A stretch of 64,000 nucleotides of DNA from Leptotrichia sp. oral taxon 223. Its GTDB lineage: Bacteria > Fusobacteriota > Fusobacteriia > Fusobacteriales > Leptotrichiaceae. Made by a program: the position numbers and the translations under genes. The notes under the pieces were generated by a model. The model had not been told where the DNA came from and searched no databases. It saw nothing but the letters and a program-made list of their open reading frames with translations. The stretch spans positions 496,001 through 560,000 of the forward strand of contig NZ_JABXYU010000001.1 of the NCBI RefSeq assembly GCF_013394795.1. The letters run 5' to 3'. Positions 1-64,000 of the stretch are shown here, one piece after another. The first letter of the stretch is position 1, and every line of letters starts with the position of its first letter.

Positions 1-660
1 TTTTAATTTCCTACCATCTATTAGGAATGATGCTCCATTATTAGTTACACAAGTACAAAGATTATCTATACCTAAATCTATTCCTAGTCCATTTTCTTTA
101 TTTAATTTCCTTTGAACTTCTTCTACTTCATAAGTATATTGAATTTCAAAGTACCTAGAATGTTGTTTGGGTATTATTCTAATTTCTTTTATTTTCTTGC
201 CTTTTAATATTGGTGGTAGTTTAATTTTAACTTCCTGATGAGTTTTCTTAAACAAATTTGAATAAGGAACTATCAGCATATCATCTTTTAATCTAACAAA
301 ACCTATAACAAGAGTTGTAAAACCATCCTTAGCAAGATATTTAGGTAATTTTATTTTTTTATTATCGTATTGACCATTCTTAGCAAGTTTTAAAAGTCCA
401 AAAAATGATTTGAAACTTTCGTCTACTTCTTTTAGAATTTGTTGAGCCATATTAGAATTTAACTTCTTATAGTTCTCACTATTTTTAAGTATTTTATAGT
501 TTTCATTATAACTTAAATACTTTTTATTTTTAAAATAGTATTGTCTAATATTATATATAGCTTCATTAGTTAAGTTCTTGGCTATATGAGATAAACATTT
601 TAAATTTCTAAACTCTTTTTTACTAAGATGTTTTACCTGTTGTTTTAATGTTAAATACAT
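1..660 (-). CDS. tnpB: TnpB (IS200/IS605 OrfB), N-terminal part, cut by window edge
   Basis: An open frame of 220 codons starts at ATG 658-660 behind a strong AAGGAGGTGAT ribosome binding site and reaches base 1 without a stop. The end of the visible part contains GIDLGIDNLCT, the first RuvC-like catalytic motif (DLG) of TnpB proteins; upstream is the lysine-rich N-terminal region usual for the family. TnpB is an RNA-guided DNA nuclease, ancestral to Cas12, that cuts at the donor or target site using a guide RNA from the element's right end. The RuvC II/III motifs, zinc finger and guide RNA are beyond the window. It lies directly downstream of the group I intron on the same strand. No tnpA is visible. 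Confidence 0.85.
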   Translation of the reverse strand, partial: MYLTLKQQVKHLSKKEFRNLKCLSHIAKNLTNEAIYNIRQYYFKNKKYLSYNENYKILKNSENYKKLNSNMAQQILKEVDESFKSFFGLLKLAKNGQYDNKKIKLPKYLAKDGFTTLVIGFVRLKDDMLIVPYSNLFKKTHQEVKIKLPPILKGKKIKEIRIIPKQHSRYFEIQYTYEVEEVQRKLNKENGLGIDLGIDNLCTCVTNNGASFLIDGRKLK

Positions 661-780
661 ATACAATCACCTCCTTTTCATCAGAGATATTATACCATGT
701 ATTCTACATTTTATCTGTCAAAAAAGTAATATTTTTTATTTATTTTTAAATATTTTTAAAGTTTTTAAAACCCCACAACA

Positions 781-1277
781 GTGGGAAGCGTCGTTCACAT
801 AAGTGCGCTACTACTTATGCAGTTCTCATGGCATATACTCCTTAATAAATTAAGGAGATTATCCTTGAACTTCTTGTTATCTCTAACAAGCACAGACTAT
901 ATCTTATCCATATCCTATTTCAAGGACTTAGGCGAAACCACTTCCAATACCAATCGCTTGTATTGTACTCCCCTCACGAGGGATAGTCGTTGAACTTTCC
1001 TTTTCAGGCTTAGCTGCTGATTGTCTATTATCATAATGTTTAGGATTTAACCGTGCACCATCTAGTATATTTTTTCTGCTTTCGCTACCTTCACATTTGC
1101 CTCTTATGAGTAAGATTGCTATGTTGTGGTTATACCAGCTTTAAGAGTTCCCAGCAATTCAGTTTCTTTGTTGCACGGTTTTGCTCCGTGTCTACATACA
1201 AGTTTCCCTATATGCTTACTAAAATTCTCACACAATTCATCTCGTTCCTTGCGGTGCGAGTGTTCTTGCATTATTTA
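781..1277 (-). ncRNA. Group I intron ribozyme of the IStron
   Basis: On the minus strand the conserved group I core strings occur in order: a Q/P4-like AATCAGCAGCTAAGCC at about 1007-1022, an R/P7-like GTTCAACGACTA at 983-994, and an S/P7' AAGATATAGTCT at 894-905. CGACTA of R can pair with TAGTC of S as P7. ACACGG...CCGTG near 1165-1195 could form P2, and CCCTCGTGAGGG near 971-985 is a stable hairpin. The block is less AT-rich than its surroundings and codes for nothing convincing. The ribozyme would splice the IStron out of the host transcript. The ends are approximate, and the 3' splice site lies beyond tnpB, outside the window. Confidence 0.75.
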
Positions 1278-2013
1278 ATAAAAGAGCAAGCCTAATTTGT
1301 GTTAAAAGTTCTTCTGAAAGACTGTCGTATTCACTTTCAAGTCCTTTTTCGTGTGCATAATAAGGAGGGCTGTCGTTCCAGGAACCCATTCCACCAAAAA
1401 CGTCAGAAATATCTGAGGCATAAAAAAGGAGTTTATTAATTTTGGGTAATTCAGAAAAATATATTCCATAAAAAGTTTTTTGTATATTTTCAATCTCTTC
1501 GCCATTTAAAATACTAATAGCTTTTCTAAAAATATTTCCAAAATTTTGAAAATCAATTTTATCAGCTAAAATTGCTATTCTATTCAATACATCTTTAAAA
1601 TCTTCTGTATTATCATAAAATTTAGGTTTTGCTTTTAGAGGGGGTTCCCATTCATGTTCTGTGTAAATAATGTGCCATTCATTATTGGAGTCTTCCCATT
1701 TTGGAGTAAAATAAGTAACTAATTTATTGTCAAAAAAGCAGACTATACTAGCTTGACTTATATTAGTAAAATTAAGAAAATCACTGTCTTTTATAGATAG
1801 AGGAATTAAGAACTTAATATTTTGTAATCCTCTATCAATACAATAATTAAACCATTTCTCAACACTTTTAGCCTTATATTTTTTATTATTAAAAAATACA
1901 AATTCAACTTTTTTTTCATAATATATGGGCTTATATCTAATCCTATTTCTTTTTTTCAAAGCACTTTTAGTGGCCAATACAATATTACATACTTGTGCTA
2001 TTTCTATATTCAT
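1237..2013 (-). pseudogene. Hypothetical protein gene interrupted by the IStron (5' exon)
   Basis: The frame starts at ATG 2011-2013, seven bases after GGAGG; a second ATG 15 bases upstream contains that GGAGG and is unlikely. The product reads as a soluble protein of about 245 residues. Near its end it has the distinctive stretch FGGMGSWNDSPPYY followed by a predicted helix, which then runs into non-protein-like residues (ARTLAPQGTR) where the IStron begins near 1277. The ancestral C-terminus should continue on the far side of the element, left of base 1. No function is assigned. If the intron splices, the full protein could still be made, so 'interrupted' is a DNA-level description. Confidence 0.65.
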
Positions 2014-2067
2014 AAAAATAACCTCCATTTGAATATTTTGTACATAATTCTGAACACTTCAACAGTT

Positions 2068-2364
2068 TTATCTCATTATATGCTCATCTAACTGAATAAA
2101 GCAAACAATTTTTCTCTTTTTCAGTTCCTCTACACTTGGTAATATATCATTTTCCTCGTCATCTTCCAGTCCCACCTGAGCAATTAAATGGTCGGAAAAT
2201 TCATCTTCATAAATATCACAGGTAATAAACGGAACACCTTTAATACACAGAGCATCCTGCACATCTACATAATAGATTGTATTTCTAAATACATCAAGGG
2301 TTGATTCATTAATAATAATTTTAACTTTTCCAACATAAAAAATTTCCTTTTTCTTTCTAAACAT
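2068..2364 (-). CDS. Small hypothetical protein (98 aa)
   Basis: The 98-residue product begins MFRKKKEIFYVGKV and has no membrane segment or signal peptide. It is acidic in the second half (LEDDEEND). AGAGAGGG precedes the ATG by a few bases, an acceptable ribosome binding site. It sits just upstream of, and in the same direction as, the IStron-interrupted gene, about 55 bases apart, so the two may be co-transcribed. I do not recognise the family. Its small size next to another unknown soluble gene would fit an immunity-type pair, but nothing in the sequence proves that. Confidence 0.6.
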   Translation of the reverse strand: MFRKKKEIFYVGKVKIIINESTLDVFRNTIYYVDVQDALCIKGVPFITCDIYEDEFSDHLIAQVGLEDDEENDILPSVEELKKRKIVCFIQLDEHIMR

Positions 2365-2534
2365 TTCATTTCCCTCTCTATAAATATTTTTTATTGATAG
2401 AACTTAGCAAAATCCAAGATTTCATCAAATATTTCATTTATTTTACCACAATTTTAAAAAAAATTAAATATATTTAAGCAAAGAAAAAAATTATAAATAG
2501 TATAAATAAATTGAATAAAATTTTTAAAAACATA

Positions 2535-2543
2535 TGCTATAAT
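2535..2543 (+). promoter_or_regulatory. Extended -10 promoter for the esterase gene
   Basis: TGC followed by TATAAT is an extended -10 element about 55 bases before the esterase start. A TTGAAT at 2511-2516 is slightly too far for a standard -35, so activity probably rests on the extended -10. Confidence 0.5.
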
Positions 2544-2599
2544 TAATTATATTAATCAAAATTTATTTAAAATAAATTCAATATTAAAAAGGAGCTGCT

Positions 2600-3298
2600 A
2601 TGAAAAAATTAAATTTAAAAATAGAAGGCAAAGAATGTATTTTGTATATGAAGGAAAATGAAAATACGGAATATGTTTTGATACAGCCTGTCGACGAACA
2701 TGATATTGACGCTCTTGATAACGAAGTAAGATATATTTCTGAAAATATAAGTAAAAATTTTAGCCTTGCCGCATTTAAAATAGACGACTGGAACAGCGAA
2801 CTAACTCCATGGGAAATGCCTCTTCTTCGTGGAAAAGGCAATTTTGGAAATGAAGCTGGTAAAACATTAGAGTTTATAAAGGAAAAATTGATTCCAAGTT
2901 TGGCAGAATTTATAAATATTCAAGAAAAGAATGTGAAATATATTTTAGGTGGATATTCTCTTGCTGGATTATTTTCGCTTTGGAGCGGTTATCAGGAAGA
3001 TATTTTTGCTGGAATAGCTGGAGTTTCACCATCAGTTTGGTATAAAGATTGGATGAAGTTTGTGAAAAACAATGAGATTTTGGCAAAAAATGTTTATTTG
3101 AGTCTTGGGGATTTGGAAGAAAAGACTAAACATCAGATTTTATCAAAAATAGGAGACAATATAAGAGAATATATTGAAATTTTAGAAATTTCTGAAAATG
3201 TTAAAAACTGTATTTTAGACTGGAATGAAGGAAATCATTTTAGAGATTCTGATATACGAATGGGAAAAGGATTTGTATGGCTTTTAGAAAATTGCTGA
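2600..3298 (+). CDS. Putative alpha/beta-hydrolase esterase
   Basis: The 232-residue protein contains GGYSLAG with Ser120 as the expected nucleophile of a GxSxxG elbow, an Asp in SLGDLEE around residue 170, and a late His in EGNHF around residue 214. That order (Ser, Asp, His) fits the alpha/beta-hydrolase fold, and the overall look is of the esterase D/enterochelin-esterase-like group. There is no signal peptide, so it is probably cytoplasmic. AAGGAG precedes the ATG. The substrate is unknown. The gene stands alone on the plus strand; a GC-richer non-coding block and then the tannase-family gene follow it. Confidence 0.75.
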   Translation: MKKLNLKIEGKECILYMKENENTEYVLIQPVDEHDIDALDNEVRYISENISKNFSLAAFKIDDWNSELTPWEMPLLRGKGNFGNEAGKTLEFIKEKLIPSLAEFINIQEKNVKYILGGYSLAGLFSLWSGYQEDIFAGIAGVSPSVWYKDWMKFVKNNEILAKNVYLSLGDLEEKTKHQILSKIGDNIREYIEILEISENVKNCILDWNEGNHFRDSDIRMGKGFVWLLENC

Positions 3299-3689
3299 TT
3301 TTATTAACTTGCTCCCCTAAGGGTAGAGGTGAAATTCGATACTTTTCGACTATCTAGTCAATCTCTAAATAATATACATGATAACTAGAAATCTAATAAA
3401 TTCATCGCTATTCACGGCTCTAAACTTCCTTTTTATTAAAGTATGAGTTATTAGAACTCATTAAAATTATTATAACAAAAAAAATGAAAAACTCCGGTTC
3501 AATTTGCCAATATTTTTTTACTTTAATACAAAGTTTTCCCCCTTAGGGTTTTTAACTACTTAATTACATTATATTTTCCAAAAAAGTCAATTAGTCAAAA
3601 TTTTTTTTTAATTTATAAATTTAAACTCTATATTTTTTATGGTATACTAGTAATAGTAAAGTAATAGTTTATTTTTAGGAGGAAGTATA
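3299..3689. other. Non-coding block with inverted repeat; possible element relic
   Basis: This 390-base stretch holds no convincing gene. About 3308-3440 is clearly less AT-rich than its flanks. The string CCCTAAGGG at 3315-3323 recurs inverted as CCCTTAGGG at 3540-3548, enclosing about 215 bases. Read on the minus strand, the GC-richer part resembles the structured 3' end of IS605-type elements, where the TnpB guide RNA lies, but no transposase remains. The right part carries the tannase promoter. Function is unproven. Confidence 0.3.
3640..3648 (+). promoter_or_regulatory. Extended -10 promoter of the tannase-family gene
   Basis: TGG followed by TATACT forms an extended -10 about 42 bases before the start codon. 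No good -35 is seen. The leader then carries AGGAGG seven bases before ATG. Confidence 0.55.
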
Positions 3690-5336
3690 ATGAAAAAGTT
3701 TAAATTAATAATGATTTCATCACTTTTAATGGCAGCAGGAATTACATCTTTTGCAGCAAAAACAAATAATAAAAAACTTGAAAAAAAATCAGTTGTATTT
3801 ACTGGAGCAACAAAGGAAAAATGTATGAGTTTAAAAAACAGTAAAATTTATCAGACTGAGATTACAAGTACAGAATGGAAAGAGGAAGGACCTTTGGAAG
3901 AAGATGCTAATGCTAGATTTAGTGGTTCTAGTACGGCCAAGGCTTCGGCACCTGCACACTGTGTTGTAAAAGGGAAAATTGAAAATAGAAAAGGTGCAGA
4001 TGGGAAAGATTATTCGATTGGATTTGAGTTGAGATTACCTGCAAAATGGAATAATAAGTTTTTATTTCAAGGTGGTGGAGGATTAGATGGTTCCGTTTCA
4101 CCAGCAACTGGGACAGCCTGTCCGTCAGGATCAACCGCAGAACCAGCTCTGACTCGTGGATATGCCGTTGTAAGTACTGACAGTGGACATTCTGGAAGTA
4201 ATACAAGTTTTGCAAAAGATCAACAAGCTATCTTAAATTATGCTTTCCAATCTACTGGAAAAGTTACGAATGTTGCAAAACAATTAATCAACGAAATGTA
4301 TAATTTGATGCCAAAACACAGTTATTTTATGGGATGTTCAAATGGAGGTCGTGAGGCAATGCAAGCTGCTATGTATTATCCAAATGAGTTTGATGGAATT
4401 ATTGCGGGAAATCCTGGATTTAGATTGTCGAAAGCTGCAATTGGTGAAACATGGGATAACAACCAATTTTTAAAATATGCACCGACTGATAAAAATGATA
4501 ACAAAATAGTTGCAGACGCTTTGACGCAAGAGGATTTAGATGCTGTTGCTCAAGGTGTACTTGATAGATGTGATGCTAAAGATGGTTTGAAAGATGGAAT
4601 TGTAAACAATTGGGAAAAATGTGACTTTAAACCTGAAATGGTTGAGAAAAAAATTGGAAAGAAAAAAGTAGCATTATTAAATGCAATATTCAACGGTGCG
4701 AAAAATAGTAAAGGCGAAAATGTTTACGCATCTTGGCCTTATGATGCAGGAATAAATACAATGGGTTGGCGTATGTGGAAACATGGAACTTCAAAAACAG
4801 GAACACCAAATTCAATAAATTTCATGATGGGAACAGCTAGTTTGAGTGATTATTATATAAAACCTGCAAGACCAGGAATGAAACCAACAGAATTTGATTT
4901 TGACAAAGATGTTGCCAAAACAAATGAAATTGGTGGATTAAATGATGCTGATAAAACTGATTTGTCAACATTTAAAGCTCGTGGTGGGAAAATAATTATT
5001 TATGAAGGTGTATCTGATCCAGTATTTTCAGCTCATGACATTAGGGACTGGTATAAAAAATTAGTGGAAAATATGGGAAATGTTGACAGTTTCACACGTT
5101 TATTCATGGTTCCTGGAATGAATCACTGCGGTGGAGGCCCTGCAATGGAAAACTTTGACGCATTGACAGCACTTGAAAAATGGACAGAAGACGGTATTGC
5201 CCCAGATTATATCATTGGAAAAGCTGGAAAAGAATATCCAGACCCAAATAAAGAACAACCACTTTGCCCTTATCCGAAAGTAGCGACTTATGTTGGTGGG
5301 GACAAGAATAAGGCTAGTAGTTTTGAGTGTAAATAA
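3690..5336 (+). CDS. Secreted tannase/feruloyl esterase family protein
   Basis: The 548-residue protein belongs to the tannase/feruloyl esterase family, which hydrolyses esters of plant phenolic acids. The family's CS-D-HC signature is visible: Cys216-Ser217 in GCSNGG, Asp443 in GVSDP, and His479-Cys480 in MNHCGGG, so nucleophile, acid, base and the disulfide that links them are present. Residues 1-23 form a signal peptide (lysines, hydrophobic core, SFA before the cut), so it is exported. Length fits the family. An extended -10 and AGGAGG precede it. Substrate could be tannin, feruloyl or another aromatic ester; the sequence does not decide. Confidence 0.9.
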   Translation: MKKFKLIMISSLLMAAGITSFAAKTNNKKLEKKSVVFTGATKEKCMSLKNSKIYQTEITSTEWKEEGPLEEDANARFSGSSTAKASAPAHCVVKGKIENRKGADGKDYSIGFELRLPAKWNNKFLFQGGGGLDGSVSPATGTACPSGSTAEPALTRGYAVVSTDSGHSGSNTSFAKDQQAILNYAFQSTGKVTNVAKQLINEMYNLMPKHSYFMGCSNGGREAMQAAMYYPNEFDGIIAGNPGFRLSKAAIGETWDNNQFLKYAPTDKNDNKIVADALTQEDLDAVAQGVLDRCDAKDGLKDGIVNNWEKCDFKPEMVEKKIGKKKVALLNAIFNGAKNSKGENVYASWPYDAGINTMGWRMWKHGTSKTGTPNSINFMMGTASLSDYYIKPARPGMKPTEFDFDKDVAKTNEIGGLNDADKTDLSTFKARGGKIIIYEGVSDPVFSAHDIRDWYKKLVENMGNVDSFTRLFMVPGMNHCGGGPAMENFDALTALEKWTEDGIAPDYIIGKAGKEYPDPNKEQPLCPYPKVATYVGGDKNKASSFECK

Positions 5337-5365
5337 AACTAAACTTTTAAAAATGAGGTGTATAA

Positions 5366-6268
5366 ATGAGTAAAATAAAATATTCATCACAATGGCAAGT
5401 TGAAAAATTAGAACATGAATATTTCAAAGAGATGAAAGAAGACTATCAACAACAGTTAGCATTGTCTCAAGAAAATCAATTTAATGATTATCAATATGAC
5501 TACTATTCAGCAAAAGATGAAAATTATTATGATAAACTAAAAGAAATCCAAAGAAAAATTGCTAAAATTAATCATGATAATTATAAAGAATTTGATAATT
5601 TTTTTAAAAGTGAAGATATATTTTTGGAATATTGGGAAAATATTAAAAAGAATTATAGGATTATTTATGAAATAGAAAAAGAATTGATTGAAATGGAAGA
5701 AAAAATACATCCAACATGTGATAGACCACCTATAATAGATGATAATAAAGGGGAATTTCAAAAGTTTATAGATAATTTAAAAAAAGAAATTAATGAAAAA
5801 TTATTACTAATTTGGGAATATGAAAAACCATTATTTCGATATCGATTTGATATTTTACTAACAGATTTTGAAAGAAAAGAAAAAGAAATAAAAACACTAA
5901 TAGAAACTCATGAAAAAACAATAAATAAACAACTAAAAGAAACAAAAGATATAGAAGAAAAATACAGAGGGTTAATTAATGAACAAAAAAAATATGATCA
6001 AAAAATATTAGAAATGATGGGAATATTTTTAAGTATATTTTCAGTAATAGGACTAGGTGTTTCTAGTTTATTACAATTAGAAAGTAATTATTTTTCTACA
6101 TGGAGTATGATTTGTGGAACAATTTTAATAACTATTTCAGGATTATTCTATTTAATAAATTTTAATGAGGAATATGAAAAGAAAATTTTAAAAAGAATAT
6201 TACCAGGTGTAGTTGGGCTAATACTAATAATTATTGGTATTGTGTGCAGAAAATTTCTGGAAATTTAA
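5366..6268 (+). CDS. Coiled-coil membrane protein of unknown function
   Basis: The 300-residue product is highly charged and helical for its first 215 or so residues, rich in Lys/Glu with likely coiled coils, then has about three hydrophobic segments at the C-terminus (around MGIFLSIFSVIG, MICGTILITISG and VVGLILIIIGIV). It is therefore probably a C-terminally anchored inner membrane protein with a long cytoplasmic helical domain. GAGGTG precedes the ATG. It follows the tannase gene by 29 bases and may share its transcript. A bidirectional terminator separates it from the convergent DKNYY gene. I do not recognise a family. Confidence 0.7.
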   Translation: MSKIKYSSQWQVEKLEHEYFKEMKEDYQQQLALSQENQFNDYQYDYYSAKDENYYDKLKEIQRKIAKINHDNYKEFDNFFKSEDIFLEYWENIKKNYRIIYEIEKELIEMEEKIHPTCDRPPIIDDNKGEFQKFIDNLKKEINEKLLLIWEYEKPLFRYRFDILLTDFERKEKEIKTLIETHEKTINKQLKETKDIEEKYRGLINEQKKYDQKILEMMGIFLSIFSVIGLGVSSLLQLESNYFSTWSMICGTILITISGLFYLINFNEEYEKKILKRILPGVVGLILIIIGIVCRKFLEI

Positions 6269-6273
6269 ATTTA

Positions 6274-6322
6274 ATAAAAATGATGTAGAGAAAATTAATT
6301 CAAAACATCATTTTTATTTTTT
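6274..6322. terminator. Bidirectional intrinsic terminator
   Basis: A perfect 13-bp stem, ATAAAAATGATGT at 6274-6286 and ACATCATTTTTAT at 6305-6317, has an A-run on its left and a T-run on its right. It lies between convergent genes and can serve both. Confidence 0.8.
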
Positions 6323-6326
6323 CAAA

Positions 6327-8156
6327 TTATTTGTTTTTTATTTTATATACTTTCTTTTTATCTCTTATCTTATATCCGTCATCATTTTTATTATAGTGTT
6401 TATTAAGTGTTTTTACATCTGCTTCCTTAAAAATTTTACCTTTGTAATAAGCATTATTCTTATCTTTTGTATAATCTTCATCAAGAATTTGAAAAGTATC
6501 AATATCGACATTTTTACTTTCTAATAGGACAAATTTTGTATTATCATTTTCATCTTCAGTAAAATAGTACAAATCTTTATTTTGTTTTACTAAAGAATAG
6601 TCTATTACTTCAAAATTTTTTGGCTTAAAATTTTCTATTTTTTTATTTTTATAATAAATATTATTTTTATCCTTGAAAAAATCATTTTTCAAAACTTCAA
6701 GACTATTTACATCTACGCCACTTACTTTATGTGTTCCATAATAAACTCCTGTTTTATCTTTCCCAATGGAATATCCTTCAGGCTCAAAAGTTTTTACATC
6801 TGCATCTTCTATTTTTTTAAAATTATAATAGACATTATTTTTATCTTTTGAATATTCAGAATAATTTTCAATAGGTTGTAAAGTTTTCAAATCAATTTCT
6901 GGAGAAATTTCAACTTTTTCAACAACAACGTCATTGCCCTTTTGATAAAAGTGATGTATTCCATTTTTATCTTTCACATGTGTATAATTTACAAATGGTT
7001 CAAAAGTTTTTGAATCAATTCCCTTCATCAACACTCCTTCGTAGTAAACTCCATTTTTATCTTTGTAAAAATTTCCACTCAAATCTTCAAACGTCACGGG
7101 ATCCAAACCTTTTATCCGCTTTCCTCTGTCATAAACGGCATTTTTATCTCTTCCTAACGCATAACCATCTATTACTTCAAAACTTTTTGCATCTGCCCCT
7201 TTAACTCTTTTTACATCACCATCATAATTATCATAGTAAAAAACATTATTTTTATCTCGATAATACTCTTTCGATACTTCTTCAAAAGTATTTAAATCAG
7301 CATTTTGGATTTTTTTCACTTCTTCTCTTCCAAGATAATAAACCCCTTTATCATCTTTGATAATAAGTTTATTTGAGCCAACAATTTCAAAAGTTTTAGG
7401 ATTTACACCTTTTATTTTTTTATTTAAAAAATATAAGTTATTTTTATCTTTCCCGTATATAGAATCTATTTTAAAACTGCCGCTATCTGCACTCTCTAAT
7501 TTTTTTATTTCAATATCGATATTATAGTTATCATTTCCCGCATCCTCTGCATTTTCGACATCAATATCTGAAATTTTCTGTTCACTTTCTTTATAATTAA
7601 TAAAATAAACGTTATTTTTATCTTTTAAGTACAAAAGCATCGTCATGTTTTCTCCGTCCACGACTTCTAGAGTATTCATATCTATTCTAGCAGGTTTTAT
7701 TGACTTTATCGTAATTTCTCCATTTTCATATTTATCAAAAGTATAAATACCATTTTTATTAATTAGTATAGTTGGTACGTAAAACTGGACAATAACTTCA
7801 CTTTTTTCTGGACTAAATCCTTTAATTTTTATAATTTCATTATTTGTAATATAAAAAACATTATCTTTATCTTTTACGATAAAAGGATTTTCAATCTGAA
7901 AAGAATTCACATCTACATTTTCTAACTTTTTATTTTTATAATAAATATTATTTTTATCACTTGCAAAATCATCATTTTCCTCAAAAATTTTAAAAGTCCT
8001 GAAATCTACATTTTTTACAATTTCCTTTCTTTCAGGTTCTATAGCTTCATCAGTAAAATAAATTTTATTTTTTTCTTTAATATAGCCCGCATTTATAATG
8101 TTTCCTGATAAAATAAGCAATGTTAAAATTTTTAACAAATTTTTCCTAATTTTCAT
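6327..8156 (-). CDS. Secreted DKNYY-repeat protein A (609 aa)
   Basis: After a signal peptide of about 23 residues (MKIRKNLLKILTLLILSG...NA) the protein is made of degenerate repeats of some 30-45 residues. Each has a YxKDKNNVYY-like strand followed by GKKIKGAD and xTFEVL. This is the DKNYY family pattern; its biochemical role is not established. The predicted product is exported, beta-rich and probably surface or periplasmic. It is one of four paralogues here (see 14464, 16346, 19699). Its upstream region shares a roughly 70-bp promoter-bearing segment with the AAA-ATPase gene at 12646. It ends at a bidirectional terminator. Confidence 0.85.
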   Translation of the reverse strand: MKIRKNLLKILTLLILSGNIINAGYIKEKNKIYFTDEAIEPERKEIVKNVDFRTFKIFEENDDFASDKNNIYYKNKKLENVDVNSFQIENPFIVKDKDNVFYITNNEIIKIKGFSPEKSEVIVQFYVPTILINKNGIYTFDKYENGEITIKSIKPARIDMNTLEVVDGENMTMLLYLKDKNNVYFINYKESEQKISDIDVENAEDAGNDNYNIDIEIKKLESADSGSFKIDSIYGKDKNNLYFLNKKIKGVNPKTFEIVGSNKLIIKDDKGVYYLGREEVKKIQNADLNTFEEVSKEYYRDKNNVFYYDNYDGDVKRVKGADAKSFEVIDGYALGRDKNAVYDRGKRIKGLDPVTFEDLSGNFYKDKNGVYYEGVLMKGIDSKTFEPFVNYTHVKDKNGIHHFYQKGNDVVVEKVEISPEIDLKTLQPIENYSEYSKDKNNVYYNFKKIEDADVKTFEPEGYSIGKDKTGVYYGTHKVSGVDVNSLEVLKNDFFKDKNNIYYKNKKIENFKPKNFEVIDYSLVKQNKDLYYFTEDENDNTKFVLLESKNVDIDTFQILDEDYTKDKNNAYYKGKIFKEADVKTLNKHYNKNDDGYKIRDKKKVYKIKNK

Positions 8157-8653
8157 ATCGACTCCTTTTTAAATATCTAATTCTTATACTAAAACCTCGT
8201 TTAAAATACAGTAATTGTTATACACATTATCTTTTTTTCTTTTCAATTTCTGTTTTTATTATATCATTTTTTTGAAATTTACTCTATTAAATTTCTATAT
8301 TTCTAATGATTTTTATTGTATAGTAAAACTGCCTCAAAAGCGAACTCAAAAGCTATGACTATTTTACTCAAACCCTAAATTTATATAGTTTTATTTTAAA
8401 TGGATTCGAGTATATATTGTAATAAAATCAAGTTTTTGAAAATAAACTTACTTTTTTAACAAAAAAATGCACCTCTAATCTTGTTTGTATCCAAAATTTT
8501 TGGTGCTATTTAATAACATTATTTTTTAACAGTATATTTTAAATTTATTTAGCTAATTCCACAATTTTTTAGCATATTTCAACGCTTTTTTGCTTATTCC
8601 TTCAAACTATCGTTTCTATAAACGCTAGATATAAAGCTCATCCCATGAATAAA
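8157..8653. other. Gene-free stretch with degenerate repeats
   Basis: No gene is supported in this 500-base stretch. It contains the promoter segment at 8224-8294. The sequence at 8323-8382 (starting GTAAAACTGCC, ending CCCTAAATTT) has a diverged partner at 41802-41850. A GCACC...GGTGC inverted pair lies around 8470-8513. These look like relics of an insertion element, but no transposase coding remains. Confidence 0.35.
8224..8294 (-). repeat. Repeated promoter segment, copy 1
   Basis: About 70 bases are nearly identical to 14404-14474. On the minus strand the segment contains TGATATAAT, an extended -10 (TATAAT at 8258-8263), about 100 bases before the DKNYY protein A start. The same spacing holds for copy 2 and its downstream gene. 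Confidence 0.7.
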
Positions 8654-9619
8654 CTACATCGAACTTTCCCATTCACCTTTCACAGTAACGCCAGTTCCAA
8701 TAGCCACTCTATCCATAAGCTCAACATCTTCATCACTTAATTCAACACTTGCAGCTCTTTTGGCATCGTCAGCTTGATTAGGTTTTGTAACTCCAATTAT
8801 TGGAATTGTTCCTTTTGCTATTGCCCAGGCAGTCGCAATTTCAGGAATTGTTGCAGAATATTTTCCACCTAAAATTTTCATTTCATAAAATAATGGCTCC
8901 AATTTTGCCAAAGTTTCAGGCGGGAATGCTTCACCCCTTCTTGTTCCAGCTGGCAATGGATTTTCTTTTGTATATTTTCCAGATAAAGCGCCTTGTTCCA
9001 GTACCATGTATGAAAATACTGCGATATTGTTTTCCTTGCAATAATCTAAAATTCCAGTTGTTTCAATTGTTCTGTAAAGTAAGCTAAAATGATTTTGAAT
9101 GGCGTGTAACTGAAATCCAGCTTCTTTCAAAAGATTATTCACATATTTTATTTGTTCTAAATTGTGATTAGAAACTCCTACTTTTTTCACTTTTCCTGAT
9201 TTTAACAAATCAACCAATTTAGGTGTCCATTTCTCCATATCTTTTGTATTATGTATCCAATAAATATCAATGACTTTCTTATTCAATCTTTCTAAACTTT
9301 CATCAAGAAATTCAAAAATCGCATTATCTCCTCTTCCTTCTGCAAGTTCAGGTGTAAATTTTGTAGAAATTATCGCATCACTTCTACCTTTTACAAATTC
9401 TCGCAAAATAGTTTCAGATTGACCACTCGCATAAACAGTGGCAGTATCCCACAATTTTAGTCCCAAATCCATTGCTCTATCAAAAACTGGTTTCAATTCA
9501 TCTTTTCCTAATTTATTTCCAAAAATCGAATCTCCTCCAGCGATTCCTCCAAATCCCCAAGACCAAGTTCCTAGTGCTACTTTAGGTACATCTATTTCCT
9601 CTATTTTTGTTGTTTTCAT
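8654..9619 (-). CDS. Aldo/keto reductase
   Basis: The 321-residue protein has the aldo/keto reductase barrel pattern and the complete catalytic tetrad: Asp58 and Tyr63 (DTATVY), Lys87 (STKF) and His123 (WIHNT). GVSNHN and the late PIIGVTKPNQ motif, which contacts NADP(H), are also present. It should reduce carbonyl substrates with NADPH in the cytoplasm; the substrate is not predictable. It is the last gene of a co-directional redox cluster with an ABM protein, LysR regulator, decarboxylase-cupin protein and flavodoxin, about 65 bases after the ABM gene. GGAGATGATTT precedes the start. Confidence 0.9.
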   Translation of the reverse strand: MKTTKIEEIDVPKVALGTWSWGFGGIAGGDSIFGNKLGKDELKPVFDRAMDLGLKLWDTATVYASGQSETILREFVKGRSDAIISTKFTPELAEGRGDNAIFEFLDESLERLNKKVIDIYWIHNTKDMEKWTPKLVDLLKSGKVKKVGVSNHNLEQIKYVNNLLKEAGFQLHAIQNHFSLLYRTIETTGILDYCKENNIAVFSYMVLEQGALSGKYTKENPLPAGTRRGEAFPPETLAKLEPLFYEMKILGGKYSATIPEIATAWAIAKGTIPIIGVTKPNQADDAKRAASVELSDEDVELMDRVAIGTGVTVKGEWESSM

Positions 9620-9683
9620 TTGAAATCATCTCCATTTTTTTACATAAATTGTTATTCTACCAAAGTTCAAAATTTAATATTTT

Positions 9684-10328
9684 TTATTTCACATAATTTA
9701 AATTACCCTTACTTAACAATTTTACACCTTCAATATTTATAAATTCTTTATTTTCAATTATATTTTCCGTTTGCTCAATATATTTTTTAAAATGAGCTGT
9801 TTTCCTATGTTTTTGATACGCTTTTTCATTTTCATAAATTTCAAAAAAGTACCATTTATTTGGATTTCCTATTGCCGTCGCAGCATAAATTACATAAACA
9901 CCTTCTTCTTTTATCGACTGCTTCATTTCATCAAGTACAATTTCCCTGAAAGCATCATTAAATCCTTCTTTTACATCAACTGTAACATAATTTACACGAG
10001 TATTTCTTGTTTGCACAAACTTTTTATTTCCCATATACTCTGGCATTACTTGAATTTTCTTTTTATGATTAGTCAAGATTGTTGGTGATTGTCTTAAAAA
10101 TTCTTTATATTGTTCTGACTTGATATGTTCCTGGTAACTTTTCTCGTCTTCATAAACCTCAAACATATAAGTCATATTGGGATTTTCTTTTTCCTGCACC
10201 AAATACATCCCAAGTGTCCCTTTATCATTTAAAACTGATTTTGTAATATTATTTTCTCCAACTGCCACATATGCATTTTTTTTACCTTCTTTGACCCCAA
10301 GCTCAAAAATATTAAAAATTGGTAGCAT
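9684..10328 (-). CDS. Protein with two antibiotic-biosynthesis-monooxygenase (ABM) domains
   Basis: Two tandem ABM-like ferredoxin-fold domains are recognisable. Each ends with a strand of the type YMFEVYEDEKSYQEH or WYFFEIYENEKAYQKH, followed by a helix (roughly residues 5-95 and 110-205). Such domains act as small quinol or reactive-aldehyde monooxygenases or as stress-linked binding proteins. The likely start is ATG at 10326-10328 behind GAGGAG; a TTG 15 bases upstream is less likely. The start overlaps the end of the LysR gene by 17 bases, so translation is probably coupled. The cluster context suggests a role in quinone or aldehyde stress (inference). Confidence 0.8.
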   Translation of the reverse strand: MLPIFNIFELGVKEGKKNAYVAVGENNITKSVLNDKGTLGMYLVQEKENPNMTYMFEVYEDEKSYQEHIKSEQYKEFLRQSPTILTNHKKKIQVMPEYMGNKKFVQTRNTRVNYVTVDVKEGFNDAFREIVLDEMKQSIKEEGVYVIYAATAIGNPNKWYFFEIYENEKAYQKHRKTAHFKKYIEQTENIIENKEFINIEGVKLLSKGNLNYVK

Positions 10329-11193
10329 TTCTTTTCTCCTCAATAAATTTAATAAATTTTTCCGTTGCCACTGAATATTTTAAACACGGTTTCCAAGCCA
10401 AAATTGTCTTAGAAATTGCTGCTTTATAAAATGGAATAAATTTCAAATCTTCAAAATTATTCTCTAATTTTAAGCAAACTGCTATTCCAATTCCATTTTT
10501 TACCATCATCGCAGCATTATAAACCAGTGTGAAAGTAGCGCCAACATTTAATTTCTCCGTAGGAATTCCCATCCAATTTGCAAATTCATTTTGAATTAAT
10601 TTATTTTTAGAAATAATTACCGATTCTTTTTTTATTTCTTCTGGATAAATAAATTTATTTGAAGCCAATTTATGGTCTTTTCTAACCAAAAGTCCCCATT
10701 CTTCAATCTGTTTCAATCTTATAAATTTATACTTTTCCTTATTTATATAGTCAAAGACAAGTCCCATATCTAAAAAACCGTGTTCAATTCTATAAATAAT
10801 ATCTTCGGCTGTTCCACTATAAATGTCAAATTTAACATTTGGATACTTTTCCTGAAATTCCGAGAGTAATTTTGCAAGTTCATTCATTCCCAAAAATTCG
10901 CCACATCCAATGGATATTTCTCCAGCAACAATTTCATTGTCATAAGACAGCTCTTTTTTCGTTTTTTCCGTTAAATAAAGTATTTCCCTCGCCCTTCGCT
11001 GCAAAAACTTCCCATCTTCAGTCAATAAAATTTTATGATTACTCCTCGTAAAAAGTTTAACTCCCAGCTCTTCCTCGAGCTGTGCCAATTGCCGTGATAA
11101 TGTCGGTTGTGTGATATAAAGTGATTTTGCCGCTTTTGTTATATTTTCCTCTTTTGCAACCATCAAAAAATATTTTAAAATTCTTAATTCCAT
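10312..11193 (-). CDS. LysR-family transcriptional regulator
   Basis: The first 60 residues form the winged helix-turn-helix typical of LysR proteins (ITKAAKSLYITQPTLSRQLAQLE); the remainder is the two-lobed effector-binding domain. Length (293 residues) is standard. It lies inside the redox cluster rather than divergent from it, 37 bases after the decarboxylase-cupin gene and overlapping the ABM gene. It probably controls the cluster, including itself, in response to an unknown small molecule. Confidence 0.92.
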   Translation of the reverse strand: MELRILKYFLMVAKEENITKAAKSLYITQPTLSRQLAQLEEELGVKLFTRSNHKILLTEDGKFLQRRAREILYLTEKTKKELSYDNEIVAGEISIGCGEFLGMNELAKLLSEFQEKYPNVKFDIYSGTAEDIIYRIEHGFLDMGLVFDYINKEKYKFIRLKQIEEWGLLVRKDHKLASNKFIYPEEIKKESVIISKNKLIQNEFANWMGIPTEKLNVGATFTLVYNAAMMVKNGIGIAVCLKLENNFEDLKFIPFYKAAISKTILAWKPCLKYSVATEKFIKFIEEKRNATNF

Positions 11194-11229
11194 AAATCCT
11201 CATTCATTTTATAATTTTATTATACTAAC

Positions 11230-11976
11230 TTATCTCGCATTCACCGCTTTTGGCAACTTTTCATATTCATCTTCTGACAATATCCCAAACCATTCAGTCG
11301 AACCGCCATCTGACAAAGCAATGTGAGTAAACCAACTGTCTTTTGCCGCTCCATGCCAATGCTTAACATTTTTAGGAATATTCACAACATCTCCTGGATG
11401 TAATTCTATCGCTTCTTTCCCGTCTTCTTGATACCATCCGTATCCATCAGTCACCAATAATACTTGTCCATTTGAATGAGAATGCCAATTATTTATAACT
11501 CCCGGCTCGAAAACAACATTATGAATACCAACTTTTGAAGTGTCATTCGGCTCAACTAATGTTTTTAAATAAGTTCTCCCATTAAAATATTTTGCATAAG
11601 CCTCGTTATAATCGCCTTTCCCAAACAAGCTGCTTACAGGATCAGCCGTCCCATCTTCTGAATAAATCTCTTTCAAAAGCCGAAATACAGCCCAGGCTTT
11701 TGGCCATCCCACATAAAATCCTAAATGTGTAACAGCCTCTGCCAATTCTTTTCTTGTAACCCCATTTTCCAAAGCACTTTTTAAATGAAATTTCAAAGAA
11801 CTATCCAAAATTCCACTCGCCATAAGTCCCGTAACAGTAATAAGACTTCTATCCCTAGCCGATAACTTGTTCTCTCTTGCCCAAACTTCTCCAAACAAAA
11901 CATCATCATTCAATTGTGCAAATTTTGGTGCAATATTACCTAATAAATCTCTTCCTGCAGTAATTTTTTTACTCAT
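11230..11976 (-). CDS. Carboxymuconolactone decarboxylase-cupin fusion protein
   Basis: Residues about 1-110 match the carboxymuconolactone decarboxylase/AhpD-like fold (ARDRSLITVTGLMASG, then VTHLGFYVGWPKAW). Residues about 140-235 form a cupin with the metal-binding pattern HSHSNGQ...LHPGDVVNIP...KHWHGA. The two-domain arrangement is common in proteins encoded with LysR regulators and reductases. The N-terminal domain lacks the CxxC pair of AhpD peroxidase-type enzymes, so hydroperoxidase activity is unlikely. It is the second gene of the cluster. The exact reaction is unknown. Confidence 0.88.
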   Translation of the reverse strand: MSKKITAGRDLLGNIAPKFAQLNDDVLFGEVWARENKLSARDRSLITVTGLMASGILDSSLKFHLKSALENGVTRKELAEAVTHLGFYVGWPKAWAVFRLLKEIYSEDGTADPVSSLFGKGDYNEAYAKYFNGRTYLKTLVEPNDTSKVGIHNVVFEPGVINNWHSHSNGQVLLVTDGYGWYQEDGKEAIELHPGDVVNIPKNVKHWHGAAKDSWFTHIALSDGGSTEWFGILSEDEYEKLPKAVNAR

Positions 11977-12019
11977 TTTCTTTCACCTCTGTTTAATCAA
12001 AAAATATTTCTCTTTCTCA

Positions 12020-12502
12020 TTAAAATTTTTTTATTTTTTCTACCCAAGCTCCAATGCTTTCCAAGCTTTCATTCCACCCAAATCTTTTGCCTTCAATAAT
12101 ATTCAATTCCGAATAATTTTTTTTCAAAAAATCTGTTGAGCCTTTTATTCCACTTCCACCTGATGTCGCAAAAGTGATTATCTTTTTTCCGCTCAAATTA
12201 TGTTTTTCAATAAAAGTCTGAATAATACGAGGCGGAATATACCACCAAACTGGAAATCCAACAAACACAGTATCATAATCATCAATATTCTCTACAACAT
12301 TTTCAATTTCTGGACGGCTAAATTCATCATTCATTTCCACTGAACTTCTACTTTTTTTGTCGTTCCAGTTCAAATCCTCAGAAGTATACTCAACTTGCGG
12401 CTTTATCTCAAACAAATTCCCCCCAGTTGCTTTCGCCAATTTTTCTGCAACTTTTTTTGTTGTCCCTGTCGCTGAAAAGTAAGCCACTAATACTTTATTC
12501 AT
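12020..12502 (-). CDS. Flavodoxin-family protein
   Basis: The 160-residue protein has the flavodoxin FMN phosphate-binding loop near its start (YFSATGTTKKVA, residues 8-19), a second FMN loop around FVGFPVWWYIPP, and the third region FATSGGSGIKGS. It is of the short NAD(P)H-independent electron-carrier or quinone-reductase type. It is the first gene of the redox cluster, behind a good promoter about 55 bases upstream. GAGGTG lies before the ATG. It probably supplies electrons for, or acts beside, the downstream reductases. Confidence 0.9.
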   Translation of the reverse strand: MNKVLVAYFSATGTTKKVAEKLAKATGGNLFEIKPQVEYTSEDLNWNDKKSRSSVEMNDEFSRPEIENVVENIDDYDTVFVGFPVWWYIPPRIIQTFIEKHNLSGKKIITFATSGGSGIKGSTDFLKKNYSELNIIEGKRFGWNESLESIGAWVEKIKKF

Positions 12503-12558
12503 AAAAAATCACCTCTTAAAATTAAATAAAATCTAAATTTTTTATTTTCTTATGATTT

Positions 12559-12587
12559 ATTTTACAATATTTATCCTATTATATCAA
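12559..12587 (-). promoter_or_regulatory. Promoter of the flavodoxin/redox cluster
   Basis: On the minus strand TTGATA at 12582-12587 and TAAAAT at 12559-12564 are separated by exactly 17 bases, close to the sigma-70 consensus. The flavodoxin start is about 55 bases downstream. Confidence 0.65.
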
Positions 12588-12645
12588 ATACTTATTTTTT
12601 ATAACCAGTTATGCTTTAAAAGCATATCTTAAAAACTATTTTCTA

Positions 12646-14340
12646 TTATTCTCTTTCAAACTTTATTTCAAATTCTTTCCCCATAAACGCAATCCCAATT
12701 TTCAAAACTTTTTCAATCCCAGCATTTTTTAAAACTGAACTATATTCTTTCTTATCAATCTGTTTTAATGCAACTTCACATTCTTTTTCAAGTTTTTCAT
12801 GAATTTTATTATCATTTAAATTTTTCACTTCATTAATAATTTTCAACTCAATAATAATCCCTTCTTTTCCTTCCAAAATATTTTTAGGTTTTAAAAGTAA
12901 ATCATATCTCCCTTTTCCTGCAAAATTATTCGATGTAATTTCGTATTCATTTTTTAAAATTAAAACTAATCCTAACATCAATCCGTGATAAAATTGCTCT
13001 TTGTAAGTTCCACTCACATCAAATATTCCAGCATTTTCCAATAGAATTTCTTTTAGATATTTTTTGAAATTTGAAATATCTCCTTTTCTTAAAGCATCTG
13101 ACATATACAAAAATTTTTCATAATCGTCAAAGTATACTTCTATAAACATTTCTGAAAACATTTTCAATATCTCTTCATTCGGTATTTTCAAATAAACATC
13201 ATTTTCATTGTATTTTTCTGCCAAAGTCAAGTAACCGCTATGAAAAAATAAATTCCAAATATTTTTTTCAAAATTAGCTTTTAAATTACCAAAAGTCATA
13301 TTATCATTAATAATTTTTAAGATACTTTTTTTATTCAAAAGTTTTGTGAAATCATCAAAAATACTGTCTCTTAGCTTTTTCAAATATAATTTAATAAGAG
13401 CATTTCCACTTGTATTTACCCAATAAGGTTTCAAGTTTCCATTTTTTAAAAAGTTGACAATAGACCACGGATTATAAACTTTTCTATTTCCAAATAAATA
13501 TCCATTATACCATTTTTGGACATCCTTCAATTCATACTCCAAACCAAAATCTTCAAGCGCTTTCTCCACTTCATCTTCCATAAACCCAAAATATTCTGTA
13601 AATTCATCATCTAAAATTGTGTGAACTTCTAAATTATTCAATCCAGAAAAAATATTTTCCTTTGCAACCCTTAAAATTCCAGTCATAACTCCCATTTCAA
13701 GATACTCGTTATCTTTTAAAACTAATCCATAAAAACTTTTAAAAAAACTTATGGCTTTTTCATAATTCCCTTTTATATACGAATTTATTATAGGCTGATC
13801 ATATTCATCAATCAACACAATCACCTTTTTTCCATAATATTCATACAAATATTTTGACAAATTGAGTAAAGAAGCCTCCCATTCTACCGAATCTAATCCT
13901 CTTCGCACAGAATTAAATTCTTCAATTTCAATCTCATCCATTTTTTCAATTAAAAATTTATAATCTGAATATAACCTTTTTACAATTCCTTTGATAGCCT
14001 TAAATCCATTTTCCCAGTTTTCTTCATCATAATTTCTAAATGAAATCGAAATCACAGGAAAATTCCCCTGCATGTAAAAATACTCACTTTTAGAAATATT
14101 CAACCCTTCAAACAATCTCCTGTTCTCATCTTTATTCTTAACATCAAAAAAGTATCTCAGCATCGACATATTCAATGTTTTTCCAAATCGTCTTGGACGA
14201 GTAAATAGTTTTACCTCAGAACCGTCATTTAAAATACTTTCAATTAGATTGGTTTTATCAAAATAATAATAGTCATTTTTGATAATTTTTTTGAAATCGG
14301 ATATTCCAATTGGCAGTTTTGCTTTAATCTTAATGTCCAT
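12646..14340 (-). CDS. AAA-ATPase-like / PD-(D/E)XK nuclease family protein
   Basis: The protein of about 564 residues has an N-terminal AAA-ATPase-like module with a variant P-loop (FTRPRRFGKTLNMS) and a Walker B-like strand (VIVLIDEYDQPI). A C-terminal PD-(D/E)XK-type region has GRYDLLLKPK followed by IIIELKI. This two-domain family is abundant in fusobacteria, clostridia and Bacteroidetes; its role is not established, though a mobile-DNA or defence link is often suspected. The start is taken as ATG 14338-14340 after AAAGGGG; a TTG 27 bases upstream is rejected. Its promoter segment duplicates that of DKNYY protein A. Confidence 0.85.
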   Translation of the reverse strand: MDIKIKAKLPIGISDFKKIIKNDYYYFDKTNLIESILNDGSEVKLFTRPRRFGKTLNMSMLRYFFDVKNKDENRRLFEGLNISKSEYFYMQGNFPVISISFRNYDEENWENGFKAIKGIVKRLYSDYKFLIEKMDEIEIEEFNSVRRGLDSVEWEASLLNLSKYLYEYYGKKVIVLIDEYDQPIINSYIKGNYEKAISFFKSFYGLVLKDNEYLEMGVMTGILRVAKENIFSGLNNLEVHTILDDEFTEYFGFMEDEVEKALEDFGLEYELKDVQKWYNGYLFGNRKVYNPWSIVNFLKNGNLKPYWVNTSGNALIKLYLKKLRDSIFDDFTKLLNKKSILKIINDNMTFGNLKANFEKNIWNLFFHSGYLTLAEKYNENDVYLKIPNEEILKMFSEMFIEVYFDDYEKFLYMSDALRKGDISNFKKYLKEILLENAGIFDVSGTYKEQFYHGLMLGLVLILKNEYEITSNNFAGKGRYDLLLKPKNILEGKEGIIIELKIINEVKNLNDNKIHEKLEKECEVALKQIDKKEYSSVLKNAGIEKVLKIGIAFMGKEFEIKFERE

Positions 14341-14403
14341 ATTAAATTTGCCCCTTTCTTTTTTCAACTATTTCTTTAAGATATAGTAAATTTCTTGCTC
14401 CGC

Positions 14404-14474
14404 ATATTATTCTTTTTTCTTTTCAATTCTTGTTTTTATTATATCATTTTTTTGAAATTTACCCTATTTAATTC
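14404..14474 (-). repeat. Repeated promoter segment, copy 2
   Basis: Near-identical to 8224-8294, with TATAAT at 14438-14443 preceded by TGA. It overlaps the last codons of DKNYY protein B and lies about 98 bases upstream of the AAA-ATPase gene, which it probably drives. Confidence 0.7.
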
Positions 14475-16284
14475 CTCTATTTTCTCTAATCTTTTCTCCA
14501 CGATAATATTCACCGTTCTTATCTTTTGCATAATCATCATTCATTATTTCAAAACTTTCAATATCAGCATTTTTAATTTTCTTCATCATTTTTTCTTTAT
14601 CTGAAAAATAGAAAATATTTTTATCATCTTTAAAATAATTAAGTTCCATCATATCAAATTTTTTAGGATTTATATTATTTAATTTATTTAGTTTATTTAG
14701 TTTATAATCATTTTTTTCAAAACTAAAAACCGTAACTGTTTTATCATCATCTGTATTCAAAGTATAAACAGCATTTTTATCTTTAAAAATATATGGATTA
14801 TTCGTAATTTCTATAAAACTATTAAAATCAATATTATTTTGATTTTCTGAAATTTTATTAATTTTTATTTTATTACTTTTTTCAGTTAAAATATAAATCC
14901 CGTTTTTATCTTTTATTATTGAACCGTCATAAGCTTCGTCTAATATTTCAAAACTATTTTTATCCACTTGCTCTAATTTATACCCTTTGTAATAAATGGT
15001 ACTCTGATCTTTTCCAAAATCAGAACTTTCTTTCAACATTTTAAAATTTTTAACATTCGCATCTTTTAATTTTTGCAAATTTCCATCTTTATAGAAATAA
15101 ACATTATTCTTATCTCTATAATAATTATTTTCAATTTCTTCAAAAGTATTTGTATCAACTGATAAAGGTTCTATTTCAGCTTCTTTTCCTTCAAAATTAG
15201 AAATTTTATATAATGTGTTTTTTATTTTTATAAAATTATTTTCAATTATTTCAATATCGTCAGGATTAACACCTTTCACTTTTTTCCACTTAAAATACAA
15301 ATTATTTTTATCCTTTTTGTATCTTGTCATAGAAATATTTTGATAAGTCTCAATATCCAAATCATCTAACCTATGAAGTTTATAACCCTGCAAATAATAA
15401 ACATTATTTTTATCCTTGAAATAATCATCCAACATTTCATTCGCTATTCCAAAACTTTCTATATCTATCTCATCATTTCTAAATTTTATTAAAGTTTTTT
15501 TATTTTCATCAATATAATAGACACCATTTTTATCCTTTATCAAATTTTCAGGTTCTGATATTCTATTTTCATAAATAACTTTAAAACTGTTAACATCTAA
15601 ACCTTTTATTTGTTGATTTTCAAAATAGACATAATTTTTATCTTTTAAAATATTTTCACTTAATTCATTAACACTGTTTCTATCTGCATTTTCCAGTTTC
15701 AACATTTTATCTTCAGAAAAATAGTAAACATTGTTTTTATCCCGATAATATTTATTATCAAGATAGCTACGTCCATTTATTTTTTCAAAAGTTTTTGCAT
15801 CCACATTTGTTATTTGTAAAATTTTCCCACCTTTTTGGAAATAAATATCATTTTTATTTTTATAAATAGTTGGATCTTCACTTGAAATTACTTTAAAATC
15901 ATTAAAATCTATGTCAATCCCATTTTCTTTAAAATTTATAATTTTTAATTTATCATAATTTTTTCCAAAAGTATAAATTCCATTTTTATCTTTAAACATT
16001 GTAATATAATATCCTTCAACTACTTCAAAAGTTTTTGGATCTATTTTATTTAATTTTTCATCCCAATAATAAACAGAATTTTTATCTTTTGCAACATGGT
16101 AACCCAAAATCTCAAATGTTTTCGCATCTGCATTTTGCAATTTTTTTAATCCATTTTCTGTTCTATAATACACACTGTTTCCATTAATTTTATAAATAGG
16201 AATCACACGAATATCCGCATTCGCAACACTCCCCGCCAAAACAAACAAAAGCAGAATTTTTAACAAATGTCCTTTAATGTTCAC
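14464..16284 (-). CDS. Secreted DKNYY-repeat protein B (606 aa)
   Basis: A signal peptide (hydrophobic stretch LLKILLLFVLAGSVANA, residues 7-23) is followed by DKNYY-type repeats to the end. Each unit carries a KDKNxVYY strand and a DxxTFE turn. It is close in length to protein A (609 aa). It lies 61 bases after the 1094-residue paralogue and is probably co-transcribed with it. Its last codons overlap the repeated promoter segment for the AAA-ATPase gene. Exported, beta-rich; function unknown. Confidence 0.85.
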   Translation of the reverse strand: MNIKGHLLKILLLFVLAGSVANADIRVIPIYKINGNSVYYRTENGLKKLQNADAKTFEILGYHVAKDKNSVYYWDEKLNKIDPKTFEVVEGYYITMFKDKNGIYTFGKNYDKLKIINFKENGIDIDFNDFKVISSEDPTIYKNKNDIYFQKGGKILQITNVDAKTFEKINGRSYLDNKYYRDKNNVYYFSEDKMLKLENADRNSVNELSENILKDKNYVYFENQQIKGLDVNSFKVIYENRISEPENLIKDKNGVYYIDENKKTLIKFRNDEIDIESFGIANEMLDDYFKDKNNVYYLQGYKLHRLDDLDIETYQNISMTRYKKDKNNLYFKWKKVKGVNPDDIEIIENNFIKIKNTLYKISNFEGKEAEIEPLSVDTNTFEEIENNYYRDKNNVYFYKDGNLQKLKDANVKNFKMLKESSDFGKDQSTIYYKGYKLEQVDKNSFEILDEAYDGSIIKDKNGIYILTEKSNKIKINKISENQNNIDFNSFIEITNNPYIFKDKNAVYTLNTDDDKTVTVFSFEKNDYKLNKLNKLNNINPKKFDMMELNYFKDDKNIFYFSDKEKMMKKIKNADIESFEIMNDDYAKDKNGEYYRGEKIRENRGIK

Positions 16285-16345
16285 AACAACTCTCCTTTTT
16301 TATTCTCAAGTTTTTGATTTATTAACAATTCAAATAAAATAATTT

Positions 16346-19300
16346 TTATTGCTTAATCTCCATTTCCTCCTCAAAGTCAACTGGATTTTTCCCTTCCATT
16401 TTCTTCCCTTCGAAATAAACGTTATTTTTATCTTTCCCATATTTTCCTCTCATCGTTACTTCAAAACTATCTTTATCCGCTCCATTTATTTTTACAAATT
16501 TATTTCCATCCATAAAATAAACGCCATTCTTATCTTTGAAATAATTGGAACTGTCCATTGGAGAAGTAATTCTTTCAAGAGTTTCTAAATCAATGCCTTT
16601 ACTATCCAGTCGAGTTACTTCTATTGTTTTTTCATTATCTTCATTTTTCAAAAATTTATAAATTCCGTTTTTATCAACTAAAATTTTATCATACGATAAT
16701 CCACCATCAAAATAACTAAAATTATCAGAGCTGATTCCTTTTAATTTTTTCCCTTTATAGTAAACGTTATCTTTGTATTTTATCCACGTTCCGTCCAGTT
16801 CTGTAATTGACCATTCCTCATCTATATTTTCAATATCTTTAAAATCCATTCCAACTATCTTTTTACCATTATAATAGACATAATTTTTATCTTTGTAAAA
16901 ACTAGAATATTCTACTTTTTCAAATGAACTAGCATCTGCCCCTTCTATTTTTTCAAATTTATCTTCGTCAAAATAATAAATATTTTTGTCATCTTTGAAA
17001 TATCCCCAATCTAAGCTTTTTAGATTTTTAAAATTAATTTTTGCATTAATTGGAACTATTTTAAATTCATGTTTTTCTTCATCTTTTTCCACTTTATAAA
17101 TGCCGTTTTTATCCCTTATAAGATTAGCCCGCATTTTTTCAAAAGTTTTTGCATCTATTTCTTCTAATTTCTTATTATTTAGATAAATATAATCTTTATC
17201 TTTTGAAAAATTACCATAACCAGTATAACTTGAATCTAAAATTTCAAAAGTTTTTAAATCAGCATTTTCTATTTTATAAAGATTATTATCTGATTCATAA
17301 TAAACATTATTTTTATCTTTATAATAATCCTCATCAATGTTCACAAAACTTTTCCAGTCCAATCCATCTATCTTCAATTTTTTAGTTCTCATTTCAAATT
17401 CATTAATACTTTCCAAAATATATAACCCATTTTTGTCTTTTGCGATATTATAACTTACTTTTTCAAAAGTTTTTGCATCTATTCCGTTTGCTCTTTTATT
17501 AAACAAATAGACATTTTTATCATCTTTTCCATAGTAATAGTAACCTGAATATTTAAATGTTTTTGGATCTGCTCCATTTACTTTTCTAATTTCTATTATA
17601 TTACTAGCATTGGATGTCGTAAAAAAATAAACATTTCTGCTATCTTTAAAATATGCATGAATTCCCATAGAAGAATTTTCAACAAGTTCAAATGTTGAAA
17701 TATCTACTCCATTTATATTCAGTACTACTGGTGTGTAAGTCGTACCATTTTCATTTTCACTCAAATAGTAAATATTCTTGTAATCTTTTATAAATTGAAA
17801 CCTATTTTTATCCAAAATTTCAAATCCTTTCGGACTAACACCTTCCAATCTATGTTTATCAATAAATACGCTATTTTTATCTTTTGAAAAAATTCCCAGC
17901 TCAAATGTAGCAGCATCTGCTCCTTCCAGTTTTTTTAATTCCTGTTTATCTTCAGTCATATCGACATAATAAACCGAATTTTTATCTTTATAAAATGCTT
18001 CTTTTAAAATATTCTCAAAACTTGCCACATCAATGTTTAAATTTTTTATTGTTCTTATTTTAGTTTTTCCGTCATCTGTCGTATAAATCTCATAGACATT
18101 TTTATTATCTTTTAAGTAATTATCATCAAAAATTTTAAGTCCTTCAATACCAACAAAATCCAGTTTTTCTCCATTATAATAAACGTTTTTCCTATCTATC
18201 CCATAATTTCCATTTACAATTTGAAATGTATTTTTATCAGCATTTTTTACTATTTTTACTTTCCCATTTTCATTATCTACAAAATATACGTTATTTCTGT
18301 CTTTTATATAACTGCTGTAAGGAAAACTGTTATTGTCCAAAAATACTAAACTATTTACATCAATATTCAAATTTATTTTATTAATTTTTCCATTAGAGAA
18401 ATAATAAAGATTATTTTTATCTTTTACAAAATCATTCAATTCAAGCACTTTTTCAGCACTTTTAACATCAATTTCACTTTTGATTTTTTTAAAATTATTA
18501 TCTGAATGATAGTAAAAACTATTTTTATCCTTATAGTAGTTAAAAATTCCAAAATACTTAAATGTATCAAAATCAATGTTCAAATTATTTATTTTTTTCA
18601 CTTCAATTTTATCGTTTTTCCTGTCATACAAATCTTTATTGCTATTAAATGTCAAATAGTAATTATTTCCGCTTTGAAGAATATAATTATCCTGTCCTAT
18701 TTTCTCAATAACTTTAATATTATTCGGATTAATTCCGTTTATTTTTTCACCAATATAATAAATTCCATTTTTATCTTTTCCAAATTCCTCGCTCAAAGTA
18801 ATAAAGCTGTTCCTATCAATATTTGGTAATTTTATAAAACCTTGTCCATCAGGAAAATCATTACTGTATTTAATAACAAAAATATTATTTTTATCTCTAA
18901 AATAACGAGTATCTCCCATTATCTCAAAACTTGACGCATCAGCATCTTTGATATCCTCATTTCCTGTAATGTAAAAAACTCTATTTTTATCTTTTCCTAT
19001 AAAATCACCAAAATTTTTAAAACTCTTAGAATCCACATTTTCCATTTTTTTACCATTATAATAAACATTATTTTTATCTTTTGCGATATAATAACCCAAA
19101 ACCTCAAAAGAATTTTTATCTGCTCCTTGTATCTTTTCCAAATTCTCATAGGCATAGTAAATATTATTTTTATCAACAAAATAATCTATGCTCGTAACAT
19201 CTTTGCTATTTTCTAAAGCTCTAAAAGTTTTAACATCAAGTCCGTCTACAGATATTTTTTTCGTATTTATTTTATTATTTGAGAATATCGGTATTGGGTC

Positions 19301-19630
19301 TATATACTCAATTTCAATTTTATACACATTTTCACTATCTTTTACATAATTTTCTTTTAAAATTTCAAATCCTTTAGGCGAAACATCTTTAAGTTTTTTA
19401 CCAAAAAGATACACATTTTTATTATCTTTTGCATAATAATCACCAATAAGCCCTTTGTCTTCCCTTAAAGTTTCAAAACTTTCAATATCCACATCTTTTA
19501 CTTTAGACTTAATCTCATAATACGGCATTTGATAATAAATTTCGCCATTTTCTTTCAGATATTCTGCATTTGCAATGCTTCCTGCTAGGATAAATAAAGT
19601 TAATATTTTTACTAAATTTTTTCTTTTCAT
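16346..19630 (-). CDS. Giant secreted DKNYY-repeat protein C (1094 aa)
   Basis: The largest gene in the window. A signal peptide (LVKILTLFILAGSIANA) is followed by about thirty degenerate DKNYY units, marked by recurring YxKDKNNVYY and KDKNGIY strands with GAD or DxxTFE linkers. The rest of the protein contains no other recognisable domain or membrane anchor. Its size suggests growth by tandem unit duplication. It sits between paralogues B and D in the same orientation. AAGGAG lies upstream of the ATG. A secreted structural, adhesive or inhibitor role is possible, but nothing in the sequence fixes it. Confidence 0.85.
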   Translation of the reverse strand: MKRKNLVKILTLFILAGSIANAEYLKENGEIYYQMPYYEIKSKVKDVDIESFETLREDKGLIGDYYAKDNKNVYLFGKKLKDVSPKGFEILKENYVKDSENVYKIEIEYIDPIPIFSNNKINTKKISVDGLDVKTFRALENSKDVTSIDYFVDKNNIYYAYENLEKIQGADKNSFEVLGYYIAKDKNNVYYNGKKMENVDSKSFKNFGDFIGKDKNRVFYITGNEDIKDADASSFEIMGDTRYFRDKNNIFVIKYSNDFPDGQGFIKLPNIDRNSFITLSEEFGKDKNGIYYIGEKINGINPNNIKVIEKIGQDNYILQSGNNYYLTFNSNKDLYDRKNDKIEVKKINNLNIDFDTFKYFGIFNYYKDKNSFYYHSDNNFKKIKSEIDVKSAEKVLELNDFVKDKNNLYYFSNGKINKINLNIDVNSLVFLDNNSFPYSSYIKDRNNVYFVDNENGKVKIVKNADKNTFQIVNGNYGIDRKNVYYNGEKLDFVGIEGLKIFDDNYLKDNKNVYEIYTTDDGKTKIRTIKNLNIDVASFENILKEAFYKDKNSVYYVDMTEDKQELKKLEGADAATFELGIFSKDKNSVFIDKHRLEGVSPKGFEILDKNRFQFIKDYKNIYYLSENENGTTYTPVVLNINGVDISTFELVENSSMGIHAYFKDSRNVYFFTTSNASNIIEIRKVNGADPKTFKYSGYYYYGKDDKNVYLFNKRANGIDAKTFEKVSYNIAKDKNGLYILESINEFEMRTKKLKIDGLDWKSFVNIDEDYYKDKNNVYYESDNNLYKIENADLKTFEILDSSYTGYGNFSKDKDYIYLNNKKLEEIDAKTFEKMRANLIRDKNGIYKVEKDEEKHEFKIVPINAKINFKNLKSLDWGYFKDDKNIYYFDEDKFEKIEGADASSFEKVEYSSFYKDKNYVYYNGKKIVGMDFKDIENIDEEWSITELDGTWIKYKDNVYYKGKKLKGISSDNFSYFDGGLSYDKILVDKNGIYKFLKNEDNEKTIEVTRLDSKGIDLETLERITSPMDSSNYFKDKNGVYFMDGNKFVKINGADKDSFEVTMRGKYGKDKNNVYFEGKKMEGKNPVDFEEEMEIKQ

Positions 19631-19698
19631 GCACTTACTCCTTTTTTTATAATCTTTAATTTTTAGTAAATAAAATACCTTTTTAACTTTTCAACTTT

Positions 19699-20773
19699 TT
19701 ATTCTCTTTCTATTTTTATAAGATTCATATTGTCATCAATTTTATAAAATTCATTATTATATTTTATTTCATTGTCTACAATTTTAAAGTAATTTGGATT
19801 AATATTATTTAACTTTTTCCCTTGATAATAAACATTGTTTTTATCCTTTGCATATAAGTATTCAATAACTTGAAAGGTTTTGTAATCAGCATTTTCTATC
19901 TTTTTTATCTCTGCATTTTCTTCATCCACATAATAGACATTCTTTTCATCTTTTATATATTCATCACTTTTTTCACCATTTTTTTCCTTCAAAAATTTAA
20001 GTGTTTTTATATCAGCCTCATTTTTAAATTTAATAAGCGTTTTTCCTTTTTTTATATCATCAGTTTCATCATAATAATAAAAATTATTTTTATCTTTATA
20101 AACTCTCATGGAAAAACTTTCAAAAGTATCCCTGTCAATTGGGAAATCCATTTTTTTCGCATATATCTTTTCATTCAAATCATTTTCATAAACAAGATAA
20201 AAATCATTCCCACTTTTAATTATGTTATCAGGAACGCTGCTTAACAAAGTCAAAAAATTAAAATTATTCGGACTTACACCCTTCACTTTTTGTCCATAAA
20301 AATACAGATTATTCTTATCTTTCGCATAAAAATAGTCCAAATAAGCAAACGTCTCCAAATCAACTTTTTCATCAATTTTTTTCATATCAAAATAAGCATT
20401 GTTCTTATCTTTAAAATAATAATCTCCAACCGATTTAAGCGTTTTTGTATCCACATCTTTCAATTCCTTTTTTTCATAAGCATCAAAAACAATTTTCTCA
20501 TCCTTCACAAAATGACTTCCAAATATTTTAGCACTTTTAGGATCTATTTTTTCAATCTTTTCCCCTTGATAATAAATATTATTCTTAATCTTTTGCAAAA
20601 TCATTTTCCAATATTTCAAATGATTTTTTATCTATATTTTTTAATATTCTTGTCTTTTCTTCACTCCAGTCCCGATAATAAATTTCTCCATTTTTTTTTA
20701 TGTATTCTGCATTCACAATATTTCCTACCAAAATTGACAACCCAAATATTTTCAACAATTTTTTTATTTTCAT
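19699..20773 (-). pseudogene. DKNYY-repeat protein D, frameshifted
   Basis: The first 62 codons (ATG at 20771-20773) encode a signal peptide and the first DKNYY unit, ending ENDFAKD-stop. The next frame continues exactly where expected (NNIYYQGEKIEK) and runs to 19699. At 20587-20588 the coding strand reads GATTAAG where the family pattern wants GATAAG, so one extra base explains the break. Without it the protein would be about 357 residues. It is the first DKNYY gene downstream of the Hsp70 gene. The change could be true decay, a reversible variation or a sequencing error. Confidence 0.8.
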
Positions 20774-20859
20774 AATTATTTTCTCCTTATAAAAAATACA
20801 CTAATTATTTATAAAAGTATACAAATCTCAATAAACACAATATTTTAAAATTTATTTTT

Positions 20860-22674
20860 CTAATTCCAGAACTCCAGTTCATCTTCCTCTTCCACAGCCT
20901 CATCTTCTTCTTTTTCGTCAATATCTCTCAAAATATCATCAACACTCAAGTCGTTCAGTTCTGGATCTATTTTATCAAGAAAAGCTGAAAATTCTTTTTT
21001 TACTTTTTGAATTCGGATTCTATCGCCAGTTCTTACAATCATCTGATAATTTTCCAAATATTCTGAAATGTAGTTTCTAATTTCTGTATTTACTATTTCG
21101 GCATAAATTCGGTTTGCCCTTTCAATCAGCAATTTATCTTTGTTTTGATTTTCTGACTGAATTTTTATTTCTTCCAATATTTTTATTCTTTCGTTTTTTT
21201 CTTCTTCGGATAAATCGCCGTTTATAATTAATTTATTTCTCTTTTCTCCCGTACTCATTGCAGTTGCTTCTGCTTCTAAAATTCCGTTTATATCGTAAGT
21301 GAATCTTACATTTACGGTTTCATTTCCTGCATTATTTCTTGGCACATTTATTTCAAATTCTCCCAAAAATAGATTATCATTTATATTCAAGCTTTCCCCT
21401 TGATAAATTGCGATTCTTATTATTGTCTGATTGTCTTCTACTGTTGAAAAATACTCCGACTTGCTTGTCGGAACGGTTGTATTTCTTGGAATAATCGGTG
21501 CAAATCTCTGTCCAATTACTTCAATTCCGAGTGTAAATGGACACACATCTGTCAAAATTCTTTCCTTAAATGCTTTGTTTCTCTCTTTCATTCCCACAGT
21601 TACACCAACGCCGTAAGCTACGACAGTATCAGGATTTTGAGCTATTGACACGAGTTTGTTACCTTCAATAAAATCAGTATTGTCAAAATAAGTTTTTTCT
21701 CCACGCATTTTATTAAAATACTTTTCCACAAATTCTTCCACAATTCCCAATTTTACAGCCCCTCCGACTAGCACAACTTTCTCAATTTCTCTTGCATCTG
21801 TATTTCCATCCTGCAAAGCCTTGTCAATTGCAACTTTTATTTTTACAAGCAATGGTTTTACAGCTGCTCTGAAATCTGCCTGCGTAATTTCTGCTTTATA
21901 ATCTTTTCCTTTAATTTCCAGTTCAATTTCCACATCTTTCAAACTTATCAGTTTTTTTGCCCTGTCTGCCTTTGTGTACAATTTTGTTCTTTCATCACGG
22001 CTCAAGTCAGATATTGATAACCCTATATTTTTCAAGAAAATTTCACATATTTTGGTAGTAAAGTCCTCTCCACCAAGCATCGTATCCCCACTTATCGAAA
22101 TTACTTCCATAATATCCTCAAATGTTTCAAGCAAAGTAACATCAAATGTCCCTCCACCCAAGTCAAGCACTATAAATTTCAGATTCTGATCTAAAATATG
22201 GCTTCCAAGCGACAATGCCGCAGCTGTTGGCTCATTTATAAGCCTTTCCACTGTAAGCCCTGCCAGTTCTGCTGCTATTTTGGTATCTTTTCTCTGTTTA
22301 TCATTAAAATATGCAGGTACGCTTATTATTGCCCTGTCTATCTTCTCATTCAGCTGCTTTTCAGCATTTTCCTTTAAATGTTTCAGTACAAATGAAGAAA
22401 GCATTTGTGCATCAAAAGTTCTATTCTTTACTTTAATTTTTGCTTCCGTTCCCATCCTTCTTTTAAAATTGCTCGAAGTTTCTCCAGCGTTCATCATTCT
22501 TCTTTCCTTCGCCAGTTCTCCCACGATTATTTCATCATTTTCATCAATTCCCACAACAGACGGAATTAAAATATTCCCATATTCATTTTTTACAAACTGT
22601 ATTTCCCCATTATCATCAATATATGTTGCCAAACTATTCGTTGTCCCCAAATCAATTCCAATCATTCTTCCCAT
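20860..22674 (-). CDS. Hsp70/DnaK-family chaperone of an accessory cluster
   Basis: The 604-residue protein has a full Hsp70 nucleotide-binding domain: IGIDLGTTNS at residues 5-14, IISVPAYFND, LINEPTAAAL, VLDLGGGTFDV and VVLVGGAVKL. A beta-type substrate-binding domain follows, then a helical, very acidic tail ending in EDELEFWN. It is an ATP-driven chaperone, but the tail and the neighbours differ from the usual grpE-dnaK-dnaJ operon, so it is probably a dedicated second Hsp70. It is co-directional with two J-like membrane proteins upstream and four DKNYY genes downstream. GGAGGAG precedes the ATG. Confidence 0.88.
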   Translation of the reverse strand: MGRMIGIDLGTTNSLATYIDDNGEIQFVKNEYGNILIPSVVGIDENDEIIVGELAKERRMMNAGETSSNFKRRMGTEAKIKVKNRTFDAQMLSSFVLKHLKENAEKQLNEKIDRAIISVPAYFNDKQRKDTKIAAELAGLTVERLINEPTAAALSLGSHILDQNLKFIVLDLGGGTFDVTLLETFEDIMEVISISGDTMLGGEDFTTKICEIFLKNIGLSISDLSRDERTKLYTKADRAKKLISLKDVEIELEIKGKDYKAEITQADFRAAVKPLLVKIKVAIDKALQDGNTDAREIEKVVLVGGAVKLGIVEEFVEKYFNKMRGEKTYFDNTDFIEGNKLVSIAQNPDTVVAYGVGVTVGMKERNKAFKERILTDVCPFTLGIEVIGQRFAPIIPRNTTVPTSKSEYFSTVEDNQTIIRIAIYQGESLNINDNLFLGEFEINVPRNNAGNETVNVRFTYDINGILEAEATAMSTGEKRNKLIINGDLSEEEKNERIKILEEIKIQSENQNKDKLLIERANRIYAEIVNTEIRNYISEYLENYQMIVRTGDRIRIQKVKKEFSAFLDKIDPELNDLSVDDILRDIDEKEEDEAVEEEDELEFWN

Positions 22675-22742
22675 TTTTATTCTCCTCCTCTAACAGTATT
22701 CTTTTTTATAAATCTCAAAACTTAAAATTATTAAATATTTAG

Positions 22743-23993
22743 TCAATATATCTTATCCATTATCTTTTTCGCATAATTTGTCAATCTGTAATATTTTATG
22801 CTATTTACTATCATCAACTTTATAACCAGCCACACTAATATCACTAGAAGCAGCATATCTTTAATTTCATATTTAAAGTAAATAGAAATCAAATAACTTC
22901 CCAGCAATATAATCTGTACATACAGCATACTTGTCATATTCAGATTATTCCCACGTTTTGCTATCATAATGTCGTAGTAAACCCTTGTAACTCCTAGTAC
23001 AATCCAAAAAGTTCTCGCTAGATCAAAACTGGTTATAATATCCTCGTAAGCAATTTCCTTTAAACCCATATTTGTAATTACTGGTAAGCTGAATATCCAA
23101 ATAAAAACTAATGCCAGACTACTAAGGACAAATACTAAGCTGTACAATATCTCATCTTCTTCCTTAATATCGTCCTCACATTTAATTCCCATACGGTAAA
23201 ATATCTTCTGAATTTCCTTGTAACTGTAAACGATTCTTTTTAAAAATAAATTATTTATCAAAACAAAAAAGAAATTATATATTTTTTTATTTATTTTTAT
23301 ATCAAAACATTCATAATTTCCATGATAAATATTCCAAAATACGAAAAATACAAAAAAATTCAATTTTTTTACATGAAAATATTTTTCCACAAAATTTTCC
23401 ACAGCCTTATCCTTATCTTCCTTACTATTATAAAGCCTCCTTATTTCCTCAAACTCAGTTTTACCATCTGTTAAACGTGAAATAATATACTCTTTTTCAA
23501 ATTCGAGAATATTGTCCGAATTTAAAATCAAATTACCCTCATAATCAACATTTTCCAAATTTAAAATATCTCTAATTCTGTTCTTTTCATTATCTGAAAA
23601 TCTATCAAACTTCTTCAAAAAAATTTTTAAATTAATAAATGAAATCTTTTCACCATTCAAAATTCTATAAAATTTCTTTAGCCAAGCCTCAAAGTCTTTT
23701 TCTTTCCATTCATATTCACCACTAAAAACATCAGAAAATTCCTCATCTTCCTCATCCAAAATTTCAAAGTCTGCTTCATAAAAAACTTCATCATAATCAT
23801 ACTCTTCATACTCCTCTTCTTCTGAATACTCCAAAGCAGTTTCATAAGCCTCATTAATTTTCATAAACATCTCAGGAAAATCTTCAGGGTGATATTTTTT
23901 CAGCATCTTGGAATACGCAACTTTTATTTTCTTCTTATCATCTGTCGGCTCTATTTCCAGTATCTTAAACGCTTCACCAAACTCCAAAATCAT
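22743..23993 (-). CDS. Membrane J-like protein with HPE in place of HPD
   Basis: Residues 1-60 have the J-domain pattern (FKILEIEPTDDKKKIKVAYSKMLKKYHPEDFP), but the invariant HPD tripeptide is HPE at 35-37. An acidic linker follows, then a helical region, and the C-terminal part has several hydrophobic membrane segments. It is probably a membrane-anchored partner of the adjacent Hsp70. The start is ATG 23991-23993 after AAGGAG, six bases beyond the stop of the preceding J-like gene, so the two are translationally close. HPD-to-HPE changes normally weaken Hsp70 stimulation, so partnership needs testing. Confidence 0.8.
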   Translation of the reverse strand: MILEFGEAFKILEIEPTDDKKKIKVAYSKMLKKYHPEDFPEMFMKINEAYETALEYSEEEEYEEYDYDEVFYEADFEILDEEDEEFSDVFSGEYEWKEKDFEAWLKKFYRILNGEKISFINLKIFLKKFDRFSDNEKNRIRDILNLENVDYEGNLILNSDNILEFEKEYIISRLTDGKTEFEEIRRLYNSKEDKDKAVENFVEKYFHVKKLNFFVFFVFWNIYHGNYECFDIKINKKIYNFFFVLINNLFLKRIVYSYKEIQKIFYRMGIKCEDDIKEEDEILYSLVFVLSSLALVFIWIFSLPVITNMGLKEIAYEDIITSFDLARTFWIVLGVTRVYYDIMIAKRGNNLNMTSMLYVQIILLGSYLISIYFKYEIKDMLLLVILVWLVIKLMIVNSIKYYRLTNYAKKIMDKIY

Positions 23994-23999
23994 CACTCC

Positions 24000-25703
24000 T
24001 TACTTTTTTAAAATAAATACATCCAAAACTTTTTTTGAAAAATCTCTTAATCGCTTGTATCTTATATTTGTAGTTACTACCATTTTTACAAATAAGATTA
24101 TATTTAAAAATATAAATTGAAATATTAACTGTGAATACAGTAAAGATGATATAATTGGTATTTCACTTTCTATACTGCCAATAACAATAAGATTTACAAC
24201 AAAAATTATACTCATTAAGATTGACAAATAACTTGAATACCCATACTGCATACTCCACTCAAATTCTTTTTCCCTAGCTATATTAACCCAGTCTAAAATT
24301 ATGAAAAAAATAGTTCCCAAAATCCCTATATACCAGTCAACAATAGGATTTAAAAAGAATAAAAATAAAACTATCGCACCAAAAATACTCCATAAATAAG
24401 GCATTATGTGTAAACTTATTCCTACTTTCTTATTATTTTTTTGTTCTCTATCAAAAATTTCTATATATTTATTAACATCAACATATTCATTTCGTATTTT
24501 ATAAGTTATAAATTTAAAAGTTGTGCCTACTTGCTCTATATCTCTGTAAGGGTATAACGCAATATTCTTTCCAAATAATCTAAAAATTTTAATATTAAAA
24601 TAATCCTTAATAAATTTTTCATATCCTTTTTCATTTTCCGAAAAATTTTCACTTATAATATTTTTTACAATTTCATCTAAGCCTGTGTTTTCACTTTTAC
24701 CAGTATCTACCCAATTTTCTCCTAAAATATCATTAGTCATATTAGAATTATTTAGATTATAAATCAAAAGTTCCATTTCAATTCTCGTTATATTTCTCCA
24801 AGCATAACCACGTAATCCATTTTTTTGTAAAATTTCTCTAATCTGATTTTTTTCCGAAACATCAAAATTAAAATGAAAATCACGTAAAATTTCTCGATAT
24901 TCTGTTAATGGACGTTTTTCAGATAAAAGAAGATTTTTAAGCTGTCCTAACCACTCAGATATTGATTTGTTTGTTATTTCATTTTCATCAAAACCTTTTG
25001 AAAAATCTTGTGTTTTTTTAAAAAAACTTTTATCGCTTGAATTATTGCCGGAATTAAAAATTTTATCAAATATATCCTCAATAGAATCCCCTCCATATTC
25101 ATTAAAATTCGATTGCTCAAATCCCAAAGCAATTCCGTAAGCTTCGTTAATTCTACTAAATATTTTATCATAATTTTCAGGATTGTTACGATGATACCTC
25201 TTTAATAGCTCTTTATATTTCTTTTTTATTTTTTCTTTATCAGTTGTAGGTTCCATTTCTAGTATTTTAAACGCTTCTGTAAATCTATCCTCTGTTCGCA
25301 TAGAATTTTTTAAGTATTCAAAAATATTAAGTTTTTCATATTTATTTTTATTATCTTTTTTTTCAAAAAACTTTTCCTTTGACTGTCTTTCTTCAGATTT
25401 TTCAGTAAATTTATATTCTTTTTTCTCAAATTTTTTTGAATCAAAAATATCCGAAAAATCACTCTCTTTCATTTTTTCCGTTTTTCTAAAATTTTGAGTA
25501 TTTTCATACAAATTTTCAGAGAAATTATTTTCTGTATATCCCAAAGCTTTTTCGTAAGCCCCATTAATCCTCATAAACATTTCAGGAAAATCCTCAGGAT
25601 GATATTTTTTCAACATCTTGGAATAAGCAACTTTTATTTTCTTTTTATCACTCGTCGGCTCTATTTCCAGTATTTTAAATGCTTCTGCAAAATTCAAAAT
25701 CAT
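24000..25703 (-). CDS. Membrane protein with two J-like domains (HPE and HRN)
   Basis: This 567-residue protein opens with a J-like domain almost identical to that of its neighbour (HPE at 35-37). A charged Lys/Glu/Phe-rich linker follows, then a second J-like unit at about 141-200 in which the HPD position reads HRN (171-173). A helical region and three or four C-terminal membrane segments complete it. The shared N-terminus shows the two genes are paralogues. AGGAGG precedes the ATG. The expected role is anchoring or recruiting the nearby Hsp70 at the membrane, but both motifs are non-canonical, so J activity is unproven. Confidence 0.8.
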   Translation of the reverse strand: MILNFAEAFKILEIEPTSDKKKIKVAYSKMLKKYHPEDFPEMFMRINGAYEKALGYTENNFSENLYENTQNFRKTEKMKESDFSDIFDSKKFEKKEYKFTEKSEERQSKEKFFEKKDNKNKYEKLNIFEYLKNSMRTEDRFTEAFKILEMEPTTDKEKIKKKYKELLKRYHRNNPENYDKIFSRINEAYGIALGFEQSNFNEYGGDSIEDIFDKIFNSGNNSSDKSFFKKTQDFSKGFDENEITNKSISEWLGQLKNLLLSEKRPLTEYREILRDFHFNFDVSEKNQIREILQKNGLRGYAWRNITRIEMELLIYNLNNSNMTNDILGENWVDTGKSENTGLDEIVKNIISENFSENEKGYEKFIKDYFNIKIFRLFGKNIALYPYRDIEQVGTTFKFITYKIRNEYVDVNKYIEIFDREQKNNKKVGISLHIMPYLWSIFGAIVLFLFFLNPIVDWYIGILGTIFFIILDWVNIAREKEFEWSMQYGYSSYLSILMSIIFVVNLIVIGSIESEIPIISSLLYSQLIFQFIFLNIILFVKMVVTTNIRYKRLRDFSKKVLDVFILKK

Positions 25704-25709
25704 TACCTC

Positions 25710-26378
25710 CTAAATTTCCTTAGTTTTCAAATAAAATGGCATCAGCAATTTAAAGCCCTTTAAAAATTCCTTTGTCAAATCTTCAAGATTTTCAAATTTT
25801 TCAATTTCTTCCACATCAAATTTAACAAGCACTTTTCTGATGTTTCCTTCTTTCATATCTTCAATTAACTTTTTCCTATTTTTCTCACTTCCTTCAATTC
25901 TATCCAGCATACAGTTTTCCTTACTTTTTGAAAATTGCACGAAATAATAAAGTGGCTTTTTAATAGGTAATTCCAAAACCTTATTTTGTCTTTCAAGGGT
26001 ATTTTCCCCAATTTTACGTTCAACAAAACTCACTTCCATCGAAATTCCAACTTTTTTAGTTTTCACATTTTTAAATACTCGAAGTGCAATCCCCGACTCA
26101 TTTTCAGTATCCCCTTCCTGTTTAAAAAATACCCAAAGATAAGGACGGGCAATTTGTGCCTGATTCATCCAGCTACTAACTTTCTGCAAATGAAATCCCT
26201 CCAAATTTTTCTCCACAGACTTGGCAATTTCTGTAAAAATTTTTCTTGCCGCTTGTCCATTTTTCCTAAAAAGCTCCATATCTTCCTTCAAATCTCCTGC
26301 TTTTTCAGGTTTCACATATTTTCTTTCAGTATAGTCTGTATATTCAATTAATGGCTTATAATTAAATTTTTTATTCAT
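25710..26378 (-). CDS. Conserved-looking hypothetical protein upstream of the J/Hsp70 genes
   Basis: About 222 residues, soluble, rich in Lys and Glu, with no signal peptide or membrane segment. The stretch QIARPYLWVFFKQEGDTENES followed by alternating strands suggests a mixed alpha/beta fold. The chosen start is ATG 26376-26378, eight bases after AAGGA. It ends only six bases before the two-J-domain gene, so it is the first gene of that transcription unit. I do not recognise the family with confidence. Its tight linkage suggests a client, adaptor or regulator of the chaperone cluster. Confidence 0.65.
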   Translation of the reverse strand: MNKKFNYKPLIEYTDYTERKYVKPEKAGDLKEDMELFRKNGQAARKIFTEIAKSVEKNLEGFHLQKVSSWMNQAQIARPYLWVFFKQEGDTENESGIALRVFKNVKTKKVGISMEVSFVERKIGENTLERQNKVLELPIKKPLYYFVQFSKSKENCMLDRIEGSEKNRKKLIEDMKEGNIRKVLVKFDVEEIEKFENLEDLTKEFLKGFKLLMPFYLKTKEI

Positions 26379-26496
26379 ATTTATCATCCTTTTCGTTTAA
26401 TTTTTATTTTTAAAATTATAACATATTTTATTAAAATAAAAAACTATACACTTTCTCTAATAAAAACAGAAAAAATATATAGCTTTTATTTTTGTT

Positions 26497-27645
26497 TTAA
26501 TTACTATTAAATCCACTTTCCTGTGATATATGCTCAAATCTGCCATTTACTTTTTCAACTGCACCTATAATTTCTATCAAAACGTCAGTTTTATTTTTAA
26601 ACAGTTCCCCTACTCCACCAAATTTATTTACAATCGGAAATTCTTGCAATTTTTCTTTATCAATGCTTCCAGTTTGAACAATATAGTCTACAATATGTTT
26701 AACAAAATTTATTTGATTTGAGTTTAAGTTTTCATTACTTAAAAATTCAGAAAATTCTTTTTCAACAGCCTCTGCCACTCTTATAATTGCTTCCTTTTGA
26801 TAAGCTCTATTTGTGATGGAATCTTTTATCATTATATTTTTTAATCTAGTTTTATTTCTTCTCTTGAATACCAATTTTTCTAAATCTTTTTTACTATATA
26901 TGCTTGAAACTTTTCTTTCAGCATAATCAGCTTTCCCTTTCCCACTTGGAGTTGGAATACCTGTAATCTCAACTTCTGGTATACAATTTTTACCTATAAT
27001 CCATCCTTCATTTTCTATAACCAGATCAATGTATCTTTCTCTTGTTTGAGCTTCAAAGATTTCATCTATTTTGTATTCTTTTTCGTTTACTTTACGTTTT
27101 TCCTCGTTTTCTTTTCTCAATGTCTGATTTTCATTAGATAATTCTTCGAGCTTTTTATTAATTTCAGCAAGTTGCTTGGATAATTCATCTTTTTCAGATT
27201 GAACTTTAACTATTTTATCATTTTCTCCAAGTATAGATTCATCAAATTCTACATCTGAATAATCTTCTGAATATGAATAATCAATCCATGTAGTAAATGA
27301 AAATAAATTTCTAAGATTCAAAATCGCCTCTTCTCTTTTTACAATTCTTTCAGAATGAACAGCTTTATTTCCCAATTGTTGTATGTAAGAAAGTAATCCA
27401 CTCATATTATAAGGAATTATATCTCTAAATTTTTTCCCTCTTATCAATGATGCTAAATTTATCTGCGGCGGCATTCTTAATTCACCGTCATTTGCATAAA
27501 CCCACTTTACAGCAAGTTCCAATGCTTTCCTTGTAAAAGTTACTGTTGCTGAATAAGAAACATTCATAAGTTTTTCTGCTTCTATACAGGCATCAGTGAA
27601 TACTCTATATCTGTTATCTTTTTTTTAAAATTCAAAGTTAGACAT
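26497..27645 (-). pseudogene. hsdR: hsdR remnant lacking nuclease and helicase modules
   Basis: This is the type I restriction subunit R in ruins. The original start is ATG 27643-27645 (AGGAGTGG before it), but codon 7 is TAA at 27625-27627, after which the same frame continues with KKDNRYRVF. The N-terminal HEPN/DUF4145-like part and coiled coil remain. GIPTPSGKGKADY then jumps to SKKDLEKL, removing the part that should hold the nuclease residues. NRAYQKEAIIRVAEA jumps to a typical HsdR C-terminus, removing the whole helicase motor. About 380 codons remain of the roughly 1000 usual. It cannot cut DNA. Confidence 0.85.
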
Positions 27646-27688
27646 TTTTCCACTCCTATGTTCATTATTCTAAAATAACATTTTTTAT

Positions 27689-28912
27689 TTATATATATTC
27701 GATCGGCAAAACAAGAATATCTTCTGATAGGTAAACTTTATTATCATATTGACATATGATTACTCCTGTCCCAATTTCCTTATCTACTTTTCTTTTGAGA
27801 ACCGAAAAATTCTTTGCCATCTCTTTATTAGGCGATGCGCTCATTTTAATTTCAATAGGATATATTTTTTCTGCTTCTTCTATTATCAAATCTATTTCTT
27901 TTTTATCCTTATCTCTATAAAAATATAGTGGCGGATTTATAATACCAGCATTTAGATAACTTTTTATTATTTCTGATACTACAAATGTTTCAAATATATT
28001 TCCTGCTTTTGCACCATTTGCAAGTGTTTCAGGAGTTGGCCATTTTGTAAGATATGCCAGCAATCCTATATCCATAAAATATATTTTTGGCGTTTTTATA
28101 ACCCTTTTTAAATGATTATTAAAATATGGTTCCACTAAATAAATTATTCTTGAAGTTCTCAATACAGATACCCATCTTTTTACTGTTTCATTACTTACTC
28201 CAACTTCATTAGCTACTGCTCCATAATTCAGCAATTCTCCACTTCTTGATGCTAAACTTATCATAAATTTCAAAAATTTGCTTTCATCAGATATATTTAT
28301 TAAATCCCTTACGTCTCTTTCAATATATGTCTGTACATATGATGAATAGAAAAATTCCCATTTCTTTCTATCATTAAATACAAGTTCAGGCATATATCCT
28401 CTATGAATTCTTTGCCATAAATTCGTATATTCTGTTATATTTTTTTCCCTCTCAGAAATATATTCTTCATTAGGAATAAAAGGCTTATTAAACTCTATAT
28501 CAAACTGTTCTCTTAAGCTTATTCCCTGAAGTTCTAGAATCCCTACTCTTCCTGCCAGAGTTTCAGAAACATTTTTCATAAGGACAAAAGCTTGCGAACC
28601 TGTCATCAGATACATCCCGTCTTCTCTATTTTCATCAACTTTCATTTTCAAATAAGGAAATATTGATGGTGCATATTGTACTTCATCTATTATCAATTTT
28701 TCAGGATTATTCTTTAAAAATAATCTTGGATCATTGACTATCTGTTCTTTTAAAATAGGATCATCTAATGAAAAATATTTGTATTCTGGCTGAAATAATT
28801 CCTTAAAAAGCGTACTTTTACCAACTTGTCTTGGCCCAGTAAGCAGTAATATCGGAAATTGTTCCTTATATTCATTAATAACCTGTTCTATTGAACGTCT
28901 ATAATATTTCAT
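27689..28912 (-). CDS. AAA_14/DUF4143 ATP-binding protein
   Basis: About 407 residues. The N-terminal ATPase has a Walker A motif (LLTGPRQVGKST), LIIDEVQYAP as Walker B and a sensor-like MTGSQAF. The C-terminal half is a DUF4143-type region with a PD-(D/E)XK look (KEIDLIIEE, IYPIEIKMS). The start is taken as ATG 28910-28912; the longer upstream reading begins within a hydrophobic non-family stretch. The family is often found with mobile DNA and defence loci, but its role is unknown. It lies between the hsdS fragment and the hsdR remnant, a common place for accessory genes in type I loci. Confidence 0.85.
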   Translation of the reverse strand: MKYYRRSIEQVINEYKEQFPILLLTGPRQVGKSTLFKELFQPEYKYFSLDDPILKEQIVNDPRLFLKNNPEKLIIDEVQYAPSIFPYLKMKVDENREDGMYLMTGSQAFVLMKNVSETLAGRVGILELQGISLREQFDIEFNKPFIPNEEYISEREKNITEYTNLWQRIHRGYMPELVFNDRKKWEFFYSSYVQTYIERDVRDLINISDESKFLKFMISLASRSGELLNYGAVANEVGVSNETVKRWVSVLRTSRIIYLVEPYFNNHLKRVIKTPKIYFMDIGLLAYLTKWPTPETLANGAKAGNIFETFVVSEIIKSYLNAGIINPPLYFYRDKDKKEIDLIIEEAEKIYPIEIKMSASPNKEMAKNFSVLKRKVDKEIGTGVIICQYDNKVYLSEDILVLPIEYI

Positions 28913-29015
28913 CTCTTTCTCTCTTTCGGCTAATTCAATATTCAATCTTATATTAGCCGAAATTATCAAAAAAGTCAAGAAAAACAACACTTCTTTTATC
29001 AACTTTTTTAGTAAA

Positions 29016-29586
29016 TCAGTAAAAATATACTGTATAAAGTTGTAAAAAAACTTTAAATTTATCTATTCTTGTCACAAATTCAGCAAAAGTGTTTTGTAAT
29101 GAACATGGCGGAAGAATTGTATTAAAATTTCTTACATATTTTAAACTTGTATTTTTTATTGTACTTTTTGTAGAATTTTGTTCTAGTTCATAAATAACTT
29201 TTTTATTTTTCAACAAATAATAAATGAATATTTTGTTTATATCCTTTTTTAAATCAATAAAACATACACTCTTTCCTAAAACTATCCTTTCATTATTATA
29301 GAAAGCTAGTCTTCCTAGTGTTCCATTAATTGATAAGAATACTGTATTTATTGATATTTCTTTAAAATACTTTTTATACTCTACTTTATTTACAAATTTT
29401 GTATTCTCTTGAATTACTATTTTACCTTCTGTCAAATTATTTCCATTAATAAACGGTATTGATCCATTAATATCGTATTTTGGTGTTCCGTGTAATCCAT
29501 CTCCAATTTTATTAGTAATTTCTCCTAATTTTTTTACTTCCCATCCCTTATCATTCTTAATCGGATCTCCAAACATCTCTACAAAT
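29016..29586 (-). pseudogene. Second hsdS fragment (target-recognition domain)
   Basis: The frame MFGDPIKNDKGWEVKKLGE then a full target-recognition domain (KIGDGLHGTPKYD, INGTLGRLAF) is a type I specificity subunit region. It stops after FVTRIDKFK where family members go on into a conserved helix, so the C-terminus is lost. Upstream, the codons that should precede MFGD are found beyond the inserted methyltransferase segment: FDKSEFVE reads at 30491-30514. The two pieces join in frame if the insertion and one copy of the 10-bp repeat are removed. The insertion therefore split a once continuous hsdS-like gene. Confidence 0.75.
29577..29586. repeat. 10-bp direct repeat, left copy
   Basis: CTCTACAAAT here and at 30491-30500 brackets the methyltransferase insertion in the hsdS fragment. 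Flanking bases outside the ten do not match, as expected of a target-site duplication. Confidence 0.7.
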
Positions 29587-30490
29587 CGGGATTTTTAGAT
29601 TTTAACCCTTACGGAAAATAAAACGGGCTATTCTCCTGAAGTATGTTCTATAACATTATAGTTTAATGCAAAGTGTAGCTATATAGTCATTTCCATAACG
29701 TGATAATCTATGTCTTTTGTCACACGATTCATAAAAATCTATCATAGCGAGACCATTTTTAAGTTGTCCTCTAATCTGAGTTTCTAAGGTATGGCTAAAT
29801 TCATATCCATATTCTGGTTTTATGGTTATCTTGCCTTCCTCTTCAAGCTCTTTTGAATTAAAAGGTATTGAAAACTTTAAAAGTAATTCCTCATCGGGTT
29901 TGTCCCATACAATGTCAGCATCATACATGTATATCCAAGGATTCATAAATCCAACCATTAACAATCCACCCTTTTTCAATACTCGAGAGGCTTCTTTATA
30001 TATGTTTTCTAAATCTTCTACATATACATTTGAAACTGGATTAAAAATAATATCAAAAGTTTCATTTTCAAATGGAAATGGTTTTGTCATATCGCCTTGA
30101 ACTGTGTTGATTTTTAAGCCTTCTCTTTTAGCAACCATATCATCTCTTTGTAATTGTGATTTAGAAAAATCCATTATGGTTACATCATAACCTTTTATAG
30201 CAAAAACTGCTCCCTGCTGTCCACCACCACAAGCTAAACCTAATATCTTTTTTCCGTTTGCTTTTTCAAACCATTCTTTTGGAACTTTTTTCCCAACAGT
30301 TAATGCAACAGAAATTGGATTATTTCTAACTTCTTCTAATTCTTCATGTGTCAATGGCTCAGTATAGTCATTTTTTACATTATTCCATCTATCTTCATTT
30401 AATTTTATATAATTGTTCATCTTATAATCTCCTCGTAATTTTATACTATTTCGATTTAAGTTGAATATGTTGCCATTACATTTTTCTCAC
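29587..30490. mobile_element. Methyltransferase-bearing insertion in hsdS
   Basis: About 904 bases between the two CTCTACAAAT copies carry a single methyltransferase gene plus short flanks (about 70 bases each). Removing it restores the reading frame ...FDKSEFVE-MFGDPIK... of an hsdS-type protein. No transposase and no clear terminal inverted repeats are visible, so the mechanism of insertion is unknown; it may have been carried by an element supplied in trans or introduced by recombination. Confidence 0.55.
29656..30420 (-). CDS. Class I SAM-dependent methyltransferase
   Basis: The 254-residue protein has the Rossmann-fold methyltransferase motif I (ILGLACGGGQQGAVFA), an acidic end of strand 2 (VTIMDFSKSQL), motif II/III around VQGDMTKPFPFENETFDIIF, and VLKKGGLLMVGF. 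It resembles small-molecule (UbiE/MenG-like) rather than DNA methyltransferases, since NPPY/DPPY-type motifs are absent. GAGGAG precedes the ATG. It lies alone inside the insertion splitting an hsdS fragment, so it is probably unrelated to the restriction system. The substrate is unknown. Confidence 0.88.
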   Translation of the reverse strand: MNNYIKLNEDRWNNVKNDYTEPLTHEELEEVRNNPISVALTVGKKVPKEWFEKANGKKILGLACGGGQQGAVFAIKGYDVTIMDFSKSQLQRDDMVAKREGLKINTVQGDMTKPFPFENETFDIIFNPVSNVYVEDLENIYKEASRVLKKGGLLMVGFMNPWIYMYDADIVWDKPDEELLLKFSIPFNSKELEEEGKITIKPEYGYEFSHTLETQIRGQLKNGLAMIDFYESCDKRHRLSRYGNDYIATLCIKL

Positions 30491-30500
30491 CTCTACAAAT
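30491..30500. repeat. 10-bp direct repeat, right copy
   Basis: Second copy of CTCTACAAAT. On the minus strand it encodes the FVE of FDKSEFVE, the sequence that should continue into MFGDPIK at 29576. Confidence 0.7.
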
Positions 30501-30522
30501 TCTGATTTATCAAACTAGTTTA

Positions 30523-31468
30523 TCATTGTTTAAAAAATTTTTGCATCAAAGAATCATACAAATTTTCCATTTCTTTTAACGATTTTTCGGCTTCAAACTT
30601 TAATTTATCCGTTTTCTCTACAAATTGTGAAAATTCATTTTGGAGCGAAAGCGGAGGAACTATAAAATCTTTTTTCCCTAACTCTTTTGCTGTGATTGCC
30701 ATTTTTATTCCGCTACCTTGAGACATATACAATATTTTTTTCATATGTTTCTCTAACATTTTTTCAAAGAATATAACATTATAAACTTCATTATTTAACC
30801 TAATTTTCATTATAGAAGGATGCATTATTTCAAATTTAGCATTGTATGGAATTCTATAAATTTCTCCAACTGTTCCCCTATAACTCATTATTATATCTCC
30901 TGGATATACTGTAAATCTTTTTAATTCTTCATATTTTTTCTTATCTACATACCGATTTAATGTATCTATTGTTTTTCTTATTGCATGCTTCTGTTCATAT
31001 ACAATACAAAATCCTTTTTCCTTAGAAACAAAACATTCATTTTTTAAACTACTTCCAAATGGACCAATAAACATTTCTTTAACATTTTCATTTAATTTTT
31101 TCTTCTTAAATTTTAAATTTTTTTGTCTTAAAAAAATAAAAAATGTATTCAGGAAGTTTTTTTTTCACGTCAGGTCTTAAACAAATTAAATTCATTCCAT
31201 GTATTACTTTTTTATCTAAATTTTCTACTATCGCTGTTTTACCTAAATGTTTTTGACTATTAATATGCAACATTAGAATATCTCCATTTTTTAAATAATA
31301 TTCTTTATAATTTTCATCATAAATATTAGCAAAGCCTAACTTTGAGAAATTTAAATATTCATTTGAAATCGATTCTATTCTAGTTATTGGTATGCCATCA
31401 CCATCAAATTGCTTTATCGAAACTCCATTACGTATAAATAAAAAATAATTTTCTAACGTTTTTTCCAT
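30523..31468 (-). pseudogene. hsdS: hsdS (type I specificity subunit), frameshifted and shortened
   Basis: Two successive frames make up one specificity gene. 31106-31468 gives a first target-recognition domain (MEKTLENYFLFIRNGVS, ending KTKKFKI-stop). A different frame then reads through KKLNENVKEMFIGPFGSSL into a second domain, ending with the conserved helix (TDKLKFEAEKSLKEMENLYDSLMQKFFKQ). The frames overlap around 31106-31125, so a one-base shift there separates them. The first domain (about 120 residues) lacks the central conserved helix, so a deletion probably accompanied the shift. It follows hsdM directly. Confidence 0.75.
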
Positions 31469-32923
31469 CTATTTCACCAACTTTTCAAGTTCTTCCAAAC
31501 CTAATGTTATCTCTTTTTCTAGTTCTTTTATTTTTCCAATAATAACTTCAGGCTTTTCATAAACAATTTCTTCATATTCTATTTCCTTGTATTTGTTTAT
31601 TGATAAATCATAGTCATTTTCAATGATTTCTTCTTTTGGAACTAAGAAAGACTTTTCGGTTCTTTTTCTATCGGCTTCGTTTTCTAAGTTTGAAAATCTA
31701 TTGATAATATCATCTATATCGTTGTCTTCTATTTTTGTTCTTTTATCATCCAATGAATATCCATCTGCCTGCATATCATAGAACCATACCTTGTCTGTTC
31801 CTCCAACACCTATTTTCGTAAATAATAATACAGCTGTACTTACTCCTGCGTATGGTTTAAATACTCCACTTGGCATCGATATTATTCCTTGCAAAATGTG
31901 ATTTTCAATAATTTCTTTTCTTAATTGCTTATGAGCATTACTGGCACCAAATAAAACTCCATCAGGTACGATAACAGCACATCTTCCACCATTTTTTAAA
32001 ATTCTTATCATTAATGCCAAAAATAATAATTCTGTTTTTTTAGTTTTTGTTATTTTTAATATATCATCAGCAACTGATTCTGCATCTAATGAACCTTTAA
32101 AAGGCGGATTAGCAAGGACTAAGGTGTATTTTTCCTTATCTGTATTTGATTTTGCAAGTGAATCTTTATAATCTATATCTGGATTTTCTATGTCATGCAA
32201 CATCATATTCATTGTACCTATTCTAAGCATAGTTGTATCCATATCATTTCCATAAAACATGTTATTTTGATAATGATTTTTCAACTCTTCAGAATTAAAA
32301 ATTTCATTATGATTTTCTTTCAAATATTCACCAGCTCCAACTAAAAATCCAGAAGTTCCACAAGCAGGATCAATTATCATATCAGTAGGCACTGGTTTTA
32401 CAAGTTTTACCATCATGTCAATAATATGTCTAGGAGTTCTAAACTGTCCATTTGTTCCAGAAGTAGCCAATTTAGATAACAAATATTCATATAAATTACC
32501 TTTTATATCCCCTTCTAAAGCCAAATCTTCAATTCCTGTAACAATTTTTTCAAGCATTTGTGGAGTTGGTATTTGAAATATCGCATCTTTCATGTATCTT
32601 GAAAATGATGAACTGTTATCCCCATTTAAGTTTTTAATAAACAGAAATACTTCATTTACTACGGTATCATACATTTTTTGTGCTTATAATTCTTTAAAAT
32701 TACTCCATCTAAGGTTTTGCTGTTCTTCATTAAAAAATTTTTTAGGCTCTATTCCTAAAAGAACCGCATCTCTTTCAGCTCTTAATTGCTTATCATCCAA
32801 TAATTTTATAAATATCAAATATGTAAACTGTTCTATTACAGACAAAGGATTTGTTATTCCTCCTGTCCAAAATATTTCCCATATTTTATCAATTTTATTT
32901 TTCAGTTCTCCTGTTATTATCAT
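31469..32923 (-). pseudogene. hsdM: hsdM (type I DNA methyltransferase subunit) with in-frame stop
   Basis: The frame opens at 32923 (MIITGELKNKIDKIW, AGAGAGG upstream) and carries the usual HsdM N-terminus to NFKEL. TAA at 32684-32686 follows, and the same frame goes on with AQKMYDTVVNEVF to 31469. The second part holds the methyltransferase motifs DPACGTSGFL (SAM binding) and LANPPFKG (catalytic NPPF), then a normal C-terminus. Family members usually have a Glu-type codon where the TAA stands, so a single-base nonsense change is the simplest reading. Restart at ATG 32674 could give an N-truncated protein, probably not functional. Confidence 0.85.
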
Positions 32924-32939
32924 ATTTTTTCCTCTCTAT

Positions 32940-33185
32940 TTTTTTATTATCATTATCTGTTATCGTAACAACAATATTACCCTTATCAATGTCCTAAATT
33001 CATCATTAATGGAAAATCTCCCACTTCCAACTATTTTATACTGCTCCTTTATTTCATCAGTCAAAATACGGTTCTCAATTTCTTTCAAATCAATCCCCAG
33101 AACTCTTTCTAATGTAACGTAGCATTGCGTGTTCCGAAACAATTACCTTGTTTCCTTCCTTTAATTTTTTTAACTCTTCTTTTAA
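32940..33185 (-). pseudogene. Small relic gene with two frameshifts
   Basis: Three frames join into one coherent small protein: QLKEELKKLKEGNKVIVSEHAMLRYI, then ERVLGIDLKEIENRILTDE up to SINDEFRTLI, then KGNIVVTITDNDNKK. The first shift is an extra A in TACATTAGAAAG, near 33110. The second is a missing A in ATAAGGG, near 32985. The SEHAxLRYxERV opening recalls a family of small phage or toxin-like proteins, but I cannot name it. It lies just upstream of hsdM and overlaps its start region, consistent with general decay of this locus. Confidence 0.6.
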
Positions 33186-33239
33186 TTGCCATCAAACCCG
33201 ACTTTTTTTATATAAAAGCAATTTAAATACATTTAAAAA

Positions 33240-33274
33240 ATATAAAAACTATACTAAATTTTAAAATAGTATAG
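33240..33274 (-). terminator. Intrinsic terminator of the DUF3829 lipoprotein gene
   Basis: Stem CTATACTA (33249-33256) and TAGTATAG (33267-33274), followed on the minus strand by a T-rich run. It lies directly downstream of the lipoprotein stop codon. Confidence 0.65.
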
Positions 33275-33290
33275 CTTTATACAAACATTA

Positions 33291-34286
33291 TTACTTATTC
33301 ATACTATTGTATTCTTTTACAAGCTCGTTAAATGATTTGATAACGTTTTCTGGCGACCCTGTTTCATTTTCCAAGAAGAACTGATCTCTTAATGAAAATT
33401 CAGATATTGGTTTTTTTGCTTCAATTCTTTCCACAAGACTAGCCAGACTTGCTTTAAACCCGTCAGCTTCATCTATAAAACTGCTTAACTGATAATCTTT
33501 ATAACCTTCTTTTTTCATTTGTTTTTCATCTTTTACAGATTTATTAAATTCTGCTACCACATTAATCAATTTTTCCTGTAAACCCTTAAATTTGCCAGCA
33601 TCTCCAGAAACTACATTTGCCCCAGTTAATTTTTGTCTGCTAATTTCATTTAGCACTTCTTCTCCCACGCTCAAAATCATCATTCTGTTATACGCAATTG
33701 CTCTTCCTTCTTTTTGCAGTTGCTTAGCTTCCTTTTCCCTTTGCTCAACTATTTTTTTATCCATTTCTGTTCTAAATGCCAAAACTGCTACATCATATTT
33801 TTTTAGAATTTCTAAAAATTTTGTATGAAATTCCTGAGCTTTCTTGTAATTGTCACTTGTATAGTCTTTTCCAGAATAATAAGAATTCATATCATCTGCT
33901 AATGGTTTCAATTCTTTAAATACTGCAAGTAAATTTTCCGAAGCCTTGTCAAGTTCTGCCATTTTAGGTTTTGCCGGTATTGCTTTTTCCAATTCTGTTA
34001 TAATATTCTTAACATCGTAAAAATCTGCATCTACACTTCCATCTGGCTTTTTAAATTGAGCTTCTGCCCCAACTTCTTTAAAATAAGAATTAGCTGTCTT
34101 CTCAAAGCTATGCAATTTATTATAAATTTCAATATACAAATTATATTTTTCAACTTCATTAACTTTCTTATTTGTTCCCCCAATATTTTTTAAGTCAGGC
34201 CCTTTATCCTTACCATTTCCTTTTTTTCCACACGAAATTACAAGTAACAGCATCAATAACGTTACTAATACTTTTGTTTTTTTCAT
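33291..34286 (-). CDS. Lipoprotein of the DUF3829 (YiiG-like) type
   Basis: About 331 residues. The N-terminus is a lipoprotein signal (KKTKVLVTLLMLLLVISCGKK) with Cys as the lipidation site. The rest is helical and charged, with the pattern of DUF3829 family proteins (YNLYIEIYNKLHSFEKT..., then repeated long helices). The start is ATG 34284-34286, with GAGAG upstream; a TTG nine bases earlier is rejected. It should be anchored to a membrane facing the periplasm. The role is unknown. It separates the type I locus from the Vsr/GIY-YIG pair and has its own terminator. Confidence 0.8.
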   Translation of the reverse strand: MKKTKVLVTLLMLLLVISCGKKGNGKDKGPDLKNIGGTNKKVNEVEKYNLYIEIYNKLHSFEKTANSYFKEVGAEAQFKKPDGSVDADFYDVKNIITELEKAIPAKPKMAELDKASENLLAVFKELKPLADDMNSYYSGKDYTSDNYKKAQEFHTKFLEILKKYDVAVLAFRTEMDKKIVEQREKEAKQLQKEGRAIAYNRMMILSVGEEVLNEISRQKLTGANVVSGDAGKFKGLQEKLINVVAEFNKSVKDEKQMKKEGYKDYQLSSFIDEADGFKASLASLVERIEAKKPISEFSLRDQFFLENETGSPENVIKSFNELVKEYNSMNK

Positions 34287-34371
34287 TCTTATCAACTCTC
34301 TTTCTTTAATTTATTTTTTCTAAAAAAATCAAAAATTTTTATATTTTAATTTTTAATAATTATAAAATTTA

Positions 34372-34869
34372 TTATTTGTAAGGTGTACTTTTCTCTGCAA
34401 TTTCCATCTGCACTGAAATATCCTCTTCCTCATAATTAAAAATCCTCTCAATCCTATCTTTCAAAATTTTCAGATATTTATTTCTGTATTCTTCATTCTG
34501 TCGCATTTTATTAACTTCACATTCCCAAATCGTAATAACGCTAATATCCAGCTCAAAAAGTTTCTCACGAACCTCAACATCCCGCTCCACATTCCTCCTA
34601 AACTTCTCTTTCCAAAATTCCTTATGTGTCTTAGGAAAAGTAGCAATTTTACAATCCTTATGCCTATGCCAAAAGCATCCATTCACAAATATCGCAGTAT
34701 TATATTTCAAAATAAAAATATCAGGCGTTCCTGGAAGCTGTGAATAATTAACCCTGTATCTATATCCCATTTTATAAAGCAATTTCCGAATATAAATCTC
34801 AGGCTTAGTGTTTTTAGATTTTATTCTTGCCATGTTCTGGCTTCTTGTAAGAGGTTTTTTCTTTTTCAT
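34372..34869 (-). CDS. vsr: Very short patch repair endonuclease (Vsr)
   Basis: The 165-residue protein matches Vsr through its length: MARIKSKNTKPE near the start, LPGTPDIFI with the catalytic Asp at residue 50, FVNGCFWHRHKDC with the metal/zinc-site Cys and His residues, PKTHKEFW and VITIWECEV. Vsr nicks beside T:G mismatches that arise when 5-methylcytosine deaminates. It usually accompanies a cytosine-5 methyltransferase, and none is seen here, so the partner may be lost or elsewhere. It follows the GIY-YIG gene by 38 bases. The frame appears intact. Confidence 0.92.
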   Translation of the reverse strand: MKKKKPLTRSQNMARIKSKNTKPEIYIRKLLYKMGYRYRVNYSQLPGTPDIFILKYNTAIFVNGCFWHRHKDCKIATFPKTHKEFWKEKFRRNVERDVEVREKLFELDISVITIWECEVNKMRQNEEYRNKYLKILKDRIERIFNYEEEDISVQMEIAEKSTPYK

Positions 34870-34907
34870 TTTTTATTCCTAATGAGCTTTTATTATTTTC
34901 AAATTTT

Positions 34908-35768
34908 TTATGAATTATTTATTTCTTTAAACGTTTTTCCTTCTTCATTTTTCCATACATCCCAACCATTTATACTATAACCCAAAACAAATTTTGCTGC
35001 AGAACTAATACTAGGAAATAACATATCTTTTTCTAAAATATTATTTTTTACTTTTTCTCTAAGTTTAATTAAATTTGAACTTAGAGAATTTTTTATTTCT
35101 TTACTTATCTTACTTCCTTTTAAAAGAACAAAACCTTCTGAACTTTGTATACATTTTGCTTCTACTTTTGAATTTTTCAAATAAAGAATTTCTTTTTCAT
35201 AATTATGATTATTAATTTCAATCTCATTTAATGGTTTAAATACTTTATACCCTAATACACCTATTATTATTTTTGCATAATCTATATATTCCTCTAATTC
35301 ACTTTCTTTTTCTTCGGTAATGTTCCCAGGATTAGTTGAATTTGAATTTTTAGTAGCATACCTTTTAGATTTTTTAGCCAACTCATAAAAATGATGTTCC
35401 AAATATCCTATTTCTGTTTGCCCAAAAGAATGATTTGAAGTAGTAAAAACAACTGCTTCTCTCCAATATTCTTTCCATTCTTCATTTTTTATATTTCTAT
35501 TATGTTCTTGAAGCCTATCTAAAATACCTTCTCCATTATTTCTCGAACCTGCTTTTCCTATGTAAACAAAATCTTCATTGTCATCAGATACACCAAATAA
35601 AAAATATACACCACTTTGTTTTAATTCTTTTCTATCCTTGCATTTCTCTAATTCAATTCTTGGAATTTTATATGCTACTCCTGTCCAATTTGATAAAGTA
35701 CATTTTATTCTTCCATTAGAATCACCATCCATAAGAAATACATTTATATTTTTTCCTCTTTTTTTCAT
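34908..35768 (-). CDS. GIY-YIG nuclease-domain protein with DUF4357-type C-terminus
   Basis: Residues about 50-150 form a GIY-YIG domain (SGVYFLFG, VYIGKAG, then an Arg in GILDRLQEHNR and a Glu in QTEIGYLEHHF). The C-terminal part ends with a DUF4357-like module (FPSISSAAKFVLGYSINGWDVWKNEEGKTF). The combination is common in single-gene nucleases near restriction-modification loci. The ATG overlaps the purB stop as TAATG, so translation is probably coupled to purB. It may be a defence or restriction accessory nuclease; the target is unknown. Confidence 0.85.
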   Translation of the reverse strand: MKKRGKNINVFLMDGDSNGRIKCTLSNWTGVAYKIPRIELEKCKDRKELKQSGVYFLFGVSDDNEDFVYIGKAGSRNNGEGILDRLQEHNRNIKNEEWKEYWREAVVFTTSNHSFGQTEIGYLEHHFYELAKKSKRYATKNSNSTNPGNITEEKESELEEYIDYAKIIIGVLGYKVFKPLNEIEINNHNYEKEILYLKNSKVEAKCIQSSEGFVLLKGSKISKEIKNSLSSNLIKLREKVKNNILEKDMLFPSISSAAKFVLGYSINGWDVWKNEEGKTFKEINNS

Positions 35769-37210
35769 TAAACCCTCAATTCCTCCCTATCCTCCACAAT
35801 CTCATCCTTATATCTATCTAAAATCGGATTAATCTCATTTTTCACAAAATCCTCAGTCTGCTGCCCAGCAAATCCAGTATAATTAGCAGAAACCAAGATT
35901 CCTTCCATATCTTCTGCTTTAAGTCCTAATCTGCCGTCTTTTATAATTCTGTCAATTAATCTGTTAGGCTTCCCATTCAATTTAATTTCCTTTGTTTCTT
36001 CCATCGAAAGTTCTCTTATGATTTCATGAACTTCTTGTCTATCCATCCCTTTTTTTACTGATTCCATAATGATGTTTTCAGTTGCCATAAAAGGTAGCTC
36101 TCTCTGGATGTTTGTTTCAATTACTTTTGGATAAACAACAACTCCATCCATAATGTTAAGCCAAATAATTAAAATTGCATCCACTGCTAAAAATGCCTGT
36201 GGAATTGAAAGTCTTTTACTTGCCGAATCGTCTAGCGTTCTTTCAAACCATTGTGTTGCAAAAACTAACGCACCTGTTTGTGAGCTTGAAATTACGTATT
36301 TAGCAAGTGATGAAATTCTTTCACTTCTCATCGGATTTCTCTTGTAAGCCATCGCACTTGAACCAATTTGATTTTTTTCAAACGGTTCTTCCAATTCTTT
36401 CAAATGTTGTAGCAATCTAAAATCATTTGTAAATTTATGTGAAGATTGAGCAATATTTGACAATAAATTCAAAATTTGTGCGTCCACTTTTCTATCGTAA
36501 GTTTGCCCTGAAACGCCTTGTTTTTTATCAAATCCAGCTTTTTTCGTAACCAGTTCATCTAGTTGCTTTACTTTTTCAAAATCTCCTTCGAATAAGTCTT
36601 TAAAACTAGCCTGAGTCCCAGTAGTCCCTTTAACTCCTCTAAATCTCAAGTGCTCTAATCTAAATTCCAATTCCTCAAAATCAAGAAGCAAAGAATGAAG
36701 CCACAATGTCGCCCTTTTTCCAACAGTTGTAAGCTGTGCTGCTTGGAAATGTGTAAATCCTAAAGTTGGCAAATCTTTATATTCCAATGCAAAATCTCTC
36801 ATTTTTTCAATTAAGACAAGCATCCTTTTTCTAATGACTAAAAGCCCTTCCTTAATTTGAATCAAATCAGTATTATCCCCAACATACGCACTTGTCGCTC
36901 CCAAGTGAATAATTTTTCTCGCATTTTTCGCCTGTTCCCCATAAGTATGCACATGAGCCATCACATCGTGTCTTAATTTTTTCTCAAATTTTGCCGCGAC
37001 TTCAAAATCCACATCATCCTTAAATTTTTTAAGTTCTGCAATCTGCTCATCTGTAATAAAATCAAGCCCCAGTTCCTTCTCAGCCTCAGCCAAATTTATC
37101 CACAATTTTCTCCAAGTTCTAAACTTAAACTCAGGCGAAAAAATGTGTAACATCTCCTTACTAGAATATCTTTCCGCCAACGGATTTGAATATATACTCA
37201 TATCTGCCAT
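35768..37210 (-). CDS. purB: Adenylosuccinate lyase
   Basis: The 480-residue protein has the fumarase/aspartase superfamily signature GSSAMAYKRNP and the expected length for the longer PurB type. It cleaves SAICAR to AICAR and adenylosuccinate to AMP, releasing fumarate. TQASFKDLFEGDFEKV and the HVHTYGEQ region near residue 90 hold other active-site residues. AGGAGG lies upstream of the ATG. In transcription order it follows purA across two TPR genes and a small secreted protein gene, all on one strand, and overlaps the GIY-YIG gene start. Confidence 0.95.
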   Translation of the reverse strand: MADMSIYSNPLAERYSSKEMLHIFSPEFKFRTWRKLWINLAEAEKELGLDFITDEQIAELKKFKDDVDFEVAAKFEKKLRHDVMAHVHTYGEQAKNARKIIHLGATSAYVGDNTDLIQIKEGLLVIRKRMLVLIEKMRDFALEYKDLPTLGFTHFQAAQLTTVGKRATLWLHSLLLDFEELEFRLEHLRFRGVKGTTGTQASFKDLFEGDFEKVKQLDELVTKKAGFDKKQGVSGQTYDRKVDAQILNLLSNIAQSSHKFTNDFRLLQHLKELEEPFEKNQIGSSAMAYKRNPMRSERISSLAKYVISSSQTGALVFATQWFERTLDDSASKRLSIPQAFLAVDAILIIWLNIMDGVVVYPKVIETNIQRELPFMATENIIMESVKKGMDRQEVHEIIRELSMEETKEIKLNGKPNRLIDRIIKDGRLGLKAEDMEGILVSANYTGFAGQQTEDFVKNEINPILDRYKDEIVEDREELRV

Positions 37211-37232
37211 TTTTAATTCCTCCTACTTAATC

Positions 37233-37433
37233 TTACTTACCTTTCTCTATAAATTTATACTCTGAACCTAAATCCCAATTAAATTCAGTCCCTAATTTAT
37301 CCCAATCATAATTTTTATTTTTTATTTTTGAGTTTTTATGATAACAATTTTCACAACATGTTATTATTTGAAATTCAGAAGAATATGATAAAATTCCTAA
37401 AACTAAAAATGATATAATTAACATTTTATTCAT
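37233..37433 (-). CDS. Small secreted cysteine-containing protein (66 aa)
   Basis: The product starts with a short signal-like hydrophobic stretch (MLIISFLVLGILSYSSE). About 45 polar residues follow, with three cysteines in ITCCENCYH. AAGGAG lies five bases before the ATG, so the gene is likely real despite its size. It sits between a TPR gene and purB, 32 and 22 bases away, and probably shares their transcript. The CCxxC pattern could bind metal or form disulfides after export. No family recognised. Confidence 0.55.
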   Translation of the reverse strand: MNKMLIISFLVLGILSYSSEFQIITCCENCYHKNSKIKNKNYDWDKLGTEFNWDLGSEYKFIEKGK

Positions 37434-37465
37434 AATTCTCCTTCATATACACAAATTTTACTTTT

Positions 37466-38149
37466 TTAATCAACTTTGACAACTTTAAAAATTTTTAATT
37501 TTTCTAATTCTTTCAAATACTTATCAGAAAGTTTTTCATCTTTTTTCCTGATTTGCATCGTTGCACTCACTAACGTTTTTATTATTACCTCATCTTTTGA
37601 AATAACATTTTTATAATTTTCGTCTTTGATTGTTTCTAAAAATATATTTAATATTTCTTCATATTTTTCTTGTGAGTACCCTGATAAAAAAGTTCTTTCT
37701 GCTAAATTTCTTCTCCTATAATCTTCCATTTCATCTTTTGGAATGAATGGTAATTCTTTTTTCTGCTTAATATCCATTTCTATTGCTTTTTTCCCATATT
37801 CAAATGAATTTTTAAAATCCTTTTTGTAAAAATACGCAGATGAAATTCCATAATAAGCCCAATAATTAGTACTTACATTTTTTAAATTACTCTTTAAAAT
37901 TCTATTATACAGCTCTATTGCTTCATCGTATTTTGAATTTTTCAAATAAATCATACCGATATTAAGATATTCTGCCATATATTTGTCAGATAATTTTTTC
38001 GTAGAAGAAAATTCATTTACTGCCTTTTTATATCCTTCAATAAATTCATTATCTACTTTAAGTTGCTTCAAATTTTTTATTTCACTATTAATATCTGCAA
38101 ATACATTTATTGAAATTAAAAATACGATTGAAATTAAAACTTTTTTCAT
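37466..38149 (-). CDS. Secreted TPR-repeat protein (227 aa)
   Basis: A signal peptide (MKKVLISIVFLISINVFA) is followed by tetratricopeptide-type helices (LNIGMIYLKNSKYDEAIELYNRIL, then YYGISSAYFYKKDFKNSFEYGKKAIE). Such repeats bind other proteins. It is predicted periplasmic. It belongs to the co-directional purA-TPR-TPR-small-purB string. Function unknown. Confidence 0.75.
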   Translation of the reverse strand: MKKVLISIVFLISINVFADINSEIKNLKQLKVDNEFIEGYKKAVNEFSSTKKLSDKYMAEYLNIGMIYLKNSKYDEAIELYNRILKSNLKNVSTNYWAYYGISSAYFYKKDFKNSFEYGKKAIEMDIKQKKELPFIPKDEMEDYRRRNLAERTFLSGYSQEKYEEILNIFLETIKDENYKNVISKDEVIIKTLVSATMQIRKKDEKLSDKYLKELEKLKIFKVVKVD

Positions 38150-38190
38150 TTCTCATTCCTTTCTTGACAAAAGATTATAAAATTAAAAAA

Positions 38191-39477
38191 TTAATTATCC
38201 CAAATATAAATTACTCCATCTTTAAAATAAATTTTCTTTACCCAATCTTGATTTTCAGTAAATTTAACATCAAACGGCTTATATCTAATTCCTTTCTCTC
38301 TTTCATTAGTTTCGTCTAAAAGTCCAATTACGTGTATTTCTTCATCACTTTCAATAAAATTTCTTATCATTTTGGTAGAAACTATTTTACTTATCATAAT
38401 TTTTGGCTTTTTACCATTTACTTGAAAATCTTTTTCTGTGTATACTTTTTTATTTTTTCCAGTCGCTTTAAAATTCTCATATTCCAATTCTATTTTATTT
38501 CCATCAGTTTTTGATAATCCTTGTCCGACTAATTTTAAAGTAATTGTATCAAAAAGAATAGAAGAATTTACATTATCTTGAGATTTACTTGCTTTTTCCC
38601 CTTCCAATTCTTCTAAGTCTTCTCTTGCAGATTCTATTCCATTTTCCAAAGCTTTTTTATACCATTTTTTAGCCTCTTCAATTTTTCCATTTTTTTTATA
38701 AAAACTTGCCAAATTATACATACTTCCAATATATCCTTTTTCAATGGCTTTTAAATGGGTTTCCTCTGCTTTTTTTGTTTCTCCTAATTCATTGTAAACT
38801 AAACCTAAATTTACAAGAATCCCATCATTCTCATTATTTCTTAAAGCCTTCAGATAATACTCCTTAGCTTTCTTATAATCTTTTAATTCCTGATAAACAA
38901 ACCCTAACATTCTTATAGAATTTTGATGATTTTGTTCTTCTCCTTTTAAATAATATTTTTCTGCCTTTTTTAAATTTTTATATTTAGGCTCATAAAAATA
39001 TAAATTGGCTAAATTATAATATCCTTTAATATCTCCATTTTCTCCAGCTTTTAAATAAGTTTCTATTGCTTTTTCAATTTTTCCATTTTCAGAATAAAGA
39101 AGTGCCAAATTATTGTATGATTGTGTTTCTCCTTTGCTTATTGCTAACAAATAATATTTTTCAGCTTGGGAAAAATTTTTTTCAATTCTATAAACTTCAG
39201 CTAAATTAAATAAAGCAACTGTTCCACCTTTATCTATTGATTTTTGAAAATATTTTTTGGCTTCTGAATAATCTCTCTTTAAATAATATAAATTTCCCAA
39301 ATCATTTAAAGCTATTAAATTTCCTTTATCTATTGCAGATAAATAAAGTTTTTCAGCATTTTTAAAATCTTTTTGATAAAAAAGTTCCCTTGCTCGTTCC
39401 GCTTCTTCATCGCCATTTTGAGCCATAGCAAAGCAGGATAAAAATAATACACTAATAAAGAATAGTATTTTTTTCAT
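38191..39477 (-). CDS. Secreted Sel1/TPR-repeat protein (428 aa)
   Basis: A signal peptide (KKILFFISVLFLSCFAMA) precedes about eight Sel1-like or TPR units of some 34-36 residues, each with AxxYYLKA or AEKYYLLAI and an xNLxxLYY helix, up to about residue 285. A mixed C-terminal domain of about 140 residues follows. The start is ATG 39475-39477, just after GGAGG; a TTG 12 bases earlier is rejected. The product is probably a periplasmic or outer-membrane-associated scaffold. It is 22 bases downstream of purA. Confidence 0.8.
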   Translation of the reverse strand: MKKILFFISVLFLSCFAMAQNGDEEAERARELFYQKDFKNAEKLYLSAIDKGNLIALNDLGNLYYLKRDYSEAKKYFQKSIDKGGTVALFNLAEVYRIEKNFSQAEKYYLLAISKGETQSYNNLALLYSENGKIEKAIETYLKAGENGDIKGYYNLANLYFYEPKYKNLKKAEKYYLKGEEQNHQNSIRMLGFVYQELKDYKKAKEYYLKALRNNENDGILVNLGLVYNELGETKKAEETHLKAIEKGYIGSMYNLASFYKKNGKIEEAKKWYKKALENGIESAREDLEELEGEKASKSQDNVNSSILFDTITLKLVGQGLSKTDGNKIELEYENFKATGKNKKVYTEKDFQVNGKKPKIMISKIVSTKMIRNFIESDEEIHVIGLLDETNEREKGIRYKPFDVKFTENQDWVKKIYFKDGVIYIWDN

Positions 39478-39499
39478 AATTTCCTCCAACTTTCAAAAA

Positions 39500-40885
<1,386 letters not shown>

Positions 40886-40901
40886 TTATCTTTTACTATT
40901 T

Positions 40902-40930
40902 ATTTTACTATATTTATTAGTTTTTTTCAA
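40902..40930 (-). promoter_or_regulatory. Promoter of purA
   Basis: On the minus strand TTGAAA (40925-40930) and TAAAAT (40902-40907) are separated by 17 bases. The purA start lies about 100 bases downstream. Confidence 0.6.
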
Positions 40931-40962
40931 TTAATTTGAAACTTTTATGAGAAAAGAATTTT

Positions 40963-41008
40963 TACAAAAAAATAGAAGTTATCTTATTTTTCCAAAATAA
41001 CTTCTATT
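40963..41008 (-). terminator. Intrinsic terminator of the HAD phosphatase gene
   Basis: A perfect 12-bp stem (AATAGAAGTTAT at 40971-40982, its complement at 40997-41008) is followed on the minus strand by a run of seven T. It ends the HAD gene just before the purA promoter. Confidence 0.85.
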
Positions 41009-41035
41009 AATCAATTTCCATTTACTTTTTAGCGT

Positions 41036-41710
41036 TTATTTCTTTCCCTTAAAGTAGTCAAGTACTTCTAATAAATTATTAAATCTCTTATAAACCAGCT
41101 TTTCAATTTCCTCAGTTGGTTTTAACTTATCCGGCACCATAATCGGAAATGCCCCAGCTGCGTGCGCTGCCCTTATTCCGTTGAACGAATCTTCAAATAC
41201 GACTGTTTTTTCAGGAGATACTCCAGCTTTTTTGGCACTTATTAAAAATACTTCCGGATTGGGTTTACCGTGAACGACATCTTCCGCAGTTATCAAATGG
41301 GAAAAATATTTTTTTACATCCTTTCCTTCTGTTAATGCTTCTGCCAGATGTAAATCCGATGAAGTTGCTAAAATCATCTGTTTATTATTCTTCTTCAAAA
41401 ATTCAAGCAATTCCAATGCACCAAGTTTTAGTGGAACTTCACCTTTTAGAGCTTTTTCCAGTATATAATTTTTAACCGTCCCCATCATTTCATCATACGG
41501 GAAATCTTGTCCTAGTGCTTCCTTGAATAACATTCTTGCTTTGTCATTTGTAACACCTGTTGTTTTTTCCACAATGTCCTTTGTTATTGTATAGCCCTTT
41601 TCTTTAGCCACTTCACGTCCATATTCCACATAAATAGTTTCTGTATCGAACAGCAAGCCGTCCATATCAAACAAAAATAACTCTATTTCATCAAAAAATT
41701 TTTTCCCCAT
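41036..41710 (-). CDS. HAD-superfamily phosphatase (beta-phosphoglucomutase-like)
   Basis: The 224-residue protein has all HAD motifs: FDMDGLLFDTE (nucleophile Asp and second Asp), ATSSD (motif II), the Lys of HGKPNPEVF, and VFEDSFNGI (acidic motif IV). A helical cap lies between motifs I and II, as in beta-phosphoglucomutase and 2-deoxyglucose-6-phosphatase-like enzymes. It probably dephosphorylates small sugar phosphates or damaged metabolites in the cytoplasm. It stands alone between ilvC and purA with its own terminator. Confidence 0.9.
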   Translation of the reverse strand: MGKKFFDEIELFLFDMDGLLFDTETIYVEYGREVAKEKGYTITKDIVEKTTGVTNDKARMLFKEALGQDFPYDEMMGTVKNYILEKALKGEVPLKLGALELLEFLKKNNKQMILATSSDLHLAEALTEGKDVKKYFSHLITAEDVVHGKPNPEVFLISAKKAGVSPEKTVVFEDSFNGIRAAHAAGAFPIMVPDKLKPTEEIEKLVYKRFNNLLEVLDYFKGKK

Positions 41711-41972
41711 TGATTTACTCCTTGTCTAATAATATTTTTTTATCTCTATCTAAAACTTTAATTCTTTTTCTTTTTTTCAAATTCTCAAAATTTGTAACTC
41801 TGTAAAACTGATTTCAAAAATTATAGCTATTTAATTCAAACTTTAAATTTATTCAATATCTTTTAATATAAATTAAAAAAAATATTCACTAAAAATATAG
41901 CAGCCTTATTTGAAAGACTGCTAAAATTCTAAGTTGTACTTTTATTTTCTATTTCGTTTTTAAAAATCATTT
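41711..41972. other. Intergenic stretch with a degenerate repeat
   Basis: No gene seen. 41802-41850 (GTAAAACTG ... ACTTTAAATTT) is a diverged partner of 8323-8382, perhaps an element relic. Confidence 0.3.
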
Positions 41973-42986
<1,014 letters not shown>

Positions 42987-43013
42987 TTATCCTCCTAAAT
43001 TTTATATGTATAT

Positions 43014-43041
43014 ATTATACACTTTTTAAAAATATTTGCAA
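43014..43041 (-). promoter_or_regulatory. Promoter of ilvC
   Basis: On the minus strand TTGCAA (43036-43041) and TATAAT (43014-43019) are 16 bases apart, about 30 bases before the ilvC start codon. No T-box or other leader structure fits in so short a leader. Confidence 0.7.
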
Positions 43042-43195
43042 ATATTTCTTTTTAATGCAACGATATATTTCATATATCTTTGAATCATTTGCCTTTTTAT
43101 ATAAATCGAAAAATAGATTATAAAATTTTATTTTCTATTTAATAATTTTTAATATATTATCAATAATATGTTATTATCAAAAAAAGGAAAAATTT

Positions 43196-43651
43196 TTACT
43201 GAGCATTTACATACGCATCCTTCACTTTACACGCCTTTACATCTCCCGAATTTAGAACAGCCCTAAACTCCCATTTTTTATTTTTGTCAATGGAATCAGT
43301 GCTGTCTACAGCATCTCCGACTTTTGTTCCTTTTTTGTCAAAGCAAGGGATTTCAATAGTAACATTTTCCTTTCTGCTTCCACTATTTGTCAAAACTCCT
43401 GTTACAATTGTCGTATTCCCATCATTTTCAACTTTCGCCTTAGAAAATTTATACTTAACACCTTTTGCATTAATTTCTCCATCATTTCCGCCAATTATCC
43501 CGCCGATAATATTTCCAGTTGTCTTAATTACTGCTCCTGTAACAGTTCCAGCCGCTTTAATCGTTCCACCAGCAATACTTCCTGCCGCTCCAACAACTCC
43601 GCAAGATGAAAGAATTAAAGCCGTTCCCATTATCATTACTATTTTTTTCAT
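43196..43651 (-). CDS. Small lipoprotein with a beta-sandwich-like domain
   Basis: The 151-residue product has a lipoprotein signal (KKIVMIMGTALILSSCG) with Cys as lipid site. A Gly/Ala/Thr-rich stretch follows (about 18-55, with TGAVIKTTGNIIGGIIGG), then about 90 residues of alternating strands with VTGVLTNSGSRKENVTIEIPCFD, typical of FxLYD or related Ig-like modules. It is predicted to be attached to a membrane and to face the periplasm. Function unknown. It lies between ilvC and the AlkD-like gene. Confidence 0.7.
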   Translation of the reverse strand: MKKIVMIMGTALILSSCGVVGAAGSIAGGTIKAAGTVTGAVIKTTGNIIGGIIGGNDGEINAKGVKYKFSKAKVENDGNTTIVTGVLTNSGSRKENVTIEIPCFDKKGTKVGDAVDSTDSIDKNKKWEFRAVLNSGDVKACKVKDAYVNAQ

Positions 43652-43877
43652 AATTTGTAAATCCTTTCAATATTTTTTATGCTTACAATACCGTAAAATT
43701 ATATTTGTCCTATTCATTTTTATCTAAAAAAATTAAATAAATTTCAATTTTAGTAGCATAATTCAACTATCTGTATTTAATCATAAAATATTTTATTGTA
43801 ATGCTCGCATATTTTAAGTATTCTAACATTAAAATTATATATTTCTATTTTTTTATAAATATTTTTTGCTTTAAAAC

Positions 43878-44534
43878 TTACAAATATTTACTGGCTTCTC
43901 TAATGCTTAATTTTGCCATATTCTCTCTATTTTCCTTAATAAAATTTTTTACCCACTCAGGATTAGTCTTGCTATAATCTCTCAATGCCCAACCTATCGC
44001 CTTATTGATAAAAAATTCAGCCTGCCCGAGATTATTCTTTAAAATCTTTTCCAGTAATTCAGTATTTGTTTTTTCTTTTCTCAAAAGCTGATGATCAATG
44101 GCAATTCTTCTAAGCCAAATATTTTCATCAAGACTCCATTCCAGCAATATTTTATTCACATTTGAATCCTTCAATGCCAAAGCTCCTATTGTCATATCTA
44201 AATTATCTATCGTATCCCACCACGACTTTTCCAAGATTAACCGTTTAAACTTCGGAATATCATCTATCGTCAATTTGTCCTTCATATTTTTCAAATAATC
44301 AGCTGCAACATACTGAAATTCTCTGTACTCATTTTCCCAGCATTTATTTACAAATTCCCAGTCAATTTTTTCTTCATTTTTGTATTCCTTGAAAAAATTT
44401 TTAAATATTTCGCGTCTTTCCGGTGTCTTAATTCCAATATGTTCAAATTTATTGAGCATATATTTTGACATTTTTTGAGCCTGTTCTTCATTTTTATGCT
44501 GAATCATTTCTTCATAAAGTTTATTAAAATCCAT
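43878..44534 (-). CDS. DNA alkylation repair protein (AlkD family)
   Basis: The 218-residue protein consists of HEAT-like helices with family hallmarks: GIKTPERREIFK, WDTIDNLDMTIGAL, WLRRIAIDHQLL and FFINKAIGWALRDYSKTNPEWV. AlkD-type proteins are DNA glycosylases that remove alkylated bases without base flipping. It is cytoplasmic and monocistronic in appearance, with AT-rich gaps on both sides. It does not show the usual signs of decay seen in other accessory genes nearby. Confidence 0.9.
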   Translation of the reverse strand: MDFNKLYEEMIQHKNEEQAQKMSKYMLNKFEHIGIKTPERREIFKNFFKEYKNEEKIDWEFVNKCWENEYREFQYVAADYLKNMKDKLTIDDIPKFKRLILEKSWWDTIDNLDMTIGALALKDSNVNKILLEWSLDENIWLRRIAIDHQLLRKEKTNTELLEKILKNNLGQAEFFINKAIGWALRDYSKTNPEWVKNFIKENRENMAKLSIREASKYL

Positions 44535-44700
44535 AAGTTTCCTCTTTTTTCATTTTATTAAAAACATTAATTTCTATTAATTACAAAATTCTAAATTTCT
44601 TGAACTATTTTAATCTTGCTTAAAATTTTTTTATTTTTTTAATGCTTATTTTATTTTAAACTTTAATTTATTATGTTTCAAATATAGAATTTTTATAAAT

Positions 44701-45756
44701 CTACAATTCCTTTTCATGTATCAATTTATGTTCTTTGCTATTTATATAATCTTTATGTTTATGATTATGCTTTTTCTCTGATATAAAATGACTATGCTCA
44801 TGTTTATGCGTGATAATATGAGTATGTGTTTTTCCATCATGGGTATGAACAATTATGTGAGAATGACTATGACTGTGACGTTTAACCATTGTATCATATA
44901 CAACAATTACGCTGCCGATTATCATAAAAACAAGACCAATGAAATATACCAAAGTAAGTTTTTCTCCATTTACTATAAATGCTAAAAAAGTTCCTACAAA
45001 CGGAGCTACAGCATAATATGCACTAGTTTTTGCAGCGCCTAAATCCCTTTGTGCTCTGATATACATAAAAATACTGAGTCCATATGCCACAAATCCAAGT
45101 AGCAAAGCAGCTATTATATATTTGATTTCAGGAATTCTTTCTCCCAAAATAAGGGCGACTATAAATGAGCCGCCACCAGAGAAAAAGCCTTTTAGCAAAA
45201 CAATCTCACAAGTACTTTTATCTGCAATTTTTCTAGTGCAGTTATTTTCAAGTCCCCAACAACATGTTGCCAGTATAACAAACAATGAACCTAATGAAAA
45301 CTGGAAACTTTCAGCCCCTTCAAACGAAAGAACTATACTTGATATTGTGATAAATCCAATAGCAATCCATAACTTTGATGTTACTTTCTCCTTAAATATC
45401 AAAAGAGCAATAAGTGTTGTTGCTACAATTTCAAAATTACCAAGCAGTGAAGCATTTGAAGCTGAACCAATATTTATACCAATCATCAGGAATATAGGTG
45501 CCACAATATCAAGAACGATCATTCCAATAGTATAAGGAAGATCTCCCTTATTCAACTTTTCGTATTTATTCTCATCTTTATTACGAAACAAGTACATAAT
45601 ACCTACACCCATTCCAGCTCCCAGATATAGAAAAGATGCCATCAATGTGGGAGGAATCTTATTTAAAAGCACTTTAGAAAACGGTGTATTTATTGCATAA
45701 AAAATAGCCGCAAGCAATGCTAAAATTACCGCTATAAATTTTCTGCTTTTATCCAT
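44701..45756 (-). CDS. EamA/DMT-family transporter with a long histidine-rich tail
   Basis: About ten hydrophobic segments over residues 1-290 form two EamA repeats, as in drug/metabolite transporters (first segment FIAVILALLAAIFYAINTPF). The last 60 or so residues are soluble and extremely rich in His (HSHSHSH, HTHDGKTHTH, HKHEHSH, HNHKHKD). Such tails bind divalent metals, so the protein may move or sense a metal or a metal-bound metabolite, though the transported substrate is unknown. The tail is encoded by normal in-frame codons and is not an artefact of frameshift. It starts 37 bases downstream of the ABC gene. Confidence 0.85.
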   Translation of the reverse strand: MDKSRKFIAVILALLAAIFYAINTPFSKVLLNKIPPTLMASFLYLGAGMGVGIMYLFRNKDENKYEKLNKGDLPYTIGMIVLDIVAPIFLMIGINIGSASNASLLGNFEIVATTLIALLIFKEKVTSKLWIAIGFITISSIVLSFEGAESFQFSLGSLFVILATCCWGLENNCTRKIADKSTCEIVLLKGFFSGGGSFIVALILGERIPEIKYIIAALLLGFVAYGLSIFMYIRAQRDLGAAKTSAYYAVAPFVGTFLAFIVNGEKLTLVYFIGLVFMIIGSVIVVYDTMVKRHSHSHSHIIVHTHDGKTHTHIITHKHEHSHFISEKKHNHKHKDYINSKEHKLIHEKEL

Positions 45757-45793
45757 ATTTAATAAATCAACTCCTTTTAAATAAATCCTAAAT

Positions 45794-46579
45794 TTATCTC
45801 ACAATCAGCCAAGGCCTTTCATTTTCCCAAACAATCTTCACATCCAAATCAAACATCTGAGAAAGTAATTTACCAGTCAAAATATCTTTTTTTAGCCCTT
45901 TTGCTAAAATTTTTCCATCATAAAGAAGTGCTACATGTGTTACCGATGGCATAATTTCTTCAATCTGATGAGTTACATAAATAAACGGTATCGCATTATC
46001 ATTTTTGGAATTTTCCTCAAGTACTTTCAAAAAATACTCCCTCGAAGTTATATCAAGTCCTGAGCAAGGCTCGTCTAGTATAAGCAAATCAGGCTCATTC
46101 ATAAACGCTCTTGCAAGCAATGTCCGTCGTTGCTCTCCTTGCGATAAAGTCCTAAAATGATTATTTTTTATATACGAAATCTTAAAATCCTCAATAATCT
46201 TATCCGCCTTTTCCCTATCCTCATCTGTAACTTCATCGTAAATCCCAATTGAATTAAACTTTCCAGAAATTACAACATCTTCCAGTTTTTCGCCATTTAA
46301 TGTGCTTGAAAAATTATTCAATGTGGAACTCACAAATCCGACTCGATTCTTTATTTTTTTCCAAGAATAATTACCAAATTTATGCCCAAAAACTCTCACT
46401 TCTCCAGAAGTTGGAAAAATATAGGCTGGTATCATCCCAAGAAGAGTTGACTTTCCAGAACCATTAAGTCCCAAAAGTACCCAATTCTCACCTTTATTTG
46501 TGTGCCAGTCAATTCCTTTCAGTATTTCTCTACCATTACGTTTAAAAGTTACATTTTCATAGTGTAATATTTCTTCCAT
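45794..46579 (-). CDS. ABC-transporter-type ATPase (YlmA-like)
   Basis: A 261-residue single ABC domain with Walker A (LLGLNGSGKSTL), Q-loop region, ABC signature LSQGEQRR and Walker B LLILDEPCSGLD followed by THQIEEIMP. It resembles the YlmA/ModF-like cytoplasmic ATPases often found without a cognate permease. No permease lies beside it, although the EamA transporter gene follows. It is 37 bases downstream of leuB. Substrate and partner unknown. Confidence 0.87.
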   Translation of the reverse strand: MEEILHYENVTFKRNGREILKGIDWHTNKGENWVLLGLNGSGKSTLLGMIPAYIFPTSGEVRVFGHKFGNYSWKKIKNRVGFVSSTLNNFSSTLNGEKLEDVVISGKFNSIGIYDEVTDEDREKADKIIEDFKISYIKNNHFRTLSQGEQRRTLLARAFMNEPDLLILDEPCSGLDITSREYFLKVLEENSKNDNAIPFIYVTHQIEEIMPSVTHVALLYDGKILAKGLKKDILTGKLLSQMFDLDVKIVWENERPWLIVR

Positions 46580-46615
46580 AAAAAATATCCCTCATTTTCA
46601 AAAATTTTAAAAATC

Positions 46616-47674
46616 TTAAATTCTATTAGCTATTTCAGTCCCCATTTCATCAGTTCCAACCTTTTTCATACCATCTGTATAAATATCAGCCGTTCTAAAT
46701 CCTGTTTCCAGCACTTCCTCCACAGCTTTTTCTATCGCATCAGCCTCTTTTTGAAGATTAAATGAATATCTTAACATCATTACTGCCGAAAGTATTGTCG
46801 CTATTGGGTTTGCAATATTTTTTCCAGCTATATCAGGTGCTGAACCGTGACTTGGTTCATAAAGTCCGACTTTTCCATCTCCAAGACTCGCTGATGGCAG
46901 CATTCCAAGTGATCCTGTAAGCATTGAAGCCTCATCTGACAAAATATCCCCAAACATATTTTCAGTCAAAATTACGTCAAATTGTCTAGGATTGGCAATC
47001 AGCTGCATTGCGGCATTATCCACATACATATGCGAAACTTCCACTTCTGGATAATCTTTTGAAATTTCTTCCACAACTTTTCTCCACAATTTTGAAGTAT
47101 CTAAAACATTGTGTTTATCTACGCTCGTAAGTTTTTTATTTCTAAGTTTTGCAATTTCAAACGCTTTTTTCGCAATTCTTTCAATTTCAGGTCTTGTGTA
47201 AGGAAGTGTATCAAACGCCTTTTCATCAGAATATTCCCTATGCCCGAAATAAAGCCCTCCCGTAAGTTCCCTTACTATCATCACATCAAGCCCATCTCCA
47301 ATTATCTCTTCCTTCAAAGGACTTGCACTTTTTAACGATTTAAACAAAATCGCAGGACGCAAATTCGTATAAACTCCAAGTTCCTTCCTAATCGCAAGAA
47401 GCCCTCTCTCAGGACGTTTCCCAGGCTCAATATTATCCCATTTAGGCCCACCAATAGCTCCAAGCAAAATAGCATCACTATTTTTACAAGTTTCCACAGT
47501 TTCACTTGACAAAGGCACTCCATATTTATCCACAGACTCCCCTCCAAGATACCCCTGAACATACTCAAATTGATGTCCGAACTTCTCTCCAACCTTGTCC
47601 AAAACCTTTATCGCCTCAGCCACTATTTCCGGCCCAATTCCATCTCCATTTAATACTGCAATTTTGTAGTTCAT
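46616..47674 (-). CDS. leuB: 3-isopropylmalate dehydrogenase
   Basis: The 352-residue protein has the beta-decarboxylating dehydrogenase motifs [21 protein letters not shown], the catalytic Lys region [19 protein letters not shown] and the NAD-binding [13 protein letters not shown]. It oxidises and decarboxylates 3-isopropylmalate to 4-methyl-2-oxopentanoate, the last leucine-specific step before transamination. GGAAGGAG lies upstream of ATG. It is separated from leuD by the toxin-antitoxin pair and several other genes, about 4 kb. Confidence 0.96.
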
Positions 47675-47723
47675 TTTATTTGCTCCTTCCTAAATTTTAA
47701 AATTTCTGCTTTTTTATAATAAT

Positions 47724-47996
47724 TTAAAATAAATCTGAATGTGTTCCTGTCCTTGACAATATCAAAACCAAAATATTTTTTTCAATTTTATAAATCAAAA
47801 TCCAGTCAGGCTGAATATGACATTCTCTAAAACCTTTATAATCACCAGTAAGATAATGATCTCTATATTTTTCAGGTAAAGGCTTTTCATTTACTAAATA
47901 AAAAAGAACTTCTTCAAATAATTTTTTATCGCATCCTCTTTTTATTGCCCTTTTATAATCTTTCTTGAATTTAACCTGGTATCTGATTTTAAGCAT
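47724..47996 (-). CDS. yafQ: YafQ-type toxin (ribosome-dependent mRNA interferase)
   Basis: The 90-residue protein matches YafQ: KDYKRAIKRGCD near the start, then PLPEKYRDHYLTGDYKGFREC and HIQPDWILIY, and the C-terminal LILSRTGTHSDLF. The terminal His and the RTGTHSDLF block carry catalytic residues in this family. YafQ cuts mRNA on the ribosome. The start overlaps the antitoxin stop by 8 bases, the usual coupled arrangement. It lies in the leu region between leuB and the hypothetical gene at 48349. Confidence 0.92.
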   Translation of the reverse strand: MLKIRYQVKFKKDYKRAIKRGCDKKLFEEVLFYLVNEKPLPEKYRDHYLTGDYKGFRECHIQPDWILIYKIEKNILVLILSRTGTHSDLF

Positions 47997-48243
47997 TCAA
48001 ATCCTCCATCAAATCATCTATACTGTCAAAAGTTTTGCTTAATCCAACACCTTTCTCAACTTCATCCAAAACTTTTCTAGTTTCCTTATTCGGCACTTTC
48101 AATTCAAACGGAATCCCTTGCTCCAAAATACACTTCTTCAAAAATAAATTCATAGCCGTACTCATATTAAGCCCCATTTTTTTAAATAATGTTTCCGCTT
48201 CCTTTTTCACATTTTCATCAACTCTCGCTGTTACTGTAGCCAT
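47989..48243 (-). CDS. dinJ: DinJ/RelB-type antitoxin
   Basis: The 84-residue protein opens with a ribbon-helix-helix region (MATVTARVDENVKKEAETLFKKMGLN) and MSTAMNLFLKKCI, matching DinJ/RelB antitoxins; the C-terminal half wraps the toxin. The start is ATG 48241-48243, eight bases after GGAG; a GTG three codons earlier is rejected. It binds and neutralises YafQ and probably represses its own promoter. The promoter with small inverted repeats is directly upstream. Confidence 0.92.
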   Translation of the reverse strand: MATVTARVDENVKKEAETLFKKMGLNMSTAMNLFLKKCILEQGIPFELKVPNKETRKVLDEVEKGVGLSKTFDSIDDLMEDLNA

Positions 48244-48282
48244 TTTTACCACTCCTTTGTAATACTTTTGTTATACAATGTA

Positions 48283-48311
48283 ATTATATTACTAAATGGT
48301 GTAAAAATCAA
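48283..48311 (-). promoter_or_regulatory. Promoter and possible operator of dinJ-yafQ
   Basis: Minus strand: TTGATT (48306-48311), 17 bases, TATAAT (48283-48288). GTAAT-ATA-ATTAC overlaps the -10 and TTGT-ATA-ACAA follows; both are inverted repeats that could bind the antitoxin. Confidence 0.65.
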
Positions 48312-48348
48312 TATTTTAATTAACTTTTTCAAAAAAAATTTACTTTTT

Positions 48349-48798
48349 TCATTTTTTAAAATCTATTAATCTATTTTCTATCAAATAATTTATATTTTCA
48401 ACTACCCAGTTTTTATTAAATCTATAAAAAATATCAATTCTAAAAGCTTTACTTTCATTATCTAATTTAAAATATAATTTATATCTCATTATTTTTTTTA
48501 CTAATTTTAAAATCTTTACTTTTTCCCGAGGGATTATTTTCCTCATTTTACCTATATTTGAAAGTTGTATTCCTGAAGGTATTTTTAATGTTACATCACA
48601 AGAAAATATTTCTATATTGTCTTTCTTAAACAAAATTATAATACTTTCTCTTAAATCCTCGTTAACATCATAAATAAGTTTTTTATCAAAACGCATTTTT
48701 TTTTCAGGAAAAAAACACAAATAATTTCTGTCATACTCAATATTATTTTCATTAAAATAATTTTCTATTATTTTATTCCATTCTTTGATAGTTCGCAT
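48349..48798 (-). CDS. Hypothetical protein, paralogue of the 50268 gene (149 aa)
   Basis: Soluble, basic, 149 residues. Its N-terminus, IENYFNENNIEYDRNYLCFFPEKKMRF, aligns with VEEYFKQNGIEYDKNCIYGIKRERNLN in the gene at 50268, and the C-termini also correspond (NWVVENINYLIENRLI and AWWIQNRNNLIENGYF). The two are diverged paralogues, and a third truncated copy lies at 51630. Function unknown. The alternating hydrophobic strands in the middle suggest a membrane-associated or PH-like fold, but this is only an impression. Confidence 0.6.
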   Translation of the reverse strand: MRTIKEWNKIIENYFNENNIEYDRNYLCFFPEKKMRFDKKLIYDVNEDLRESIIILFKKDNIEIFSCDVTLKIPSGIQLSNIGKMRKIIPREKVKILKLVKKIMRYKLYFKLDNESKAFRIDIFYRFNKNWVVENINYLIENRLIDFKK

Positions 48799-48849
48799 AA
48801 TTTTTATCTCCTAGTCATCTGAAAATTTTTTGCTAAATCCAAGCATACT

Positions 48850-49090
48850 TCAACTCATAACACTTTCTATAATAATTCCCTTTAACTGAACTTTCAAGAT
48901 TTTTATTTCTTCTAAAATTTCGTTTGCAATTTTTTTTGTAAAACTGATAAGATCTCTTACACCAGCCACTCCTTCTCCAGCTGACCAATTCTCCATTTTT
49001 TACAAATACATCAAATGGTAAATCTTTTGAACTTATTTTAGAAAGTTTTTCTTTTTCTCGCTTTTTATACTCAATTCCTTTTGACCACAT
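48850..49090 (-). pseudogene. Small hypothetical gene, apparent frameshift
   Basis: From ATG 49090 the frame reads sensibly to FDVFVKNGE. It then gives an implausible Arg/Cys/Lys-rich stretch (SWRRSGWCKRSYQFYKK...). One frame over, from 48996, the DNA encodes an ordinary helical sequence, NWSAGEGVAGVRDLISFTK, ending IIIESVMS at 48850. The two join naturally as KNGENWSAGEG if one base is removed near 48995. The ATG at 48996 has no ribosome binding site of its own. This is either a frameshifted gene of about 80 codons or a sequencing error. No family recognised. Confidence 0.55.
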
Positions 49091-49210
49091 AGACGCCTCC
49101 TTTTTTTCAGATTATATCAAAAACTTGAAATTTATTTTCTAACTCGTATCTTCTACCTTTACATCCACAATTTTTCATTTTCAATCAAATTTCTAAAATT
49201 AAATTATCTG

Positions 49211-50245
49211 CTATTTAACAATATTTTTTGAAATTTTTTCCAAATCCTCTGCTGTAAACTGAATATTAGTTTTCGCCCCTGTATCAGCTAAGATTTTCTG
49301 TGCAATCATTGTTGTCAATGGATAAATGATGTTAAAATGGTTTCCACCAGTTATTTCATATGATTTAAATGGAAGTTGATATTTATCTGCAACTTTTTGC
49401 ATAACTCTATAAACTGGCTGACTGTCATCTTTTCCCTCAAAATGAAATGTTGGAGCTGTGATTGAACGCATATATCTTAATGATGAACGAACCGCTATTT
49501 CTCTAGGGTTTGTTCTATCAAATGGAGGATTCATTCCAGCGTAGTCATATTTTTCTAATGACATAAGTTCTGTTGCCGCTCCCATTGCAAAAACTGCTCT
49601 AAATCCTTTTGAATATTCACTTAATAAGACTGCTTTTGTCCCACCTGTACTATGCCCAACAAGATAAATTCTATTTGGATCAACATAAGGCAGTGAAGCG
49701 ACGTACTTCCTAGCTTCTTCTAAATCTTCAATTTCTCCATAAAACATCTCAAATTTACCAGGATTGTTATTTTCAGCACGTGCACTTGGGACAAATAGAA
49801 CAAATTCATCTCTTTTAAATGCATCTGCTCTTTGATAATTATCTTTTGGAGCCTCTTTTCCCCAGATTTCCATTGTTCCACCAAATCCACCATTTAAATA
49901 CATTATTACCGGATACTTTTTACCATCATTTTTGGGTGTGATATATCCTTCCATTTCTCCAATTTTGGTTGGATATTTTACTAATTCCACTCCGCTATCT
50001 TTAGGTGGTGTAGCCAATTTTCCGTCTGGTTCAAATTCCGACTGCCCTTCAATCAAAGTTGTCTTAAAATTTTTATGTGCTTCTTCCAAAGTTTCACCAT
50101 ATATTTCAACTCCAAAACTATCATCAATTTCTTTACTTTCAATTTTTTTAATATTTTCTGTTTTATCTTGTAAATTTGAATTTTTACTTCCACAAGATAC
50201 TACAAAAGTTGCTAAAATTAGCAATAAAAGTAATATTTTTTTCAT
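49211..50245 (-). CDS. Alpha/beta-hydrolase lipoprotein
   Basis: A lipoprotein signal (KKILLLLLILATFVVSCGS) precedes a hydrolase domain with the oxyanion region YLNGGFGG, nucleophile elbow GHSTGG and a late GGNHFN histidine. An Asp in EGKDDSQPVY completes a likely Ser-Asp-His triad. It resembles dienelactone-hydrolase or prolyl-oligopeptidase-like esterases. It is predicted to be lipid-anchored and to face the periplasm; the substrate is unknown. AAGGTGA precedes the ATG. It follows the hypothetical gene at 50268 by 22 bases. Confidence 0.83.
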   Translation of the reverse strand: MKKILLLLLILATFVVSCGSKNSNLQDKTENIKKIESKEIDDSFGVEIYGETLEEAHKNFKTTLIEGQSEFEPDGKLATPPKDSGVELVKYPTKIGEMEGYITPKNDGKKYPVIMYLNGGFGGTMEIWGKEAPKDNYQRADAFKRDEFVLFVPSARAENNNPGKFEMFYGEIEDLEEARKYVASLPYVDPNRIYLVGHSTGGTKAVLLSEYSKGFRAVFAMGAATELMSLEKYDYAGMNPPFDRTNPREIAVRSSLRYMRSITAPTFHFEGKDDSQPVYRVMQKVADKYQLPFKSYEITGGNHFNIIYPLTTMIAQKILADTGAKTNIQFTAEDLEKISKNIVK

Positions 50246-50267
50246 AAAATCACCTTTCTTTTTTTAT

Positions 50268-50738
50268 TTATTGTTCCAATATTCTTCTTTTGTCCACTCT
50301 TTCAGCCAATTTTTCAAAGTATCCATTTTCAATCAAGTTATTTCTATTTTGTATCCACCACGCCTTCCCATTGATTTGAGCAAAGTTTATTACTTCTTTT
50401 TTTATTTTATCTCCTACCCTTACTACTATTGTCAATTTATAATTTAAAATTCCCTTTTTCAAATCAATTTTTTCTATATCCTCAACATCTATCCTTGTCA
50501 AAAATTCTTTAATTCCCCCGAGCATTCCAACTGCAAAAAACAATATCTCATTTTCATTAAATAGTATATAGCACGGTTTCATCCCCGTTTTCATCAATAA
50601 TCCAATAAGTCCCATCATCAAAAATGAATTCAAATTTCTTTCCCTTTTAATACCATAAATACAATTTTTATCATATTCTATCCCATTTTGCTTGAAATAT
50701 TCTTCTACTTTCAACTGTTCTTTTGATTTTTCTGCCAT
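50268..50738 (-). CDS. Hypothetical protein (156 aa), full-length paralogue
   Basis: Residues 1-30 (EQLKVEEYFKQNGIEYDKN) match the diverged gene at 48349 and the truncated copy at 51630. A hydrophobic stretch (FLMMGLIGLLMKTG, then ILFFAVGMLGG) lies in the middle, and the end has AWWIQNRNNLIENGYF. It may be membrane-associated. It stands upstream of the alpha/beta-hydrolase lipoprotein gene. Function unknown. Confidence 0.65.
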   Translation of the reverse strand: MAEKSKEQLKVEEYFKQNGIEYDKNCIYGIKRERNLNSFLMMGLIGLLMKTGMKPCYILFNENEILFFAVGMLGGIKEFLTRIDVEDIEKIDLKKGILNYKLTIVVRVGDKIKKEVINFAQINGKAWWIQNRNNLIENGYFEKLAERVDKRRILEQ

Positions 50739-51188
50739 CTTTTAAATTTTCCTTTCTAATTTTTATTCTATTATTTCAATAAACAACTTCCTTCTCAACA
50801 ACATCATTAATCTTTTTAGTCAATTTCCCATCCTCATCATAAAATTCATCATAATATAAGTTTTTCAAAAAGACATATGCAATAAATAGTTTCTATTATA
50901 TTTTTCACTTATATTTTTTAAATTTTGTGAATTAAGTTGAAATCCCATATAGGATTAACATATTCTTTTTAGATTTTTTATCTACTACATAATGCTATAA
51001 AAATATAAATAAAATAGTTATTAAATAGTACCAATCCAAAAAATGTAATGTTTTAAATGTTTTATTTGTATATATATTTAAAAATATATGAGCTTATAAA
51101 TAATCAATACTAAAAATCAATTTTTTTATACGTATTTTTTACTTTAAATTCCAATTTGACGCAATGTAGATTATCCTCATTTTACATA
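50739..51188. other. Gene-poor stretch with one short coding relic
   Basis: Only a C-terminal relic is seen. On the minus strand 50776-50889 reads LFIAYVFLKNLYYDEFYDE and on to VVEKEVVY-stop with ordinary codons but no start or ribosome binding site. The rest (50890-51188) is AT-rich with no supported gene or hairpin. Confidence 0.4.
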
Positions 51189-51563
51189 CTACATCTGAAA
51201 TGCCGTTATCCAAAAACATATTCCGGCTATAAGCGAAAGCGGAGTCATAACATATTTTTCTTTCCTACTTTTTGAAATCATGTTCATAATAGTATTCAAA
51301 GATAGATAAGCGGCAAAAAAGAAACAAATATATTTAGTAACCTTAAAAGACAGCCACAAAGAAATAAAACCTCCAGCTTGCAAAATAATTATCATTGCAA
51401 AAATTTGGATAGCCACTGAAATGACTGCCATAACTCTAAATTTCTTAGGTAAGATTTTATGTTGTCCACCCATTGTAAATTCGCCCAGAGGCAAACCGCA
51501 GGCAACAAGAACTGTCATAATTACTATAACTCCAAATAATACTGCACCTAATATTGAAAACAT
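51189..51563 (-). CDS. Small integral membrane protein (124 aa)
   Basis: Four hydrophobic segments cover most of the 124 residues (GAVLFGVIVIMTVLVACGLPLG, then VMAVISVAIQIFAMIIILQAGG, then ICFFFAAYLSLNTIM, then LIAGICFWITAF). The loop GLPLGEFTMGGQHKILPKK and the late SRKEKYVMTPLSLIAG recall a small conserved membrane family of unknown function seen in Firmicutes. GGGAGAAT precedes the ATG. It stands alone between leuD and the hypothetical gene. Confidence 0.7.
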   Translation of the reverse strand: MFSILGAVLFGVIVIMTVLVACGLPLGEFTMGGQHKILPKKFRVMAVISVAIQIFAMIIILQAGGFISLWLSFKVTKYICFFFAAYLSLNTIMNMISKSRKEKYVMTPLSLIAGICFWITAFQM

Positions 51564-51629
51564 AAATCAATATTCTCCCTTCGCAAAATACAAAAAATTT
51601 CAGTTACAAATTCAAAATTTCTTTCTTTT

Positions 51630-51726
51630 TTAATTAGTACCATAAACAAAATTTTTATCATACTCTATCCCATTTTGTTTAAAATATTCTTCCATTTTTA
51701 ATTGTTCTTTCGATTTTTCTGGTCAT
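51630..51726 (-). pseudogene. Truncated duplicate of the 50268 gene start
   Basis: Minus strand: after ATG 51724-51726 and one extra base, the DNA encodes EKSKEQLKMEEYFKQNGIEY and then DKNFVYGTN-stop, a near copy of the first 30 residues of the gene at 50268. Nothing of the rest remains. It is a relic of a local duplication, about 1 kb upstream of the intact copy. Confidence 0.75.
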
Positions 51727-51764
51727 TTTTAAAATCTTCCTTTTCACAAATTAAGTTATTCAGA

Positions 51765-52340
51765 TTATCTACGTTTCTCCTCATACTTCCTAATCTCATC
51801 TTCATGTTCCAATGTCAACCCAATCGAGTCAAGCCCTTTCAATAATCTTTGTTTCCAGCTTTCTTCCAGCTCAAAAACATATTCTTTCCCATTCGCAATC
51901 AATTTGTTGTTTTCTAAATCAACTGTTACCTTCGCATCTCCAGGCAATTTTGATAATTCGATTCTGTCTGCTTCTGGCAAAGTTATTGGCAAATGCCCAT
52001 TGTTTAACCAGTTCATGTAGAAAATTCCTGAATATCCTCCAGCCACAATAACGTGAAAACCATAATCCTGCAATGCCCAAGCCGCATGCTCCCTACTTGA
52101 ACCACAACCAAAGTTATCTCCTGTAATCAAAATTGTCCCATTTTTGTATTCTGGCTTATTTAAGTTAAAATCCATATTGTCAGACCCATCTTCGTTGTAT
52201 CTCCACTCATCGAAAACATGTATTCCAAATCCTGTTTTTTCGATACTTTTTAAATATTGTTTCGGAATTAATTGATCCGTATCTATGTTGTCATTCATTA
52301 TTGGAACGATTGTTCCTTCATATTTTGTAAATGGTTTCAT
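51765..52340 (-). CDS. leuD: 3-isopropylmalate dehydratase small subunit
   Basis: The 191-residue protein has the swivelling-domain signature NDNIDTDQLIPKQYL near the start, and GDNFGCGSSREHAAWAL. It pairs with LeuC to isomerise 2-isopropylmalate to 3-isopropylmalate. It follows leuC with only an 82-residue gene between, so leuC-X-leuD is likely one transcript. Length fits the family. Confidence 0.96.
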   Translation of the reverse strand: MKPFTKYEGTIVPIMNDNIDTDQLIPKQYLKSIEKTGFGIHVFDEWRYNEDGSDNMDFNLNKPEYKNGTILITGDNFGCGSSREHAAWALQDYGFHVIVAGGYSGIFYMNWLNNGHLPITLPEADRIELSKLPGDAKVTVDLENNKLIANGKEYVFELEESWKQRLLKGLDSIGLTLEHEDEIRKYEEKRR

Positions 52341-52384
52341 ATTTTATTCTCCTTCATTTTTTTGTATAAAAATCCCATTTTTAA

Positions 52385-52633
52385 CTACTTTTTAAAAGGA
52401 TTTTTCAATTTGTCTTTTATCCCTTTTTTGATTAAATTAAAGACACAATCAAAAATATTGTTTGCTTCAGTTTCACCAATATTTAACTCTTTTACATAAC
52501 GACTTACAACTTGCTCTTTTCCTTTTTGCCCTATTTCTGAGCAACTTTCAAAAATATTTATAACTTTCTGAGAAAAATTTTCATCATATCCAAATTGTTG
52601 TTGCACTTCCTTAATCATTTCATTTTTATTCAT
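52385..52633 (-). CDS. Small hypothetical protein between leuC and leuD (82 aa)
   Basis: Soluble, helical and charged: MNKNEMIKEVQQQFGYDENFSQ... then KGKEQVVSRYVKELNIGETEANNIF. No signal or membrane segment. AGGTAAAT precedes ATG. It sits 54 bases after leuC and 44 before leuD, so it must ride on their transcript. The pattern (short, helical, ending in a basic NPFKK tail) recalls small conserved proteins of Firmicutes, but I cannot name a function. Placement inside leuCD is unusual. Confidence 0.6.
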   Translation of the reverse strand: MNKNEMIKEVQQQFGYDENFSQKVINIFESCSEIGQKGKEQVVSRYVKELNIGETEANNIFDCVFNLIKKGIKDKLKNPFKK

Positions 52634-52687
52634 TTTATTTACCTCTTTTTATTTTGTATAAATTATTTAAAATTCTTTAACATCAAA

Positions 52688-54106
52688 TTATTTCACTTCA
52701 TCCAATTCCCTTACATCCACAAATTTCCCATAAATTGCAGCAGCAGCAGCCATCGCAGGACTTACCAGATGAGTTCTTGCACCTTTTCCTTGCCGTCCTT
52801 CAAAGTTTCTGTTAGAAGTTGAGGCACAATGCTCTCCAGCTGGTATCAAATCAGGATTCATTCCAAGACAAGTGGAACATCCAGCTTCTCTCCATTCAAA
52901 TCCCGCATCTTTTAATATCTGTGCAATTCCATTTTCTTCAGCAGCCTTTTTTACAACTTGTGAGCCAGGAACTACAACTGCTGTAATATTTGGTGCAACT
53001 TTCTTTCCTTTTACAATTTTTGCGACAATTTCCAGATCGCTCAATCTTCCATTTGTACAAGATCCTATAAATACGTGCTTTAAAGGTATGTCAAATGGAG
53101 TTTGTCCCGGTTTTAAGCCCATGTATTCGTATGCTTTTTCATCATTGTGATCTCTGATTTCTGGAAATTTTTCAGTAACATTAATTCCCATTTCAGGATT
53201 TGTTCCCCAAGTAACTTGTGGCTCAAGGTTTGAAACATCAACTTTTATGTATTTGTCAAACGCATCTACAGAATCTGTGTACAATTCTTTCCATTCAGCC
53301 ACTTTTTTATCGAATTCTTCGCCTTTTGGAGCAAATCTTCTTCCTCTTACATATTCAAAAGTAGTTTCGTCAGGTGCGATAATTCCTGACTTTCCTCCTC
53401 CTTCAATTGCCATATTACAAATTGTCATTCTTTCTTCCATCGAAAGTCCTCTTATTGTATCTCCAAAAAACTCAAATGCATAACCATTTCCAAGCCCAAT
53501 TCCGTAAGTCTTGATTATATGAAGAATTATATCTTTCGCATAAACACCTTTTTGCAATTTTCCAGTAATTTCAATTCCCATTGTTTTTAGTTTCTTTTGC
53601 CAAATTGTCTGTGTAGCCAAAACATGTTCCACTTCACTCGTACCAATTCCAAATGCCAAAGCTCCAAAAGCTCCGTGAGTCGCAGTGTGGCTATCTCCAC
53701 AAACTACAGTTTTTCCAGGCTGTGTCAACCCTTGCTCAGGCCCCACCATATGCACAATTCCATTATTTTCATCAAACATATCCACAAGTTCAATCCCAAA
53801 TTCTTTGCAATTAGCTGCCAACGCATCTAACTGTGCCTTTGAAACTTTATCTTTAATATTCATTCTGTCAGCCATAATTGTTGGCGTATTATGATCCATT
53901 GTTCCAAATGTCAAGTCAGGTCTTCTAACTTTTCTTCCCGCAAGTCTTAATCCCGAAAACGCCTGTGGCGAAGTAACTTCGTGAATCAAGTGCAAATCAA
54001 TATACAAAAGTTGTGCTTCTCCAGGCTTTCCCGTAATCACATGTTTTTCCCAAACTTTATCAAACAAAGTTTTTGGTTTTTTCTCTTTATTTTTAATTTC
54101 TGACAT
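52688..54106 (-). CDS. leuC: 3-isopropylmalate dehydratase large subunit
   Basis: The 472-residue protein is the bacterial LeuC type: [21 protein letters not shown] near the middle, GSCTNGR and the [4Fe-4S] ligands in [12 protein letters not shown], with a third Cys in the SCTNGR segment. It provides the iron-sulfur aconitase-like active site for the isopropylmalate isomerase with LeuD. GGAGGAG precedes the ATG. It is the first gene of leuC-X-leuD, separated from leuA by about 5.6 kb of other genes. Confidence 0.96.
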
Positions 54107-54250
54107 TTTTTCTCCTCCGATTTTCTCTCCAAATTTTTGTCTCTAAATTCTTAATTAATTTACTTAATTTATGTATTTATCAAATTTTTCAACTACTTTT
54201 AAAATATAAAAATACATTATCGAATCTTTTTTGCTAAATAGCTGATACTC

Positions 54251-54637
54251 CTACTCTGTAATTTCTATTAAATTTCCATCAACATCTTCCACAACGCTTT
54301 CGTAATACCCATCTCCCGTTGTTCTTGGCCCACTCAAGCACTTAAATCCATCATTAGTAAGTTTTTTTGTCAAACTGTCTACATTTTTTGCATCTCCTAC
54401 ACTAAATGCAATATGAATAAATCCCATATTCATAATTTTATCCTCTCTATCAGTCAATTCTGGTCTTGACATAATTTCTAATCTCACATCACTGTTAGGA
54501 AAGCTCAAAAAATATGTTTGTAATCCCGTTTTAAGATTACGGTACTTATTATTTGCCTTTGCATTAAAATATTTTTCATAAAATTCTCTTGATTTTTCTA
54601 AATCCTTTACATAAAGTGCCACATGATTAATTTTCAT
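54251..54637 (-). CDS. VOC/glyoxalase-family protein
   Basis: The 128-residue protein shows the vicinal-oxygen-chelate pattern: INHVALYVKDLEKSREFYEKYF at the start, metal ligands His and Glu around LRLEIMSR and FIHIAFSV, and the closing ESVVEDVDGNLIEITE. It is a metal-dependent lyase or dioxygenase-like fold, most often annotated as lactoylglutathione lyase-like, but the reaction is not certain. It follows the truncated Fic gene and precedes leuC on the same strand. Confidence 0.88.
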   Translation of the reverse strand: MKINHVALYVKDLEKSREFYEKYFNAKANNKYRNLKTGLQTYFLSFPNSDVRLEIMSRPELTDREDKIMNMGFIHIAFSVGDAKNVDSLTKKLTNDGFKCLSGPRTTGDGYYESVVEDVDGNLIEITE

Positions 54638-54657
54638 TTTAATCCTCCTAAATTTTT

Positions 54658-54921
54658 TTATTCTAAATTTATATTTTTAATCACATAAATATCCAATTTT
54701 TGGTCATTCGCAAGTTCAGTCAACATATAGTCAATTGCCTTTTTGTGATTCAAAACTTCAAAAACTTCATGAATACTCTTACCCCCAGGTAGCGTACTAT
54801 CTAAAATAATCGTAGCAGTTTCATTTAGTGTCAATGTATTTCCTTCAATCGCATTTGAATGATGCGTCATTCTTACTGATAAATCTAAAAAATATTCATA
54901 ATTTATATCTTTTATATCCAT
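54658..54921 (-). pseudogene. Truncated Fic-family protein (N-terminus only)
   Basis: The 87 residues hold the Fic N-terminal inhibitory motif (MTHHSNAIEGNTLTLNETATIIL, an S/T-xxx-E-G/N type) and the start of the Fic domain (GKSIHEVFEVLNHKKAIDYML). The frame ends after VIKNINLE, well before the catalytic HxFxxGNGR loop, and the following DNA has no continuation. It cannot AMPylate. It lies between the DUF1963 and VOC genes as a relic of a toxin or regulator gene. Confidence 0.75.
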
Positions 54922-54957
54922 TTTCCCAACTTTCTATTTTCCATCTATCCAATAAAA

Positions 54958-55797
54958 TCAATAACAATCCCAATTATAAAAAACATCTGAAAAGTCCCTA
55001 TTTTTCAACTTTTCACGATTTATAAAGAAATTCATCACTCCACAATCTCCAATCATTATTTCTTTTCCACTATTGACTTGAAATAACAATGTGTTATATT
55101 CATTCATTTCCTCACCTTTTCTTGGCTCAGATTGAGTGAAAAATGGAAATCCATTACATTTTGTTCCAATATTTTCTTCATAAAATTCATATCCATAAAT
55201 TTCTTCAACTTTTTCAGATAATTTATCTTTTTCATCAAATTTAAAATTTTCTTCTTCCCATACTTTTTCAAATAAAACATCTAAAAAGTCATAATCTAAA
55301 TTCTCTTTTTGTTTCCCCAAAGAAAATTCCATTTTGCAAGGATGATGTGCTATCAAAAAGTCCCATGCCGGATCATATTTATAAGGATTATACATTTTCT
55401 TAAACTCATCTTCCGAACAGTAATCTTCAATTTTCTCATAATAAATTACATCAAAACCATTCCGATTTGTATAGTCATCAAAATCCAATCCCATCAAGTC
55501 ATCTCCTAAAACCCAAAACTGCAAAATTCCTTCCTGCGGGAAATCTTCAAGCCCCTTCAAATTCTCACAATTTATCTGTGCAAGGAACATAAATTGTTGT
55601 CCTTTTGAATTTGTTGGAATTTTTCTCCCTTTTGGAATATACGGAATCCCTTCAATTTTGCTATCCGTTATTTTTATTTTTTTTGAAACATTGACTGAAG
55701 CATTTGCAACAATCATTTCTTTTGCTGTTTCATAATACTTTTTTTTAATTTTTTCAAAAATCTCTTTTGCCAACTTCTTTAATTCTTTATCTTCCAT
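54958..55797 (-). CDS. DUF1963 (YwqG-like) protein
   Basis: The 279-residue cytoplasmic protein carries the YwqG/DUF1963 pattern: a long strand-rich core with PKGRKIPTNSKGQQFMFLAQINC, then PQEGILQFWVLGDD and a C-terminal region with LLFQVNSGKEIMIGDCGVMNFFINREKL. The family is widespread but without a settled function. It is 19 bases upstream of nothing essential: the Fic relic follows it and the metallophosphoesterase gene precedes it in the same direction. Confidence 0.82.
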   Translation of the reverse strand: MEDKELKKLAKEIFEKIKKKYYETAKEMIVANASVNVSKKIKITDSKIEGIPYIPKGRKIPTNSKGQQFMFLAQINCENLKGLEDFPQEGILQFWVLGDDLMGLDFDDYTNRNGFDVIYYEKIEDYCSEDEFKKMYNPYKYDPAWDFLIAHHPCKMEFSLGKQKENLDYDFLDVLFEKVWEEENFKFDEKDKLSEKVEEIYGYEFYEENIGTKCNGFPFFTQSEPRKGEEMNEYNTLLFQVNSGKEIMIGDCGVMNFFINREKLKNRDFSDVFYNWDCY

Positions 55798-55816
55798 ATC
55801 GTACCTCTTTCAAATT

Positions 55817-56662
55817 TTAATTAATTCTCTTCAACTCAAAAATCACAATCTCAGGCTGTGCAAAAAACCTAATAAACATTTCAAGAAAGGCTCCTCCTAG
55901 CCCTGAGGTAATATAAATTTTATGTCCTCCGTACTCTTTCATTCCATAGCCATATTTCTTTTTATCTTTCACTGCCGACATAATGATTTTTCCAAAAAAA
56001 GTAACTTGTCCAGCATGACTGTGTCCCGCTAAAATCATATCAGTTTTTTCCTTTTCATCTTCTGACATCTGTTCAAAATATTCAGGATTGTGAGTCAAAA
56101 ACAATACAAAATCTTCTTTTTTTGTACCTTCAAGAGCCTTTTTCGCATCAGGCTTTCCGTGCCACAAGTCTGTTACTCCTGAAATATATATATTTTCATT
56201 GTTAATTGTTATTTTCCTATTTTCATTTACGAGCAGATTAAATCCAAGTTTTTTCATATTTTCAGCCGTTTCTTTTTCTCCTGGATACTCATGATTCCCA
56301 TAAATCGCATACACTCCAAGTTCTGGAATCTTTATATCCTTCGCATCCTCATAAAACTTAGGAATATTTTTCTCCCAAGTCGCATAATCTCCCCCCAGCA
56401 GTATCATATCCTTTTTCTGTGCATTAATCAGCTCAATCGCCTTTTTTTCTTGAACTCGATTAAACCGTGTCATCGTATCATATTGAAAATCCGCTACAAA
56501 CAGCACTCTTTTCCCATCAAATTCTTTTGGAATATCTTTCGATTTTATCTCAATCGTCTTAATTTTAATATGCCTATACTCATAATGAGCATCAATTAAA
56601 AATATCACAATTAATACTACAAAAACCAACAGAAATTTAATAATCCAACTTTTTGTCTTCAT
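55817..56662 (-). CDS. Membrane-anchored metallophosphoesterase (YkuE-like)
   Basis: An N-terminal membrane segment (IIKFLLVFVVLIVIFLIDA) is followed by the calcineurin-like catalytic motifs: VLFVADFQYD, LLGGDYA, GNHEYPGE, LTHNPEYF and GHSHAGQV. These bind two metals for phosphoester hydrolysis. Substrates in this family include membrane phospholipid- or UDP-linked esters, so this one is unproven. A second copy with its core deleted lies at 58485-58662. It overlaps the preceding membrane gene by about 25 bases. Confidence 0.88.
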   Translation of the reverse strand: MKTKSWIIKFLLVFVVLIVIFLIDAHYEYRHIKIKTIEIKSKDIPKEFDGKRVLFVADFQYDTMTRFNRVQEKKAIELINAQKKDMILLGGDYATWEKNIPKFYEDAKDIKIPELGVYAIYGNHEYPGEKETAENMKKLGFNLLVNENRKITINNENIYISGVTDLWHGKPDAKKALEGTKKEDFVLFLTHNPEYFEQMSEDEKEKTDMILAGHSHAGQVTFFGKIIMSAVKDKKKYGYGMKEYGGHKIYITSGLGGAFLEMFIRFFAQPEIVIFELKRIN

Positions 56663-57113
56663 TTTTTCTCCTTCTAAATATATTAAACAATAATCCCAAA
56701 TAAAAGTATAAATTCATCATTCCCATATATACTCCAAATCCGAAGAATACAAGATATAAAACGAATCCTCCTGCTCCTCCATCCTCTGTTTCAGGAATCA
56801 ACATAAAAAATCCAAATATGCAAAAAAATACTATTACTTTTATCGCCACTATAACTAATGGTGGAATTAACAAACTTTTTTTACTGACTTTTATTTTTGA
56901 AATTAAGTAAGCGAAAGTTAGACAAATTATAATAAAAACAATCTCTATTAGTGAAAATAATCTTTCTAAAATCCACTCATTTTTTATATTCAGATTTATA
57001 AAAAATTCATAAATACTATTATAAATACCATCATTAAACCTTATAACCGCCAAAATAATGTCAAAAAATGTTAAAAACAATAAGTAGAATAACCAAAAAA
57101 GTACTTTTTTCAT
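56637..57113 (-). CDS. Hypothetical membrane protein (158 aa)
   Basis: Four hydrophobic segments, beginning with LFWLFYLLFLTFFDIILAVI, and a basic C-terminus (FRRRKNEDKKLDY). The layout is the same as in the next gene upstream (57110), and both share an SKIRxxKKSLL loop, so they are diverged tandem paralogues. Their ends overlap by 4 bases, suggesting coupled translation. It overlaps the metallophosphoesterase gene by about 25 bases. Function unknown. Confidence 0.65.
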   Translation of the reverse strand: MKKVLFWLFYLLFLTFFDIILAVIRFNDGIYNSIYEFFINLNIKNEWILERLFSLIEIVFIIICLTFAYLISKIKVSKKSLLIPPLVIVAIKVIVFFCIFGFFMLIPETEDGGAGGFVLYLVFFGFGVYMGMMNLYFYLGLLFNIFRRRKNEDKKLDY

Positions 57114-57583
57114 TTTTCTGCTCCATTCAATTTTTTATTCTTCTCTCTTATCCCTAAATTTATAACCAAACTAACAAGAAATATTACATCCAAAATAATT
57201 ATATAAATAAATCCTCCACTTATAACAATAGCAATAAAGTTTCTACTAACCTCATCATTTGTAAGATTCAAAAATACATATCCAATGATAATTAGAAACA
57301 CTAATATTTTTGTTATTACTACAATTATTGGCAAGCCTAACAAGCTTTTCTTATTAATTCTTATTTTTGATATAAAATATGAACAAATCAAATTTAGTAA
57401 AATTATTATAATATAAATCATGATTGAGAACAACAAAGTATCTGGAGCTGACTTGTCTGGTGAGTACGGAAAATTTAAAAATGTTACTATGGATATCAGC
57501 AAAAAATTAAAACAAAAAGATAATAAAATATTAAAACATACTAAAAAAATAAAATAACAAATTATAAAAATCTTCTTCTTCAT
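57110..57583 (-). CDS. Hypothetical membrane protein (157 aa), tandem paralogue
   Basis: About four hydrophobic segments (IFIICYFIFLVCFNILLSF first), the loop SYFISKIRINKKSLLG, and a basic tail. Start chosen at ATG 57581-57583 after GAGGG; a TTG seven codons upstream is rejected. It is the first of a four-gene string (57110, 56637, 55817, 54958) with overlaps or short gaps. Function unknown. Confidence 0.65.
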   Translation of the reverse strand: MKKKIFIICYFIFLVCFNILLSFCFNFLLISIVTFLNFPYSPDKSAPDTLLFSIMIYIIIILLNLICSYFISKIRINKKSLLGLPIIVVITKILVFLIIIGYVFLNLTNDEVSRNFIAIVISGGFIYIIILDVIFLVSLVINLGIREKNKKLNGAEK

Positions 57584-57801
57584 CTCTTTTTCCCTCTTTG
57601 ACAACTAATTTAAAATTAATTTATTTTCTATTACAGCCTCCATAATTTCTCTTTAATATCTTTCCAAAATCTTTTATCCATTAGGGTTATCATCAAGAAC
57701 TATCGCACAAATAATGTAAGCCAGCAAGACAATTTCTTTTTCATAATATAAAACTTCTTTTCTTCGTTTGCTTTAAATACGAATATTTACTATTTTTCTT
57801 C

Positions 57802-58368
57802 CTAATTACTCACAAATTCCTTAACTTTCTCAAGAAATTTCTTCCTATCGTCATCTTTCCCTTTTGTTCTAAAACTATAATGAATCCATTTCGTTTTCTT
57901 TATTCCAATTCCAACAAAATTAGCCTTTTTCATGGTAATTCCAAATCCTGTAATATTCAGCAAAAATTTTGGTGCTGTAGCAGTTGTAATCATTTTTGCT
58001 GTTTTTATGTTAGTTAAAATACCCTTTATTCCAGTTTGTGTACTTTCATAAGCAAATCCTTTAGTCATAACTTTGTCAAAAAATCCTTTTAATATTGCAG
58101 GCATTGACATCCACCAAATTGGAAAAATTAATATTAACTCATCTGTATTTTTCAAAATTTCCTGATATTTCAAAACCAAAGGATCAGCACTTTTTCCTTG
58201 CGAATACAATTCCAAATCTTTTTCAGTCATCACAGGATTAAATCTATCCTTATTCAAATCTATAATTGTATATTTTTCTTTTGTTTCATCAAGTTTTTCC
58301 ACTACTTTATCTAAAATTGCCTTGTTAAAACTTCCATTCCATGGATGTGCAAAAACTATTGTTTTCAT
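57802..58368 (-). CDS. NAD(P)H-dependent oxidoreductase (flavodoxin-like fold)
   Basis: The 188-residue protein has the quinone-reductase/flavodoxin-like pattern: IVFAHPWNGSFNKAIL with the FMN/FAD loop, the LIFPIWWMSMPAILKGFFDKV block and TTATAPKF. It should pass two electrons from NAD(P)H through a flavin to quinones or similar compounds. It is flanked by the metallophosphoesterase relic upstream and by membrane genes downstream. It is distinct from the flavodoxin at 12020. Confidence 0.88.
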   Translation of the reverse strand: MKTIVFAHPWNGSFNKAILDKVVEKLDETKEKYTIIDLNKDRFNPVMTEKDLELYSQGKSADPLVLKYQEILKNTDELILIFPIWWMSMPAILKGFFDKVMTKGFAYESTQTGIKGILTNIKTAKMITTATAPKFLLNITGFGITMKKANFVGIGIKKTKWIHYSFRTKGKDDDRKKFLEKVKEFVSN

Positions 58369-58484
58369 TTTAAAATTCCTTCTTTCTGTAAATAATTTCT
58401 ATAAAATCTAAAAATATATTTATTTAGAGTCATCTGAAATTTACAATTTTTTTCTTTTAACCAAAATATTATTTAATTTCTATC

Positions 58485-58662
58485 TCAACTTCTTTTCAAA
58501 GTAAACACCACAATTTCAGGCTTTGCAAAAAATCTGATAAACATTCCTTAACAGGCCCTCCTACTCCAGAAATACAACTCATAATGTGCATAAATTAATG
58601 CTAAAATAGGAATTAACAAAAAAAATTCCCATCATTAAAACCAATATTTTTATCTTTTTCAT
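58485..58662 (-). pseudogene. Metallophosphoesterase relic with its catalytic core deleted
   Basis: Minus strand: from ATG 58660-58662 a membrane segment reads MKKIKILVLMMGIFF and, with a one-base shift, LIPILALIYAHYEL, matching the start of the YkuE-like gene at 55817. The sequence then jumps straight to ISGVGGP and MFIRFFAKPEIVVFTLKRS-stop, matching its C-terminus. Everything between, including all metal-binding motifs, is missing. It is a decayed paralogue, about 3 kb from the intact gene. Confidence 0.8.
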
Positions 58663-58664
58663 TT

Positions 58665-59690
58665 CTACATATCCACTTCATTATTTATTTCAAACAATAT
58701 TTTTTGTCTTTCAATTTCATTTATCAATTCTTCTTCACTAGGAAGATAATTTACATATTTACTTGCAAAAAGATTTTTATTATCATTCAAGACTGAATAT
58801 TTTATAACAGTACTATCTGTATCTGTACAAAGAAGAAGCCCTATTGTCGAATTATCATTTTCCTGTTTTTTCAAATCATCGTACATTCTGACATACATAT
58901 CAAGCTGTCCTATATCCTGATGTGTTAATTTTCCTGTTTTTAACTCTACTATAACAAAACATTTCAAAATATAGTTATAAAATACCAAATCTATATAAAA
59001 ATCTGAATTTTCTGTACGAATATGCTGCTGTCTTTCCACAAACGCAAATCCTTTTCCAAGTTCCATCATAAATTTTTGAATATCGTCTGTTAATGCTTTT
59101 TCCAATTGACTTTCAGTATAAGACATATTTGCCGGCAAATCTAAAAACTCCAAAACTACTGGATTTTTTATAAATTCTTCAGTTTGCAAACTTTTTACTT
59201 TTTCTTTCATTTCATTTTCAACCGTCTTTTTATCGATACTTGCAACAATACGATTATAGTAAAGTGTTGATATATTTCTATCCAAAGTTCTTACAGACCA
59301 CATATTTTCTGCTGCTTCCGTCAAATAAAATATTCTAGCTTTCTCATCAGAAACTCTTAAAACTTTCTGAAAATGAGACCATGTCAATTGTGCGAACAGT
59401 GTTCGCACTTTTTCATAATCTGAGAAATATACATACAATTTCCGCATTTCCCATAACGTTCTTCTACTAAATCCTTTTCCAAATTCTTCTGTCAACTCTT
59501 TTGATAAATTTTTAACAATTTCTTTACCGTATTCAGCTCTTTCTTTTCCTCGTTGTTCTTCTTCTACAATCCTTCTACCAATTTCCCAATATGCTTCCAC
59601 CATCGCCGAATTTACAGCGGTATATGCTTTTTGTCTAGCATTTTTAAGTATTTTCTTTATTTCATTAATGTAATTATTTGATATTTCCAT
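58665..59690 (-). CDS. YhcG-like PD-(D/E)XK nuclease-domain protein (DUF1016)
   Basis: About 341 residues. The helical N-terminal DUF1016 part (YWEIGRRIVEEEQRGKERAEYG, SRRTLWEMRKLY) is followed by a PD-(D/E)XK-type domain with SDFYIDLVFYN and CFVIVELKTGKLTHQDIGQLD. Such proteins occur beside restriction-modification and mobile DNA loci and are thought to be nucleases, but their role is not settled. The start is ATG 59688-59690 after GGAGGGG; the TTG immediately upstream is rejected. It lies 23 bases downstream of leuA. Confidence 0.85.
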   Translation of the reverse strand: MEISNNYINEIKKILKNARQKAYTAVNSAMVEAYWEIGRRIVEEEQRGKERAEYGKEIVKNLSKELTEEFGKGFSRRTLWEMRKLYVYFSDYEKVRTLFAQLTWSHFQKVLRVSDEKARIFYLTEAAENMWSVRTLDRNISTLYYNRIVASIDKKTVENEMKEKVKSLQTEEFIKNPVVLEFLDLPANMSYTESQLEKALTDDIQKFMMELGKGFAFVERQQHIRTENSDFYIDLVFYNYILKCFVIVELKTGKLTHQDIGQLDMYVRMYDDLKKQENDNSTIGLLLCTDTDSTVIKYSVLNDNKNLFASKYVNYLPSEEELINEIERQKILFEINNEVDM

Positions 59691-59712
59691 CAAAATCCCC
59701 TCCCTTTTAAAA

Positions 59713-61221
59713 TTACTTATTATAAAGTCTATTTATCCCATTAATATAAGCCTTAATACTAGCCTCAACTACATCCGTACTTTGTCCTCTACCAATAAAT
59801 CTGTTTCCATTTTTCTCAATTATAACAACAACCTGTGCCTGTGCATCCGTATCTCCTGTAATTGCTTCCAATTTATATTCTTCTAAGACAAAAGTGTCGC
59901 TCACTGCTAAGTTTACTGCATTGTAAGCTGCATCAACAGGCCCATCTCCAAGAGCTTCTTTAACCAATTTTTCTCCATCCAAGTCGATTGTAACTGTAGC
60001 TTTTGGTTTTTTCCCTTCCTGTCTTGAAATTTCAAAGTGAGTAAGTTTTATTCTTCCTTCGATTTTTGCCGCATCTCCAGCGACTAATGCGATAATATCT
60101 TCATCTAAAACATATTTTTTCTTGTCTGCCAATTTTTTAAATTGTGCAAATAATTCTTCCACTCTTTTTTCATCAATATGGTCAAATCCAAGCGATTGTA
60201 ATTTTTGAATAAAAGCATGTTTTCCAGACAATTTTCCAAGTACCAAGCTATCTGTATTTCTTCCTACAGATTCTGGACTCATAATTTCGTAAGTTTCAGG
60301 ATTTGCTAAAACTCCGTGCTGATGGATTCCTGATTCGTGTGCAAAGGCATTCGCTCCAACGATTGCTTTATTTGGCTGTGTTGCAACTCCTGTCAAAAGG
60401 CTTACTAATTTACTTGTTGGATAAATTTGTTTTGAGTCAATGTTTGTGTAATATTCTTCAAATAAATCTTTTCTCGTTTTCAAAATCATCGCAATTTCTT
60501 CAAGTGAAGTATTTCCAGCTCTTTCCCCAAGTCCATTAATTGTACATTCAATCTGAGTTGCTCCAGCTTGAATCGCCGCAACCGAATTTGCAACCGAAAG
60601 TCCCAGATCATCATGGCAATGCACCGAAATATCCACATTTTCAATTCCTTTAACATTTTTTCTCAAATAAGTTATAAGTTCAAACATTTCATTTGAAGTT
60701 CTATAACCCACAGTATCAGGTACATTAAGTGTAGTCGCCCCAGCCTTTATCGCTGCTTCATACACTTCCACTAAAAATTCCTTTTCAGTTCTAGTCGCAT
60801 CTTCCGCCGAAAACTCAATATCGTCAATAAGCGATTTCGCATAAGCAACCATTTCCTTTACTCTATCCAAAATCTGCTCTTTCGTCATTTTCAGCTTGTA
60901 TTCCCTATGAATCGGAGAAGTTGCAATAAACGTATGTATTCTAGGTTTTTTGGCACTTTTCAATGCTTCTGCCGCTACTTCAATATCTTTTTTTACAGCC
61001 CGGGACAAACTCGTAACTGTAGACTTTTCCACATTTTCTGCAATCATCTTAACTGCCTCAAAATCCCCTGGTGATGCCACCGCAAATCCAGCCTCAATCA
61101 CATCCACCCCAAGACTCTCAAGCTGTTTTGCAATTCTCAGCTTTTCCTGTGCATTAAGATTGACACGTGGCGTCTGCTCACCATCTCTTAGCGTTGTATC
61201 AAATATTTTAATATGTTTCAT
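59713..61221 (-). CDS. leuA: 2-isopropylmalate synthase
   Basis: The 502-residue protein has the catalytic barrel motifs FDTTLRDGEQTPRVN, HCHDDLGLSVAN and HESGIHQHGVL, followed by the C-terminal leucine-binding regulatory domain (VTIDLDGEKLVKE, VSDTFVLEEYKLEAITGDTDA). It condenses 2-oxoisovalerate with acetyl-CoA, the committed step to leucine, and is usually inhibited by leucine through that domain. It is separated from ilvN by a methyltransferase gene and from leuC by a long insert of accessory genes. Confidence 0.96.
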   Translation of the reverse strand: MKHIKIFDTTLRDGEQTPRVNLNAQEKLRIAKQLESLGVDVIEAGFAVASPGDFEAVKMIAENVEKSTVTSLSRAVKKDIEVAAEALKSAKKPRIHTFIATSPIHREYKLKMTKEQILDRVKEMVAYAKSLIDDIEFSAEDATRTEKEFLVEVYEAAIKAGATTLNVPDTVGYRTSNEMFELITYLRKNVKGIENVDISVHCHDDLGLSVANSVAAIQAGATQIECTINGLGERAGNTSLEEIAMILKTRKDLFEEYYTNIDSKQIYPTSKLVSLLTGVATQPNKAIVGANAFAHESGIHQHGVLANPETYEIMSPESVGRNTDSLVLGKLSGKHAFIQKLQSLGFDHIDEKRVEELFAQFKKLADKKKYVLDEDIIALVAGDAAKIEGRIKLTHFEISRQEGKKPKATVTIDLDGEKLVKEALGDGPVDAAYNAVNLAVSDTFVLEEYKLEAITGDTDAQAQVVVIIEKNGNRFIGRGQSTDVVEASIKAYINGINRLYNK

Positions 61222-61340
61222 AATTTATCCTTTCTTTTCGTCAAATTTACTTTATTAATTAGAGTTTTAAAAAAAACAAATATTAATAAAATTAATCTAT
61301 TATATAAATAGCTTTATAACTTTTTTTTTAATAAATTTTT

Positions 61341-62090
61341 TTACTCTTTCACAGCCTCAAATCTCAATCTGATATAATCCGCCAGAATTTGTCCATTTTC
61401 GTTTCTTTTCAGTTCTTTTTCAACTTTTTCAGTTATTTCATCAATCAGTTTTTCATGCATTTCTACCGGAACGTTTACAAGAGCAGGTGCAGAAAAAGTT
61501 TGTAGCCATCCTTTTATCCCGGTTGGAAGCAAAGTCGGACGGGAAAAACTTATCATTCTTTTTACTTTCAGTCCATATTTTTCAAGTAATTTTGTTTTTT
61601 CTTCTGGAGTTGGAAAAAACCAGCATTTTTTAGCTTTCAGGTTATGTTTTTCTACAGTTTCAAAAATAGCATTTTCTATTTTTCCCACATTTCCTTTACA
61701 GCCCGTCTCGGCTATAAAACGTCCGCCTTTTTTCAAGGCTCGAGATACTCCTTCCATCACTTTCTCTGGATTAGTCATCCAATGTAACGCCGCATTGGAA
61801 AAAATCGCATCAAACTCATTTTCAAATTTCATATTCTGTGCATCTCCCTGTACTGCCTCAACCCCAATTTTTCTTGCTGCCTCAACAAATTTCTGACTTC
61901 CATCAAGCCCTAAAACTTTGCACCCATATTCAGTAATTTTCTTAGTCAATACTCCATCTCCACAGCCTAAATCCAAGATATACTCGTCTTTTTGAGGCTT
62001 TAACCATTCAATCAGCTCTTCTCCGTAAATTGATACAAAACGTGCATTTTTCTCATATTTTTCCTTTTCCCAATGCTGACTTACTCTCAT
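61341..62090 (-). CDS. Class I SAM-dependent methyltransferase
   Basis: About 249 residues. Motif I (YILDLGCGDGVLTKKI), motif II region LGLDGSQKFVEAA, VQGDAQNMKFENEFDAIFSNAALHW and the C-terminal WLQTFSAPALVN resemble trans-aconitate 2-methyltransferase-type enzymes. The start is ATG 62088-62090 after AAGGGA; the longer upstream reading is rejected. It lies between ilvN and leuA in the same direction. The substrate is unknown and there is no evident link to branched-chain amino acids. Confidence 0.87.
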   Translation of the reverse strand: MRVSQHWEKEKYEKNARFVSIYGEELIEWLKPQKDEYILDLGCGDGVLTKKITEYGCKVLGLDGSQKFVEAARKIGVEAVQGDAQNMKFENEFDAIFSNAALHWMTNPEKVMEGVSRALKKGGRFIAETGCKGNVGKIENAIFETVEKHNLKAKKCWFFPTPEEKTKLLEKYGLKVKRMISFSRPTLLPTGIKGWLQTFSAPALVNVPVEMHEKLIDEITEKVEKELKRNENGQILADYIRLRFEAVKE

Positions 62091-62349
62091 TTTAATATTT
62101 CCCTTCTGTTTTTTTAAAATTACACTTTTAATACTATTCCCCATTTAAATAGTGAATATTTAATAAATTTTGAATTACACATTATTTAACAAGGTTCTCA
62201 TTCTTACTATAATTTCTGTTTTCTAACGAGATTTGGTATCGAATTATTTTGTTTAATAATAGTTTTTCTATTTTTATTATGTTTTCTTGTTTGAAAAGTT
62301 TGTAATAATTTCGTTATTTAAAAAGAGTTTAGTATAAATTCTGAAAATA

Positions 62350-62838
62350 TTACATTTTTTCTCCACGGCTCATCGCTACAACCCCAGTTTTTGCAATTTC
62401 CAGTATTCCGTAACTTTTCATCATTTCTACAAATCCACGTAATTTTTTCACATTTCCTGTAAGTTCGATTACAAGCGAGTTCGGTGCCACATCCAGCACT
62501 TTTCCACGGTAAATGTCTGCAATCTGTACAACTTGAGCCCTAGTCTGAGCGTCAGATTTTACTTTTATAAGCATAAGCTCACGTCTTATAACACCTTCTG
62601 CCGGGAAAATCTTTACTTTTACAACGTCAACTATTTTGTATACTTGCTTTTGAATCTGGTTTAATGCCTTGTCATCTCCATCCACCGTGAGTGTCAATCT
62701 CGCATAACCTGGCTTATTTGTGACTCCAGCCGTCATTTTATTTACTGAATAACCTCTTCTATTGAACATAGACATTATTCTTGCCACTATACCGTTCGTA
62801 TTTTTCGTAATTATTAATATTTCATGTTCCTTAGTCAT
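62350..62838 (-). CDS. ilvN: Acetolactate synthase small (regulatory) subunit
   Basis: The 162-residue protein has an N-terminal ACT domain (EILIITKNTNGIVARIMSMFNRRGYSV) and the usual C-terminal half (VKSDAQTRAQVVQIADIYRGKV, SYGILEIAKTGVVAMSRG). It binds and regulates IlvB, giving valine feedback inhibition in most bacteria. Its start overlaps the ilvB stop by 8 bases, so translation is coupled. Confidence 0.95.
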   Translation of the reverse strand: MTKEHEILIITKNTNGIVARIMSMFNRRGYSVNKMTAGVTNKPGYARLTLTVDGDDKALNQIQKQVYKIVDVVKVKIFPAEGVIRRELMLIKVKSDAQTRAQVVQIADIYRGKVLDVAPNSLVIELTGNVKKLRGFVEMMKSYGILEIAKTGVVAMSRGEKM

Positions 62839-64000
62839 TTTCTAGCACCCCTTTCTTACCTATCATCTGACTTACAGTTTTTCCTGCAGGTATCATCGGG
62901 AATACATTTTCTTCCCTTTCAACGATACAGTCCAGTATCACGCCTTCATCTGATAAAATCAAATCTTTTAATTTATTTTCCAAATCTGCTTTTGTCTGCA
63001 ATCTTTCAGCTTTTATTCCATATGCATCAGCAATTTTCACAAAATCAGGATTACATTCCAAATCAACAAAAGAATATCTTCTGTCTTTAAATAATTCCTG
63101 CCACTGTCTAACCATTCCTAAGAACGAATTGTTTATAATTACTACTTTTACTGGCAAATTATACTGTTTAATCATCATAATTTCTTCAATCGTCATTTGG
63201 AAACCGCCATCTCCGACAATTAACACAACTTTTTTATCTCTTGCTCCAAGCTGAGCCCCAATTGCCGCCGGCATTCCAAATCCCATTGTTCCAGCTCCTC
63301 CTGATGTTACAATGCTGTTTGCATTTTTGTAAGTCATATATTGCGCAGCCCACATCTGATGTTGTCCAACATCTGTTACTACTATTGCATCGCCATCCAG
63401 AATATCGTTAATTGCCTTTAACACTTCCTGCGGAAGCAATTTATCCTTGCCAACGTCCCTATGTGCCAATGGATATTCCTTTTTCCATTCTTTTACTTTA
63501 TCTGTCCATTCTTTGTGATCCTGCGGCTCTAATTCCTTATTGATTTCAGAAAGTACATTTTTCAGATCTCCAACTATCGGCACATCAGCCTTTTTATTTT
63601 TATCAATTTCAGCAGGATCAATGTCTATATGTATTATTTTTGCGTGTTCACAAAATTTGCTCGGATTTCCCGCAATTCTATCGTCAAATCTTATCCCAGC
63701 CGCAATTACCAAATCTGCCTCATCTGTGGCATAATTTGCTGGAACAGTTCCATGCATTCCAAGCATTCCAAGCGACAATTCATGATTTTCAGGAAATGAC
63801 CCAAGTCCCAGAAGAGTCGTAGTTACTGGCATATCCATTTTATTTGCCAGTTCAAAAAGTTCCTTTGAAGCCCCTGACTTTATAACTCCTGCTCCTGCGA
63901 TAATTAATGGCTTTTTAGCCTTTTTTATCAACGACAAAGCTCTTTTTATCTGTACAGGATGCCCAACATAAGTCGGATCGTATCCTTCCAGCTGCACTTT
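62831..64000 (-). CDS. ilvB: Acetolactate synthase large subunit, C-terminal part (cut by window edge)
   Basis: The frame is open to the window end (base 64000) and lacks the N-terminus. Visible parts are the middle FAD/regulatory domain (AGAGVIKSGASKELFELA, AAGIRFDDRIAG) and the C-terminal thiamin-diphosphate domain: GAGTMGFGMPAAIG and the GDGGFQMTIEE ... INNSFLGMVRQW pair that binds ThDP and Mg. It makes acetolactate or acetohydroxybutyrate, the first common step of valine and isoleucine synthesis. About 390 of the usual 560-plus residues are in the window. Confidence 0.95.
   Translation of the reverse strand, partial: KVQLEGYDPTYVGHPVQIKRALSLIKKAKKPLIIAGAGVIKSGASKELFELANKMDMPVTTTLLGLGSFPENHELSLGMLGMHGTVPANYATDEADLVIAAGIRFDDRIAGNPSKFCEHAKIIHIDIDPAEIDKNKKADVPIVGDLKNVLSEINKELEPQDHKEWTDKVKEWKKEYPLAHRDVGKDKLLPQEVLKAINDILDGDAIVVTDVGQHQMWAAQYMTYKNANSIVTSGGAGTMGFGMPAAIGAQLGARDKKVVLIVGDGGFQMTIEEIMMIKQYNLPVKVVIINNSFLGMVRQWQELFKDRRYSFVDLECNPDFVKIADAYGIKAERLQTKADLENKLKDLILSDEGVILDCIVEREENVFPMIPAGKTVSQMIGKKGVLEND

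What the first reader, a model, noticed from the sequence alone, without database searches (positions are those of the whole stretch)
1..2013. IStron inserted in a protein gene: self-splicing intron joined to tnpB
Seen: conserved group I intron core strings (Q, R and S elements, with P7 pairing possible) at about 894-1022 on the minus strand, directly followed by an IS605-type tnpB, all interrupting the 5' exon of a gene (ends near 1277). Known: IStrons combine a group I intron with tnpA/tnpB and are best known in Clostridioides. Inference: a fusobacterial IStron is present and the interrupted protein may still be made after splicing.
Basis: partly seen in the sequence, partly recalled or inferred. 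Interest (0 to 1): 0.85.

Follow-up and report, generated by a model that had tools for sequence, protein, structure and literature searches.

The report
A Leptotrichia self-splicing transposon (IStron)
A jumping gene that carries its own self-splicing intron sits inside a bacterial protein gene; this type of element is already known, but its many sister copies, one inside the only replicative helicase gene found in its genome, give unusually good sequence evidence that it is spliced out in living cells.

Summary
The finding is right. Window 1277 down to 1 is the 5' two thirds of a 1,944-base IStron that continues 667 bases left of the window (C1:495334-497277, minus strand). It has a group I intron (RF00028, 55.7 bits, cut-off 50), a tnpB gene and a 3' end GGTTCAG. 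Ten uninterrupted homologues of the host gene fix the insertion point; exact removal gives back their C-terminus. Splicing itself was not observed. Family evidence is strong: 59 clean copies in seven genomes of the genus all follow TTTAT; under a strict test 46 of 59 lie inside an open frame in sense and 0 in antisense, against 0 of 7 intron-less mini-copies. One copy splits the only replicative DnaB found in its genome. The internal guide differs with the insertion target (TTTAT/GUAAG, TTGAT/GUCAG). IStrons, including LbISt1 of Leptotrichia buccalis, are published (PMC4227781), so this is a new member of a known kind. Less expected: 27-28 copies in one genome, TnpA elements with a similar left end in two genomes, and a conserved inverted repeat that overlaps the terminal hairpin of the presumed guide RNA.

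The parts
1278..2013 (-). 5' exon of the interrupted host gene (hypothetical protein, no Pfam match at E 0.01); its last five bases TTTAT are the insertion target and the 5' splice-site pentamer
   Evidence: homologues in 10 of 12 other genus genomes, 10 of 10 uninterrupted; start codon at 2013 chosen by eye from the GGAGG upstream
1..1277 (-). IStron, bases 1-1277 of 1,944; the other 667 bases lie left of the window, C1:495334-496000
   Evidence: 59 clean copies share the ends TTTAT|TAAATA and TTCAG|
1235..1277 (-). left end of the IS200/IS605 part with its hairpin (CTCG...CGAG from 1260), lying in the loop of intron P1
   Evidence: similar left ends on TnpA elements in L108, L166, L167
1215..1219 (-). 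internal guide sequence GUAAG, can pair with 5' exon UUUAU with U.G at the splice site
873..1219 (-). group I intron catalytic core (RF00028)
   Evidence: 103 predicted pairs, 39 with two-sided changes, 3463 of 3499 cells paired
791..872 (-). P9-side hairpins ending in GUGAACGA, the kind of motif after which published IStrons carry the IS part
   Evidence: motif described in PMC4227781 section 14
742..775 (-). 5' arm of a 34-nt inverted repeat around tnpB; the 3' arm lies left of the window at C1:495358-495391
   Evidence: at least 29 of 34 paired (G-U allowed) in 58 of 59 copies; best match elsewhere in the tnpB part at most 25
1..660 (-). tnpB (415 aa), first 220 codons in the window; the rest left of base 1
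   Evidence: open frame of 400 aa or more in 50 of 59 copies, RuvC D/E/D in 50 of these 50

Best explanation
It is an IS200/IS605-type IStron without its own TnpA. Transcribed with the host gene, the RNA folds into a group I ribozyme whose guide GUAAG pairs with the target pentamer UUUAU; splicing joins the pentamer to the base after GGUUCAG and restores the host message. The long inverted repeat loops tnpB out and brings the 3' splice site to the core. TnpB, with a guide read from the 3' flank, would cut empty TTTAT sites and so help to keep the element. Movement would need a TnpA supplied from elsewhere. Shown by sequence: anatomy, ends, empty sites, covariation, location statistics, purifying selection on tnpB. 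Inferred: splicing in cells, TnpB cleavage, TnpA in trans.
For: RF00028 over cut-off. Exact empty sites. 59 of 59 clean copies after TTTAT. Strict test: 46 of 59 in sense frames, 0 antisense; mini-copies 0 of 7 in frames, Fisher P = 1e-4. In the same host frames possible antisense targets are commoner than sense ones (409 against 277). The only replicative DnaB found in G012 is split, DnaB_C positions 1-133 and 134-255 on either side; the G011 homologue shows the restored sequence. Target and guide differ together between the two element types. tnpB open in 50 of 59; median dN/dS 0.18 over 200 sampled pairs.
Against: No RNA data. Orientation is confounded: 55 of 58 IStrons and 7 of 7 mini-copies lie on the G-rich strand, as strand-specific insertion and gene-strand bias would give; against the local null (556 sense, 116 antisense sites) 46 to 0 has P about 2e-4. 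Some sites are shared between genomes, so copies are not all independent. The control has only 7 mini-copies. TnpB has no PDB relative by sequence. TnpA elements with a similar left end were seen in two of the seven genomes, not in the window's own.
Confidence: 0.93

Rival explanations
1. A dead remnant: the intron no longer splices and the host gene has simply taken a new C-terminus from the element.
For: In this copy only the last six residues differ without splicing, and the unspliced frame ends 13 codons into the element. The genome holds a single full copy.
Against: 101 of 103 consensus pairs intact in this copy and one departure from otherwise invariant columns; tnpB open, 89-95% identical to sister copies, family dN/dS 0.18.
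Confidence: 0.06
2. Sense orientation and location in genes reflect only strand-specific insertion and coding density, not splicing.
For: Strong strand bias of the copies, mini-copies included; same-strand TTTAT sites inside frames are already 83% sense (556 of 672).
Against: 0 of 7 mini-copies with the same ends lie in frames while 46 of 59 IStrons do; 0 antisense; the only replicative DnaB found in G012 is interrupted.
Confidence: 0.04

Closest known systems
LbISt1, IStron of Leptotrichia buccalis (Tourasse et al. 2014, PMC4227781, Table 1)
   Same: Group A, IS200/IS605 type, intron then TnpB, no intact TnpA, same genus
   Different: LbISt1 is 1,760 bp, one copy, TnpB nearest ISBth17. The TTGAT-type copies here (L099-L105, TnpB of up to 369 aa) may be of that type, not compared; the window's element targets TTTAT, is 1,944 bp and has a 415-aa TnpB with a different sequence
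FnISt2, IStron of Fusobacterium nucleatum (same table)
   Same: Similar size (2,045 bp), group A; whether its TnpB (nearest ISSoc6, 37%) is of the same subfamily was not compared
   Different: In a DNA search of 98 genomes of the class, long matches to this element occur only in the window's genus and one neighbouring genus
CdISt1 of Clostridioides difficile (same paper)
   Same: Layout, T-rich pentamer target, TCAG end; its splicing was shown by others as cited there
   Different: 9-24 copies per strain; here G009 has 27 clean copies, one more with an unclear left end, and six places of the TTGAT type
Zedaveinyte et al. [quoted passage not shown]
   Same: Overlap of 3' splice site and guide-RNA boundary (recalled; paper not held; only its citation was seen)
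   Different: Whether it describes the repeat/hairpin overlap seen here could not be checked

Membership tests
IStron, group A (PMC4227781) | Group I intron core | tested here: met
   RF00028 55.7 bits, cut-off 50
IStron, group A (PMC4227781) | IA2 traits: two hairpins in domain 7, three P9 helices | tested here: inconclusive
   The predicted fold has two hairpins between the R string and the P3 3' strand and several hairpins after the S string, but the P9 helices were not assigned one by one and P7, a pseudoknot, was seen only as complementary strings
IStron, group A (PMC4227781) | IS200/IS605 ORF B (TnpB) downstream of P9.2 after a GAACGA-type motif | tested here: met
IStron, group A (PMC4227781) | Insertion after TTGAT, ATTAT or TTTAT; 3' end TCAG; no target duplication | tested here: met
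   59 of 59 clean copies after TTTAT, ends TTCAG; empty sites
IStron, group A (PMC4227781) | Inverted repeat around the ORF, 6-10 bp in group A | tested here: met
   A repeat is present, but 34 nt long and AU-rich, the size described for group B
IStron, group A (PMC4227781) | Splicing of the RNA | not testable with these tools
   Only indirect evidence
TnpB RNA-guided nuclease | RuvC D/E/D | tested here: met
   50 of 50 copies with an open frame (motifs placed by recall); the E is V in the Selenomonadaceae relative
TnpB RNA-guided nuclease | Guide RNA binding and cleavage next to TTTAT | not testable with these tools
   -
Autonomous IS605 element | TnpA in the element | tested here: not met
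   No such frame in the element; the two TnpA matches of this genome lie elsewhere

The most novel reading that the evidence does not exclude
The 34-nt inverted repeat is an RNA switch between the two lives of the element. Its 3' arm ends with the 5' strand (GAACCC) of the terminal hairpin of the presumed guide RNA, so the two structures exclude each other. Pairing of the arms would favour splicing; transcripts that start or are cut within tnpB lack the 5' arm and would fold the guide-RNA hairpin instead. Whether the RNA becomes an intron or a guide would then be decided by where the transcript begins.
Probability: 0.2. Interest if true: 0.65.

Novelty: new member of a known kind. Interest (0 to 1): 0.45.

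Why it matters
It offers a high-copy natural system: dozens of closely related intron-transposons in ordinary genes, with an uninterrupted site in sister species where checked and intron-less mini-copies as controls. An insertion in the only replicative DnaB found in a genome rated 100% complete makes splicing in living cells hard to avoid. TnpA elements with a similar left end bear on how IStrons without TnpA move, a question left open in the 2014 survey, which thought supply in trans by another IStron unlikely.

Tried and rejected
Rfam scans of 64 kb and 2.5 kb gave no hit; a 551-base stretch did. The raw orientation count, 53 of 59 sense and 0 antisense with joint open stretches of 100 codons or more, was not used as the main argument after one search showed the strand bias; the stricter test replaced it. 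Reading-frame phase (16, 6, 31 for phases 0, 1, 2 against 23, 9, 21 expected; P = 0.014) was kept as weak. TnpA in trans: of 40 TnpA matches the surroundings of 24 were compared with the IStron left end (20 loci and L108; L166-L168 new); three match, in G008 and G009; none of those seen in G000, G006, G007, G011 or G012, so this explains at most part. PDB searches of TnpB found nothing. A class-wide RF00028 search failed; at family level 11 of 33 genomes match.

Dropped rows: of 61 loci for full copies (L002 and 60 fetched), L087 (left end off pattern by one base) and L096 (no 3' end) were left out, giving 59. Mini-copies: 7 of the 8 near-full ones were tested; L178, lacking its first bases, was not, and L111 had only a 3' end. 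One search used 58 IStrons, without L002. L061, L098, L116 and L091 were lost to search patterns before the 64-row alignment, of which 34 rows below 96% identity were folded. The pattern that found the guide fixed all but one of its letters, so the 57 and 8 agreements test that one letter only. NCBIfam was run on pieces of 20 of the 53 host frames; the repeats of nagB and queA were recognised by eye from shared sequence.

Full report
Observation. On the minus strand of the window RF00028 (group I intron) matches 873-1219 at 55.7 bits against a cut-off of 50. Two broader cmscan calls listed nothing. To the left lies tnpB (PF01385, PF07282), which runs out of the window; locus L002 (C1:489001-499000) shows the rest. 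To the right is the 5' part of a gene starting at 2013.

Boundaries. Homologues of the host gene were found in 11 of 13 genus genomes, the window's own included. The ten others are uninterrupted at the site; eight read CTTTTAT and two CTTTTGT there, and all ten end LALLY[SYF]VNEW. The element therefore begins after TTTAT at 1278/1277 and ends with GGTTCAG at C1:495334: 1,944 bases. Removal restores the homologues' C-terminus.

The family. A genus search gave matches in 9 of 13 genomes. Of 61 loci taken as full copies (L002 and 60 fetched), 59 had clean ends, all after TTTAT: G009 27, G012 15, G008 6, G011 4, G006 3, G007 3, G000 1 (counted, plus L002). These may be lower bounds, since 40 candidates per genome were scored. 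In 98 genomes of the class (6 candidates scored in most), long matches at high identity occur in this genus and in G078, another genus of the same family; G042 has matches of 30-54 bases. RF00028 matches 8 of 13 genomes of the genus and 11 of 33 of the family. A second type (L099-L105) follows TTGAT and has a zinc-finger-like TnpB of up to 369 aa; L106 follows TTGAT and, like L116, shows no tnpB frame. The genus name Leptotrichia rests on two short plasmid matches.

Intron structure. An alignment of 64 distinct rows, reduced to 34 below 96% identity, folds with 103 pairs; 39 pairs show two-sided changes and 3463 of 3499 cells pair. The window copy pairs at 101 of 103. The rows are related and the structure was derived from them, so these are not independent events. 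The R string of P7 is present in 33 of 34 rows and the S string in 34. The guide is GUAAG in 57 of 57 TTTAT-type rows and GUCAG in 8 of 8 TTGAT-type rows; the search pattern left only the middle letter free, and that is the letter that pairs with the T or G by which the two targets differ.

Evidence for splicing from location. Under a strict test (start codon at least five codons upstream, 100 codons or more in all), 46 of 59 IStrons lie in a frame in sense, 0 in antisense, 13 in none; of 7 mini-copies (302-320 bases, same ends, no intron core) 0 lie in a frame; Fisher P = 1e-4. TTTAT sites on the same strand in the flanks fall 556 in sense, 116 in antisense and 260 in no frame, so 46 to 0 has P about 0.827^46, or 2e-4, and 0 of 7 about 0.28^7, or 1e-4 (my arithmetic). 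The flanks contain the host genes and are not an independent null. In the host frames there are 277 further TTTAT sites in sense and 409 in antisense. Strand bias is strong for both kinds (55 of 58 and 7 of 7 on the G-rich strand) and would by itself give much of the sense orientation. Some sites are shared between genomes (nagB three times, one end of queA twice).

Host genes. NCBIfam names for 20 host pieces include replicative helicase DnaB, guanylate kinase, SmpB, QueA, NagB, RecJ, RecG, RuvB, MutL, Mfd and methylenetetrahydrofolate reductase (several pieces score below the curated cut-off, being pieces). In G012 (completeness given as 100) the DnaB_C domain is split exactly, positions 1-133 and 134-255 on the two sides; the only other match is partial (32.6 bits, positions 4-108, cut-off 27), and G009 and G011 have a like one beside an intact DnaB. 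The intact G011 sequence reads GATTTTATGCTAATTGAC across the site, as the two G012 flanks do. In G009 the guanylate kinase start codon itself would be AT|G (flanks), an inference.

TnpB. An open frame of 400 aa or more is kept in 50 of 59 copies; the D, E and D of the RuvC motifs, placed by recall, are present in 50 of these 50; median dN/dS is 0.18 in 200 sampled pairs. Four relatives (54-66% identity) occur in MAGs named Selenomonadaceae, Mollicutes and Synergistaceae; of the four loci only the first has a group I intron hit (62.6 bits). It too follows TTTAT, has GTAAG and lies in frame with its host (162 and 349 open codons). The relative on a Finegoldia magna plasmid has what looks like the 3' half of the intron before it (by eye; no Rfam hit); those on a Butyrivibrio plasmid and a viral contig have no intron hit. 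Further plasmid relatives were not examined.

Transposase. The element has no TnpA. TnpA genes occur in 10 of 13 genomes, 40 matches. Of the 24 examined, three have a left end like the IStron's after TTTAT: L108 in G008 (36 of 40 bases), L166 and L167 in G009 (83% and 85% over 41). None of those examined in the other five IStron-bearing genomes does. The 2014 survey judged supply in trans by another IStron unlikely; a separate TnpA element was not discussed in the parts I read. This is a lead, not a demonstration.

Inverted repeat. Arms at element 503-536 and 1887-1920 pair at 29 or more of 34 positions (G-U allowed) in 58 of 59 copies, mean 32.1 over all 59; the best pairing of the 3' arm elsewhere in the tnpB part is at most 25. 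Group A repeats are described as 6-10 bp, group B as 15-34 bp and AU-rich; this element is group A by target and ends but has the long AU-rich repeat. The 3' arm overlaps the 5' strand of the terminal hairpin (window copy folded alone, z = -2.3). That the two structures share bases is plain from the sequence; that this is regulatory is my inference.

Literature. Seen: PMC4227781 outline, sections 14, 15, 20 and passages; PMC1924603 passages; PMC12558985 and PMC11870625 passages. Zedaveinyte et al. 2024 is known to me by recall and by its citation (not held). A search for 'IStron' with 'Leptotrichia' found only PMC4227781; searches gave listings. The library holds open-licence papers only.

Verdict. 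A real, probably working IStron: known kind, new member. The interest lies in the family as a test bed rather than in this copy.

Noticed in passing
L107, L109, L110, L112-L115 (302-320 bases): Mini-copies with the IStron left end, the stretch upstream of tnpB and the 3' end but no intron core; six of seven begin TTTAT|GAAATA instead of TTTAT|TAAATA. Likely deletion derivatives.
   Followed up: partly
L175 about 1421-1465; L176 about 2652-2696: Micro-elements of about 45 bases in which the left-end hairpin runs straight into GTGGGAGGTTCAG, after TTTAT.
   Followed up: no
L106, L116: Related introns without a tnpB frame, beside a gene piece reading IDASHPYA (a cobalamin-pathway reductase by recall), in two genomes.
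   Followed up: no
L187 (Finegoldia magna plasmid pFMC, NC_010371.1): What looks like the 3' half of the intron stands before a related TnpB; where the 5' half should be there is a near copy of the downstream flank.
   Followed up: no
L165 (Synergistaceae MAG): Relative of the TnpB with no intron hit and nearly the same left-end hairpin after TTTAT; possibly kin of the IS that captured the intron.
   Followed up: no
L041, L048, L042, L076: Four copies in what reads as queA in four genomes (G009, G007, G012, G006) at three positions; L041 named by NCBIfam, the others by eye.
   Followed up: no
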